Of a stretch of DNA of 64,000 bases, positions 1-64,000 are shown piece after piece. A model generated the notes under the pieces. The model had not been told where the DNA came from. It was given only the letters and a program-made list of their open reading frames with translations, and made no database searches. How positions within the stretch are numbered: the stretch's first letter is position 1; each line of letters starts with the position of its first letter. The stretch spans positions 24,567,126 through 24,631,125 of the forward strand of contig OX387195.1 of assembly GCA_947561395.2 (NCBI GenBank), given 5' to 3'. Source of the DNA: Buxus sempervirens. Its lineage: Eukaryota > Streptophyta > Magnoliopsida > Buxales > Buxaceae. The translations under genes were made by a program, and so were the position numbers.

Positions 1-2634
1 GTTGACACCACCCCATCCGCGAGATACTCTGGCGCAATATAGCCTTGAGTGCCCACAATGTGCATGGTTATGGCATTACAACCTGATTTAGCTAGTCCAA
101 AATTTGCAATCTTGGCTCTCATGCTTCCATCCAACAGAATGTTGCTGGTCTTGATGTCCTTATGAACAACCCTTGGTCGCGTATGCTCGTGGACATATTG
201 GAGACCATTTGCAACATCGATTGCAATTCGTAACCTTGTCTTCCAGTCCAGCTTCTTAGTCCTGGTGTTCCCGTGTAGCCATGAATGGAGTGAGCCATTC
301 TCAACATACTCATAGACAAGATAGCAGTTCCCACCGTCAGGGTCTACGCAAAATCCCTCCAACTTCACCAGATTGCCATGGTTTACCTTTAAACAAAAAT
401 TAAAATGTCAATATCACAGGAAAAAATGGTATTTCTGTTACAAATCACTCAACATATCTATGCAAGCTAAATTAATTTGTAGTGGATAACTGAGGGAGCA
501 AACAAGCAGGGCCATCTGGCTTGTCTGTTTGGTCTCCTGTATTTTCTGGTTGCATTGCATCAACATACTTGCAAGGAAGCAAAGATTGAACATGGGCACC
601 ATTAAATTGATCTTGGAGCATAAATTTATCAGGACTTACAAACAGAAAGAAAATTTGGCAGTAGATAATATCAAACTTTCCTACAAAATTTTACAACCAT
701 TCTGAGATTCGAGGCCTTAGAGTATTAGAATCAAACTTTCATGGTTACCCACTCTTAGACTTGACCCTCATTGGACACTCTGGGGATGGATTCCTCATGG
801 CATGTGGGAATCCTGTGATAGACTTTGTTTGGCTGCTGGACCAAAAACAAGTCATTGACCCCCTTATATCTCCCATCCCTTTCCATGCTGTTCTCATACA
901 TTGGATTCCTTCTTGGTTTGAGAAAAAAAAAGCAACTAGCTGAATTACAATAAAGAATAAACTAAAAAAAGACCATAAATCGTATAAGAAAACATAGAAC
1001 CCATATCAATAAAGATCTTGACTATCCACTTGTTTTGGTTTGATTTTCTATTCCAATCTCTTTAATTTAATACAAAGAAATTGTCAAGATGACTAGGTTT
1101 ATTTTTTATTTTAATGTCAGGAACTTCAAAAGATTGATCACCTAACCCTTAATTTATTGATGACAGAATAAGACATTTCTAACAGCTGAAATTAAATTTT
1201 TTTATCTTCCTTCAAAAAGATAGAAACACAGAACAAGAGCATTAAATGAAATGCGTATTTCTATCTTCCTCAAAAAGGATGGAAACAAATACGACAAAGA
1301 GAATTGGAAGGATAACTCCTACTGCAGTTAAATTATTGATGCGAAATGGACATCCATGGCCAAAGGATTGGGGTGACTGGTGCAAATAAGTGAGAGAGAA
1401 AGAGACCTTAATTTTCATGCTTACAGCTCAAGGTTTTTACGATTGCAGTTTTTAACTGTTTTTTCTGTAAAAATAAATAATCATCAGCAAAAAGAAAAAA
1501 ACAAACAAGAAACATGGGATCCCTTACCTTCTGCAAAATCTTCAGTTCTTCACAGGCATTCCATTTCATCTTTTTTATGGCATAGAATTGTTCATCAATA
1601 TACCCTTTATACACAGAGCCTTGAATCACACAATTCGGATGGAAATCATCTGTTGCCTCTATCACTTCCTGAATTCTAAAAACCCTGTACTTGTCCAAGC
1701 AACCCGAAACATCGGCCAAGAAACTCTCCGCCTCCTTCGGGGTTTCCACTATCTTGAACTTCTTCTGCAGCTGTTTCTCCTTATCTTCCCTCATCTCAAC
1801 TTTCAGTTTCAAGAACTCCGGATAAACCCACAACGAAGCTATCAAAATCAAGAGAATTAACAGAAAACCTGATATGCCCAATCCAACTGCCAATGCAGTA
1901 ACAACCCCCTTTCTCTCTACTTTCCTAAATGGAACAGGAGAAGGAACAAAAGGTTGTGTTAGGGAAGGAATCCGGGACACAGGAAGGAACATGGTATCGA
2001 GAGGATTGATTCTCTCTCCATTAATATCAACTAAAGACTGTCTATTCAACCCAAATCTTGCGGCAATGGAAGACAAGTTATCTGAAGGCTGGAAAACATA
2101 GGTGATCAGATATTTGAAGTTGTTCTGCAATTGGGTTCTGCTGGGACACTTGCAAAAGATTGGAAAAACAACGTTATCCCCAGTTTCCAGCTGGGTGGGG
2201 ATGAGGGTGGGATTAACAACTTCAACAGATTGATAAGTGGTAAGGTTCTGGAAGTGATTAGTGGAGACCACGTAGAAAGTGTCATCGCCCTTGATTGAGT
2301 AGTTGAGGCCGGCATAAGAGAGATTGATTTTGGAGTTACAAGAGCATGTTATGGGGACAAAGAGTGCCTGGTCAGGGTGGAGAGGAGACGCAGGGGAGGA
2401 GATGTTGCTGGGTTTTGCTATCATGAGTCGACTCACCCCAAAGAGGTCGGATATGGAGGCCAGGTCAAGAAAGTCTGGAGCCCTGGCTCTATAAAAGACA
2501 TAGGTCTGGCATGGATATGCAGACTCACTAGCAGAACAGGCGTAGCCTGTGAAGTTTGGCTGGGCTTCTATGCTGTTCAAGTGAATCAAGAGGAGAAGCA
2601 GAAGAGAAGAGAACCATAGATGCTTTCTTCTCAT
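1..2634 (-). CDS. LysM receptor-like (pseudo)kinase, LYR/NFP/LYK4-5 type, 3' end outside window
   Basis: Plasma-membrane receptor of the family that binds chitin or lipo-chitooligosaccharides. Exon 1 is 2634-1528 (369 codons) and exon 2 begins at 386 and runs off the left edge; the junction [18 protein letters not shown] is phase 0 with GT (1527) and AG (387). Residues 1-24 look like a signal peptide (leucine-rich, ending SIEA). The ectodomain has the family's CxC pairs (CSC 97-99, CKC 161-163) and several N-glycosylation sites. The membrane segment is about 243-271. The cytoplasmic part keeps the VAIK-type lysine (AIKKMK near 352), but the glycine loop is replaced by [10 protein letters not shown], the catalytic loop reads HKD instead of HRD, and DFG is NFG ([12 protein letters not shown]). 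These substitutions are typical of the LYR/NFP-LYK4-LYK5 branch, which signals with an active LYK/CERK1 partner. Seen: domains and motifs. Inferred: no catalytic activity. The exact ortholog is not resolved. Confidence 0.9.
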
Positions 2635-4026
2635 CCTTCCTTCCCTACAAACTACAAAGTGTTGTTTATGGAATCTATTTGTTACAGCATCTGCTTATAT
2701 CGTGTACTCAGTTTGTTTGACCCAAACTGCTATTTGTAATGCTTTTCTGGTTGCCATCACTGTTACTTTAATGGTAACTAGTAATTAGCGGATGGCCCGT
2801 GTATCGCACGGGCGTAGCATGTACAATTCAAAAATTAGACTTCATGAATCTACTTTTGACGTTTTTTATTTTCTACCTTGTAGACTTTACAATTAAGAGT
2901 TTGTTGATTCCTTAAAATTCGTAAACATTTTAATTCTTGAGATTTGAAAACAGAAAGAAATACTAAGGAAAATGTGTCTGCAAGATGGCTTCTATACACC
3001 AGCCGTAATGGTGCCGTTGTGGTGGTGAGGATTGGAGATAAGAAAGTCCCAGAGGAAAAAAAGGAAATTTTCTATACATGACACGTCACCCCCTTAAGAT
3101 TCCCATTCCCTTAATATTTCGCGTGCATATGCAGTATTGCATGTACGAAGATTATTAGGTCGTAAAAAAATTGAGACAGTTTTGACTATTTATCCCTTTT
3201 ATGAATGAATTTTCACAATGATGTGCAAGGGCTATTTTGGAAACTCACATATTTTGGTTAGCATAATTTCACACATTTTGGTTAGCGTAATTCCAAAGGG
3301 ACCTATTCTTGTTTTATAGATTATAGATATAGATATAGATTATGGATATATAGGATGACCATAGAGTGTGCAGTGGACCACTCCATACTAAGACTCAACC
3401 CAAGGCACTAATATTCATATTTCATGATTCAAATAAAAAGTTACTCAGATTCCGTTTCTGTTTGCCTTCTTCCACCCTTTCAAAATATTTAATCAGACTG
3501 ACGTTTGCGTGAAGGATGCAACAGAAGACTAAGCTGGAAGACAATTTGGATAACTAACGCGTTGAAACAACTCAAGAATTCAAGGTTTTGATGACCATTT
3601 AGTTAGTCAAATTTTGAATACAATTTTCCCCTGCGTGTCAAGAGAAAGAGGGAACGAGGGACTGTGCAGCTTCTATCTACAATGTTATTTGTAGTATATA
3701 TAAGATGCCGTTCACTTAATTGTCATCCATTTTTTTAAGTTTTATTTTTTTGTGTATGACCCACATTGAACAACACTACTTCAAAGCTGTAAATAAAAGC
3801 GTACGTAGGGGCTGTATAGTTCGCCGTCCGGAGAAAGAAAGGTCTGGTCAAGACAAGTATTCGAGTTTGGAGATAATGGGATGGCTTAAAATTTTATCCT
3901 TGAAATTGGGTACCTTTACCATGATTTCATTGTTCTGAAGCCTGGTATTGCAGGTGGATGATTACACGTTTGAGGGATTTTGATCCATTAAACATGGGAT
4001 GCCACCTGCATCATTATTAATAGGGA
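2635..4026. other. intergenic: LYR upstream region, Helitron and unassigned DNA
   Basis: The upstream side of the LysM receptor gene. It contains the Helitron remnant described separately (2785-3339). The rest (3340-4026) has only short open frames and no motif I recognise. Confidence 0.5.
2785..3339 (-). mobile_element. Helitron-type non-autonomous element (probably composite)
   Basis: Read on the minus strand, the left end carries the terminal hairpin GCCCGTG-CGATA-CACGGGC, followed within about ten bases by CTAA/T (or CTAG/T a few bases on). This is the hallmark of a plant Helitron 3' end. The other end is rich in TCTATA repeats (3320-3339), matching the TC start. The part at 3165-3310 resembles, in reverse, the Helitron at 39450-39598. 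A second hairpin of the sister family lies at about 3130-3160, so one element may be nested in another. No Rep/helicase coding remains. Confidence 0.6.
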
Positions 4027-4379
4027 AAATTGGTTTTTAGTGATATTTTTTAAACATAATTCATTTTCAGTCAACCAATTCTTGCAAATTGAGAATTAGT
4101 GATACTTTTTTAAAAGAATTGGAATTTAGTGTCATTTTAATGTTCTTGAAAATTTTCTTCAAAAATACCCTCAAAAAGACTTGCAAACCTCACTTGTAGC
4201 TAAATGAATGAAAAGGTTTTCAAAGTCTTTTGAGGGCATTCTTGGAAGAAAATTTTTATGAACAGTAAAAATAACATTAAATCTCAATTATTTGAAAAAA
4301 GTATCACTAATTCTTAATTTTCAAGAATTGACCTACTGAAACTGAATTATGTTAAAAAAGTATCACTAAAAACCAATTT
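4027..4379. mobile_element. palindromic MITE (foldback), about 353 bp
   Basis: The two halves are imperfect inverted copies of about 165 bp. The left end reads AAATTGGTTTTTAGTGATA and the right end is its complement, TATCACTAAAAACCAATTT. The interior also pairs (CCTCAAAAAGACTTGCAAAC against the GTCTTTTGAGGG side). No coding capacity. The superfamily cannot be assigned because I see no clear target duplication. Confidence 0.75.
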
Positions 4380-4925
4380 ATAAAAGTGGGCCAGTATTTA
4401 CATGGCGGAAAAGTCCTGATTCAATTTTATATGAAGTTGGTTCAAATATTTACTTCAGGTAGTCCTTGTTCTTCTCAATTTGATAATTCTATATGATGGC
4501 TAATCACTATCTCCTTAATTTTTCTTTAGCTAGTTGCTGGGTTGGATAACTGATGTGAGAGAATCCACTAATTAAGTATTTGTGGGGAATGAGATTTTTA
4601 TAAGGTCACGTCAATAAGGCTGAAGGAATATGCCTAAAGTGAGGGGCCCCAGTAGGATAATTTCCAAGAGAGTTCTACTATAGTACTAAGCACCACTTTC
4701 AGTACCTATCTAAAAAGCTTGGTGACACTAATTTACATGATATTTACACTTAGTTTGAGTTTGTGTGCAGGATGTACTAAAAAGACTATTAGTGAAGGCT
4801 TACAAGTAAATTGCGCAGTTATTGATGATTTCGGATACACCAATTTACATGTTAGCACACTTTTTTATGTATAAGTTGCACCATCTTTTCTTAAAAAGAG
4901 CATTATAAATCATCTAGTTATAGGT

Positions 4926-7220
4926 TGTAACGCCTCGGATCCAGGTTTATTTAAGAACACAAACCTAGCCCTAGAACGTTAGGGTAATGGCCCAAAATGA
5001 CTAATCCAAATTTACACAATTTCCTTTAATATAATCAGAGTGCGGAAATAACATAAAATTTATTTTTCTTTCAAGAAACGCAGAATACCAAGGGAAACCT
5101 CCAACACCAATTCCTCAACTAAGTCTGAAAAAGGGTTAACTAGAATAAAATGAACATCATCCATGTCATCTAAATAAAAGTAATCTAAAACAATTCTTCC
5201 AATAAGTTAACTTTATTAATGTAAATCCCTAAACCTATACAGGAATAAAGTAATCCTGGTACTCAGTAAAATCCTCCGAAGTGTCTATCCCTACAACGTC
5301 CTGACCAGGAATAACTGAAAACAAAACCGATAAAACGATAATGTGAGAAACAACATCTCAGTAAGTAGTCATGCAAATAGTTAACCACAATAAAATATGT
5401 AACGCTTAATCCGACTAATCACATGATTTCAGTTACAATGAAACATAATTCCAAGCATGGTGGCATAGAAATACAACCACACTGAAACATCTTGTCGAGT
5501 ATACAGACTGATGATAACAGGCAATAGCCACCACATAACATTCATCCCACCGAGTACACGGATTAGGATAAACCAATGACTATCTTCCCACCGAGTACAC
5601 GGATTAGGAACTACCCCATCGAGTACACGGATTAGGATAACCAAATAATTAACTTCTCACCGAGTACACGGATTAGGAAGTACCCCACCGAGTACACGGA
5701 TTAGGATAACCAAATACCAATAACCAAATCCGCTTTGCGGAAACAATAAACCAGGCACCTGCCTTGTTACAACAGTGACCCAAAAACCCACACAAGCAGA
5801 GTCAAATACATATCTTAAACTCATGGTTTCAATGGGAAAATTAATCCAAGTGTAAATAAAATCATTCGGCACTCAAAGCATGTCCAAATAGTCCAACTAC
5901 AGGTGTAGGAACTCTTGAATTCAAGTTTGGTTAAGAGTAAAAGTGTTTTGAACATAGGTATTAAGTTGAAAAGCCTCTTTGGTAAAATCTATCCAAATTT
6001 CTTATCAATTTGAATTCTAAACATCCGCCAGTGCAGACGATCTCCAAATACCTTAGACTTGATGGTACATAGGCTAAAAATGGAAAAAAAAAATAATTCC
6101 GTAGTGAAAAATTAGGTTGGATGGAAAATTTTCTAAAACCTGACAGGAGGGCACTCGAGCGAGCATTAGGGCGCCCACATAACTAAATAAACACAAGGTA
6201 TTTCAGGGGTAGTCGCTCGAGCGACTGCTCGGGCGACAGTTCATTCTGGAAAAATTGCTCTCGAGTTTTGACAACACACCAAGAGCGCTCAAGCGACTGC
6301 TCAAGCAGCCTGATACGGAAAAATCTGAAGGTTTGCGAAATTCAATAAAAATTCCACAACTCAGTATCCAATGCATTAAATCCATTCTAAAACACTTTAT
6401 AAACATGTTAGAACAACTTTCAACAAATAAAACATCATTAAACACAAAACAACTCATCAAACCATTGGATAACCATGAATATCGAATAAACACGAATATA
6501 TTTTTGTGCAAGTTTAAAGGGACTACTTACCTCTCTTCTGAGATCAAATCCTTCTCCTATCAATCTGAAGATTATTTCCTAATGAACCCCACGAACACAG
6601 CAAATCTCCTTCACTGTTTAATCAAAGAACATCTTCTAAGATCTTCCTAACTCAAAACCATCGCAAGGAACTGGGTTTGGTTTATTCTTCTTACCTTAAA
6701 CTTACACGAAATCCTTTCTTCCTGTTCTTCTGATCTGGTGAGCAAGTGCACAAAAATCAGAAGTGGGAAAACTCGCGGATGGACGAACAGGTTACGGCTG
6801 GTTTTCCTTCTTTTCTTTTCAACGTGAATAGCAACTTTCAAACTTTCTCTTCTTTTTATATTATTTCAATTCTTTTACCTATTTACCCCTTAGCCCTATT
6901 AAAACTCTTATTACTGTTTTATCTTTCCTACTTCTAACCAAAACAAAACTTTATAAACCCAATCATCCGGGTTAACCCCCACTCTCAGATGGTTCGACCA
7001 CCTAATTTATAATGCTTCTCTGTTTATTAATTCGATCACTTTATCAATCTTGAATATTAGCAAATAAAATTCCTACTTATCCTGAATTAAAATCTCTCCT
7101 TATAATATTTCCCACCTTCCTCTGATTCACTTTGAACTTCTCCGGTTTGAACCAATGCCTCAACCTCTGCTTATTAAACACTAAATCAATTCATTCATTA
7201 CTAAAATCTGGGATTTTACA
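4926..7220 (-). mobile_element. solo LTR of a Ty3/gypsy-type element, about 2.3 kb
   Basis: Bounded by TGTAACGCC...ATTTTACA and flanked by TAGGT on the left and TAGGC on the right (4 of 5 bases), a probable 5-bp target duplication. Read on the minus strand, the termini TGTAAAATCC...GGCGTTACA match those of the 4.16-kb LTR at 56478-60637. Both share an internal stretch running from a TTACTG-GA start motif to a TTTTGTTTTCAG-type end, so they belong to one broad family. Contains the five-copy motif array listed separately. No internal region or second LTR is present. The diverged flanks suggest moderate age. Confidence 0.7.
5547..5707. repeat. five irregular tandem copies of a 21-base motif inside the solo LTR
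   Basis: CACCGAGTACACGGATTAGG occurs five times (one copy with CATCG) at alternating spacings, with linkers resembling GGATAACCAA and GGAACTACCC. It lies inside the 2.3-kb LTR. The equivalent place in the 4.16-kb LTR (about 59750-59860) has a different repeated GTGTGGGATCG motif. Confidence 0.85.
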
Positions 7221-7437
7221 TAGGCTATTTTGGATGCACTAATTTACATGTTTGACGCACTTATTTGGTAAATCTCCAAGAAGTATGCAATTTGGTAATA
7301 TAATTAATTTCCTCAAAAAAAAAAAAAAAAAGAACAATTGACGCTTTTAGCCTAAATAGTTGCGATCTAGCCTTTATCCGTATGGTAACAAAAGTCTCAT
7401 TTTCCTTAACAAAACCCATTCTTTGCTAGTTGGGTGT

Positions 7438-7725
7438 TGTTGAGAATCGTGCCACATAAATAGAAAATTGAAGAAAAAGGAGAAGAACAAGAACATGCAG
7501 AATTAATTTTAGTGGTTTGGCAATATGCCAATGTCCATTGTGTACAGCAAAACTTCCACTAAAAAATTCAATTAGGGTTACATCATGATATACATACCAA
7601 CCCTAAGCCCAATATTTTTGAAGTCTCAAAAATACCCTTGTACCGTCCCTCTCCTCGTTGGCTTCGCTACGCTCCGCCCATAGGGTCCCTCAAATCCACC
7701 CAAAATATGAAACACTGTTTCCAAC
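7438..7725 (+). mobile_element. LTR-like dispersed repeat, copy 1
   Basis: Starts TGTTGAGAATCG and contains the plant LTR-like stretch GGCAATATGCCAATGTCCA. About 285 bp of it aligns by eye with the reverse strand of 48296-48574 (same order: GAAGAACAA, ATGTCCATTGTGTAC, ATACCAACCCTAA, a late CCCTC-rich part, a final TTTCCAAC). It is probably a degenerate solo LTR. The family was not resolved and no target duplication was found. Confidence 0.5.
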
Positions 7726-8349
7726 TGGTGTTTTAACTTCTTTCTTGAGAACTGATGCTGCCAAGACAACAACATATTCATTGTTCAATGGAGTAGCACT
7801 GTGCACCATGAATTCTAAGATTGGGATCTTTTAATTTTCAAATTCTTATTCTAAGCAGAATTTCATGTGTTCCCGACCTTGGTTTATTAATGCGGATGTA
7901 ACCAATTGAGCAGTCAACAACCGAGTTTTGACGTTTATTGATCACAACAAAACATTGCAACAAAGTGAGTGCAAGGCGAGGCTGCAAGACCTAAACGTTA
8001 CGTCACGTAGAAGAATGGTGTTTAATAGACGAAAATCAACCCAACATGATGTCACTGATCTCAAAGGCATCATTTCATCCTATAATGCAGTTAGTTTAAA
8101 AATGGAAATCGGGTAACCCAACTCAGTCTACCCCAGACTTGGTTGAGTTGGGTTACATCAAGTTGAACTCCAGAACCAATCAAAATCAGGCAGTTTGAAA
8201 CCTGAGCTTCAAAATCAGATTCTCATTTAAGTTCTCATTGCTGATCTGTGCAAGACAAATGTTGAATTAGTAGTTCTACAGCTCTTGGTACAATACTAAC
8301 ATGTGGACAAATGAGTCATTGCTTGACAGAGGGCCATCCTTCATAGATC
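7726..8349. other. intergenic: 3' flank of the TatA gene
   Basis: Holds a short perfect-looking inverted repeat at 8114-8157 (GTAACCCAACTCAG ... GTTGAGTTGGGTTAC) downstream of the TatA stop codon. Otherwise nothing recognisable. Confidence 0.4.
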
Positions 8350-11300
8350 TCATAAACTCTCCTTTGTGCTTGAAACTTTGGCATCTTGTTTTTCTTCTGC
8401 ACCATCTGTTGTAGGTTTCTCCTCGGGGTTTTCTGTGATGCGTTCAGGCTCTTTTTTCAACTCCGACTCGAACTCCTTGGCTGCCTGTAAAATTCAATAG
8501 ATCACTGATTAATGTGAAGGGAAGTTCTGCATGTAGTACTGCTTCAGTGCAGGACAAGTAGAAATACATTTATAGAGATGTTAACCAAATTTTTATCACA
8601 AAAACAATTGTCAGAAAATGCAGTGATTCAATATTCCACAGAATTCATGCATTAACAAGAGAACCAAAAGTTGATAAGCCACGCTGGCTATCAAGCATGC
8701 ATGATGGTTTTATTCTTTCTTGCCCTTCTGTGATTTGGGTACTCAAGCTCTTCTTTTTCTTATCTAATTTGTTCAAAAAAATTTGGTCAGTTGAGAGTTC
8801 CAAAATATAACCAGCAATGATAGTGCTATCGTTGTCTGTTAAGAATCGTCAGATTTTTTTTAAATAAATCTCAACCATGAAGAGAGGCTAAAAGCCATGT
8901 ACCACATAGCCAAACAGACAGTTTAAGGGGGTGATGGTGACATCAAAATGTCTTGTACCAATCTAATTGTTGCTTTGCTGGATTCTATTTGTGCAGGGTT
9001 GCATGGGGCAGGCTACCAAGTTTGACGTTTAGTTTCTTTCAAAAAATAAGTGTAGGAGTTATCCTGGAAAAAATATTTAATATTGGAGGCTATGCTGGAA
9101 AAAATTTACAAAGTTCACAGTGATAAGTTTATACATTCAAGAACTTGTGCAAATTTTTGGACCATTACTATAAACCTGAAACTGGATGATGGTTGCAAAA
9201 ATAGAAAATACAGCATACTCAGGGACCAAAGTCCCAAAGATAGACTGTACTTGCAAAGGATTTGCAGATGGATTCTGCAAAGTTTCTTACTAATTTCTCA
9301 GATGCTAGCAGCAAATACCTGGAAGTGTCAAATATAATATGCAACAGCTGTACTTTGGGTATGGTTATCTTTTCCATTCATTAATGGATAAAGAAGCTTT
9401 CCATTGCAACTAAACACCATTGACGATACAATAAAAAGTTTGCTGGAAGCTTTCTTCAGGACTGGTTGCCTAAATTTTAAGCAACAGAAAAAAGGCAACA
9501 CAAAGGCATAAAGGACTTGGTGACAATCTATCTCAACTAATTAGTTTTTCTTAAGTAATTAGTGTTTGTCAACCAAATGAAAGAATTGATTCCAAAATGC
9601 AGTGAATGAAGCTTGGCCCTTCAGAGCTCATTATAGTTACTTGTAGAAATGGTTCTTACTTTCAACAGAGATGCAAAAGGAGGGTAATTTGCTTGATATT
9701 GGGCAATGCCTGAATATGTATTCTAGTGTTTCACTCTCATAGATGAATGCCTGAATATGTCTTTTAGTGTTTCACTCTCCTAGATGCTTCACTACTAAAA
9801 ATTAAATTCCTAGGAATAAAAGTGAGTAACATCTCAAATTCTCAATAGACTTAATTTCCATATCTAAACAACACACACACACACACACAAACAGGAAAAA
9901 AAAAAGGGACCAGAACACAGTATAAGTCCTGCTTAAGCAAAGTCCTGGGAAACCAAATCTTTAGTATTTTTATACAAAGTGGCAGAGCTAGGACTCAAGC
10001 CTATTTCATTACAATAGGAAACTAAGTCTTTTTTGTCATTACTTTGTTATAAACTCTTTCCTAAGCCTATCATATATCTGCTTTTTCTTTTTCATTTAAG
10101 AAATTTTTAATAGCTCTCAAAAGAATTGGGATCTCCAATACACAAGTCTCTTCTAAATTTCCTAATATTGAGTTCTAGATACACGTGATTCTTGCATATT
10201 TAATGAAAAATACAAATTCTCAAAAAGTGTAAAAGATGCTTGCTCGAAGCAAGCCAATAAAAAAATTGTGATCTCATGCATCTAAATGAAGATAATCATG
10301 GTGGTTTATAACCTTCATCACTCATGACACAGCAAGGAGAAGTTAAATTAGCAAAATTCATGAAAATTTACCTGACCTACCACCAGGTCCACTACATCTG
10401 AAGGATATGATGGCAAGAAAGTTATGACTAAATATATCCACCAGTTTGCCATGTGGAAACTTCCTGATTTTTCTGTACATACTGCTTTCATCATGTTAAT
10501 ATATCTTTCATTACTGATTAAAAAAGATCACATAACACTTTAGAAGCTTCTCCACTTAAAACATGCAGCTTCAATTCAACATACAACAACTTCATCAATA
10601 TCCCCTCTCTTCATAGATAACTGATCCAAGATAACAAAATTGATTGCTTTTATGAATCCATTGGTTCGTGAATCACAAGATGACAAGGTTAAACTAAGTA
10701 ATAACATTTGATTACAAGGTATTCCTTCATTCTCATAAATTTTTTTTTTCACTCTCTATATTTTTGTCCAACAAAACCACATCACCTTAAAATAGCACCA
10801 TCTAAAATAATCTCTCTTGAGACTCTATCATATGCATTTTTTAGATCAATAAAAACTATGTGAATGTCTCTCCTCTTTTCTCTAAACTTTTGAATTGTCT
10901 AAGTAAAAATATCACCTTGATTATAGTCATTCCAAACGAAAGCCAAAGAGATTTCGTTTATTCTCCTTATAACCTTACTCCATTTCCCATTTTATTTTAG
11001 GATTAGTAAGATTAATCCCATGATAAATGGTATCAATTTGAGCGTCTGTTTTTTTTTTCTTATATATATAGGTATTAACCATTCCCTTCTCTGAGTATTT
11101 GGCACCTTTTTAGCCCTCAAAATCGCATCAAATAATTTTCTTAAATCACATTACACTGGTCCGTCCCATGTAATTTTAAGCCACAGCTAAAATATAATCT
11201 AGTTCTAAATTTTTTCCCACTTTAATCACGATACAAACACATTATGTCTTTAGAAGCATCTGTACAACCTAACTTTCAGCATTTTTTGTCACAGTAGCAA

Positions 11301-12319
11301 CATTGGGAAAATAGTTAAATGGAGAAAAATATGCAACTCAAATATGAAGAATGCTAGCTATAAAAAGTTCCAGCTCCATACTTCCTTTTTACTGTCTCCA
11401 GGTGATTAGTCAAAGAGTGACCAAAATGATGACACCATTCCAGTGGCCAACCGTGCTGAGGTACAAAAGATGAGTATGCAAGTCTGGCAAATTGATATGG
11501 CTAGCATGTTCCCTTATGTATAATAATTACTCAGACTTGGAGTGATTCATTATGCATCTCAGCTATAACCCTAAGCGAAATTCGACCAAGTGTACCTTAG
11601 GAACTTAAAATTCCAACAGAAAGACATGTCACACAATTTGAAGCCCTGCACGATATGGCTTTAATTTCGGGAACTTTACTTAACAATCAACTACCCATTA
11701 GTCGTAGTATCAAGTATCAACATTGTTTGATTCAGTCACGGTGAAGAACACATGGTATAGAAAAGACAATCAGCATCTAACAGTGCCAACAGAGGTTAGC
11801 AATGGAACAAGAAAATATATAAGTAAAATTCTAGTCTAGTGCACTAATATAGTCGGAAGAAGCTTCCTGAAGTTCAATAAAAACTAGCAAATATATGAAA
11901 CCAATAAATTTAACAGTAAAGAGACAAAAAAAAACCCTAGAAGCTCGGAAACCCCAATGAAAACTACCATAAAGAAGTTAAATCAATAAGTGGTACGAAG
12001 ATAATCAACGAACCTGTTGAAAGCTCTTCACAGTCTTCCCAATACTCCGCCCAACTTCTGGCAATTTCTTCGGTCCAAAAACCAGAGCGGCAACACCAGC
12101 GATAACAGCAAGCTCGGGCACGCCGAGACCGAATAAACATCTACAATTGAGACCCCTTCGAGCTCTGCTTCTGCTCAAGACCAAACAATTGCTCTTGTTC
12201 TTCTTCTTCAAGACATCGATCCCGCCACTTCTGAAGAATGCGGAGTTGCAGGAAGCGAAGGATATAGAAGGCGAAGTTCTTGGAATCGAAGATAGCGAGA
12301 GAGCTGCAGAGGCATCCAT
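8350..12319 (-). CDS. TATA: Sec-independent protein translocase subunit TatA (Tha4), chloroplastic
   Basis: Subunit of the thylakoid twin-arginine (delta-pH) pathway, which carries folded proteins into the lumen together with TatB/Hcf106 and TatC. Exon 1 is 12319-12014 (102 codons) and exon 2 is 8484-8350, ending TGA. They join in phase 0 as SFQQ/AAKEFESEL with GT (12013) and AG (8485), giving 146 residues, the usual Tha4 length. Residues 1 to about 58 are a Ser/Arg-rich plastid transit peptide. A short membrane helix follows (about 66-81) with the conserved glutamate in GVPE (E69), then the FGPKKLPE hinge and an amphipathic helix (VGRSIGKTVKSFQQ). The tail is acidic and ends KESL. The 3.5-kb intron holds an RTE-type LINE fragment and a CA repeat. 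The family assignment is firm. TatA rather than TatB is inferred from the length and the GVPE motif. Confidence 0.93.
9868..9889. repeat. CA microsatellite in the TatA intron
   Basis: About ten consecutive CA/AC units. Confidence 0.9.
10744..11100 (-). mobile_element. RTE-type LINE fragment in the TatA intron
   Basis: On the minus strand the translation contains the RTE reverse-transcriptase core in pieces: a region like IHIVFIDLKNAYDRV (with substitutions) followed by SREIILD and CGF, in different frames. The fragment is short, frameshifted and inactive. Confidence 0.6.
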
Positions 12320-13014
12320 CTTTTTCTAATGGATTTCGATTTGATATTTTGGTCCATAATAAGTAGATAACAGAAGGATGAGTCGCTGTTGACTAAACTG
12401 CGCCATAAGTTAGGGATGGCAACGATTCGGTTTTGGTTCGGTCTTGAGACAAAAACCAAAACCGAACCGAATATATATTCTACAAACCCAACCCAAACCG
12501 AAACTGGCTCCGTTTGTTAGTATAAAACCAAGCCTTTTACAAACCCAAACCGATTTAACAGGCTCGGTTCGTTCAGGTTTTATCCGTTTAAACCAATAAA
12601 TTAAACCATCCCAAGTTGGTGGTCTGACTATAACCCAAACTGGAGGGACGGGACACCCGATCAAGAACCTAGTCGTGTGACACTCTTCAGACGTGGCGGG
12701 TGATTCGGCTAACTTCACCTATGCTAAGGTGACAATGAGGCATGTTAAAACAAGTCGGGTCAGGGTTTAACCAACCCGACCCAAACCTGTCCTCAACCCG
12801 ACATTTATCGCATTCAAATATTAATTTAAAATATCCCGTATAGAAAATACATATATAAATAAATATATAATTAATTTATATATTTTATTTAAAAACATTT
12901 ACATTTTAACATCTAACAATATAACTAGGTCAACTTACCAGGCTTTGTTTATCAGGTTTTGGTAATTGGTATACTAAACTTGAAAGAGACTTGTAGCTTA
13001 TACACATTAAGGCC
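12320..13014. other. intergenic upstream of TatA: low-complexity inverted repeats
   Basis: Begins (about 12411) with TAGGGATGGCAACG, the usual start of plant hAT-type MITEs, then carries GGTTCGG/CCGAACC complementary runs and, at 12750-12800, a CGGGTCAGGG/CCAACCCGACCC inverted pair. I could not fix the outer ends of an element. Confidence 0.35.
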
Positions 13015-13210
13015 TTAGGGGTCGCACGTACATACTACACGTCCTCACTCGTCGCATATAAGTAGGGGTTTAAATTCGAATATGGAAAGAACAGTGGGGT
13101 GGTTATAGTTTCGGATTATTTTAGTTGGGGAAGACAATAGTTGGAAAAAAAAAAAAAGAGGCTAGAATCTGGGAAAATATTCCTCCTCTTCTCTTTACTA
13201 ATAGTATGGA
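13015..13210 (-). mobile_element. short non-autonomous Helitron (196 bp)
   Basis: Minus-strand reading: starts A/TCCATACTATTAGTAAAG, continues AGAAGAGGAGGAATATT as in the elements at 39068, 39599 and 43227, and ends GTGTAGTATGTACGTGCGAC-CCCTAA. It aligns along its length with 39068-39266. The base after CTAA is G rather than T, so the 3' end is slightly degenerate. Confidence 0.7.
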
Positions 13211-13270
13211 TATCTCGTAACATTTGCAAACTGTCAAAAACCTCCCTTACTTGACGAACAAAATGATCAC

Positions 13271-14284
13271 TGTAGACATTGAAAATTTTGTGTTATCAAG
13301 TCAAAAAGTTGACCAAGTCAAATAATTGACTTTGGCAAATGATATCAAATCCAAGGCCAGGGCTTAACCCAACAAATAAGCCAGGTTAAACAAAATGATG
13401 GTTCGACCCTTAAATTATGAAATATGGGTCAAAACAAGCATCCTACAAATCCAACCCATTAACTTCAAATGGGCTCCACAAAGCAATATATGGGTTATAT
13501 TTGTTACTAAAACAAAATCGATGTCTTTTGGTAACAAAGTTGTGATGATCCAAAGAAGGAAAGTCACAACCCCACAAATGGCATAGAATATTAAAAAATA
13601 ATTCAATATTCAAATGAATGCCAAAATCAAAGCAAATAGATTCTTCAGTATGGTATGCTCAATCAAATTCAAATTGTTGCCAAATGAGACACACCCTCAT
13701 AAGGAAATTCTCAATCAAAAGAGATCCTCATATTAAGGCAAGTGTTCATAACTTTTGTCTATAAATAAAGGACCTCAATGAGAAGAAAGAAGGATGATTT
13801 AAGCTCTAGAAGACTTGCCTAAAGCTTGGGGAAACTTTGCAGAAATCAAAAGGCAAATTCAAGCTATAGAAGTTCTGCCTAAAGCTTGGAGAAACTCTGT
13901 AGAAATTCAAAGAGAGTTGGAGAAACTCATTCAATTCTACACCAAATCTACCTCGTTTTCTCTCTATCAAATTTATACTTTGAGAAAAGAGAAGACAAAA
14001 TCACAATCACAACAAAGGAAGATCGTCCGGTTCGAGACCAAGCTTTACGGCTCCCGAATTAAAGATCGAAGTCTAATTTGAGATCAAGCTCTCGTAGCCC
14101 TTAAGTTGAATATTGAAGTTTCATTCAAGATCAAGCTCGTGTAGCCCTTGGATCAAGTCCCATCAAGGAGATCGAATCAGAGGAGAATCACAAAGATTGT
14201 AACCCATTTCTTCATTTTAATACAAATTGTTATTTGTTACATTTTTCTTGTCTTTTGTTTTAGACACAAAAATTTGTGTTAACA
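13271..14284 (+). mobile_element. solo LTR, 1.0 kb, with perfect 5-bp target duplication
   Basis: Runs from TGTAGACATTGAAAATTTTG to AAATTTGTGTTAACA and is flanked on both sides by ATCAC (13266-13270 and 14285-14289). The TGTAGACA start with an A/T-rich AAATTTGTG end is common in plant Ty3/gypsy LTRs. A TATA-like TATAAATA lies near 13760, as expected for an LTR promoter. No internal region remains. The intact duplication suggests a comparatively recent insertion and recombination. Confidence 0.85.
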
Positions 14285-15930
14285 ATCACATATGCTTCAT
14301 TCCAGAGATTAAAAGTTGCTTATGTCAGAAAAAAAATGGTTTATACATAAAATGCCCCCTAAATTTTATTAAAATACTTTAATTATGTATGTTAAATGAT
14401 AAAATTACCTTTATCTATATGCTCACAAAGAAAACTTATAAAGAATGTCCAACGGAGGAAACCAGAGGTTTATTTTTGCTAAAACTTATTTAGTTGCATC
14501 AACTCTTCAAAATACTTTATGACCATTTGCACGTATGTGAAAGAAGATATTTCGTGTCATTATCCCTTTTCATATCACAATTCCTCTTTCAACTATAATT
14601 ATTTACATTTGGACCAACAAAAGTTATTAACAAAATATCCTTGAAAATTTAAGATAGATTTAACCTTAGGAAGCTCGCATATAAGGTATCCATTCAAAGA
14701 CGTTTTCTAGTGTGTACAGATTTGAAGTTCTTACGGTAAAATTTGGTTTCTTTTGTTGAATCTGTTTTCTATGCACGTCTCTCTTGTAGACTATGTACCG
14801 CCAACTAGAAGGTGGAAAAGAGGTTGGTGAGCTTATGTTACAAATTTGACCCAACCAACTTCAAAATCCAGACAGAAGTCATTTTTCAGCCCATCCCAAT
14901 TGTCATCCTAATTGGTCGTATGCTGCTGTGAATTGGAAATTGGATTTTGGAAATAATGTATTCTGAAGGATAAAAAATCTTCCTTCTAACGATGGCTTGA
15001 CAATCGATTAAACTAGTAAAATTGATATAGCCGCCCAACAAGAAGAACTGCTGGTTCAAACTTATTAAAAAACCTTTTCTTACTCTTTGAATTGAAACAG
15101 TCCATAGGTCTTACTTGTGGTCATGTCCTAATAATATTCATAGGGACAAGGAGACGTGAGAAACTGGAATCCATTTTTCACATGAGAGATTGTAAGTTTG
15201 TAACCTATTATACTTTGGCTACTTATGTAGAGATATTTGAATAGGCATGTGAACTATATTTTAACTCATATAACTATTAACAAATTTATAATGTATTGGG
15301 AAATGGTACGTACACTTCTATATGTGTCAGTTAAATCATGCTACAGTAGACCCTGCAATTAACCATTGTGGGATGCTGCCAGGTGTAACATCTCATGATA
15401 GTTGCTCTTTCAATGACATTTCACATTGAAAAATGTAGTTACCGTTGGATGTTGTAGGTTCTGGCATCTCAGCGATAGAAAACAAGACTTTTAGATGTTT
15501 TGCGAGGTGTCATTTGCCAGTAGAGCTGAAGTTAGGTGGAGTGAAATTCACATCACACCTAATTTTTGAGTTTGCTACAAGTCTGCTAGTGTGAATCCAG
15601 TAGCCTAACGTTGAATTTTTCAATCAGCTTAAGCCCTAATCCTCATCCTCAGTCGCAAAAATTTCACAATAGGGTTGTGATTTCTCCGTGAATATTAAAA
15701 AGCTTTTCAGAAAAATACAACACACGTGCTACAATTGGGGTTGCGGTCGTAGAGTCGGTAGGTTTTCGCAGGACGATTTTGACATTTCCGTCAATTTATT
15801 GCAGAATCCCTAAACACAATCCATATGATTCTCATTTTTCTTTTTCCTTTTTCGGGTTGTATCCATATATGGATTCTTATTAATGATGCAAAAGTTAAAA
15901 CGTAACCGAAGCATCCGGTACTTTTGCTGA
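14285..15930. other. intergenic upstream of tryptophan synthase alpha
   Basis: A+T-rich sequence with no convincing gene or bounded element. Short open frames here are on neither strand protein-like. The proximal 300 bases should contain the TSA promoter. Confidence 0.4.
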
Positions 15931-15940
15931 TTTATAAAAG
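15931..15940 (+). promoter_or_regulatory. TATA box of the tryptophan synthase alpha gene
   Basis: TTTATAAAAG lies 54-63 bases before the ATG at 15994, giving a short 5' leader of about 25-35 bases. Confidence 0.7.
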
Positions 15941-15993
15941 GGAGGTTCTGAAACGGCTCTCATGCGCAGAGCTGATCCTTCAGTGTTTTCGTA

Positions 15994-18900
15994 ATGGCTC
16001 TTGCTCCTAAAACAAGTAGCTTTCTGCAACCGAAGAGATTTCAGAGCCAAGTTTTACGTCTTTCTCCTCAGAGATTTACTGTTTCGTTCAAATCTTTCAA
16101 GGCAATGGCTTCTATTAGTATCGCCCCAGCAGTTGGAATCTCTGAAACATTTAGCAGATTGAGAAAGGAAGGCAAAGTAAGAACCTGAGTTGCTTAAATC
16201 TTCTTGTTGCTCCCTTTGTTCTTTATTACCGATTCACTAGTCTTCCTGACAGTTTCACGGTCTGTGTTTAACTGGGTGTTCATTATTTTTTATATTCGGT
16301 TCCGTTATGTTGGAATTTGGCCTTTTTCTGATTGGGTTTGAATTGGGTGTTTGGGGCTTTCTGTTGGATATTTGAATTTATGCTCGGTGGTAAAATCAGA
16401 TGCGGTTTTTCAACTAATAATGTGTCATGAGGTGAGAAAATTTGTTTAAAGATAAGAGAGGGTGAAGAATTTACTGGAATGGGATGATGTAAATGTAATC
16501 TCTATCTGCATTTAACTCATTGCTCCGTTTTCCATCGGCATAGCCATGTATGAAGATGCATAATAAAAGGCTTTGAATGTTTTAAGTTTTGATGCTTGAC
16601 CATCTCTTTACAACAGGTCATGATAAATTTATTAGTTAATTAATGGAAGATTTGATGCACAAGTTAGATTGTTGCTCCCCGCATATTTCCAGGTTGTCTT
16701 CGAAACATCGTACTTGTAATCGGCCTAATTAGATAACTGTCATGACTTTCATATGGGCAGCTTTCCGTCACCTGTTTGTGATATATTCTAATGACTTATC
16801 GTGGAGCTGTTTAGTGTTCAGGATTATGTGTTATTGGTCTTCCGTTGCATGTTTATTTGTAAATTTTGCTATTTTTATGAGTTACAAATGGTTTTATCAT
16901 TGCTTATCATTGCCTATGTAAAATCTTCATGATGCCTCTAATTTGTTTAAATACATAAGTTTTTTCTTCTTGCTACTCACAAGACATAGCTGAATCATGT
17001 CTTTTTGAGATTAGATTATCACCTATAAAGAGCTTTCTGTTATTGACCTTCTTTTGGCATCTGTAATGCATCGAGGTTTAAAATGCGAATAAAGGAGTGC
17101 ATTGAGGTTTAAAGTATGAATACAGGAATTTAGGCATCCTGATACACTCATTAAACCACTTTGTAAACTATTGAAATTGAAATATGTCAGATAAGTTAAG
17201 ATCATTTTTATATAAGTTATAGTAATAGACTTTTAGTTTCTATATATTGTCTTTTGCAACAAACTGAGATATTTTGCCTCTTAAGTTTTGGCTTCTGTAA
17301 TCAAAGCTACTTTGAGCCAACAGATTCCTCAGTGTCCTTTTCCTTGAGATGCTATGTAACTATAGTATTACCATGAGGTAATTGGAACCTCATTGTCATT
17401 AGGTGTTCAACATAGATGTTGCAATTACTTTAGTTGTCTATGATTGCTTTTATATCTTAAATTTGCAAAGATTGAGATTGTGTGATTGATTCAACAGTCA
17501 GCATGAACTTCTGCTTCAGTCTGCAGTTATACTATTTTTGTGTTTTATTTATTTCAGCCAAGGCACGTGTAACTTTTGAAAACTTTAATTTTAACACTTG
17601 CAAACGTTAACATGCATGAACAAAGTGTTTCCTTGAGTGCTCCTTGGTCTGATTCACAACTTTAATTTTTTTTCCTGTACTAGCCATCTCTGTCCAAGAA
17701 CACGTGATACTTGGTTAGTGATTTTTGTCCCAGAATTGTTCAAAACATGTTTTCTTATTTGGAAGGTGGTTAAGCCTTTCCTGTAACTTTTGTTGTGTTT
17801 GGTCCTTTGACATTCTTAACAATGAACAAGTGGAGAAATGATACTCATTCCCTTGGCAACAGGTTTCAGAGTTTGAGCTCTAGCTGGCCAATTCAACTGG
17901 GAAAAACAGGGATTTTTCTTCGTTTCCATGATAATGTAAAATATTAAGGTTTTGAGACGTCAATTGCTCTTAAGGAACATAACTGCGTCTATAATATTTG
18001 ATGCAAACTGTTGAATTTGAAAATTTTAACTCTTCATGAGCTCCAAAAGGATAAAATGATGTTGGTTTCTTGAATACTGCAAAAATTAAGGCAGAGTTTT
18101 CACTTGAATTTTACTTTATATGGGGCAACAATTCATGTCAGTTTTGACGATTTGAATATGAATAAAACCTAATTCTGTCAATTCTATTTTTTTGTTTTGA
18201 TGTTTGTGGTGCAATCTAAAATCAACTCGCAAGCCTATGATATTTTCTTAATGTAATGGCATCTACATGTATCTGTGTACAGGTGGCATTTATCCCTTAC
18301 ATTACAGCTGGAGATCCTGACCTATCAACCACAGCTGAAGCACTGAAGGTGCTTGATTACTGTGGCTCAGACATAATTGAATTGGGTTTACCGTACTCTG
18401 ATCCTTTGGCAGATGGCCCAATTATCCAGGTTTGATTGCACGTTAATTTACAGCTTTAATTTTTCTTTTTCCTGTTTGCTTCTCTTTCCTGATATATCAT
18501 TATTCAGGCTGCTGCTACACGGTCATTAGCAAGAGGCACCAATTTTGATGCTGTCATTTCCATGTTAAGGGAGGTAGTTTCATCTTTACATCTGCTATTT
18601 CTCTCTCTCTCTCTCTATAGATCTTTTTATCTATCTATCTCATTCCCAGACTCCCATATTAAATGACATCAGCTAATGGATGATGCCTTTCAACCGTTGT
18701 AGAACAGGACCTAGAAGCATTCATGGGTCCCATGCCTCCCTAGGAACAGCTTTTAGAGGCATATGTTGAGTTAGGCAGGAAACATACTAATGGGTGTGAA
18801 TACAATGATGTTAAAGGTGTATGTTTGTATAATGTTTATTTAATTTCTCGCATTTTTCAGCAAAATTGATGTAGCAATTCATTTTTGAATAAGCAGGTGG

Positions 18901-21900
18901 TCCCACAAATATCTTGTCCAGTTGCTCTGTTTTCATATTACAATCCAATACTAAAGCGTGGCGTTGAGAAGTTCATGTCCATCATAAAAGATGCTGGCGT
19001 TCATGGTAATTTACATATTATGTTTTTTTGGAAATTTTAAGGTGTCTAAATTGGTATTTTGGTTTATTTGTTCATCTGTATGTGGCAATGACATTGCTAG
19101 ATTAAAACTTGATCTTAATATTATGGAATTTGCTTAAGGCTTTGTTGTATAATTTCTTGATGTTATTATTGAGCAGTAAATGTGTCAAGTGAATGATAAA
19201 TTTATAGCATGGTTAAGTGTGTAAAGGGAGACCTCCTCCCTTTTTTTAACTCTTTGTTAGCATCTGATGACTATAGTATGTAAATAGTCCTAGAGGATGA
19301 GGATATCAATTTAGTGTCTTTTTGTTGGAGTTACGTGCAAGGATAAGGCTGGGAAATGATTATTTATAGCCTTTTGGTCTTTAATGTTTGACTTTTATGA
19401 GCAATAGTTATTTGTCTTATATGTTCTCAAGCATACTATTATTTTTTATGGGGCATTTATTTGGATCTCATTAGATGTGACCAAACTCATCAAGCCACAT
19501 TATAGGATTTTAGGTGTTCGACTTAAGGATATGCAAATATTTGACTATCCATTTTGCACATAAACTTGAAATCATCACAGTTGCGTTGAAACTAGAGCTG
19601 TATGTGAGTGCATGCGTTCATATACACTGGACAGCTAGTAAAGGACATGCACTCAAGACCTTTCCATAGACAGTGTATTCTTCTTCTGCAACTTATTTAT
19701 TGTGCTTAGGACCTATGAGTTTTATTTATTCGTAGGACTTTATGTTGATTACTTTGATATACCAACTTAGGTTGTATCCTGTTTGTCTCAGTAGTCAACA
19801 TTACAACTAGGAACTTAGTAAGGGATCACCCTTCTTGTTGAAGGGAGAACTCCCAGTTTGGATTGGTTGATTATTTTGATGCTTTATTCCCATTACTTGG
19901 ATTGGATAAAATATTTTTCATCTTTTTCTAAATATAGAAATTTACTTGTATATTTATTTCTAATAACGAATCCCTGAAAAATATGATGTTTTAGTGTTGA
20001 AACAGTAATGAATTTCTCTGGTCCATTGCCATTATGAGTTACATTAGAAAAGATAATGTATGAGTTTTTGTGTGGAATTTCCTCTCTTTTATTTTCATTT
20101 ATTTATTTTTTTCAATGAATCTACTTGCAATGTTTTATTGGTTGTTATCACTATGAATAAAACTTATAACCAGTCCTGGTTGGGTTAGTATATATTAGGA
20201 TGAATCCAGGAAAGAGTTTCAAATGCTTGAAAATTCAATCAAGGAAGGAGTTTCAAATGCTTGAAAATTCAATTGGATTCACTTAGAAGTGGTATCCACA
20301 ACCTAGAAAGGAGATTGCGTAAGGAATTTTTTTCTTCCTCTCTTTTTTAGGGTAAAGTTCATAACTCTCTATTTGATGGTTTTCTGACCTTTTTATCTAC
20401 AAGTTAACTGTCCAGAGGTGAGATCAATAACCATTAACCACTATGTTGACCTCTTCTGATTAAGCTTGTACTTCTAGAGTTTATTTTGGTTCTTTCTAGG
20501 TATGCCTTCAAACGATTCTTCTTGACGTGAAACACGAAAGCTATCGTACTTGTTTGGTGATCTTAAGACGTTAGATTTTTTCAAAATCAATATATTTAAT
20601 TTATAATTATTTTTTAGTTATTTATTTATTTTTCATGTTTGTATGTTTTGAAAACCGAATTCTCCTCCAAACCTGACATGCCAGTGACTCGTCTTGAGTT
20701 TTTCAGTTAGTATTCCTAGTGCTAAATTCTATGTCCATCATTTGGATTGGTATGGTTAGATGAAAATCAGTCTTCATCATTTTCTGTCATTTTGTGTAAT
20801 TGGAATTCAAACAATTTTTTCCTGTATGGACCGTGGCCTCATATTTTCGATAATATTTAAGATTGTGTGGCTTCTGCTAATTGAATATGAGTAAACAATA
20901 TGTAAACAATGAAGAGTGGTGTTCAACATTCTTATTATATATCGGCATTGAGAAAAAAACTTTGTTTGTTGAAGCATCTTTGTGGCAAAAACGATTTAGT
21001 TTGATGCAGAATGGAGCGGACCGCTCGGCCTGCATGTTTGTAAACTTAAGCTCAACCTACATGTCTGATATGCCCACTTAAATGTTCATCCATCCATGGG
21101 TAAATTAACCTTGGTTAGTTGAGAATACTCATGAATTGTCTTGCTAATCCATATTAATAGTCCATTAAGATGGTTCATACGAAGGTCGCTTTTAGAATGG
21201 TATTTTGAATTGTACTTTATGTAAAATCAGCAGTTTTTTACTTCTCTTTTGGAAGTTATTTTTACAAATTAATTTTCTTATGTTGTGTTACTCCTCTTTC
21301 TAAGTAGGAAAGAAAAGATTTTCCATGATGTAATCTTCTGTTTTGATGGGGGCACATTAGTGAAAGCTCCGCTGAGGTTTAGTATAATAGGCAGCTACCT
21401 TACCCGTCTTTTCTAGAACTTCATTGGCCTCCCATCTGTTTTAAATATAGTGTCATTTACTTTTCATGCATAAACAGTCTATCTATATTTCTTAATGGAA
21501 ATTGCTGATAAACTTACAATAGGTAACCATTTTATTCTTTAAGTAAACTGTCAGTAAAAGTGAGAACTTACTTTTTTCTTACTCTACCATCAAGAGTGTC
21601 TTACTAGTCTCTCTTTGTTGATAAAACATCTCTTAGTTACAAATTTTGTAGGTGTGGGAAATAGTCCTAACATGACTTGTCAAATATTTATTTAAAAAAG
21701 AAATATAATAACTACAAGTGAGATGATTATTCATAGCTGGGTGTATATAACATTTAATAACCATTCATAGCTCTTTAAGTTGCTTTCCTGAAAGTGAAAA
21801 CTTCTCTATAACAATGATGGAACCTTCAAATTTTTTTATTTATTTTTATTTAACTTTCTAGCATTTCATGGTCAATTAATTTATATGTAGACATCAAAAT

Positions 21901-24900
21901 TCCTTTATCCATAAGATGTTGTAAAGCATATCATGTAATTTGATGCAAAGTAATTTGGCCAAAGGCCTGCCATTGGTAGACACTCAATATACGCAAACTG
22001 TTGTGTTCAATTTAATTTTTATCCTGTTCTTCCCCTGAATCTTGGTTCCATGTAACTTCTAAAATTCAAAAGAAAATTAATTCTGTCCTTGAAGCAGTCA
22101 AATATAATAAAACTATTACATTTAGTCTATGAATGTATTATATAATGGCCTTATATTATTGTTAGCTCCTTGGAATCTGTAACTTCCATAGCAGTTTTTT
22201 TTTTTTTGGATTCGGTAATAGGGATTATATTAATTCAAAAGTTTAAACAGCTTGGGCTACAAATTTGTACACCAGGAGTGTACTACTGACTGTAACTTTC
22301 ATAGCAGTTTGACAGTCTTTTCTTTTCCTCTATTCTCTTCTTATTATGCCCTTCTACAGATCTGATTTAGGATCTGATGTTATACCAATCTTTTCAGGGC
22401 TTGTGGTTCCAGATGTTCCTCTGGAGGAGACTGAAATATTGAGAAGGGAAGCTGCTAAAAAAGACATCGAACTAGTAGGTTCCACTACTTGTATTTTTTT
22501 CCCTCAATTTTTGTTTAGATTTGGGTTTATGCATGCAAGAGAAACTGAATACTGCATCTTGGCTTATTAAGCCTGTCAATACTTGTTTGCTAAATTTTAA
22601 AATACGAAAATTGATGTCTAAAAGCATTAACCATCGAATAAGTTGCTCTATAAATAATTATTGTTACTAAAATTTAGATTTGATACCTCGTAATAGCCAA
22701 GTACTTCCGCAATTGACAGACTTGGGCATATGCAATATTCATTTGTAACTTTTTGGGTGGGTAATGATCTTGTTTAAATTGATATTTCATTAAACTGATT
22801 AATATTCCAAGATCTTTCATGCTATAGAATTTCTTATGAGTAATTTATTTTCATCGTCCAGTTTAGATGTTATCTATTATCTTTTACTTATAAACTGATA
22901 GGGGTCTGCCTCAATCCCTTATTGCAGAGGCTTCTCTTGCCTTTGTGGCCATAGTGTGGACTTTGAACATACATAGACCTTTAAGTACTAGTATGTGAAA
23001 TAATGCTTTTGAGAGTGATCAACACTCCATTGAAAGTAAAAAGGAGTTTTTTAGTCCATATTTAACTCTTAGTAATAAAATTCTGTATACCAATCGATGG
23101 TAAATTATGATATAATAACTGTTTTGTACCATGATAGAATGATACTGAAAGTGGTAACCTTAGCTGCTTACCATTTATTTCCTTATGTATTTATATTTTT
23201 GTAGCATGATAGCATGTTTGAACTTTGAAGTTATGTGACATGGTGAACTGGCCGTGTATGGTGAAAGGGTTAAAAGAAAATGTTTAGATTGACACTAATT
23301 AACAAAAAGGCACATTTTCAGAGGAAGAGCTTAAACAAGTAACATTACTAAAAGAAAAACAGGAAATAGAGTTTATATTGACACTATTAACAAAAACATT
23401 CAACTCCGCTAATTTGAAGGGAGATACCATGGAATGGTGCCTGGATTTATATTTTTTCCCTGATAAAGTTAATACAATTTATCTGAAAACATAGTATGAT
23501 GATATTTGTCTTAAAAATTTCTGAATCTTCAAGACACTTCTTTTAGATCAATTTAAATGGCAAGGTTCTGATTCATGCCATCAATTGTCGGGATGCAATA
23601 ATTGGAATCTTTTATATTGGTGGCAGAGGATTTGATCTCTTCCAAATAGAATTCCATTAGCCATAGCTTATAATTATGAGGATGGCAACATGGTGGTTGA
23701 CTCTCTGGCCATTTTGGTATGGCCCATTCAACAGTCTCAACATGCAACCATTGCAATCTGTTATGTTGGTGGCACAGGATCTAACTCTTCTAAGTAGAAT
23801 TCTATTAGCCGTAGCTTATAATTACAGGGAAGGCGACATGAAAGCTGACTCTTTGGCCAATTTGGTGTGGACTATTCAACGATCCACTATACCTACAGAT
23901 CTTATTGAAATAGTAAAATTCTGATTTCTCATGATGCTGCTTGGGTTCCATCAATATTTGTCGACTTCTTTCTTTTTGGGAAAATTTTACTCCCTGGCTT
24001 GTGGAACTTTGACTTTACAGGGAAAGATGATTATTCTTTATTATAACCCTATCAAGTACATTCACTTGAAATTTGTTCTTCTCCCGAGTTAGAAAGTTAG
24101 ATGTAGCATATATAATACTTCAAATACTATCTTCTATATTGTTATGTTATTGATGAGAATGTCTACTCTGGTACCACTTGGTGGTACCAGCGTGGAACTG
24201 ATGGACGGATGCCCCTGTTAGTAGAGGGCTCCACACTTCCAAGCCCCATCCCTGCCGATGGTATCACAGTACCATCAGATTATGGGACTAGAGGAAATGC
24301 ATTCATTATTGATGTATGTATCAGGTTATTCTGTTGCACACATAGAATGTATGCAATGTGATATTTTGCACCCTTATATTAGTTTGTAAAATACCTTGTG
24401 ATGTGTGTGTGTGTGTGTGTGTGTAGATCTTTTCCTCTTTTCTGATGGACTGATTTTATCATGCAGCCGCTTTTTGTAATCTTGTCATCTATTTTGTTTT
24501 ATGAAAAAGACTTTAAGCATTTATTTTGTTATGCTATTTAGGTGCTTCTCACAACGCCCACTACTCCAACAGATCGAATGAAAGCCATTGTTGAAGCTTC
24601 AGAAGGATTTATATACCTTGTAAGATCCTTTTCTAGATTGTTTTCTATTATCTTTATATTATAAGTTTTTTTGATGATTTTTTTGGGTTTGGGAGGGTGC
24701 TTTGTCTATGACTTTAGGCCTGCATTGAAAATAAGCTCTTTTCTCCAACTTATCATACCCCATGTAAAAGGGACCATAATCTGGAAATATACTTAAATAT
24801 GAAAGTGCCATCCATTTCGATGTCTGCTTGTTAAATTCTTTGATTTTTTCAATTTATTAATTAATTTATTTTTTGTGAATAATCTTTATAATTAAATTGA

Positions 24901-26592
24901 TATTATAGTCCCCCGACTTGTCTGGTACAACTGTGGTCTATATCTAATTTTCTTATTCTCTTTTCTATTCTGTTCTTGCAACCACTTGAGAAATATTGCA
25001 GTTTGTTTGTCTTGGTTCTCAAATGTTATTTTCATCTAGAATGATTGTTTCTATGAATGTGGCATTCAAGGTTGTATATTTGGAAGATTCAGTTTCCTAT
25101 CTGTAGAGAAAAGGTTCCTTCTCCAGTAGCATTATAAAAGGGAAAAAAGACGATGATTGCTTTTGCATTTCCCTTTTATATGTCTTTATTGTTGCAAGAT
25201 TACCTTTAAGTACATAATATTTTTTATAGGTGAGCGCAGTTGGAGTTACTGGTGCACGTTCATCTGTAAGTGGGCGGGTTCCGTCTCTTTTACAGGAAAT
25301 CAAGAAGGTCTGTCTCTTTCATTTGTATTTCATTTCTATGAAATCTTAAGATGCTTCAATAATCAACCTCAAATAAATCCATAAAATTTGGATCAACCCA
25401 GTTCTTTTATGGGACTTACCATTGTAACATTACTCTTGGAAGCTAATGCGGGCTATGCACGTTCAAAATATTAGAAGACAATGTGGTTTTATATCAATAG
25501 ATGGATCACAGTCTCTGACTACAGTTCTGCACCTGGTATATGTGTAGTCAAAATTGTTTATTTGATAGGTTATCTGAAAAAGGGGTTTTCCAATTATCTG
25601 TGGGTAAACCTCTGGACATCAGCCTGTACAAGTTACATGCGACAATGTGATTTAAATCATGTAACTGACAACTAGCTTGGTTCTGAAGAAAAAATGGCAC
25701 GAGAAAACTATATAGAAATGAATGTAAAAACAATGTGGAAGACGAGGGGATGCATTGACCGTTGAATAATGCATCCTAGGTTCATCGATTATCCATGATC
25801 AACTTCTTTTTTGCAATAACACGTACCCAAGGGGAAGTTGAATCCCTGCTGCCTTCTTGAAAGAGCAATTTCTTGAATCACTGGTGTTTGTACATGTTAT
25901 GCGGTGACCCCGATGAACGCTCCACCAGTATGTAAAATTGTTGGTTGAGTTACCTGGTTTCCTAATAGATTAGCCTGTTATAATATGCCAGCCCAAAATT
26001 CTGCACCCCATGGAAATTACAAGATCACCCTGAGGGTGTTTATTTGTTGGGATGGTTAAGTGATTATCTATTGTTAAAAAATTGATAAGTACCTGTTTGG
26101 TATGCATAGCTTATAAATTGAGGGGTTTGAATGGTGAATTTTGTATGTTTAATGTACAGATCAATGAAGGAAAAAAAAAAAAACTAGATCAATGTGTGTC
26201 ACCTATCTGGGCGGGCGGCTATTGCCTGAGTATATTATGTCTAACAACTTGTTTTTTTGTTATTTAATGCGGCCCACTTAATTTGGTCTTTTAACAGGCA
26301 ACAACAAAACCGGTGGCAGTTGGTTTCGGCATATCAAAACCAGAGCATGTGAAACAGGTTTGTTGTAACATATAACTCAATGTGTACTTTGCCTCTTTTG
26401 AAGGCATGTTGACTCATTTGAGAGATTTGTCATCAATTCCTAATTTTTTGTTCATTCCAGATAGCAGGATGGGGAGCTGATGGTGTGATTGTTGGTAGTG
26501 CGGCGGTGAAAATACTGGGGGAAGCAAAATCTCCAGAAGAAGGGTTAAAGGAACTAGAATCCTTCGTCAAGTCCTTAATGGCTGCACTATGA
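15994..26592 (+). CDS. TSA1: tryptophan synthase alpha chain, chloroplastic (nine exons)
   Basis: Cleaves indole-3-glycerol phosphate to indole and glyceraldehyde 3-phosphate in the plastid, normally channelling indole to the beta subunit. Exons: 15994-16176, 18283-18429, 18508-18573, 18897-19005, 22398-22474, 24542-24619, 25230-25307, 26298-26357, 26461-26592. All introns are GT-AG and phases agree, giving 309 residues, the normal length with a transit peptide (residues 1 to about 45, rich in Ser, Arg and Lys). The catalytic pair is present: Glu94 in [11 protein letters not shown] and Asp105 in LADGPIIQ, eleven apart as in bacterial TrpA E49/D60. The phosphate-binding parts [17 protein letters not shown] and [11 protein letters not shown] follow. 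A polyadenylation signal AATAAA lies at 26728. Introns 1, 4 and 5 are about 2-3.4 kb and hold LINE remnants. An indole-releasing IGL paralog cannot be excluded from sequence alone. Confidence 0.96.
18601..18616. repeat. CT microsatellite in TSA intron 3
   Basis: Eight CT units, 28 bases after the exon 3 donor, followed by a CTAT-rich stretch. Confidence 0.85.
20212..20277. repeat. tandem duplication of about 33 bp in TSA intron 4
   Basis: The unit containing GAGTTTCAAATGCTTGAAAA followed by TTCAAT is present twice back to back, nearly unchanged, so it is a recent local duplication. Confidence 0.85.
22177..22310 (-). mobile_element. 5'-truncated retroposon (LINE/SINE tail) with 21-bp target duplication
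   Basis: A run of 14-15 T (22194-22208, the poly(A) tail of a minus-strand insert) is followed by about 80 bp of unique sequence. The segment is bracketed by CTGTAACTTCCATAGCAGTT and CTGTAACTTTCATAGCAGTT (22177 and 22290), one mismatch in about 21. It lies in TSA intron 4, about 90 bp before exon 5. Confidence 0.85.
23570..23925 (+). mobile_element. tandemly duplicated LINE RNase H fragment in TSA intron 5
   Basis: Two adjacent, similar copies of about 180 bp. The second reads [18 protein letters not shown], which matches the end of the RNase H domain of plant L1-type LINEs (YREGN-x-ADxLAN). The first has the same bases with frame damage (GAATTCCATTAGCCATAGCT against GAATTCTATTAGCCGTAGCT). 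Confidence 0.6.
24402..24424. repeat. TG microsatellite in TSA intron 5
   Basis: About eleven TG units, roughly 120 bp before exon 6. Confidence 0.9.
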
Positions 26593-27155
26593 AAACTACT
26601 TGTTAGAACATGGCAAGGCGTCGACAGTTTTTGTACCATCTTTTTATACATGACAATGAATAAGAATAACTTTATTGTGTTAAATTTTTTTTTATAAACT
26701 TCAACATGTATCCCAATCCTTTCTAGAAATAAATGAATATTTGTGTGCAAGGGATGAAGAATTTGTCATTATTTTTATGTTGGGTAGGAAGTGATGCTAA
26801 GATCTGATAGCTGCGAAGAACATACTCTTTGCCATTCTCAATCAACCAATCAAGATTGGTGGTACTAGTGCCTTATATGAGTTATTGATGCTTTTTAGGG
26901 TTTTTGCTACCTCGGAAATAACAAAGGGTTTCAATATTTGGGTATCTATACTATTATAAAGCGTATTATTACAAAGCAAAAAGAAAGATTTTGGCCTCAC
27001 ATTATATTTTCCTTAAAATATTTTTGAGCAAAGTTTAAAAGTTTTAATATCCCTTAATAATTAGGTACAAATGGTGCCTATTGTTATTCTTTTATCATGT
27101 CCTACATGTTCCTTTTCCAGGTAGTTAAAAGGGTGTATGTTTGGTATCATGCGGG
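26593..27155. other. intergenic 3' of TSA with a Helitron-like 5' end
   Basis: After the TSA poly(A) signal, a sequence A/TCTATACTATTATAAAG at 26945 looks like a Helitron 5' terminus in plus orientation. I could not find its 3' hairpin, so the extent is open. Confidence 0.35.
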
Positions 27156-27378
27156 GGATTAAGATCATTTATAGTTCAAATGTAACCTATTGTTGCTTGC
27201 CACTTAGGCAAACAATATTCTTTAAAAAGTGAAAAAAAACCTTTTCATTTTTTAATTCATGAGAGACATTTTTTCATTTTTTTTCCACTTTTTGAAGAGT
27301 GTTGCTTGCCTAGGTGGCAAGCAACAATAGTTTACAGTTGAACCCTTTTACAGGTTCAACTGTAGATGATTTGAATCC
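27156..27378. mobile_element. MITE with long imperfect inverted ends
   Basis: The outer ends GGATTAAGATCATTTA and GATGATTTGAATCC are complementary. Further in, CTATTGTTGCTTGCCACTTA pairs with TAGGTGGCAAGCAACAATAG. The right arm has an extra internal copy of the GTTCAACTGTA stretch. No coding capacity. Confidence 0.7.
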
Positions 27379-27668
27379 GAATTGGGATACAGAGCGTGAA
27401 ATGTTATAAGAACCAATCCACAAAGAAGTGAGGGACAAATGAATATCAGATGGGAGAGACTTAGAGAGCAAAAAAATGTAATGCTAAGGGCGTTGCCACA
27501 AGTGCCCACTAGATGGGCATTTCCACTTCCCTTGGAGCTAGAAGAGTTCAAATTGAAAGTGATTCCAACACTATCTGCAATCTTTTTCACAGTCCAGAAA
27601 GACGACGTTGAAACTTGTTTCTCATCATTTCTAAAGCTTTTGATATCTGTAAGAATTTGCATATATAA

Positions 27669-27893
27669 TACTAAAAGGGTGCACGTGTAGTATTGCACGA
27701 GGAAAGGCATGTGGAGGGAATAGTTACAAAAACTGCTTAAGTTTTAAATGAAGGGAATTGAGTTATTATGACAATTACACCCATTTTATTATGAATCTTA
27801 AGAATGTGAGGAGGGGGTTTTTTTTTTGGAAAGTTACACATTGTGTTTGGCACACTTCCCAAGGGGGTCTTCTTGCGTGATATATAGTATAGA
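27669..27893 (-). mobile_element. short non-autonomous Helitron (about 225 bp)
   Basis: Minus-strand reading starts A/TCTATACTATATATCACG, continues with a CCCTTGGGAAGTGTGCC stretch shared with the elements at 38885 and 39450, and ends with the hairpin region CGTGCAATACTACACGTGCA followed by TTAG/T (one change from CTAG). Confidence 0.7.
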
Positions 27894-27982
27894 TATAGAT
27901 AATTTAGTTAATTTTACTTTAAATGATATCCTTGCTACATGGAAAGACAAAGCGTGGATGTTTTTTAATGATGTCCTTAGAG

Positions 27983-28357
27983 TAGGGGTAGCAACGGGGC
28001 GGGTTAAACGGGTAAATTGCTCTGCCCTGTCCCTAAAGGTTAGGGTTTGGTATGGTTAAAATCGGTTAGGGGCGAGTTTAGGTTTAGCCCAACCTATCAT
28101 AAACCTGACCTTCATTCATTAAAGTATCATTTTTATTCGTCTTAAATATAATTTTTATGTAATAATTTTTATATATGTTATACATAAAAAATATATTTTT
28201 ATTAATACATAAATTTTATTTTAAAACATTGTTTTTGAATTTCATATTCCAATGGCGTCAGACGTTGTTGCCAATCCAATAATGGTGGGTTAGGGTTTAG
28301 CATTGGATGCACTCCCGTAGAATTCGGGTTCACCAAAACCCGCCCCGTTGTCATTCC
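27983..28357. mobile_element. hAT-type MITE (375 bp)
   Basis: The left end TAGGGGTAGCAACGGGGCGG and the right end (complement CCGGAATGACAACGGGGCGG) pair. Flanks CCTTAGAG and GGTTAGAG agree in 6 of 8 bases, as for an aged 8-bp hAT target duplication. Confidence 0.7.
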
Positions 28358-28510
28358 GGTTAGAGACGCGGAAGATGACTATACGTAAAATCCACGATGG
28401 TATCGAAAAAGGCGCTCCTATAAAACCCACGAGTTAAGAAAGGGTTGCGATTGGTACACTCGCGTGTTCGCTCAGCTGAGGGAATAGGCTTCTTTCTTTT
28501 CTGTTCGGAC

Positions 28511-29191
28511 TAGGGCTAGCAATGGGTCGAATATATATCTGAATTCGATCCGAAATTGGTGAATCCGATCCGAAATCTAAGATCCGAAAAAATTCGGATT
28601 CAAATATGAATATACATATATCCGATCCGAATAGGATCCGACCGAAATCATATATATCCTATACATAAACCCAGAGAAGACATTGGTTAGATTGTAGACC
28701 ATTTATAAACTACGGCTGAACCATCATAATTAAAACCAAAAACTTTAGAGAACGATTTGCCCTAAATCTAAACTCTCTCTCCTCTTTGTCGCTGCCACCC
28801 TCCAACGACCAATACCTGCAAACCCACTTAAAGAACCAATTCCAAAACCCCCTATTTTGCTCTGAAATTCCTTTGTCCAGAACAGGCCGGTCATTCTAAG
28901 TTCTGGAGTACGATTTTTTTTCCCAGTCGCTCAATATCCACTGTTGCGTAGTGCTTCAAATTTAAAGTTCAAACCCAACTTTCATTTAAATCCCTCTCTG
29001 AGTAGGGCTGGCAATGAGTGGGATATATATCCGAATCTGACGAATCTGATCCGAAACCGAAATTGGCGAATTCGAATATAGGATTTAGATCCGTTTTTCA
29101 AATACGGATCTGAAATCTAAGATCCGAAAAAATTCGATTCAAATACGAATATACATATATCCGATCCGTATTCGACCGATTGCCACTCCTA
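28511..29191. mobile_element. composite hAT-type non-autonomous element (681 bp) at the bZIP promoter
   Basis: Ends TAGGGCTAGCAAT and ATTGCCACTCCTA pair, flanked by GTTCGGAC (28503-28510) and GTCCGGAC (29192-29199), 7 of 8 bases. Inside, the ATATATATCTGAATTCGATC-type block rich in ATCCGA and CCGAT occurs twice (about 28520-28670 and 29010-29190) around a unique middle of about 330 bp. The second block starts with its own TAGGGCTGGCAAT end (about 29002). It ends 162 bp before the bZIP ATG. Confidence 0.75.
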
Positions 29192-29353
29192 GTCCGGACA
29201 AGAAAAGGAAACAGCCGACATGATTGTGCCCGATGAGCAAAATTAATAGGAGTGCCCAAATCACCAGCCGTGAATAAATGTTACACCTACGTACTCACAC
29301 GGTCACACCTCCGTGCACAGAAGAAAAATTAGGAACAATCTGAAGCAGGAGAG

Positions 29354-32300
29354 ATGGATAGAGTGTTTTCCGTGGACGACATTTCCTCTTCTTTCTGGTC
29401 GCCGGCGCCGCCTTCTCAGTCGATGTCCGAAGAGCTAAAACTGAACAGAAACTCATCCGAATGGGCCTTTCAGAGATTCCTCGAAGAAGCTTCTGCTTCT
29501 CTATCTTCTGCTTCTACACCGGCTTCAGCTTCAGATTCGGCTCCATCTGTTACTCCTCCCTCGGTCGCTCCTTCCTCCGTGCCGAGACAGTGCGATGGAG
29601 GAGTTGACGAAGTCGTTGAGATTAAGGAAACTCATCCTCCGATCGACCTCGTCGCTCCGAACGCTTCCGTTGACTCCGATGAATACCAAGCCTTTCTCAA
29701 ACAGCGCCTCAGCCTGGCCTGTGCAGCTGTTGCCTTGACTCGGGTATTTCTTCTTCTTCTTTTTCCTGTTGTTATTGTCCTTCGTCTTTTTGAATTTGGG
29801 ATCTTTATTGTGTTTCAGAATGGTAGAATTTTCGGGATCATCGGTTCCTGATCATTCATGGAATTGATTATATTCTTGGTTTGTTCTTGGATTGGTATCA
29901 CGAAATGCGAGTTTTTGTACAATTAGGGCTTTTCTCCGTTGCTAGATTTCTTTTCTACGGTTTGTGAATTTTATTTTCCTTTTCATTCTTAAACGTGTAT
30001 TTGAGCGGTTGGGGATATATTTGATTCTTCAATTTTTTATATATGTTGAACACTGGATTGGAAGTTCGTCGGATGAAACGTGCTTGATTCATTATTTTGT
30101 AAATGATCTCTAATGTGGATCCTTGACAATGTCTTTCGTAAATTGTGTCTGGTTTTTTTATAATTCTTATTTGCACATGAAGAAGCAAGTTTTACAGGAG
30201 TTAGGAAAGTTTAGCTATAGATATCTTTCCAACGTAAATTCCATGTTCACTCGTATTTCAAGTAGCCATTGTATAAATGAGTATGTGGGGAATATTTGGA
30301 ATTTGAATGGTCTCCTTTGACGGAGGTCACAGACTCGACTTGCAGATCCAATCTGCAATTCCTAATGCTCTCCGTTGATGGGGGTCGCAGACTCGACTTG
30401 CAGATCCAATCCTGGCCAAGTGAATTATCACTGTCAACATTCATAGCTTCATTATTCATGCTTCTTTATGGAATGTTTCTAAATGCTCTGACTCTTAATT
30501 TCTAGTTGTGGTTATTGTTTGATATTGCTGAGTGCCCCACTCAAAGAACCAAGAAGTAAAAGTGTTCTATCCTCACAGAAAATGTCTCTGGGATCTATTG
30601 CAAAAATGTGGTGCCCTTGAGACAATTTAGAATAAATGATAAAATTTATATCTCAAGTTTGAGACAGCAAAGCCATCAAAGTTTATCCGTGGTAATAAAT
30701 GGATCTTCTTTACTTCTTGTAATTATCACTTAGCAGAACTTGTACTGCTAATACCCAGAGAAATTTTGTCTGAGTCAAGCATAACTAGGCTGACAGGGTC
30801 TTTTGGTTCTTAGCTGTTCTGGGAACCTATTTTGATTCACATGTGGTTGAGGTGGCCATGAATAAGGGACTTGGTTTGTGTGTTTTTGAGGTTAAATAAC
30901 TGAGGGGAATTGGATTATTTTCTATCAGGTGGCTAGAGGCTGAGATGGCTCGCAGAGGGAAAAATGGACTGATATTTTTTTTCCCTTTTTTTAGCTTCTG
31001 ATCCTACAATAGGGTCAGCATTGAATCTCATGCATCTCCCCGTTGACTTCATGTCTTTCTTCAGAATGCCTCGTAGAGTGTCAGCCTTGATTGAGAAACT
31101 TCAAAGGAATTTCTTGTGGAAGGAAGAGACATTATATTATAGATTTTTTCCCCTTTAGAATTATCCGAATGCCTTCATTGGTGATGCTTTGTTATAGCCC
31201 CCTCTGGTTTTCATGGGATCTATTGTTTCATACAGATTTAAGACCTGCTGATGTAGAAGAGGTTGCCACTCTTCTTTCCTCCTGATGAGATGTTTTTATC
31301 AGTCCAGTCTCCTTAACAGGCATATTTAAGGTCCTACTTCTTCTGGCCTGTTTTAAATCCCTTTCAGCCTATCGTGGCCCGATAGAGGTGTCCTTTTAGC
31401 TTATTTCCCTACTTACAAGTTTGAAAACCTCTCTTGCCTCCCAAGATTAAGGCCTTTGTTTGGACTGTCTTATCATATAAAACAAATACTGCTAACTTGA
31501 TTCAAATGAAAAAATAAAAGCTAGATTTGGCTGAACCAAGCAAAACCAAAATTTTTTTAAAGGTCTTAATTTCCTAGTTTTTTTCCTTATTGATGTGTTA
31601 GTCTAGAAGTATTTTCACTTGGGATTTTGAAAGATTTGGTGGAAGATATGTTGTGTGGAAACAAAGTGAAACCATGCTCTATTTTTGGAGGTGCATTTGG
31701 AAGGGAGAAAATCTTGGGTTTGGCTTTGCTTCAGCCAAAACCAATTTCAAGGACTGTTATGAAGAAATACCTTGTTCTTAACTAGACAATTTTTATGAAT
31801 TTTTTTTTTGTTCAAGTTGGTTTGATTTTGGTTCCTTTTCATCTTATGTTTCATTAATTGTTTAATTTTATTAATTTTGACAGGATTGAGAAAATCTAAA
31901 CCAAAAAAAAAAAAAAAAGAAGAAAAAAGAAATTAGTTTGTACCACTAAAGTTAGGATGAGTAGATGTCCAAGATGCTACTGAAACTCTGATGTCCTATA
32001 TCAAAGTTGCAACAGAAGAGCTGCTTCCCTCACTAATCCTGTTGTTTCTCTGCCCATATTTGAATTATTGTTTTACCTTTGAAATCGGTTATCACTTTCT
32101 CCATACCAGTTGACAACTTTTATGATATTCTGCAGTACTTTACATTTGGTTTCTTAAGTTGTGATTTTAGCATGCATTTAGATCTTTTGGGAAGAGAAAT
32201 GGGGTTCAGGATCTTCTATTTGTTATACTTTTTATGTGACTGTCTGGTTTTTTCCACTTTTTTGGGACAGGATGAAGCACAATAACTATATAAATGTACG

Positions 32301-35300
32301 AATGTACTTAGATATCTACATATATCAATCAATCAATTTTTTGATGTGGGACTTTTTTTACGGCTGCAGGAATGTCTTTCCTTTGTTTTTCTGTTTAAAA
32401 TATTTTTTGAAGATAATATGTGGTTACCTGAAAAATTTAATGCCTATATGCAGACATCTTCTACTAGAGCTCAAGATTCTGCTCCTTTAGGTAACAGTGG
32501 GTCTCAGGCTTCAAATTCTTCACAGTTGGGACCTCAATTTTGTGGTAAAGGTGTGGAAATTTATACACTAAAGGCTTTTTAGTTCCAGGACAACCTGAGG
32601 CCGCAGATGTGCATTGTTTTTTCTCACTTTATGCTTGTACAATTTGTACCTTTATTTCACATAATTATATGTTAGTTCGTAAAAGCTAAATTGATACAGA
32701 TAATCAGAAAAATTTTCATTTTCGGAATATTGGCATTTATCACTCATGAAGTGGACAGTGATACAACAGAAAATGAACAACCATTCTAATATCATCTCTA
32801 TATGCATGATAACCATGATTATTAAAGTACTTTGACGTGGTTTTGATGCCGCTCTCCTCTGAAGCCATGGGAATTTTTCTGGCATGGGCAAAATTCGGAC
32901 GAAATTTCTTTCCACGGATTCAAATAAAAATAAGAATTTGAAGAAAAAGAAAATATTTGTGCCTGTCCTTTGTCTAAGTCATTCTATAGAGATATTGTCC
33001 ATTTGTGCCCATTTCTTGCCTCCGTCAAAACATATGTGAAGTGGCTTACCCCAGGGTAATGTCTTTTTTTTTCCCTCCTGATTGGTGATAAAAATATTCA
33101 GTAAAAAGAAAAGAAAAGCAATAAAGCAGTACATTAACATGTACCAAAGCTGAAACAAGAACCATTCAACTCCTACTCATAAACATGAAAGTTGCTGCAC
33201 TTTAGAACTGATTCAAACTCCAACTCAACAGCAGAACTATGGTTAGAAACCGAGAGAACCAGAAGTTGCAAAACAGAAGTAAGTAAAAACTGAACTGTCC
33301 TTTCTTTACCTTAAAAAATCCTCCTATTCCTTTCTTTCCCTATTGCCCACGCAACTGCAGTAGGTGTTAAATTCCATAGAGACCAAGCTTTTGATGTACC
33401 ATAAGTCTCCAGGTCAACAACAGTTGTTGAAAAGTTTGTGGTTGAACCCAAGACACTGACCACAGGGCTGACCTGGGCAACACTTTATATGGAATAATGA
33501 ATAAAGGGGATGGCCCTCACATTTTTGACATGCAGGGGTGGGGAACGTATTAACCATCTCTTTGTTCATTGCCAGGTTGTTGGGTTGATTTGTTGTCACC
33601 TTTCATCCATCAATAGGGTTGACATCCTTTGGCTTTTAGTGATTTATCCCCCTTGATGAGATAGTGAGAGGTAGTGATTGATACTAAGAAACTCTAGGCT
33701 TCTGTATATGTTTGTCAGTAATAAATACGGATAATTTCCTCTTGTACCAGATGCGGCATGTTATCTTGCACTATCCATTACTCCACCATCTCATTGCTGC
33801 CCTTCATGCAAAAAGATGGCATTACTGGTCCATTTTTAGGCTTCCTACTTCTAATGGGGTTATTAGATCATTGAATTGTAAGTGGCGTAGCAGTGATCGC
33901 TTTTGGGCTGTAAAGCACTGGTGCAACAAACTAAAAGGTGATAAGTTATAGAACAGCAGCTCAATAACTATAGTGATCTACAACAGGGGTACATGCCTTG
34001 ACTGGTAAGTGATCTGCAATACTAGTAAGGAAACTGGAAAGGTATGGTGAATTATGACTAGAGTATAGCAAGCTGCAAGAAGATTACATATACTTAGCAG
34101 CTAAGTACCACTGCAACATGGAAGGGACATAGGAACCTGGGAAGTACAGCAGCTAAGAGCACTGCGACATGTATACAGCAGCTAAAAGGTGTAGAGATGG
34201 CTAATGATGATAAATTGACCATCTTAGCACTGTGAGACAAGGCGCAATTGCCTGTGGCACAGGCCAAACAACCGCATATAATGATGAATTGATCATCTTA
34301 GGGTGGTAAGCCCCCTGGCGTGATGTTCCATGCCTCAAAATTTAGTTGTATGGTGGTGGCTAGTTTTTGTTCCTTGAATATCTTTGAGAGCAAGGCACGT
34401 GCTGTTATTGTACTAGATTGTTTCCTCAATGCCTTTTCATTGATTGTGAGGGTTATAAGGATCCAGCCATATCCAGGTGTCATTCTGCGCGAGGTCCACA
34501 TGCCTTTTGAGTTAATGGGTACCACGATGTAAGTAAGTCATATATTTGTAAATGTTGCTGCTATTCGCATTAAATTGTTCATTGAGGGAAAATTACCTTA
34601 TGTGTGATTTGCAATATCTATGATTGCTTGTCAGTAATGATAGTACTTAAATCCATAGTTATGATAATGGGTTAGTGAAGTGCTTATAATGGTGAGATCA
34701 ACTCCATTTATCTTACCTGAGGTGAGGTAGGTTATTTCATCGTACATTTTCACGTGCCTGATTTTATTTGTATTTTAATAATCATGGTTATCATGCATAT
34801 AGAGATGATGTTAGAATCAACCATCCATTGTTTGGCATCTGTGATACATCATACATGTGCTGTCTATTTGTTGTAGAAATTCTAGTGTTCTTTTTGTGCA
34901 TGCTTGGGTAGGATAACAAACAAAATTTATAGAAAGTATTCTTTCAATAAAATTTATCCTTGGAAGCTACTTCCAACCGTTTTTTTCTTTTTGTTGAATG
35001 ATGAAAGATATATTAAAACTGAGAAAGAGAGAAAAATACAAAACCCATGAGATATGGGAAAACATAAAGAAAAGAGAAACTAAAAGCTACCAAAACCCAG
35101 TAATAAAACTATACAACAGGAAATAACTCAACAATAAAACACCGAAACTGGAATAGGCTAATCCAAAAAGAAACTGTAGCTAAATCCCGCAGGATGTCAA
35201 ATGTTGAGATGGATCTGAACTCCTTCCTGGTACTAACCCAATAAGCTACCAAGATAGAGATGTCTTCTTGAATCCTATGCTTTACAACTACCTCCACCGA

Positions 35301-38300
35301 AGATGCACCTACTCCGGGCTGACCAAACCAGCCACATGGTAGCACAAAAAACTGCTTGATACATAAACTTTCCCTTTCTCTTGAGAAAGGGGAAACACCA
35401 CTGATAAGAAAAATCAGAGAGGGTTTTAGGCTGAACCCAACTAACCTCTAGAAGTCCCAAAAAGTAAGACCACAAAGCTGAGATCAGCTCACAATGCAAA
35501 AAGATATGATCCGCAGACTCCTCCTCCTTCAGGTAAAGTATGCGGACATTAGGCGAGATAGCAAGACCCTTCCTTCTTCTTTGAAGATTATCAATAGTAT
35601 TAGTACCATTTTGAAGAGCAATTCAAAGGAATATGAGGACTTTGGGTGGGGCAGGAGCATGCCAAATAAAGGATGGAGAAAAAGAAAGAGGACCAACATT
35701 GCTACCCGAACACAGATGGGTAAAAAAAGAGCATGTAGAAAACAACCCACGGGATGACAAAGGCTGTGATGGAGAAAAAGAAAGAGGGCCAACCATTCTT
35801 TTGTGGAATGCTATAGGAACAATTTTGTTCAAGGGACACATCTTATTGGAAAATTCTATTAACCCTTATTTGGTGGCTTGAACATCCTTTTTGTGCTTCC
35901 TATGACTTACTCAAGTTGAGGTTGCAGCTGCACTTTCATGGCTTGCTATTCTGTTATGACAATTGCAGCCAAGTACTCATCTTCATACAGAAATGATTTC
36001 TGCAAAGTTCTCATTCATATTTGTCCTGGTATTAGTTTTGAAGAAGTGGATACACTGATTCTATAACTCCAGCAATTAGAGATATCTACTGCCATTTTCA
36101 AACAATGGAAAAGTACCAATTAATGATCAAATTTACTTACCAAATTTCTCTAACATTGATGTTTATCTTGGCACCTACATGCATACTAGTTTTTAATGAA
36201 GCTCTAAATGTATTGGAAGTTAATTGCATTGCTTGCTCCCCCATTTATTTATTGAATCTGTAAAATGAAATTTCTAGTTTCCATATTTCCCTTAAGTGAT
36301 TTGATTGAGCATCCTTTTTTCTGAGTATAGCATGAAAGAAGTATCACCGCCTCTTTTTACCAGTGTAGGATCTGGATCTGGATTCTCCACAGAACAAGAT
36401 AAGGTTCTCAGTGGAACCTTACCTGTCATGCAGAACAATGTTCACTTTAGGCCAACAAGCAGTGGGTCATCATCGGATGATGATGAGCTTGAAGGAGAAA
36501 CAGAAACAACTGAGAATACGGATCCTACTGATGTAAAACGTGTAAGGAGGTAACCGTTCTCTGCTTTTGCTGCAAAGATTCTGTGTCTGTAAATGTTGGG
36601 ACGGATCTGTTGAGGATTTTGTGGTCTTACTCTTGAGATTGAGTCCATTCATTGAGTTTACATCATGTTCCTCTTGTAATCTTCTATCTACCTTTTCACG
36701 TGTTTTTTACAAGTCTAGTGATTAGTTTTCTGTAATTGTTTCATGCCTAAATTATTTTTCAATTTATATAAAGTGTACAACTTTATTTTGTGAGCCCCAA
36801 ACTTCTAGGGGACTGTTTAGAAAAGAAATTTTTTTTTTTAAATACAGCAGGGATGGGTGTAAGGAAAATAGTTCTTTCTTGGAGCTTGAATATTTCTATC
36901 CTAGCGCTCCATAGTTAAGATGCTTTTTTATTTTTACTTGCTCAATTAATCTTTTTGGGGTCACCACAGGATGCTGTCAAATAGAGAGTCAGCAAGGCGC
37001 TCTAGAAGAAGAAAGCAAGCACATCTGAATGAGCTTGAGACACAGGTTTGGCTAAATGTCTATATACTTTCATTCTGTTAATCTTTGAGAAATTTTGATA
37101 ATGCTTCTGAAGGGTCTCTTCTTGGTTCAATATAGGTTTCACAATTAAGAGTTGAAAATTCTTCGTTATTGAAACGCCTCACTGACGCAAGTCAAAAGTA
37201 CAATGAAGCTGCTGTTGATAATAGGGTACTTAAAGCAGATGTTGAAACATTAAGAGCAAAGGTACCATTTTTTTCTCATTAAGTTCAGATTCTGTACTGG
37301 ATATTTGTATGTCATCGTGAATTTACCTGTCCCCTTAAAGGTTTAAATTGATTTGCCTGGAGAGAGTCCTATGGTACACTACTGTTTAGCTATGGTTTGA
37401 TAGAACTACTAGATTTTCAGATAACTGGTCACAGGGCTATATGAACATGGTTCATTTTGTATGTGGATGCTAATATATTTCACGGGAATACTTCCAGGCC
37501 ATGTCTAAAAATGTTGATTTAAGCATGAGAATCCAAGTGTTCACTTTCTCATCATTTAACGTGACAAAATTCCTTCCAGGATTTTACTGACCAGTATGGG
37601 ATCTTAGATTTATATTTGAGTGGACAAGCTCTGTGTTTATAAGAACATGATATTCACCCATGATAGTTGGGTTGATTTGTCCTCAGAGGTCTCCAGAGTA
37701 GAATCAGTGAAATGGGGTTTATGTTTTGCTTTTAAGGTTACTGTCTCCACACATCTCTTTAGACAGCTTTCTTTCAATTTTGTTGACACTGGCCTTGCTT
37801 TTGACCTCAAATTATTGATAAAAGATCCTTTTCTGCCATTTCTCTATCATCTTTTGTTCACTTAAGGTGTTTCAAAAGGAACATTAGAGATTGGCTCTAA
37901 TGTACAGAACCAAGTATGTGTTGCCATTATGGTATTGATTCTCCTGCTTCTGTAATTGCTTGAAGTACGATTCAAATCACTGTCATTCAATCTATGGTAT
38001 GGTTTTTTAGTTATGATCCTGATTTATATTGTAATTATAGGTGAAGATGGCAGAAGACACAGTTAAGAGGGTAACTGGGTTGCATCCGCTGTTTCAACCC
38101 ATGCCTGAGATATCAACAATGGGGATGCCATTTGCTGGAAATTCACCTGACATATCCGTGGATGCTACTGTACCCATGCAAAATGAGCCCAAGCACCATT
38201 TTTATCAGCCTGTTCCTAATACTACCACTACCCCAAATGGCCAGGGAGTAAACAATGGTTTGCCCAACATTCCTCCGGTTCTTCCAGCTGAAAGCATTGA

Positions 38301-38418
38301 GAATTCTGCTGATGTGAACAAGATGGGACGATCAGCATCGATGCAGCGAGTTGCCAGTTTGGAGCATCTACAGAAGCGGATCTGTGGGGAAACAAGTCAT
38401 TGTGACCCCATTAACTGA
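29354..38418 (+). CDS. group C bZIP transcription factor (BZO2H3/bZIP63, BZI-1-like), six exons
   Basis: Nuclear DNA-binding factor. Group C bZIPs pair with group S1 factors on ACGT elements and, in Arabidopsis bZIP63, are SnRK1 targets in starvation and sugar responses. Exons: 29354-29743, about 32454-32550, about 36326/36331-36549, 36970-37045, 37136-37261, 38041-38418, roughly 425 residues. The N-terminus [15 protein letters not shown] and the motif [14 protein letters not shown] are diagnostic of the group. [21 protein letters not shown] follows. The basic region is [18 protein letters not shown] with the N-x7-R spacing, then leucine heptads through exon 5 ([15 protein letters not shown] ... 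[12 protein letters not shown]) and the C-terminal motif [18 protein letters not shown]. The junction of exons 2 and 3 is uncertain: the best-looking sites (AAAG/GTGTGG and TATAG/C) do not keep the frame, while 32552 joined to 36326 does. Introns carry LINE fragments. Confidence 0.93.
30316..30411. repeat. tandem duplication of about 57 bp in bZIP intron 1
   Basis: The block with CAGACTCGACTTGCAGATCC, preceded by GAGGTCA or GGGGTCG, occurs twice in succession. Confidence 0.8.
31030..31515 (+). mobile_element. L1-type LINE fragment in bZIP intron 1
   Basis: Plus-strand translation gives [20 protein letters not shown] followed by LQRNFLW, matching the segment just after the reverse transcriptase in plant L1 LINEs (FMSLFxMP). 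About 320 bp on comes [18 protein letters not shown], the start of the zinc-binding zf-RVT domain. A further piece with [12 protein letters not shown] (about 33530-33580) continues zf-RVT but lies past exon 2, so at least two insertions or a split copy are involved. Confidence 0.65.
33520..33600 (+). mobile_element. LINE zf-RVT fragment in bZIP intron 2
   Basis: Short plus-strand stretch encoding [16 protein letters not shown], similar to the E-x2-DHLFLHC part of the zf-RVT domain. Confidence 0.45.
34981..35870 (-). mobile_element. 5'-truncated L1-type LINE, 3' part, in bZIP intron 2
   Basis: Minus-strand reading encodes [20 protein letters not shown] and then [13 protein letters not shown], the zf-RVT domain near the end of plant L1 ORF2, followed by the usual short tail. 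The element ends at the left with an A-rich tail (T-rich at 34981-34998 on the plus strand). The 5' boundary near 35870 is uncertain. A 40-bp motif (GGAGAAAAAGAAAGAGG ... CCAAC) is repeated at about 35674 and 35770. Confidence 0.8.
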
Positions 38419-38884
38419 GATGCTGAAACCCTCCATGTAGGGGAGAGCACTAACAAGAAAAATCAATTGTGAAGGTTTCAGGGAGTATCAAGCATTGGAC
38501 TTTAATAAATTGCTTGAATTTTTATCCCAATTGGTTTAATCTATTTCAGATTTACAATTTGTAATGGAATTACAGCCTGATTCTTATTTTCATGATCAGT
38601 CTATAATTTGGACTCTAATTTGGTGCCGATCTTGTCAGGATTTCAACAGGCATGCCTAGTTTTGCTCCGAATTATAAGTGTGAAGATAAAACACTTTGGT
38701 GGGGTTTGTGTTTACTTTGGCCCATCTGTGATAGTCATCATACCTATTATAAAAACATATAATTTTTAAGCTTTTATAGTTTTGTCAGTTTAGAAATTTG
38801 CTTTTACATCTGCTAAAAAATTTATGAAAACCTCAAAAGAATAAATTTCTGATTCTAGATGAAATGCTATTAATTTGTTTCTCA
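38419..38884. other. 3' flank of the bZIP gene
   Basis: Expected to contain the 3' UTR. TTTAATAAATTG at about 38502 offers a polyadenylation signal. Nothing else recognised. Confidence 0.5.
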
Positions 38885-39060
38885 TCTATGCTATACATAA
38901 CAGGAGGCGCTCCCTTGAGAATCGTGCCAACAAAAATGAGTAAATTTCCGTAACAGCCATTACATTCTCTCATTTTTTTAAAAATTTAATAATCAGTTAC
39001 AAAACTGTTCCTCTCCTTCTACCTCTTCATACGTGCAGTAATGCACTTGCACCAAACTAG
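38885..39060 (+). mobile_element. Helitron 1 of the cluster (176 bp)
   Basis: Starts A/TCTATGCTATACATAACAGG with the family stretch CCCTTGAGAATCGTGCCAAC, and ends with the hairpin GTGCAGTAATGCAC followed by TTGCACCAAACTAG/T. Both ends obey the Helitron rule (host A and T, no duplication). Confidence 0.85.
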
Positions 39061-39067
39061 TTTATCA

Positions 39068-39266
39068 TCTATATTATTAGTAAAGGGAAGAGGGGAGGAA
39101 TATTCTCCTCAGGTTTTAGTTTTCTTTTTTTTTTATTTTTTTTCAATTATTGCCCTCTTCAACTAAAACAATCCAAAATTATACCAATCCCACATTCGAA
39201 TTTAAACCCCTACTTATATGCTACAGTTCAGGGTGAGGACGTGTAGTATGCATATGTGACCACTAG
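39068..39266 (+). mobile_element. Helitron 2 of the cluster (199 bp)
   Basis: Starts A/TCTATATTATTAGTAAAGG, includes GAGGAATATTCTCC and CCCCTACTTATATGC, and ends GTGTAGTATGCATATGTGAC-CACTAG/T. It begins eight bases after Helitron 1 ends and matches 13015-13210 in the opposite orientation. Confidence 0.8.
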
Positions 39267-39449
39267 TTATTGTAAAGTGAAGTTGAAAGATTTACCCCCA
39301 ACTAATGTATTTGATTGTGTGTAACCACTGGTTATTGTAAACTGAAGAAAGATTTTTGAATTGACATTTCTGGAAGGGCTACCCACAACTAGTGTACAGG
39401 TTTAACTATTTAAGTGTGTACTTTTAGTACTATACGTGCCACTCCCTAA

Positions 39450-39844
39450 TCTATACTATATATAACGTGAGACGTTCCCTTGGGAATTGTGCCAACAAAA
39501 AGATGCAAGATTCCAAAACAGACCTGACACATCAATGCGAAGATTCATTAATAAAAGGGTATAATAGTTAAAATTGCCTCAATTTTTTTAAAACTTAATT
39601 AGAGGGCTGCACGCGCTACGCGCGTAGAAAACGTGGGCCAACTTTGATAAACAGCCAAGGTAGTTACAATAGTGGGGGATTGTTTTGTTTGGGAAGGGTA
39701 ATGTTTGGAAAAAGAAAAGGGGGGCCAGAATCTGGAGGGAATATTCCTCCCTCTTCTCTTTATATATAGTATAGATAACCAGCTGTAAAACTATTCCTTT
39801 CTACCACTTTCTTGGAACGTGCAGATTGCACATGCGCTTGCTAT
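39450..39844 (+). mobile_element. Helitron 3 of the cluster, split by Helitron 4
   Basis: Starts A/TCTATACTATATATAACGTG, then CCCTTGGGAATTGTGCCAAC as in Helitron 1. After removal of 39599-39775 the sequence runs on as AAAACTTAA-TAACCAGCTG, collinear with Helitron 1 (AAAATTTAA-TAATCAGTTA). The 3' end is ACGTGCAGATTGCACATGCG followed by CTTGCTAT, a degenerate terminus. The bases just before its start (CCACTCCCTAA) look like the 3' end of yet another Helitron that finishes at 39449. Confidence 0.8.
39599..39775 (-). mobile_element. Helitron 4, nested inside Helitron 3 (177 bp)
   Basis: Minus-strand reading: A/TCTATACTATATATAAAGAG ... GCGCGTAGCGCGTGCAGCCC-TCTAA/T. The internal GGGAGGAATATTCCCTCC palindrome and CCCAAACAAAACAATCCCCC match 43227-43417. 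Inserted between A and T of Helitron 3 without duplication. Confidence 0.85.
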
Positions 39845-40727
39845 TTTTCTTAAGAAGTAATTGGAGCTCACTTGCACAGTGGGGCCTGCCCACCTACCTG
39901 CACCAGTTTTATATCAAACCAACTAGAGATTCAGACTAAACCATTGAGATAACAAATGGTTTAATCATTTAAATAAGGGATAAAATGATCAAATCACTAT
40001 TTTTTATTGATTTGACAAGTCTCACAAGAAAAGTTAGTGTCCTAGAAATCTCATGAAAACATATGGGAGAAGTTTATGGCTGTGAGAAACTAAAAGGGAG
40101 TTAAGTCTAATTTACTCAATTATATATTTCCTAGGATGACCAGGAATGGACAAATAAAAGAATCTAAATTTGTCCAGTCTTTTTTTTTTTGGTAGGGAAA
40201 TTTGTCCAGTCTAAGTAGGCCATTTTCCTCTTCCCATGATGAAATGCTGACTAAGACCAAGCCAAGTAGATGGACCCACAGGTCCTTTGGCGGATGGAAT
40301 TCTTCAAAATCACAAGCCGGAAAGGCTGACCACATTAAATTCCACGAAAACAGCTGGATCACAAAATAATTCATTGGATTGATATTTATCAAATTTAAAG
40401 AAGCCGGCCTGCATTGAAAGAATGTAACTATATAGATGTGCCTCCTATATTGGGTGGCACTTATGCATTACGCATATTCGTATATATGTATAAGTTGTAA
40501 GTTAAGACCTTTACTAAGAGATAAAGGAAGTTATGAATTTGAAGTTAAATTAGTTAAAAGTTAAAAGCAAAATGGATCAATTATTCCCTAATATATCTTA
40601 ATTTCAGAATAAAATTTTTTTGCTTTCACTTTATAATAGAATATATTAACATTCCATGATAATGCACAACTTTTCCTTCAAGCTACAAAAACAATCATTG
40701 ATAAATCCATATACAATGATAAAAAGA
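39845..40727. other. intergenic between the Helitron cluster and the MITE
   Basis: A+T-rich. A short perfect repeat TTTGTCCAGTCT appears twice around an oligo-T run (40170-40212). No gene recognised. Confidence 0.4.
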
Positions 40728-41134
40728 AAAGGGTAAATTACACTTACCTCCTTTGAGATATGACATAATTACACTTACCTCCCTTGGGGTTTCTGATATA
40801 ACACTGTCACCCCTTGACGTTTATGTGTGAGTTACACTAACACCCATCACTACATTTTCCGTATTAAAAAAATAAATAACTTTTGAATGTATGACTAAAA
40901 ATTAATTTTCTAAATTAATTTTTAATCATACATTCACAAGTTATTTATTTTTTAAAATTAATTTTTAGTCATACATTCAAAAGTTATTTATTTTTTAATA
41001 CGGAAAATGTAATGAGGGGTGTTAGTGTGACTCACACATAAACGTCAAGGGGTGACAGTGTTATATCAGAAACCCCAAGGGAGGTAAGTGTAATTATGTC
41101 ATACCTCAAGGGAGGTAAGTGTAATTTGCCCTTT
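40728..41134. mobile_element. palindromic MITE, about 0.4 kb
   Basis: Nearly the whole element folds back. Left AAAGGGTAAATTACACTTAC pairs with right GTAAGTGTAATTTGCCCTTT, and CCCCTTGACGTTTATGTGTG pairs with CACACATAAACGTCAAGGGG. The centre carries three alternating copies of the AATAAATAACTTTTGAATGT-type arm. No coding capacity. Confidence 0.85.
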
Positions 41135-41159
41135 ATAAAAACTTAAGCAAGTTAATAAG

Positions 41160-41262
41160 CACACACACGCATGCACGTGCACATGTACATACGCGCATTC
41201 ACACAAGTACATATATATATATATATAGTGTGTGTGTGCGTGCGTGCGTGCGTGTGCATGTG
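41160..41262. repeat. CA / TA / TG compound microsatellite
   Basis: Runs of CA-type dinucleotides, then about nine TA, then TG and TGCG units. Because CA and TG arms flank the TA core, the stretch is itself palindromic. Confidence 0.9.
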
Positions 41263-41630
41263 TCACCATTTTTAATTAACACAATAAAAGGAAATATGAA
41301 AGATCAAGTTTCATTCAACTGTATGGAAATCTTTTGTGGTTGTAGAGGATGCAAGCCTCATTAAACTAAAACACCATAAATCAATCAAGACTTAATAAAG
41401 AGAAGAAAAAACAAGAACATAAAACAAGAAGTCATATTTATAATTTGAACATATAGATGCCTTTAAAATTAGTCAATCGGTCAAAACTAGGCAATTTCCC
41501 AAACAACAAAATGCCAGATACATGTTTCTGTGGAATATCAGCCATGTCCCCCCTATACAGCTTGACCTCCCAATCTCCTCTGAAAACACGAACTTGACAA
41601 TGAAATACGCACCAAATGCTCCTTCAGTGA

Positions 41631-42947
41631 TCAGCTGCCATTGTCATGCCAGGCTAAAGCAAGTTCATCAAGATCAGCTCTTAAGTCTTCCCAGTGCAGC
41701 TCTTCAAAGTCTAGTCCCTCATTAATCACATTAACTTCAACTATGACGAATTTTGGAGCCATCTTTAATACTTCGACTTGAAGAAAAAATATTCCCTTCT
41801 CCATGCTGAATATTCCATCCTTTCTTCTCTGAACATCGTATCCTGATTTTGCTCCAATCTCCATCACCCTCTCTACAGTCTTCTCAAACGTCAGTGTCGT
41901 CCTGAATCTTTTCTCTTTCTTCTTCCTTGCTTCGAATAACCCAGATAAATCCAATCCCGAAGACAGTGAAATTATGTCGAAAGCATTCATTGTGGGAGCT
42001 CCAGCAATTAAATCGCTTTTAAAATCCTTTTGAAGTAATACTTTGGGTTGTGATGGAGTACTATTGTATTCAAAAGACTTCTTGAACCAATGATCCTCCA
42101 TGAGAGCTTCAATGCTGATTCTCGTTTCAGGCCTAGGATCAAGAAGCTGAGTTATCACTTCTCGTACCGGCTTTGAGAACCATGAAGGAAACAGATACTC
42201 TCTACTGATTATTTTCCGATACATGACTATTAGATTGCTGTGATCAAATGGGAGGTAACCTGCGAGCAACAAAAAGAGGATGACCCCACAAGACCATGCA
42301 TCTGCCTTGGCTCCATCATATGCCGTCCGGCCAACGACCTCCGGTGCAGTGTATGCCGGAGTTCCACAAGCAGTTTGAAGGAGCCCATCCTTTAACTGCT
42401 CGGGAAGAGCCGAGAGACCAAAGTCCGAGACCTTGAGGTTCCCCTCATGGTCCAGGAGGAGGTTTTGAGGCTTGATATCACGGTGGGCAATCCCATTCTT
42501 GTGACAAAAATGCAAAGCCGAGACGAGCTGCTGAAAGTACCGGCGAGCGTCGGACTCACTTAACCTTCCGTCCCTAGAGATCTTGTCGAACAGCTCGCCT
42601 CCTTTGGCATACTCCATAACCAGGTAGATCTTGGTCTTGGTCGCCATCACTTCATGAAGTCTTACGATGTTGGGATGTTGGAGTCGACGCATCGCCAACA
42701 CTTCCCGGACGATGCGTCCCTCTTTGGTCGTGTTAGTGATCATGCTCTTGTCAATGACCTTAATGGCTACTCCGGTGCCGTCGGCGAGAGACCGAGCGTG
42801 ATAGACCTTTGCGAAGCTGCCACGGCCGAGGAGTCGGCCTAGCTGGTACTTGCCCAGCAAGACCTCGGTAGCAGATGGGGTTATGGTGGTTGCCGGGGCC
42901 TCGACGTTACTTTGCATGGCTCTTGGTTTCAGTCGAGTTGAATGCAT
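41631..42947 (-). CDS. CBL-interacting protein kinase, CIPK4/7-type, copy A (intronless)
   Basis: Ser/Thr kinase activated by calcineurin B-like Ca2+ sensors. All key parts are present: glycine loop [13 protein letters not shown] lysine, [42 protein letters not shown], the NAF motif [20 protein letters not shown] and a complete C-terminal regulatory domain. The lack of introns places it in the CIPK4/7/11/14-type branch, and the sequence is closest in style to CIPK4/7. The open frame extends to an ATG at 43025, but a TATA-like CCATATATATATGG (about 42998-43013) lies just inside that extension, so I take the ATG at 42947, or 42917 (MQSNVE), as the start. It is a head-to-head paralog of 46438-47748, with the kinase region almost identical. 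Confidence 0.93.
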
Positions 42948-43226
42948 CACCGATACTGCACCGGCGGCCGCCTCATTGCTGTTCTGAATATTGGACCATA
43001 TATATATGGGAGGGTTAGGCATCATCAGCTAATTATAATTCTTGTTCTTCGGTTGGTTTTCTTGCCTCACGTATAAAATAAAATATGGGGCTTGAAATCG
43101 TAATGTTGAATGATATTCAGTTTAATCAATACTTTATATGCTTTTCGGGAGAATCTGGATGCGTTAGACGACCGTTACTTGTTCAGCGAAGAATATTTCA
43201 ATTTGGATGTAATTTGGTCAAAATTA

Positions 43227-43417
43227 TCTATACTATTAATACATTACTAATAAAGAGAAGAGGGGGAATATTCCCTCTAGATTTTGGCTTCATTTTCTTT
43301 TTCCAAACATTGCCCTCCCCAAACAAAACAATCCCCCACTATTTTAAACTAATTACCTTGGGTTGTTTATCTAAGTGAGCCACGTTTTCTATGCGCGTGC
43401 AGCCATAGTATTCCTAA
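43227..43417 (+). mobile_element. short non-autonomous Helitron (191 bp)
   Basis: A/TCTATACTATTAATACATTA ... CTATGCGCGTGCAGCCATAG-TATTCCTAA/T. Shares GAATATTCCCTC and CCAAACAAAACAATCCCCC with Helitron 4 at 39599. It lies 201 bases upstream of the longest possible CIPK-A reading frame. Confidence 0.85.
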
Positions 43418-44395
43418 TTAGATTGCAAACAGGTTTAACCTTTTTCTCCGTCATTTGTCCACCTGATAAATTGGACAGTTGTTCATATGAGGCTGCGGCC
43501 CACAATCTGAGGTCATAGACACTTTCCTATTTCCAGCCAAGAGTAATTACAGGTGTCATTTTCATAAAATACGGCCTTCATATTGCCACGCGGAAATGTC
43601 TTGTTGGCCGGGTTTGTTCTTCCTATGTAAATGTTGTGATTAATATACTAATTAATCAAGTTTCTATAGTATATAAAACCATTCATGTGTGTTAATTAGA
43701 TGCCATAATTAAATTGGTTTCTCATCATGGTTTAGTTATTTGAACCCCCAAGAAATTTCATAAATTTTCAATAATACACACAATTTAATTCTCCATTTTG
43801 CCATACAGTCTAATTCCTTGTGTCTCTTATTTTCCTAAATTATTACAAAATGAATAATAAATATATGGTTGCTGAATTAAAAATAATGCTCATAAATTGC
43901 TGCATATCTACGCTGCGATCAATATGTATTAAAGGAAACAAAATATAAAAGTATAAAATTTGGTTATTTAAGGATTTTTTAGAAAAATAAAACTGTTTTT
44001 AGAAATTAAGAAAATTAGAGAGGAAGAGAGATTTAGGAGATGGAGAGAAAAGATAGAAAGAGAAGAGAGATTGATCAGGTTTAAGAGAGAGAGAAAGTGG
44101 CATTAGAAAATTTTTTTTTCCTACTTATTGATATTGATTAAGTGTGTGCGTAAGGTTTCTTACCGGCGGTTAAACAAATTTATTAGAGTTTATCTTGCCT
44201 GTAATGGGAAAGAACGATCCGTCCTCCATCACCAATCTCACCGAGGAAACACAGAGGCAACTGGGATGGGATCGTCTAACGCCGTGAGACAGTAAAAGAG
44301 TTCAACAATCTCCAATCGTTCCTTGTCACGCCGGCAACGGCAAGCAACGGTCACCATCCGTTCAAATGAAAAAGTTTTCTTTTCACTTTTTCCTA

Positions 44396-44871
44396 TCTAT
44401 ACTATATATAACATGAGGTGGTCTTTTGTGTTGAAATATTATTTTTGGGTTCCCTTAAATACGTAATTGCGTCTTCACCTATTAGCTTAAGCTTTTAAGT
44501 GAAACATAGAACGTTCATACCCTGTATTTATCCTCCTCACATACATTTTCGTGCGAAGTCGTATATGCGGAGAGTGTTGAAATATCATATTTGGGCCCTT
44601 TTAAATACGTAGTTACTCCTTCACTTATTAGCTTAAGCTTTTAGGTGAAACAATTGTTTAACACTTTGAGAATTGTGCCAGGTTTTATATTTCTTTTTCC
44701 CAAAATAATTTCATTGTTAAGTCTCATTATGATAGGGATTAAATAGACATCCCTACTTAGTCATTTAAAACTTACGCAGTTTTGCAACTCTTAGCGCCCA
44801 TCTCTTCCATTACCATCCACCTATTTTTTCTTTTTATATATATGTGCAGTATTGCATGTGCACCTTCCTGG
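44396..44871 (+). mobile_element. Helitron carrying an inserted TRIM-like element
   Basis: Starts A/TCTATACTATATATAACATG and ends with the hairpin region GTGCAGTATTGCATGTGCAC followed by CTTCCTGG/T. The family stretch CTTTGAGAATTGTGCCAGG appears only after an extra block (44429-44652), showing that the Helitron was itself invaded. Confidence 0.75.
44429..44652 (+). mobile_element. TRIM-like element with 78-bp terminal direct repeats
   Basis: Two direct repeats of 78 bp (44429-44506 and 44575-44652), each beginning TGTTGAAATAT and ending GTGAAACA and containing TTAGCTTAAGCTTTTA, flank 68 bp of internal sequence. The arrangement and the TG...CA ends resemble a tiny terminal-repeat retrotransposon in miniature or an LTR remnant. 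No clear target duplication or primer-binding site was seen. Old, judging from the difference between the repeats. Confidence 0.5.
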
Positions 44872-46437
44872 TAAATTCAAAAGGAAATTGAGTACACGTA
44901 ATTTTCCACGCTTACTTATTTATTTATTTAAATATACATGTTATTTTGAAATGCGCGCTGCGGACACACCAACGGTCAAACCGTTAACAGTTTACTAACG
45001 CCGGAATCATTCAATATCTATACTAATGCGTGACCTTAGTTTGTGGGCGCAGCCTCTGATGAACAAGTATCCACTTTTGCCAAGTGGACAAAGTTTTGAA
45101 CGACCTGTACATCCATTTCAAGGGTGGCAGAGCCGTTGATTTGGCAATTTACTCAACAAGCGTAACCTGTTGGCAGCCTAATTTGACCAAACTATCGCCA
45201 AATTGAAATATCTGCTCACCAGCCTGACCTGACCCAATACGTAGCAACATCCGGCTAACGCAACTAGCTCTATTTTGTATTCTTCTGTGTAGCACATGTA
45301 GTAATTTCAGATACTTCCCCATATATATTTTAGACTGTCACAATCAAACCCACAAGATTAACATTTCATTACATATTCTCCCAGAAGGCCCCCCTACTTG
45401 GTTACTCTACCTTGACAAAGAGTTTCCCCATCCATTCAAAAGACCTACAAAAATCTACAACGTCCACTTAAACTCATACACGATATCTTTATCTGGATCT
45501 CTTCTTGTTCCTTTGAAATATATGTACTGTGAGCATTAGATAGTTAATTATAAAGATACAGCAAAAAGAGTTCTCAAGTAACTACTAACCTACATAATCC
45601 TAATGAGTGACTAAGAGTAAGGAGATTTAACTTTGTTCTATGTCTGATTTCTTGCCAAGGTTCAAAGAGTCCATTGTGGCTCTTATATCGTGTGCACGCA
45701 CACGCGTAGACATGCATGCATCCGTCGCGTGCACTTGTAGTTTTTTTTGATACTTTTAGTAGTATCAAACTTTTGTTTTGATTAGATAGTCAAAAGAAAA
45801 GTACGTGCACTTATTTTGATCATGATCATTTTAGCTTAAAGATTTATTCTGCCTACCCTAACTTATTCTGGCTGTGCCACTGATCTCATGTTTTCAATCC
45901 TTAGCTATATATATTAGTTGTCATACCTTCTTTAAGCTAGGATCGCTGTAGTTTTAACTTACTACTCAAATTATACTTTTGAGGCTGTTTTAATGAATTT
46001 TTTCATGTGGGTTTGTATGTAAGAAAATATTACAACAACAATGATGAGAAATTTTCCATGAATTAATTCCATGGAAGCCCGTCCAACTAACTTTTATTAT
46101 AAGAAAATTATAAGGTTAAAACCTCCATCTAAGATAAAAGGAGTGAAGCAGGATAATCATTTTCGAAAAGGGAACAAACTGATAACAAAACTTTTCCGAT
46201 GAACGGTCAAAGGTAACTAAACGGGACTAAAAATTTTGAATAGGAAAAGTATAAGTCAATTAATGTATTTAATTGGAACTAAACGGGAAAAATCACGTGG
46301 TCTTTCATTCATTAATTTCCCATCCTATCCTATCCTATTAATGCCCCTTCAGCCGGCTTTGAAGTTTGAACAGCCACGGTTCCAAATACTCAGAAAGGCA
46401 AAAAGGCCGTCGCCGGCACAGTATCGGTGGCTGAAAC

Positions 46438-47748
46438 ATGAAATCGAGAGCCATGCAACGTAACGACGTCGAGCCCCAGGCCACCACCGTAAACCCACCT
46501 GCCAGTGACATCTTGCTAGGCAAGTACCAGATCGGCCGTCTCCTCGGCCGTGGCAGCTTTGCTAAGGTCTACTACGCTCGGTCTCTCGCCGACGGCACCG
46601 GAGTAGCCATTAAGGTCATTGACAAGAGCATGATCACTAACACGACCAAAGAGGGACGCATCGTCCGGGAAGTGTTGGCGATGCGTCGACTCCAACACCC
46701 CAACATCGTAAGACTTCATGAAGTGATGGCGACCAAGACCAAGATCTACCTGGTCATGGAGTATGCCAAAGGAGGCGAGCTGTTCGACAAGATCTCTAGG
46801 GACGGAAGGTTAAGTGAGTCCGACGCTCGCCGGTACTTTCAGCAGCTCGTCTCGGCTTTGCATTTTTGTCACAAGAATGGGATTGCCCACCGTGATATCA
46901 AGCCTCAAAACCTTCTCCTGGACCATGAGGGGAACCTCAAGGTCTCGGACTTTGGTCTCTCGGCTCTTCCCGAGCAGTTAAAGGATGGGCTCCTTCAAAC
47001 TGCTTGTGGAACTCCGGCATACACTGCACCGGAGGTTGTTGGCCGGACGGCATATGATGGGGCCAAGGCCGATGCATGGTCTTGTGGGGTTATCCTCTTT
47101 TTGTTACTTGCAGGTTACCTCCCATTTGATCACAGCAATCTAATAGTCATGTATCGGAAAATACTCAGTAGAGAGTATCTGTTTCCTTCATGGTTCTCAA
47201 AGCCGGCACGCAAAGTGATAACTAAGCTTCTTGATCCCAGGCCTGAAACGAGGATCAGCATTGAAGCTCTCATGGAGGATCCTTGGTTCAAGAAGTCCTT
47301 TCAAGGAAATACCAACGTTAGTCCATCGCAATCGGAAATATTACTTCATAAAGAATTAAAGAGACATTTAGTTACCGGAGCGCCCACAATGAATGCTTTT
47401 GATATAATTTCATTGTCGTCGGGATTGGATTTGTCTGGGTTGTTCGAAGCAACGAAGAAGGAAGAGAAAAGATTCACAACGACAATGTCGGGTGAGAAGA
47501 TTGTAGAGAGGGTGATGGAGATTGGAGCGAAATTAGGATACGATGCGCAGAGAAGAAAGAATGGAACATTGAGCATGGAGAAGGGAATGTTGTTTCTGCA
47601 ATTTGAAGTGTTAGAACTGGCAACAGCATTATTTTTAGTTGAAATTAGTGTGATTAATGGAAGAGTAGATTTTGAAGCGCTGCACTGGGAAGATTTAATG
47701 GCTGAGCTTGATGACATCGCTTTAGCCTGGTACCACTGTGGCAACTGA
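46438..47748 (+). CDS. CBL-interacting protein kinase, CIPK4/7-type, copy B (intronless)
   Basis: 436-residue Ser/Thr kinase for CBL-Ca2+ signalling. Glycine loop GRGSFAKV at 37-44, lysine K59, catalytic D153 in [11 protein letters not shown] at 171-173, APE at 197-199, NAF motif (N319-A320-F321 in [17 protein letters not shown]), then the PPI/regulatory C-terminus ending LAWYHCGN. It forms an inverted, divergently transcribed pair with copy A 3.5 kb away. From about ARSLADGTG to VMYRKI (some 215 residues) the two proteins are identical, whereas the last 140 residues differ at many positions. The start ATG is not shared with copy A, but the next one (MQ, residue 6) is, so that may be the ancestral start. 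Confidence 0.95.
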
Positions 47749-48295
47749 ACTGAAGACGGTAGCAATAGGTTATTTGAATCCAATTGATTGTAAAGCGTTC
47801 AAGGTCTTCCGTTCTCAAAGGACAATGGGAGGTCAAGTTAATTGTATAGGGCCCAGACAGAGCTTTCGGGACATGGATCTGGTCTGTTCTTGTTGGGGAA
47901 TTTTCTTTGACATATTGACTAACCTTAAAGCATTGATACTTTTCAGAGATTGTAAATATGACTGTTACTGTTGTATCTATTTTTCAATTCAATGATAATT
48001 GATTTATTCCTTTGGTTGAATGAAGCTTGATGTTCCTTGTTTTTTTTAAATTCATGAAAGATTAGGTTCTATATATAAGTTTTGTTTCTTTTTACAGGCA
48101 TATCATTATAGTGTTTCATTGAATTCAATGAATTCATTTATCAATGTCCACTTACAAGTCAAGTCAAGAAATTCAGCTAAAATTTTAATTTTCCAAAGAA
48201 AAATAATTAGATGCTTATATGATTTAGCAACCCTGGAAGGGACTTAATTTAGCAAAAGAGAAATATCACTTTGTACCCGTTAATGTAACATAGAA
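47749..48295. other. 3' flank of CIPK copy B
   Basis: Probable 3' UTR. TTCAATGATAAT at about 47986 is a candidate poly(A) region. No further gene. Confidence 0.4.
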
Positions 48296-48574
48296 AGACT
48301 CAATGTTGGAAATAGTGGCTCATATCCTGGGTCCAAGGGGAGGGACCTGAGGGGCCCCGTGGTCAGAGTGTAGTGGAGTATTTTTCGGATGTCGAAAATA
48401 CTGGATTTAGGGTTGGTATACATGTCATGTTGTAATCCTAATTGAAAGCATAGTGAAATTTTTGCCGTACACAATGGACATAGGCAAATTGTCAAATTAC
48501 TTGAAATTCTGTGTGTTCCTATTGTTGTTGTTGTTCTTCTCGATTTTAATTTTCACATTTCATGATTCACAACA
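48296..48574 (-). mobile_element. LTR-like dispersed repeat, copy 2
   Basis: Minus-strand copy of the repeat at 7438-7725: TGTTGTGAATCATG start, GAAGAACAACAACAAC, GCCTATGTCCATTGTGTACG, ATACCAACCCTAAATCC, final TTTCCAACA. The ends agree with copy 1, so they are probably true LTR ends. Confidence 0.5.
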
Positions 48575-49634
48575 CTCAAAGATGCAGGTTCTTTGCCTTT
48601 AGGGCTGACCAATAATCAGTTCCGATAATGGGTACCTTGTTAAAAAGGACAGCACTGGCCTAAAAAAAAAATAACTTACTCTGTTTACTAAAGAAGAGAA
48701 GAAGAAAAGGGGTAGAAAAAGAAGAATAAAAGAAGGATAAAGTTTATAGAGAACCTTATAATCAAGGGGTTTCATAATTTTCTTATGATGTTGTTGTGTG
48801 TTTTTTTTTTTAATTTAATTTAAATTATTTTTATTAGTTGGACTTTCCTTAGTTCTATAAGGTATTTTTGATAAATTCCAAAAATCTATTTAAATTAATG
48901 TTTCTTTAGATTCCATTACCTGGTATACTGTCCTGAGTAGAGAACTTAGGATTTTATTTAATATTCTTTAATTATGTTTGCGTATGATGTTCCTTGGACC
49001 TGCACTTTGGCTGGACAGGCCTCTTCACTGGCATGACGTATTATGGTCTGATTTTTTTTTTTCTTTTTGAAGCACTTGGAAATATTGATTTTGATAGAAA
49101 TCTTGCACTGCAGATATTAAGAAGATCGGAACTGAAAAATAGTGTGCAGATAACAGACCTCCAACAAAATATTACTGAAAAGATACCTTAACTGATGCCC
49201 ACAAAACCAAATTGTAGTGGTAAGAAAACAGAGCTGCTTCAATGGAATAACATTCAGCTCTCTCACTCCGTATGTAATAGTTTATGTTCTCTTTCTCTCT
49301 CAAACTTTATGTTTATAATTTTCTATCTCTCTAATCTCTGTGTCTCTCAAGCTCTCTCACTAACTTTCTTTGGGTCTTTTCTTTTTAACTCCCTCTCTGC
49401 AGTTGAGGAACAAATTAAGCCTGTTGGCCTAAAATTTGAGCTCCCAATCTTGGATTTCATCAGCACGGCCCTGTTTATTGGCTAAAGAGAACCAAACTAC
49501 AAACAATCCAGTCTAAAATCTAACTAAAATACACACGAGGTTCTCCTTGTACTATCATACCTTTGATCTATTTGGTTTTATCATGGTTGGGATTTGCTTT
49601 GTTCTAACTTCCAATACATCTATGCTTGTTAAGA
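48575..49634. other. intergenic between CIPK copy B and P450 copy A
   Basis: A+T-rich with oligo-T runs and a CTCTCT-rich stretch (49258-49400). Open frames up to 96 codons (49195-49485) show no family I recognise and have a low-complexity composition, so I treat them as non-coding. Confidence 0.4.
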
Positions 49635-51665
49635 TTACACTTCCACAGCCATGATACGGAGAGGCTTAGCCTTTCGGAGGGTGATCCCAAACTCTTCTTC
49701 CACATCTATACCTTGTGGTGTCATCCCATCTTCAAGCCTCCATTCGAAGGAGTGGATAAGAGAAGCCAACATCACTTGCACCATCTTCAATGCCAGTGGT
49801 AGTCCAGGACAAATCCGCCTCCCAGCCCCAAACGGAATGAGCTCGAAGTGTCGGCCTCTAACATCAATCTCAGACTCCATGAACCTCTCAGGCAAGAACG
49901 AATTAGGATCTTTCCATATACTTGGATCTCGGCCAATCGCCCATACATTCACTAACACTTGCGCATCCTTCGGCACGGTGACACCATTAATCTCTACGTT
50001 GGAATTGGCTTTGTGAGGGACTAAAAGCGGAACCACTGGGTGTAAACGAAATGTTTCCTTCACGACTGCTTGCAAGTAAGGTAGGTGAGGGAGGTCCGTC
50101 TCTTCAATTGCCTTGTCCTTTCCAACAGTTTTGTGTAGCTCGGCTCGAGCCTTTGCCATTATGTTTGGGTTGCGAACTAGCTCTGTCATCGCCCATTCCA
50201 CAGTGGAAGAAGTGGTGTCTGTCCCTGCAACGAATAGGTCCTGAAAAAGCTAGCACTGGATGAGTTTTGAAAGGTTGCTTATTCTATGAAGAAACAGAGT
50301 TAGGATTGTTTGGAGTGGAGTTCACATCCCCCAATTACTTAGGTTTGTCCTCGTAACCCCTAGAAATTGTAAGAATTTTAAATAACAAAAGAAAAGAGTA
50401 AGATTGATTGTTAGAACCCGTGTCTCTCATACAATATTGGGATATAGAGCCTATGTCTCTCTTTCATAGAATAAGAGTCTGTATCTCTTGTAATTGATGA
50501 TAGAGTCCACATCTCTGTCATGATATCGAAGGTTATGACCCTTTAAATATCAATACAATTTGCCTATTTATTGGCACATTTTAACCGGACCTTAGCCGGC
50601 ATTTTCTACAAATTAACTTCCGTACAAAACCGAGAGACCTAAGCCACCATTTTTTACTTTGTCATGTGTTATCAGATAAACGAATTTATTCCAACTCTAA
50701 ATTCAAGCCATCACCTCATTGTTGCTAAAGGACAAAGAACGAAAGTAACACAAATAAGATAAATAGATACTAACCAGCAACAAGTGTTTGATAACGTCCA
50801 AGTCGAACTCCGCACTATTCTCTTCGTTGTGGTCAAGAAAGGCTTCTAGTACGTCATTGTTTGTTGGGGAACGATGGATTGCTCTGGACTGCAATCGCTG
50901 CTTGATAACACTGTCAAACAGAGCCATCAGTTTAGAATAATGAGTCTCCATTCGACCTCTTATACCTTGGGGATCTACCATTCTGAGAATTGGGAAATAG
51001 TCTGCAAGATTGGGTTTTCCTGCCTCCTTCATTATACCCCACACCAGTTCCTTAAACTCCTGAGTTGATTTCGAACTGGGATCGGCCAAATCAGAAGAAA
51101 AAAGTGTGTTCCATATCGAATTCAGTACAGTGGTGAAAGCAGCCTTGCCTATATCAACTGCAAGACCAGCCCGGCAACTTTCCCGAACATGCTTAAGCAG
51201 GTCCTGCACCTTCTGGCGCCGAAGGTCTTGGTAGGCGTCGAGCTTCTGAGGGCAAAACATCTCTGCATAGCAGATCCTTCGAAGGCTTCGCCAGTGAGCA
51301 TAGGGTGGTGTCCACCCCACGGACACCTTGTGGTGGTTATGTGCTCGAATCGAGTCAACGACGGTTCGGTGAGAGATTGAATGGTCGTTCTTCTGCAAGG
51401 TTTCTTTGGCCATCTCTGCAGAAGAAACAACCACCGTTGTCAAGCTGCCCAGTTGCAGAGTCATGAGGGGCCCGTAAGTGTTGGCGAGCTTTGCGAGTGA
51501 TTTGTGGGGTTCGGTACCCAGCTTGAAGAGGCTTCCGACGATCGGAAGAGGGACGGGACCCGGTGGGATTCGGGTTGATTCAGAGCTTTTTCCATGGATG
51601 GTAAGGAGAAGAAGAATACAAGCCAACGAAATCAACAAGCCCCACAGTATTAGCACGTAATCCAT
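49635..51665 (-). CDS. cytochrome P450, CYP76 family, copy A
   Basis: ER-anchored haem monooxygenase. CYP76 enzymes commonly oxidise monoterpenols, iridoid precursors or diterpenes, but the substrate here cannot be told. Exon 1 is 51665-50775 (297 codons) and exon 2 is 50240-49635, joined in phase 0 as HLLL/DLFVAGTDTTSS with GT and AG, giving 498 residues. Seen: N-terminal anchor (about 1-22), proline hinge IPPGPVPLPIVG, I-helix AGTDTTSSTVEWAM, K-helix ETFRLHP, PERF, haem loop FGAGRRICPGLPLA with its cysteine. The 534-bp intron is at the usual CYP76 position. The upstream open frame to 51737 contains the TATA-like site, so MDYVLIL at 51665 is the start, as in copy B. Confidence 0.95.
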
Positions 51666-51710
51666 CCCTATGTGCCTTTTTTTGTGCAGCTCGATCTTGT
51701 TGCTTTGTCG

Positions 51711-51720
51711 TCTATTTAAG
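51711..51720 (-). promoter_or_regulatory. TATA-like element of P450 copy A
   Basis: Minus strand CTTAAATAGA, 46-55 bases before the ATG. Conserved at the same place before copy B. Confidence 0.6.
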
Positions 51721-52109
51721 ACAAAATCTACACACAACTTGAGAGAAAATCAGACCACAAGGAAGGAATGATATATATATAAAAAAAAAAAGATTTATTA
51801 CCGTTTTACAAGAATGTTGAGCAGATGACTTCCTGTGCATCCTCAATCTGAGCCCCCGCCATGAACCCTCCTTCGATGAGCAACACGTGTCCAAAAAAAG
51901 CGCGGACAAAAAGGTGTTCAGTCTCATATCAAACCGATTTTCGCGTTAACACTGTTAACGTTGACGTCGTTGAGTTTGCGCGGATAAAAAGGCGATTTCA
52001 ATTTCAAAATGAATTTGGCTCCCACCAAATTCTCCCTTGTCTCTCCCATGGCGACCTCATCCCTCTCATGGCGCCCTATCTCATCTCCCTTATCTGGACC
52101 CCTCTTATC

Positions 52110-52900
52110 TAGACCCATTTTATCCTTCGTCAACAGCATCTGGGTCGATCAAAAGTTTCCTCTCAATCCTACTTTTGTTGAGATTGTTCTTGATACCTTC
52201 AGGGTAGAAGCCAAACAGGTGGACTTCCAAAGGAATGGAATGTTTTCCGGTTTGGGAAAAAAGAAAAAGCTGGAAATCAAAGGAGAAAGAAGAAAAAGTA
52301 TTTTCTTTGAGTTGAATTTATTATTACTTTTTCCTTTTATTTCGATTATGGCTAACGATGCATGATCATAATGTCCAATGCTCTTTTGGAAGGCCGATGA
52401 AGTGAGAAATGAAATTAATTCATGGGTTGAGGAAGCGACAAAAGGGCTCGTCAAGGAGTTTCTCCCGTCTTGAATCTCTGGATTCTACCACTACACTTGT
52501 CCTTGCAAGCACTCTACCTCAAAAGGATCTTGGGATCGGAAGTTCGATGCATCCAAGACTGAGGACAGGGAGTTCTACCTTCCTAACGGGGGAGACATTT
52601 CGAGTACTTCATGACAGTCAAGAAATACCATAAACAACTCTACCAACAGTAACACTCTGACGACTCCAGAGGCATGTCTTCAGACGTGGTTTTACATTGT
52701 GAAATTTTCGGGAAATCAAGTTCATTAATGAGGAAGGTGCAAAGGAAACAAGAGTAGAAATTGTAGATTACAGATCATCAGCAGGGCAGGGCTAGGAATA
52801 GAGGAGAGACAAGGTGCAAGTGATTCATCAATCCCATCCGGGAGAAGTCCCTCGCACTGGTGGTGGTGCCTTAGGTACCGCTACCGCGGCAGTGGCCTGT
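52110..52900 (+). pseudogene. captured serpin (Serpin-ZX-like) gene fragment
   Basis: The plus strand contains, in order, serpin-like pieces: PILSFVNSIWVDQKFPLNP (compare LSFxNGVWVDQSLPLKP in plant serpins), VEAKQVDFQ, then after about 190 bp ADEVRNEINSWVEEATKGLV followed by KEFLP, then SLDSTTTLVLA, WDRKFDASKTEDREFYLPNG, and FMTVKKYHKQLY in another frame. A stretch GTATAAVAC near 52880 could be the reactive-centre hinge. There are frame changes and at least one stop after KEFLPS, so no full inhibitor can be made. The gap after VDFQ falls where an intron is plausible. The N-terminal third of a serpin was not found. Confidence 0.65.
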
Positions 52901-54235
52901 ACAATCCACTACACTAAGGTTGCTATTCAAGGCCAAAACAATGATGCCACATAGGGGCCAAATCACTTTGTTTTGTGTATCTACATCTAAAGAACAGAGC
53001 CATTGGACCATGCCTTTGATTGTATTCCATAGATTGAACAGTAATGGTCTTCAGTTTTTCAAATCTTTGATTTCAGCTTTTAATTTTGAAGAACTGTGAA
53101 TTTAGTTTTCAGATCTTTGATCTTAGTTTTTAAGTAGTATTCCATGCTCCAGAAGTCTGGTAAATTGAAGCACTTCTCCATGGATAATTGTCGCACTCGA
53201 TCTCTTCCGTGCAATTCATAGAAGGTTTTCTACATCCCAGTTATTTTCAAGCAAGAATTGATTTTTAACAAAAGTATCTAATAACAGACAAGTATTTTGG
53301 ACGATCTTGGTCACTGATGCACCTCCTACTGAAATTTTAGTTTGAGGAATCAAGCTGATCTGGTGAAATTGTTGAACATTTACCACCGGCATCTTCTAAA
53401 ACAGGGCTTACACTCGGTTACAATACGTTTGGTTGAGCAATCAGGTCGATCTTGTAAAGTTGTTGATATTACTAATAGTAGTCCGGTAACGGCGAGTCAA
53501 AGGAGTCTGGGAAGAAATATTTCTATTTGCCTTTATGTTTTCCAACTCGTAAAAAAACCATATATATGCAAGCAGAGATTGGAACAACCTTTTAGAAGCA
53601 GATTACAAGGAACTATACCACGGTGGTTACTTCGTCAATATATCATTTTATGTGATCAGACACTAGCATCTGCAGAAGATTATAGAAATTAATTAATTGT
53701 CCAACAAAAATAGTAAAAAAGAGCAAAGACTTGATAGCAAACCAAATGATGGAAGTATGGAACTAGAGTAACTTGAAAAATGATATAGCACCAACAACGA
53801 CTCTTGAAACAGTGTTAAAATTCATCAAATTGCCTCAAATGCTTTATTTGTTCCGAATATAATAATATACCTGATTCAATTATATTTTACATGTCCTCAA
53901 AATTGGATACCAGCCTTAAAATGGCAAGAGTACATCCTTACAACTTGAGGAAAACGAACTCCTCAATAGCTAGTATATCCCTGGTGAACCATCCAGCAAA
54001 ATTTCGCTCTTCTGTTATCCTCAGTTTCCTCTGCTTGGCTGTGAAATCCATCTTCACCAAATTCACAAATACTTGATATTGGCTCAATCAAACCCTTGGT
54101 GATCATGGGACGAAGGAGTCTAGTATCAAGATCATTATGAACTCTAGAAGCAAAGTCACCTTCACAGATTTCATGCCACTTCCACCTGCTACCAAGCATT
54201 CAAAATCCAGCATGTAAATTGACTTCATTTCTTTT

Positions 54236-54550
54236 TCAACTTCACGAACTAACTTCATTTCTCACTTCATCAGCTTGCCTCAAGAGCGTTGAACATTATA
54301 ATCATGCATCGTTAGCCGTAATCGAAATGTAAGGAAAAAGTAATAATGAATTCAACTCAAGAAAAAAACTTTTTCTTTCTCCCTTGATTTCCTTTGTTTT
54401 TTTCCTTCTCCAAACTGGAAAACATTCCATATACCTTTGTTTGGAAGTCCACCTGTTTGGCTTCACCCTGAAGGTACCATGAACAATCTCAACAAAAGGC
54501 TTGAGAGGAAACTTTTGATCGACCTAGATGCTGTTGACGAAAGATAAAAG
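54236..54550 (-). pseudogene. second serpin fragment in the right inverted arm
   Basis: Minus-strand counterpart of the left-arm piece: SGPLLSFVNSI, then VDQKFPLKPF, then ADEVRNEVSS. It stops where the inverted similarity ends. Beyond it (54226-53900, minus strand) lies a different, unidentified coding-like stretch containing KQRKLRITEERNFAGWFTRD and ILAIEEFVF before a stop. Confidence 0.55.
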
Positions 54551-54890
54551 GGGTCCAGACAAGGGAGATGAGACAGGGCGCCAAGAGAGGGATGAGGTCG
54601 CCATGGGAGAGACAAGGGAGAGGAGGCGAGGGCCTCGCCATGAAAGAGACGAGGGAGATAGGTCGGCTATTTGGTGGGAGCCAAATTCATTTTGAAATTG
54701 AAATCGCCTTTTTATCCGTGCAAACTCAACGACGTCAACGTTAACAGTGTTAAAGCGGAAATCGGTTTGATATGAGACTGGACGCCTTTTTGTCCGCACT
54801 TTTTTTGGACACATGTTGCTCATCGAAGGAGGGTTCACGGCGGGGGCGCAGATTGAGGATGCATGCACAGGAAGTCATCTGAAATTCGAG

Positions 54891-55235
54891 ATATTAACGT
54901 CGTTGTTAACGTCCAAGTCGTGTAAAAGGACACGTGTCTCCTCATCTATCCGCTTGTGTCATCATCGAACAACTCGCGCATTTAACGACGATAAAGCCGT
55001 CCTATCGAGACACTTTTACCCATGTACGTATGCACTTGAAATCTGTTGGAGCTGGACTCGAATACCAGTTGGTCTAACGGGCAATGTATGTGTCCACATA
55101 GGTATGTAAAATTGATGTGTACATATGCATTGCAGTTGAACCAGCAAATCTTCCAGCGAGAAGGTCCAGATGATATGATCTCATACGTAAGATACCTAAG
55201 GATATCGTCTGCAGTTTTTTACGTTGTGTGGAGCA
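54891..55235. repeat. ancestral P450 upstream DNA, copy linked to copy A
   Basis: Collinear with 62214-62540 upstream of copy B (ATATTAACGTCG / ATATTAATGTCG; GACACGTGTCTCCTCATC / GATACGTGTCTCCTCATC; AAGCCGTCCTATCGAGACAC; CGTAAGATACCTAAGGATAT). Before the MULE-like insertion it would have sat directly upstream of the copy A promoter. Confidence 0.85.
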
Positions 55236-55389
55236 TATGACGTTTTATGTTTTTCAATACAAGGGAAAAAAGTACACTTTTTTTAACATTTAAAATTTTC
55301 AAATCATGTTTTCGTAAATATTTGATAAAGGTTGCCCCTTCAATAATCTTCCTTTATTTGGTTTTATCATGATTGGGATTTGCTTTATT

Positions 55390-58300
55390 CTAATTTCCGA
55401 CACATATATGCTTGTTAACTTCCGCAGCCATAATATGGAGAGGCTGAGCCTTCCGGAGGGTGAGCCCAAACTCTTCTTCCACATCTATATCTTGTGGTGT
55501 TATCCCATCTTCGAGCCTCCATTCGAATGAATGAATAAGAGAAGCCAACATCAGTTGCACCATCTTTAGTGCCAGTGGCATTCCTGGACAAATCCGCCTC
55601 CCAGCCCCAAACGGAATGAGCTCGAAGTGTCGGCCTCTAACATCAATCTCAGACTCCATGAACCTCTCTGGCAAGAACGAATTAGGATCTTCCCATATAC
55701 TTGGATCTCGGCCAATCGCCCATACATTCACTAACACTTGCGCATCCTTCGGCACGGTGACACCATTAATCTCTACATTGGCATTGGCTTTGTGAGGGAC
55801 TAAAAGCGGAACCACTGGGTGTAAACGAAATGTTTCCTTCACGACTGCTTGCAAGTAAGGTAGGTGAGGGATGTCCGACTCTTCAATTGCCTTGTCCTTT
55901 CCAACAGTTTTGTGTAGCTCGGCTCGAGCCTTTGCCATTATGTCTGGGTTGCGAACTAACTCTGTCATTGCCCATTCCACTGTGGAAGAAGTGGTGTCTG
56001 TCCCTGCGACGAATAGGTCCTAAAAAAGCATTGAATGAGTTGTGGAAGGTGGCTTACTGTATCGAGAAACAGAGGCAAGATAGTTTGGAGGTGGAGCTCA
56101 CCTCTTGCAATTACTTAGTGTGAGATCATAATTCAGGGAGGAGAAAGTGAAGGTCTATATATGCATACTTGTAACTCATTTCCCTTAAGAAATGAGACAT
56201 TTTAGGGTATAATTCAAGAGCAAAATCGTAGGGTCCGTTGGGCCAAAAAGGACAATATCATTACTATAGGGATGGGGGCGTTATAGAATAGTATTAGAGG
56301 CGGTTCTTCTTCAAAAATATGGGACTCAGGCTACCGCACAGGGACATGCAACCCTTGAGGAGAGTGGATGGTGGTGGGTTCAGGCTACTGTAAGGGAACG
56401 TACAACCCTTAAGAAGGGTGGATGGTGGTGGGCTCAGGCTACTGCAAGGGGACGTGCAACCGTTATGGAGGGCGGATTGTAAAACCCCGACCCGAATTAT
56501 ATCTTAATTATTAAGATTAATTATCTAAAGTGTGATTATTAGATTAATTAAGTAATTGTGTTATGAAGATGAGGTAAATGTGGATTATTCTTGAGGATTA
56601 AGAGAAATCAATTGAACTGTATGAAGGTTATTAAGGAAAATTTAATCAATGTTAGTTCTCAATTCCAATTGTCTAAGATACTCTTCAATTAGCTTAAATG
56701 AATTGGAAATCAAATTCTGAAAAGTTAGACTTATGTGTACCTAGAGTAATTCCTAAGTATACCCATGGTACCCCAAAATATACCCCAGGTACCCTCCCGA
56801 ATAACACTAGAAGTACACCTATACATTACTCAAGGTACTTCCCAAGTGTACCCAAATTATCCCCTAAGAGTACCTAAAGTAACTCTTAAGAATACCCAAG
56901 GTACCTCTCAAGTGTACTTTAAGTGTCTCCCAAGAATACCCAAATAACCTCTTAAGTGTACTCAAGGTACCTCACTTTTATACTTAAGGTACCCCCAGTG
57001 TATGCTCAAGGTATCACCCAAGTATGCCGAAGGTACCCCCATTGTATACCCCAAGTACACCTAAGTATTACCCAAGGTACTCCCATTGTATACCCAAAGT
57101 ACACCCAAGGTATTCCACTATTTCACCTAAGGTACCCTACTTTAATTGCCTAAGGTACCCTTGTGTTTGCCTAAGGTATCCCCTTATGTTTACCTAAGGT
57201 ACCCCTGTGTTCATCTAAGGTATCCCATTGTGTTTGCCTATAGGTACCCCTGTGTTTACCTAAGGTACCCCACTGTTTTGCCTAAGGTACCCCATTCGAA
57301 TACCTAAAGTACCTCCTAATTATACCTAAGGTACCTCACTTGTATTGCCTAAGGCATCCCTTTATTTTAACTAAGGTACCCTACTATCTTACTTGAGGTA
57401 CCCCCTTTATATAACTAAGGTACCTCCAACATACCTAAGGTACATCCCCTATATTACCTAGGGTACACCCCTTGTATTTCCTAGAGGTACTCCTCTCATA
57501 TAAGTAAAGTACCCCCACTGTTTTACCTAGGGTACACCCCCTATGTAGCCAAAGTACCCCCTTTGTATAACTAACGTAACCCTTATATAAGTAAGGTAAC
57601 CCCCATTGTTTTGCCTAAGGTATAACCCATTATATAGCTAAGGTACCTCCCCTCATGTAACTAAGGTACACTCCTTCTATAGCTAAGTACCCTCCTCAAT
57701 ATAACTAAGGTACACCCCCTAATCTTATTCAAAGTTTACCCCTTAGAATAACTAAGGTAAATCCATTGAAACATCAAGGTACCTCCTCAAATAACTAAAG
57801 TACCCCTCATATAACTAAGGTACCCTTCTGTGTTAACTGAGGTACACCTCTCAAGCATCCCTAAAGCATGCCTTTTGATGTGGCTAAGGCAAACACCCCA
57901 TTTAACACTAAGGTACCCCACTTAATACCAAGGTACCCCACTCGAATAACACTAAGGTACCCCTGGTATGCCTTAGGTACACCCTAGGGTTTTAGTTGAA
58001 CAAAAGCCTTGTTTAGGGGCAGATTTGAAAGACCCAAAACTTGGGCATATAAAAGGATACCCTAATTTCTAATTAAGGGTTGGAAAACCCATTCCTCTTG
58101 TCTTGGACGTATAGAACAAGAGAGAGAGTTGTGGGAGCTTGCTTCAAAGCTTCAAGGAGAAGGAGAAGAAGAGGAGAGCTAGGAGAGGAGGTTGCTTCTC
58201 CATTAACAAGTAAGTAGCAAACCCTTCCAAACAAAATGAATTACCAACTTTCGTATTCTCTCTCTAGGGTTTGGTTTATTTGATGAAATGATCTTGCATG

Positions 58301-61300
58301 ATGGTTTGGACTTCTAAAATTCGTAGGGTTTTGATTGTATGATGATCTTGGTTATTTTTCTATTGATTTGCCATGGACTTCCAACTCTATTGATCCTATT
58401 TTATATTAGGGTTTGAGATTTGTGTCTTGAATGAGGTTTCATGTGTTTGATTTGTGTTCATGTAGATTTGAGATGAATCTTTATTTCAGAAGATGTTTTT
58501 AAGTGTGTTGGGATGTTTTGTGATCACCTACTTTGATGTTGGAAAGGTTGTAAAGGGTTTACATGAGTTTTGTGTTGAAAATAGTCAAAATATTTCAAAA
58601 TCCCGACCCTGCGATTAATCCTGAAAGTTGGCGATTAATCCTGAGCCAAACCCCTAAAAACAGGTCTCTGTTAGAATAAATCGCGAAACAGGATTAATCG
58701 CCCAAGGCTAATCGCGACCTTAGCGCGCGAACGTTAAACCTTACCGCGCGCGCGCTGAACCTGTTTTAAACCTGGGCGCGCGAACCTTAACCCTCAACGC
58801 TCGAACATTGAACTAATCGCCCCTGGGCGATCAATCCAGGGGCTAATCGTGGACCCTGTTTCTGGAGTTGTTCATCATTTTTCTCTCCAACCCTTTGTCA
58901 AACAACCCAAGCTTCTCGCATAGCTCCCTTATTACATGAAAGACATTTAAGTAAATGTCCTGTGTATTTATTGCTCCATTTACTTAAGTCTTTACATGTA
59001 AATAAGGTTTTACCCCCCATTTGGAACCAATAAAAATACTCTCAAGGCCCAATTCCCAACCAATAAAAAGTCAACTTTTCAGTTTGTGCCTAAATTTCCA
59101 GTTTCCCCGATTTCCAAAAATGGCCACTTTTTGAGTTTGATATCCCAACGAGTGATTCAGAAGCCCAGAAAATTCTAGATGATTTGTATACCTTCTAATA
59201 GACTACAACCAGAATTTGAGCCCCAAACTCCTTGTAGATTTGTCTAGAAAAATTCCACATCAAAAAGTCAACGTTTTTAACCAGACTTAGAATATTTCTG
59301 AGCTCCAAAACTTTTTGTCTCGGAATCCATTGAATATTGGTATGGTGACTTATGTAGGGATCCTAAGACTACTCCACTCAGTCAAAATGTGTTTTGAGGG
59401 TTTTACGATATTCTTTTTGATTTATTTGGGTTTATGGAAACAAGGTTGAGAACTCTTTTGTGATTTGAATGATGAAGCTGAGGCTTCTTGTGGACTTGAA
59501 AAAGGGGCCGAGAGCCCATGGTAACCTGAAAGGCAGTGAGGCCTAGAGATTTAAAGGAATATGAACATGAGGTTCACTTGATATGGTTTTGTACTTCAGA
59601 CAAATGGTGCTTTTATGAGTTTGGTTTTACATAAACTGTTTTACTGGTTTATCGTGAGTTTGTATTGAGTCCAGTGGGCATAGAGACAGTTATGGATCCA
59701 TGGTCAATCTAGTTAGTGTATTAGTGATGGCTTGTCAAGTTAACACCCCGAGCCACATATGCGTACCACCGTGTGGGATCGGTGAGGCCTTCGTGTGGGA
59801 TCGATGAGCTGCAGCGTGCCAGCCCATGCGTGGGTGCTCCACTCGTACGATGACCGTGCGCGGCTTCGACAACGGGTAGTGAGGTGGCAAACCGGCTAAG
59901 GGTGTTAACCCGATTTACAACACGCTAATCCACGAGTCCTGCTAAGTCATGTCTGCAATATTTGATTGTTTTATGGAACTGATTTCATGTGTGATTTGAT
60001 TGAGATATTCGACTCTGAACTACACTTTATATCCGATGGAATTGCTTTGTTTACATTTAGTACTTTCTATTGCGAATATTGTCATAAGGTTATAAAATTG
60101 CATAAACTGTTTCTATGCATGCATGTTTGCTGCTTACTGGGACTTTAAGTCTCACGCGTGCTTTGTTTTACCGGATTTGTTTTCAGATCCTCCTGGTGAG
60201 CCGCGTATTGGGAGTGAGTTTGAGGAAGACCCAAACTATAGACCCGAGGACTACTACGATTACCCACAGTAGGACTCTCTTTTTATGATGTTGTATTTTG
60301 TTAGGGAGTTGCAAATGGGATGTAATTATTATTTTTGGACTTATACTCTTGGGAGATATCTTTTGTACATGTCTATATATTTTGGAGAGATCATTGTAAA
60401 TGGTTAGTTGCCTTAGTTGCATTTTGTTCACATGTATATCATGTTTTGGAGATTATAGTATAGATGATCTTTGATTATATGGAAAATTTTTATTCCATGC
60501 TTCTTTAGTCATGCACTCTGATAATTACATTGTAATTGCCCAGGAAATTGTGTTTATCAGGTTCTATTGGGCCCATAAGTAGGTCTCGGGTACGGGTTGG
60601 TGCTGTGATAGGGCAGACCTGGATCTGGGGCGCTACACGGATTGTGGTTACCGTCGGGATGAGACTATTACAACTGTGCAACCTTTACGGAGGGTGGATT
60701 ATGGTTGCTGCTGTATGGACTGGGCTACAAGAGTCACTTCGACATCGTCATTAACCCCTCGAAATAAGCTAAATTGGGGACGGCTAATTTTTTAGGGAGA
60801 ATTATGAAGGAGGATCACTTTTTAAAAATATTTATAAAATGAGCCCACTGATGACAAAGTGTATTTTTTTCAATAATTATAAAAAATCCATTGAAATTAA
60901 ATTATAGGATCACTATCAAAAATAATTAAATTTGAGGAACACTTTAAGTCGAGAGTCCCATACACGGATACCAAGCATGTTTTGTTTATGATAAAATAAC
61001 ATAATTTTTTTAATTATGTTTGAGAAGTGACCCTTAGATCAATTATGTTTGAACATAGTCCTATTCTACAATTCGACATCCTAGTGGACTGTTTATAAAT
61101 ATTTTTAAAAACAACCTTTTTCATAATTGACTCAAAAAAAAAAAAAAAAGGAAAAAAAAAAAGGGTGAGATACTAACCAGTAGCAAGTGTTTGATGGCGT
61201 ACAAGTCGAACTCCGCACTATTCTCTTCGCTGTGGTCAAGAAAGGCTTCCAGTACGTCATTTTCTGTTGGAGAACGACGGGTTGCTCTGGACTGCAATCG

Positions 61301-62068
61301 CTGCTTGATAACACTGTCAAACAGAGCCATCAGTTTAGCAAAATGAGTCTCCATTCGACCTCTTATACCTTGGGGGTCTACCATTCTGAGAATTGGGAAA
61401 TAGTCTGCAAGATTGGGTTTTCCTGCCTCCTTCATTATACCCCACACCAGATCCTTAAGCTGCTGTGTTGATCTCGAACTGGGATCGGCCAAATCAGAAG
61501 AAGAAAGTGTGTTCCATATCGAATTCAGGACGGTGGTGAAAACAGCCTTGCCTATATTAACTGCAAGACCAGCCCGGCAACTTTCCCGAACATGCTTAAG
61601 CAGGTCCTGCACCTTCTGGCGCCGAAGGTCTTGGTAGGCGTCGAGCTTCTGAGTGCAAAACATCTCTGCATAGCAGATCCTTCGAAGGCTTCGCCAGTAA
61701 GCATAGGGTGGTGTCCACGCCACGGACAACTTGTGGTGGTTATGTGCTCGAATCGAGTCTACGATGGTTCGGTGAGAGATTGAAAGGTCGTTCTTCTGCA
61801 AGATTTCTTTGGCCATCTCTGCAGAAGAAACAACCACCGTTGTCAAGCTGCCCAGTTGCAGAGTCATGAGGGGCCCGTAAGTGTTGGCGAGCTTGGCGAG
61901 TGATTTGTGGGGTTTGGTACCCAGCTTGAAGAGGCTTCCGACGACCGGAAGAGGGACGGGACCCGGTGGGATTCGGGTTGATTCAGAGCTTTTTCCATGG
62001 ACGGTAAAGAGAAGAAGAATACAAACCAACGAAATCAACAAGCTCCACAGTATTATTACGTAATCCAT
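55390..62068 (-). CDS. cytochrome P450, CYP76 family, copy B, with a 5.2-kb intron
   Basis: Tandem paralog of copy A. Exon 1 is 62068-61178 (297 codons) and exon 2 is 56019-55390 (209 codons plus stop), joined in phase 0 (GT at 61177, AG at 56020), giving 506 residues. The same signatures are intact: IPPGPVPLPVVG, AGTDTTSSTVEWAM, ETFRLHP, PERF, FGAGRRICPGMPLA. The C-terminus is eight residues longer than copy A (NKHICVGN). The intron is ten times that of copy A because of a 4.16-kb solo LTR and a minisatellite. The frame is open throughout, so the gene looks functional if the long intron is removed. A 40-base A-rich (T-rich on the coding strand) stretch lies directly after the donor. Confidence 0.93.
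56325..56476. repeat. minisatellite of about 60-bp units in the copy B intron, left part
   Basis: Units of the form CAGGCTACTG-x-AGGGGACGTGCAACCCTTGAGGA-GGGTGGATGGTGGTGGG occur about three times in a row, degenerate. The array resumes after the solo LTR at 60643 (CAACTGTGCAACCTTTACGG, AGGGTGGATTATGGTTG), so the LTR landed inside it. Confidence 0.8.
56478..60637 (+). mobile_element. giant solo LTR (4160 bp), Ty3/gypsy-type
   Basis: Begins TGTAAAACCCCGACCC and ends ATCTGGGGCGCTACA, with perfect CGGAT duplications at 56473-56477 and 60638-60642. Contains a 1.2-kb array of TACC repeats, a probable promoter (GCATATAAAAGG, about 58045), a C/G-rich block with repeated GCGATTAATC and GCGCGAAC motifs (58610-58850) and a final region like that of the 2.3-kb LTR at 4926-7220. 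No internal region or second LTR is present, so it is a solo LTR left by recombination. The intact duplication suggests a fairly young insertion. Only giant-LTR lineages such as Tat/Ogre-like ones are known with this length; the lineage here is inferred. Confidence 0.8.
56755..57990 (+). repeat. about 1.2 kb of degenerate TACC-centred tandem repeats within the solo LTR
   Basis: Some sixty copies of a 16-22-base unit with the core CTAAGGTACCCC. The left part uses CCCAAGGTACC and AAGTGTACCC forms, the middle and right parts CCTAAGGTACCCC with ATATAACT linkers. The unit contains the palindrome GGTACC. Short accidental reading frames (PQVYP-like) come from the repeat. Confidence 0.9.
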
Positions 62069-62114
62069 CCCTTAGGTGCCTTTCTTTGTGCAGCTCAATC
62101 TTGTTGCTTCGTCG

Positions 62115-62124
62115 TCTATTTAAG
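62115..62124 (-). promoter_or_regulatory. TATA-like element of P450 copy B
   Basis: Minus strand CTTAAATAGA, 47-56 bases before the ATG, identical to the site of copy A. Confidence 0.6.
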
Positions 62125-62319
62125 ACTAAATCTACACAACTCGAGAGAATATCCGACCACAAGGAGGGGATGATATCGAAAAAAAATTATAACCGTTTTA
62201 CTAGAACTTTGAGATATTAATGTCGCTCTTAACGTCCATGTTGTGTAAAAGGATACGTGTCTCCTCATCCAACCGCTTATGTCATCATCGAACAACTGGC
62301 GCAATAGAGACCATATCAG

Positions 62320-62443
62320 CTGGAGCCTATGCTGGAATATCTGCTGGTTCAACGGTGGGCAAGGTGTACACGTTAGCATCAATCACAAACGTGTACATTC
62401 CCTTCACCGTTGAACCAGCGGATGTTCCAGCAAAGGGCTCCAG
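62320..62443. repeat. long hairpin (foldback) upstream of P450 copy B
   Basis: Two arms of about 55 bases (CTGGAGCC ... GCTGGTTCAACGGTG ... GTACACGTT) pair around a 12-base loop, with few mismatches. A degenerate form of the same foldback is present in the homologous region near 55050-55170 (GTTGGAGCTGGAC ... GTTGAACCAGC ... TTCCAGCG). Confidence 0.8.
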
Positions 62444-62540
62444 CCGATTTCAAGTCCATTTCACGGCGATAAAGCCGCCTTATCGAGACACTCTTACCCA
62501 CGTACGTAAGATATCTAAAAATATCGTCTGCAGTTTTACT

Positions 62541-63030
62541 GCTGTGGTCACTGCACCACTGCAGTGGTCATGAGATGCTTTCTTACGGCTTGTGTTCTTC
62601 AAACGGCTCCACACAGAAACATCGCAGCATCTTTCTTACTGATGCTCACGTCGCAGCATCTCGCGACGACGAGCAGCGATTTATACTGCAGCAGATTTCA
62701 TTCACTAATAATGGGTGGTGATCGCACGACACAAAATATGGGATTTCGTGGCGGGCGTTATGAGATTCATACTAGCGGACCTTTGTTGACCGCCAATAAA
62801 ACAAACTCCTTTATTCGACCCCATTTCATCATCTGTCGGGACCCACCAAAAAAAGATCATCTGTCGGTCGATTACCAAAAAAAGAAAAAAAAAATCATCT
62901 GTCGGTGCCTCTTCATTTGCATTAATCTCGGTCTCTGTCTTCGTCTCCGACAACTTTGTCTGCGCACAGACTTTCGTCCTCCATCTGACATATCATTAGA
63001 GCAGCTCATTTGATCCTGATCTGGTGCAGG
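62541..63030. other. intergenic right of P450 copy B
   Basis: Contains a small repeat of GATCATCTGTCGG (three copies, 62828-62905) and A-rich runs. An inverted repeat GGCGGGAACGA / TCGTTCCCGCC at 63033-63062 marks the start of the LINE segment. No gene recognised. Confidence 0.4.
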
Positions 63031-63040
63031 AAATGGCGGG

Positions 63041-64000
63041 AACGATGATTATTCGTTCCCGCCAGATCTCCTATTATTCCAGGTGTATTTAAGGCCTTTG
63101 GGGTGGAAATGAAGGAGTTGGCAGTCAGAAATGAGCTCATGCAGAAGTTTGGCTTGCCATACCTTATACTTTTTACCTCCTTGCTTTTCATTCTGTCCCA
63201 TGACAATGTTGAAGTCACCCAGCAACAGCCCATCCATCATACGAACTAATCCATCATTTCTCAAGAACCTATCCTTGGGTCGAATCACAGCCCATCCATC
63301 ATACGAACTAATCCTAGTAGACTGAATAAACCTAAGCCGTTCATGTTTGAATTTTTCTGGATGGAGGAAGAAGAGTGTGAAGAAACCATTGAAAAGGAGT
63401 GGAATAATAGTCTTTCGATTCACTGGGCTTTAATCGACAGGCTGGATTACCTTGGGAATAAATTGACGCAATGGAATAGGAAAGCCATAGGTAACCTGCA
63501 CTCCAAAGCCACTAAGCTGTTCCACGATCTGAAATCCATCCAACTCACTCTTGAAAGTTCCAATTGCAGCACGCTCAAACTCAAGGAACAGAGCCTGAGA
63601 AGAGATTATTTCCATGTCCTTAAACAGCAAGAAACTCTATGGGCTCAGAAATCTCGTATAAGTTGGCTGAAGGGGATCTGAACACCAAGTTTTTTCATGT
63701 CTCCACCCTCAACAGGAGACAGAGAAACAAAATCACATTTATCAAGGATATGAACAATTACCCTTATTCTGATCAGGAAAGCATCGAAAAATGTTTTGTT
63801 GAATATTTTACTGACATGTTTCATGAGTGTACTAACCCTGTTTTACAGGAATCCGAACTCTTGGATGTGGTGGTCAATGAGGAAGACAACAGGCAATTGG
63901 CAAGACAAGTTACTAATGAAGAGATCCGTCAAACAATTGATGAGATGGGATTGAGAAAGAGTCCAGGCCCAGATGGGTTTCAAGGGCTATTCTACCAGCA
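63041..64000 (+). mobile_element. L1-type LINE with inverted 5' segment, 3' part outside window
   Basis: From about 63318 the plus strand encodes L1 ORF2 between endonuclease and reverse transcriptase: FMFEFFWMEEEECEETIEKE, then LWAQKSRISWLKG, and after a frame change DLNTKFFHVSTLNRRQRNKI and MGLRKSPGPDGFQGLFYQ, the start of the RT domain. The segment 63041-63312 is the endonuclease end on the opposite strand (LLGDFNIVMGQNEKQGG, LKYTWNNRRSGG). It is thus an inverted 5' piece. The copy is inactive, with a stop or frame change near 63680. Confidence 0.85.

Follow-up and report, generated by a model that had tools for sequence, protein, structure and literature searches.

The window analysed here, a stretch of 64,000 nucleotides, is part of contig C22 of the 676.5-Mb genome of Buxus sempervirens, and the genes found in it (for a LysM-domain protein and a NAF-domain kinase, besides the P450 frames) are of plant type. 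All genome matches fall on 14 large contigs, 13 of which, together with at least 33 Mb of C21, account for ~666 of the 676.5 Mb, so that the assembly probably consists of 14 chromosome-sized pieces. Two copies of a P450 gene lie on the reverse strand of the window: copy A (49638-51665) has open frames at 50706-51665 and 49638-50249, and copy B (55393-62068) has open frames at 61124-62068 and 55393-56019, which are probably two exons of one gene spanning a gap of ~5 kb. The closest solved structure to the first frame of copy A is that of ferruginol synthase (5ylw, E 1.5e-73). Each copy has, in addition, a small upstream insert (~55045-55180 and ~62308-62455) with GGAGC/GCTCC-like ends, which the other copy lacks at the corresponding position; by appearance the inserts are related to each other.

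Between the P450 copies lies an element with inverted arms, at 51822-54881, with CAGATGACTTCC at its start and GGAAGTCATCTG at its end. The left arm (51822-52424, forward strand, 603 bases) and the right arm (54243-54881, reverse strand, 639 bases) align over 661 columns with 80.9% identity, and the outermost ~77 bases (51822-51898, forward strand, beginning with CAGATGACTTCC) form a core terminus that is common to many elements of the genome. Long terminal inverted repeats with such a conserved outer end are a mark of Mutator-like elements (MULEs). The interior (52672-54227) is in part common to relatives that carry no serpin sequence; a Pfam scan of 10 of its 15 frames of at least 45 aa yielded two matches, both below the cut-off, and no transposase, and an Rfam search of the whole window at gathering thresholds gave no match. 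The borders proposed in the first-pass annotation are confirmed by a full-length copy on C15 (L031) that ends at the same bases, and the two arms of ~0.6 kb described there, each with a serpin piece, are likewise found, with a serpin match in each.

The element is flanked by two 9-base sequences, AATGTTGAG (51813-51821) on the left and AAATTCGAG (54882-54890) on the right, which are identical in six of nine positions. Both flanks are parts of the two copies of one P450 gene region, and upstream of P450 copy B the paralogous site is uninterrupted, with a single copy, AACTTTGAG, at 62205-62213. Window positions 51000-51821 align to 61403-62213 (93%) and positions 54882-54980 to 62205-62303 (88%), so that the left homology ends at 62213, the right one starts at 62205, and the flanks overlap by exactly nine bases in the paralogue. 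The alignment of both flanks thus verifies the preserved empty site that had been reported from inspection of the letters, and the 9-base duplication claimed with it is borne out by this overlap and by the flanks of the sister elements. The six matching positions of the window element would by themselves be weak evidence of a duplication; it is the empty site and the sister elements that carry the point. The start of the element and the ATG of copy A (51665) are 157 bases apart, the element being on the upstream side, and the DNA upstream of the P450, which is still near copy B, now lies 3.06 kb farther from copy A; it is possible that the insertion changed the promoter of this copy, whose distal part the first-pass annotation supposed to be cut off. 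The insertion is promoter-proximal, next to a P450 gene, and datable against a preserved empty site.

The first-pass annotation had also proposed that a host serpin was captured and came to lie partly inside the terminal arms, and matches of both arms to five serpin loci support this. The left piece (52112-52671, forward strand, broken by a stop) occupies part of the left arm and extends a little way inward from it, and comprises the end of exon 1 (52114-52230), a retained intron and the start of exon 2 (52384-52661); a Pfam Serpin match, with one internal stop, covers 52384-52599. The right piece (54228-54556, its arm part from 54243) has the opposite orientation, on the reverse strand, and the same outer junction as the left one. 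Stops or shifts interrupt the serpin pieces. A search for the Serpin family found 24 places in the genome, four of them within elements carrying the cassette, and the five loci that match the arms are clustered at C4:6.17-6.20 Mb, with 80-84% identity to the left piece and 78-83% to the right one. No donor was found among them, the best match reaching 84%. Because the serpin homology runs through the intron, the sequence was captured from genomic DNA. The serpin locus nearest the captured piece (L051, C4:6168600-6170300) has an unusual C-terminus after EGTEAA and is perhaps a damaged gene.

The serpin cassette occurs at six loci, on C22, C15, C12 (three) and C10, a number that is a lower bound of the searches. 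The copy on C15 is 98.1% identical to the window element over all 3060 columns, in reversed orientation and with the same ends, and two copies on C12 (L032 and L033) match its interior and the inner parts of its arms in pieces of 93-98% identity and have a different terminus, CAACCCGCTTCC. Two further copies, on C12 (L056) and C10 (L034), are more altered. The four full-length copies, on C22, C15 and C12 (two), each have their own flanks, and the flanks of L031, L032 and L033 do not match those of the window. Arms running past 51822 or 54881 were looked for in these same three copies and none was found, so the borders stand. The element had been seen as a single oddity; it is instead one of six loci with a serpin cassette, within a family in which several arms bear host genes. 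The six loci, three of them with flanks that do not match those of the window, show copying by transposition and not just by local duplication, as in other Pack-MULEs.

Relatives without the serpin are present in the same genome: L035, L036, L057 and L058 have parts of the interior in common with the window element, and no serpin match was seen within the stretches retrieved. The match to the interior begins, both in L035 and in L057, at window position 52675, exactly at the end of the serpin piece, and L035 has 137 bases between arm and interior, versus 622 in the window. The outer ends of the family are mosaic. In three arm comparisons between the window and L032/L033, the first 90 bases have 58-83% identity, while beyond base 90 an identity of 87-100% is reached in 19 of 20 30-base steps; the first ~77 bases of the window are instead 92-96% identical to the ends of L037, L038, L039 and L047. 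It follows from this contrast that the same serpin cassette is carried behind either of two termini. An alignment of twelve ends shows the lineages diverging past the core, and of 40 genome matches to the first 208 bases of the window, 32 end by base 90 (28) or start after base 92 (4).

The element is a non-autonomous MULE carrying host sequence, that is, a Pack-MULE: it holds a serpin piece with its intron, and the ten interior frames scanned revealed no transposase. A MULE family was also missing among 19 distinct frames from 12 loci that were compared with Pfam (10 frames from L039, L040, L043, L044, L045, L047 and L050, and 10, one of them repeated, from L037, L040, L041, L043, L049, L059 and L060; L038, L042, L046, L048 and L056-L058 were left out). 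These frames matched Ribosomal_S21, DUF4378 (an interior frame of L039), PMSR, Ribosomal_S3Ae (two frames, one just below the cut-off) and a copia-type gag, and below the cut-off zf-CCHC, SF3a60_bindingd and Solute_trans_a; in the largest element retrieved, at C10:25782572-25798380 (L059 and L060), three of 18 listed frames were scanned, and it may yet contain a transposase. Inspection by eye of 150 scored of 1051 PF10551 (MULE transposase) candidates revealed none between paired termini of the CAGATG/CAGTTC type. An open frame of 836 aa with a MULE-transposase match (C6:46471436-46471720) was found 3.3 kb inside a terminus of the CAACCC type; the second end of this element was looked for and not found, and the region C6:46471436-46475045 is a candidate autonomous partner.

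The assignment to the Mutator type rests on the flanks and on the long inverted arms. MULEs are described as having target-site duplications of 9-11 bases and long inverted repeats (PMC3310237), and the overlap at the empty site is nine bases. The flanks could be compared for 14 elements with both ends readable (the window and 13 of 20 loci, L034-L036 and L047-L050 having been dropped for a missing or unsettled end), and the 9-base flanks matched in 9, 9, 9, 9, 9, 8, 8, 8, 7, 6, 6, 4, 2 and 2 positions, the poorest being L031 and L040 (2/9) and L038 (4/9). At least six matches were thus seen in 11 of 14 elements, versus one of 182 swapped flank pairs (that one with six, and none higher), and registers of eight and ten bases were near background, with never more than 4 and 5 matches, respectively. 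A pattern built from the termini CAGATG/CAGTTC had 54 matches genome-wide, and its reversed control none; for the other terminus, 27 matches were counted. Another class of element, such as hAT with its duplications of eight bases, or a fold-back structure from a local inverted duplication, would be compatible with long inverted arms, which alone do not settle the class, and with the imperfect duplication of the window element, but the sharp optimum at nine bases across 14 elements and the same ends in copies on several contigs make it very improbable. Palindromes are difficult to assemble, and an artefact of assembly might be considered on this general ground; four full-length copies with their own flanks on C22, C15 and C12 (two) leave such an artefact a practically negligible probability. 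The Mutator type proposed in the first-pass annotation is thus upheld.

The junction between transposon and serpin sequence is identical in both arms of the aligned elements. In a tree of 12 arms and five serpins with ultrafast bootstrap support, a single clade holds all six right arms (support 100), the left arms stand apart (75) and the five serpins stand apart from all arms (76), the latter two groupings being suggested with moderate support. Within one element the left and right serpin parts are 83-86% alike (14-17% different); between elements the left ones are 91-98% and the right ones 90-99% alike, so that the arms separated before the six copies spread. When the arms are joined by a 12-base linker and the interior is omitted, the predicted fold has 549 of 560 pairs between the arms and an energy of -946 kcal/mol, versus -318 to -334 kcal/mol in five mononucleotide shuffles. 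The numbers of exact runs of at least 21 bases shared with the five serpin loci are 10, 6, 6, 7 and 1; positions 52207-52231, perfectly paired in the fold, match three of the five loci exactly, and 52143-52166, also perfectly paired, match one. These paired stretches make it possible, on the folding model, that the element gives rise to small RNAs against serpin genes, as the first-pass annotation had envisaged.

Two further explanations concern these arms. If each arm had captured the serpin independently, from one gene or from two related ones, then the difference of 14-17% between the arms of one element, which is about that of each from the sampled serpins, would be expected, as would the greater length of the left piece, and the support that separates all arms from the serpins is only 76; but age alone accounts for the divergence, the right arms form a clade with support 100, and both arms have the same junction, so that independent captures are improbable. 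The tree alone is indecisive, and it is the shared junction together with the separation of the arms that favours a single capture, which would have been copied to the opposite arm soon afterwards. The element might also have been kept as a hairpin gene whose small RNAs silence serpins. The single long hairpin predicted for the arms, far below the shuffles, the exact runs of at least 21 bases shared with all five loci and the two paired stretches would fit this role, and there is a precedent in Mu killer of maize, an inverted duplication proposed to act via a hairpin RNA (PMC3440606); captured sequences in maize are also described as potential reservoirs of siRNAs that affect the donor genes (PMC13317346). 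Against such a function, the identity between the serpin parts of the two arms has fallen to 83-86%, contrary to selection for pairing, and the same structure is expected from any MULE with captured arms; maintenance as a silencing gene is accordingly quite unlikely.

We therefore return to a non-autonomous Pack-MULE with one serpin capture that was copied between the arms, spread, and was inserted next to a P450 gene, an explanation that as a whole we consider very likely. Against it speak the imperfect 9-base flanks of the window element, L031, L040 and L038, the transposase searches described above, which found none inside the elements, the moderate support of two groupings in the tree, and the best serpin match of 84%. 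The borders, the 9-base duplication, the empty site, the copies, the serpin origin, the shared junction, the relatives lacking serpin and the mosaic termini are observed; the order of events, the mode of repair and the source of the transposase are what we infer. An ancestral element would have taken up a genomic serpin piece, intron included, beside one of its arms, and most of this piece would then have been copied to the opposite arm, by gap repair or by conversion across a fold-back structure, lengthening the arms to ~0.6 kb that now included host sequence. The cassette would have spread by transposition with a transposase supplied in trans, and the outermost ~77 bases differ between two lineages as if the terminus of another MULE had been exchanged in. 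One copy landed upstream of P450 copy A, 157 bases from its ATG, and duplicated nine bases there, whereas copy B retains the original site.

Host genes are also found in the arms of other family members. L045 and L046 contain in each arm a stop-free stretch of 162 aa resembling rpS21 (Ribosomal_S21, E 3.1e-16). The places noted for the unbroken frame are L045:1214-1699 with its mirror, L046, and C14:10894330 and 10899708. Among the 13 rpS21 matches listed for the genome, six lie in three element pairs and four in two inverted pairs with unconfirmed termini; of the rest, two lie at one C10 locus and one on C6. The nearest locus outside elements (C10:42616000-42616780) is 97.6% identical and frameshifted near its end; over 139 codons (21 codons excluded for gaps, the C10 sequence being anchored at an earlier ATG with the frames still paired) the arm frame differs from it by 5 synonymous and 13 non-synonymous changes, which gives no sign of constraint on the arm frames. 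L049 carries MsrA sequence in both arms (5382-5720 and 9071-8922; 50 of 113 residues in the right arm), and the 15.8-kb element at C10:25782572-25798380 has RPS3a sequence in both of its arms (L059:664-2544 and the mirror in L060), which are at least 2.5 kb long and 99.6% alike. Among L037-L044, six elements (L037, L039, L040, L041, L043 and L044) were tested with one or two frames each, and none of these showed a recognisable host gene in its arms. The rpS21, MsrA and RPS3a cases look like independent captures. A broader view of this MULE family, which we put forward tentatively and with less than even confidence, is that the true terminus is confined to the outer ~77 bases, whereas the inward arm would be replaceable and repeatedly rebuilt by copying the DNA beside one end, host genes included, into the other, with termini swapped between lineages. 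In this way host genes would be present twice per element, in opposite orientations, and such a pair might be expressed or might silence the gene of origin; an example would be the chloroplast-type rpS21 frame, which is unbroken in both arms of at least two elements.

The way in which MULEs take up host DNA is, according to the literature, still not understood (PMC3310237; PMC8277862), and models of capture by gap repair and by stem-loops are summarised in PMC4858842. The genome studied here holds a natural series, with relatives without the serpin, copies with the serpin and copies with another outer terminus, and this series, together with the arms that bear other host genes, makes these models testable by a comparison of junctions. 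The capture of host sequence into extended arms has already been published (PMC3310237), so that the kind of element is known; a search of a literature library found no paper on serpins together with Mutator-like inverted-repeat elements. The locus contributes an unusually complete series for one cassette, and it is of interest for the repeated capture into arms within its family and for the mosaic termini.

The element shares with Pack-MULEs the 9-base duplications, the long inverted arms, the host gene piece with an intron, the presence of several copies and the insertion close upstream of a gene, but part of the captured gene is located within the arms, instead of all of it between them. 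With the tandem-TIR MULEs, as described for PM-ZIBP of tomato (PMC3310237), it has in common atypical long termini, a gene piece and several copies; there, a second TIR is present in tandem, whereas in the present element host sequence lengthens the arms and the outer termini differ. Like Mu killer, as presented in PMC3440606, it has an inverted structure that could yield a long hairpin RNA, but Mu killer consists of part of mudrA in inverted duplication and silences MuDR, whereas the putative targets here would be serpin genes of the host.
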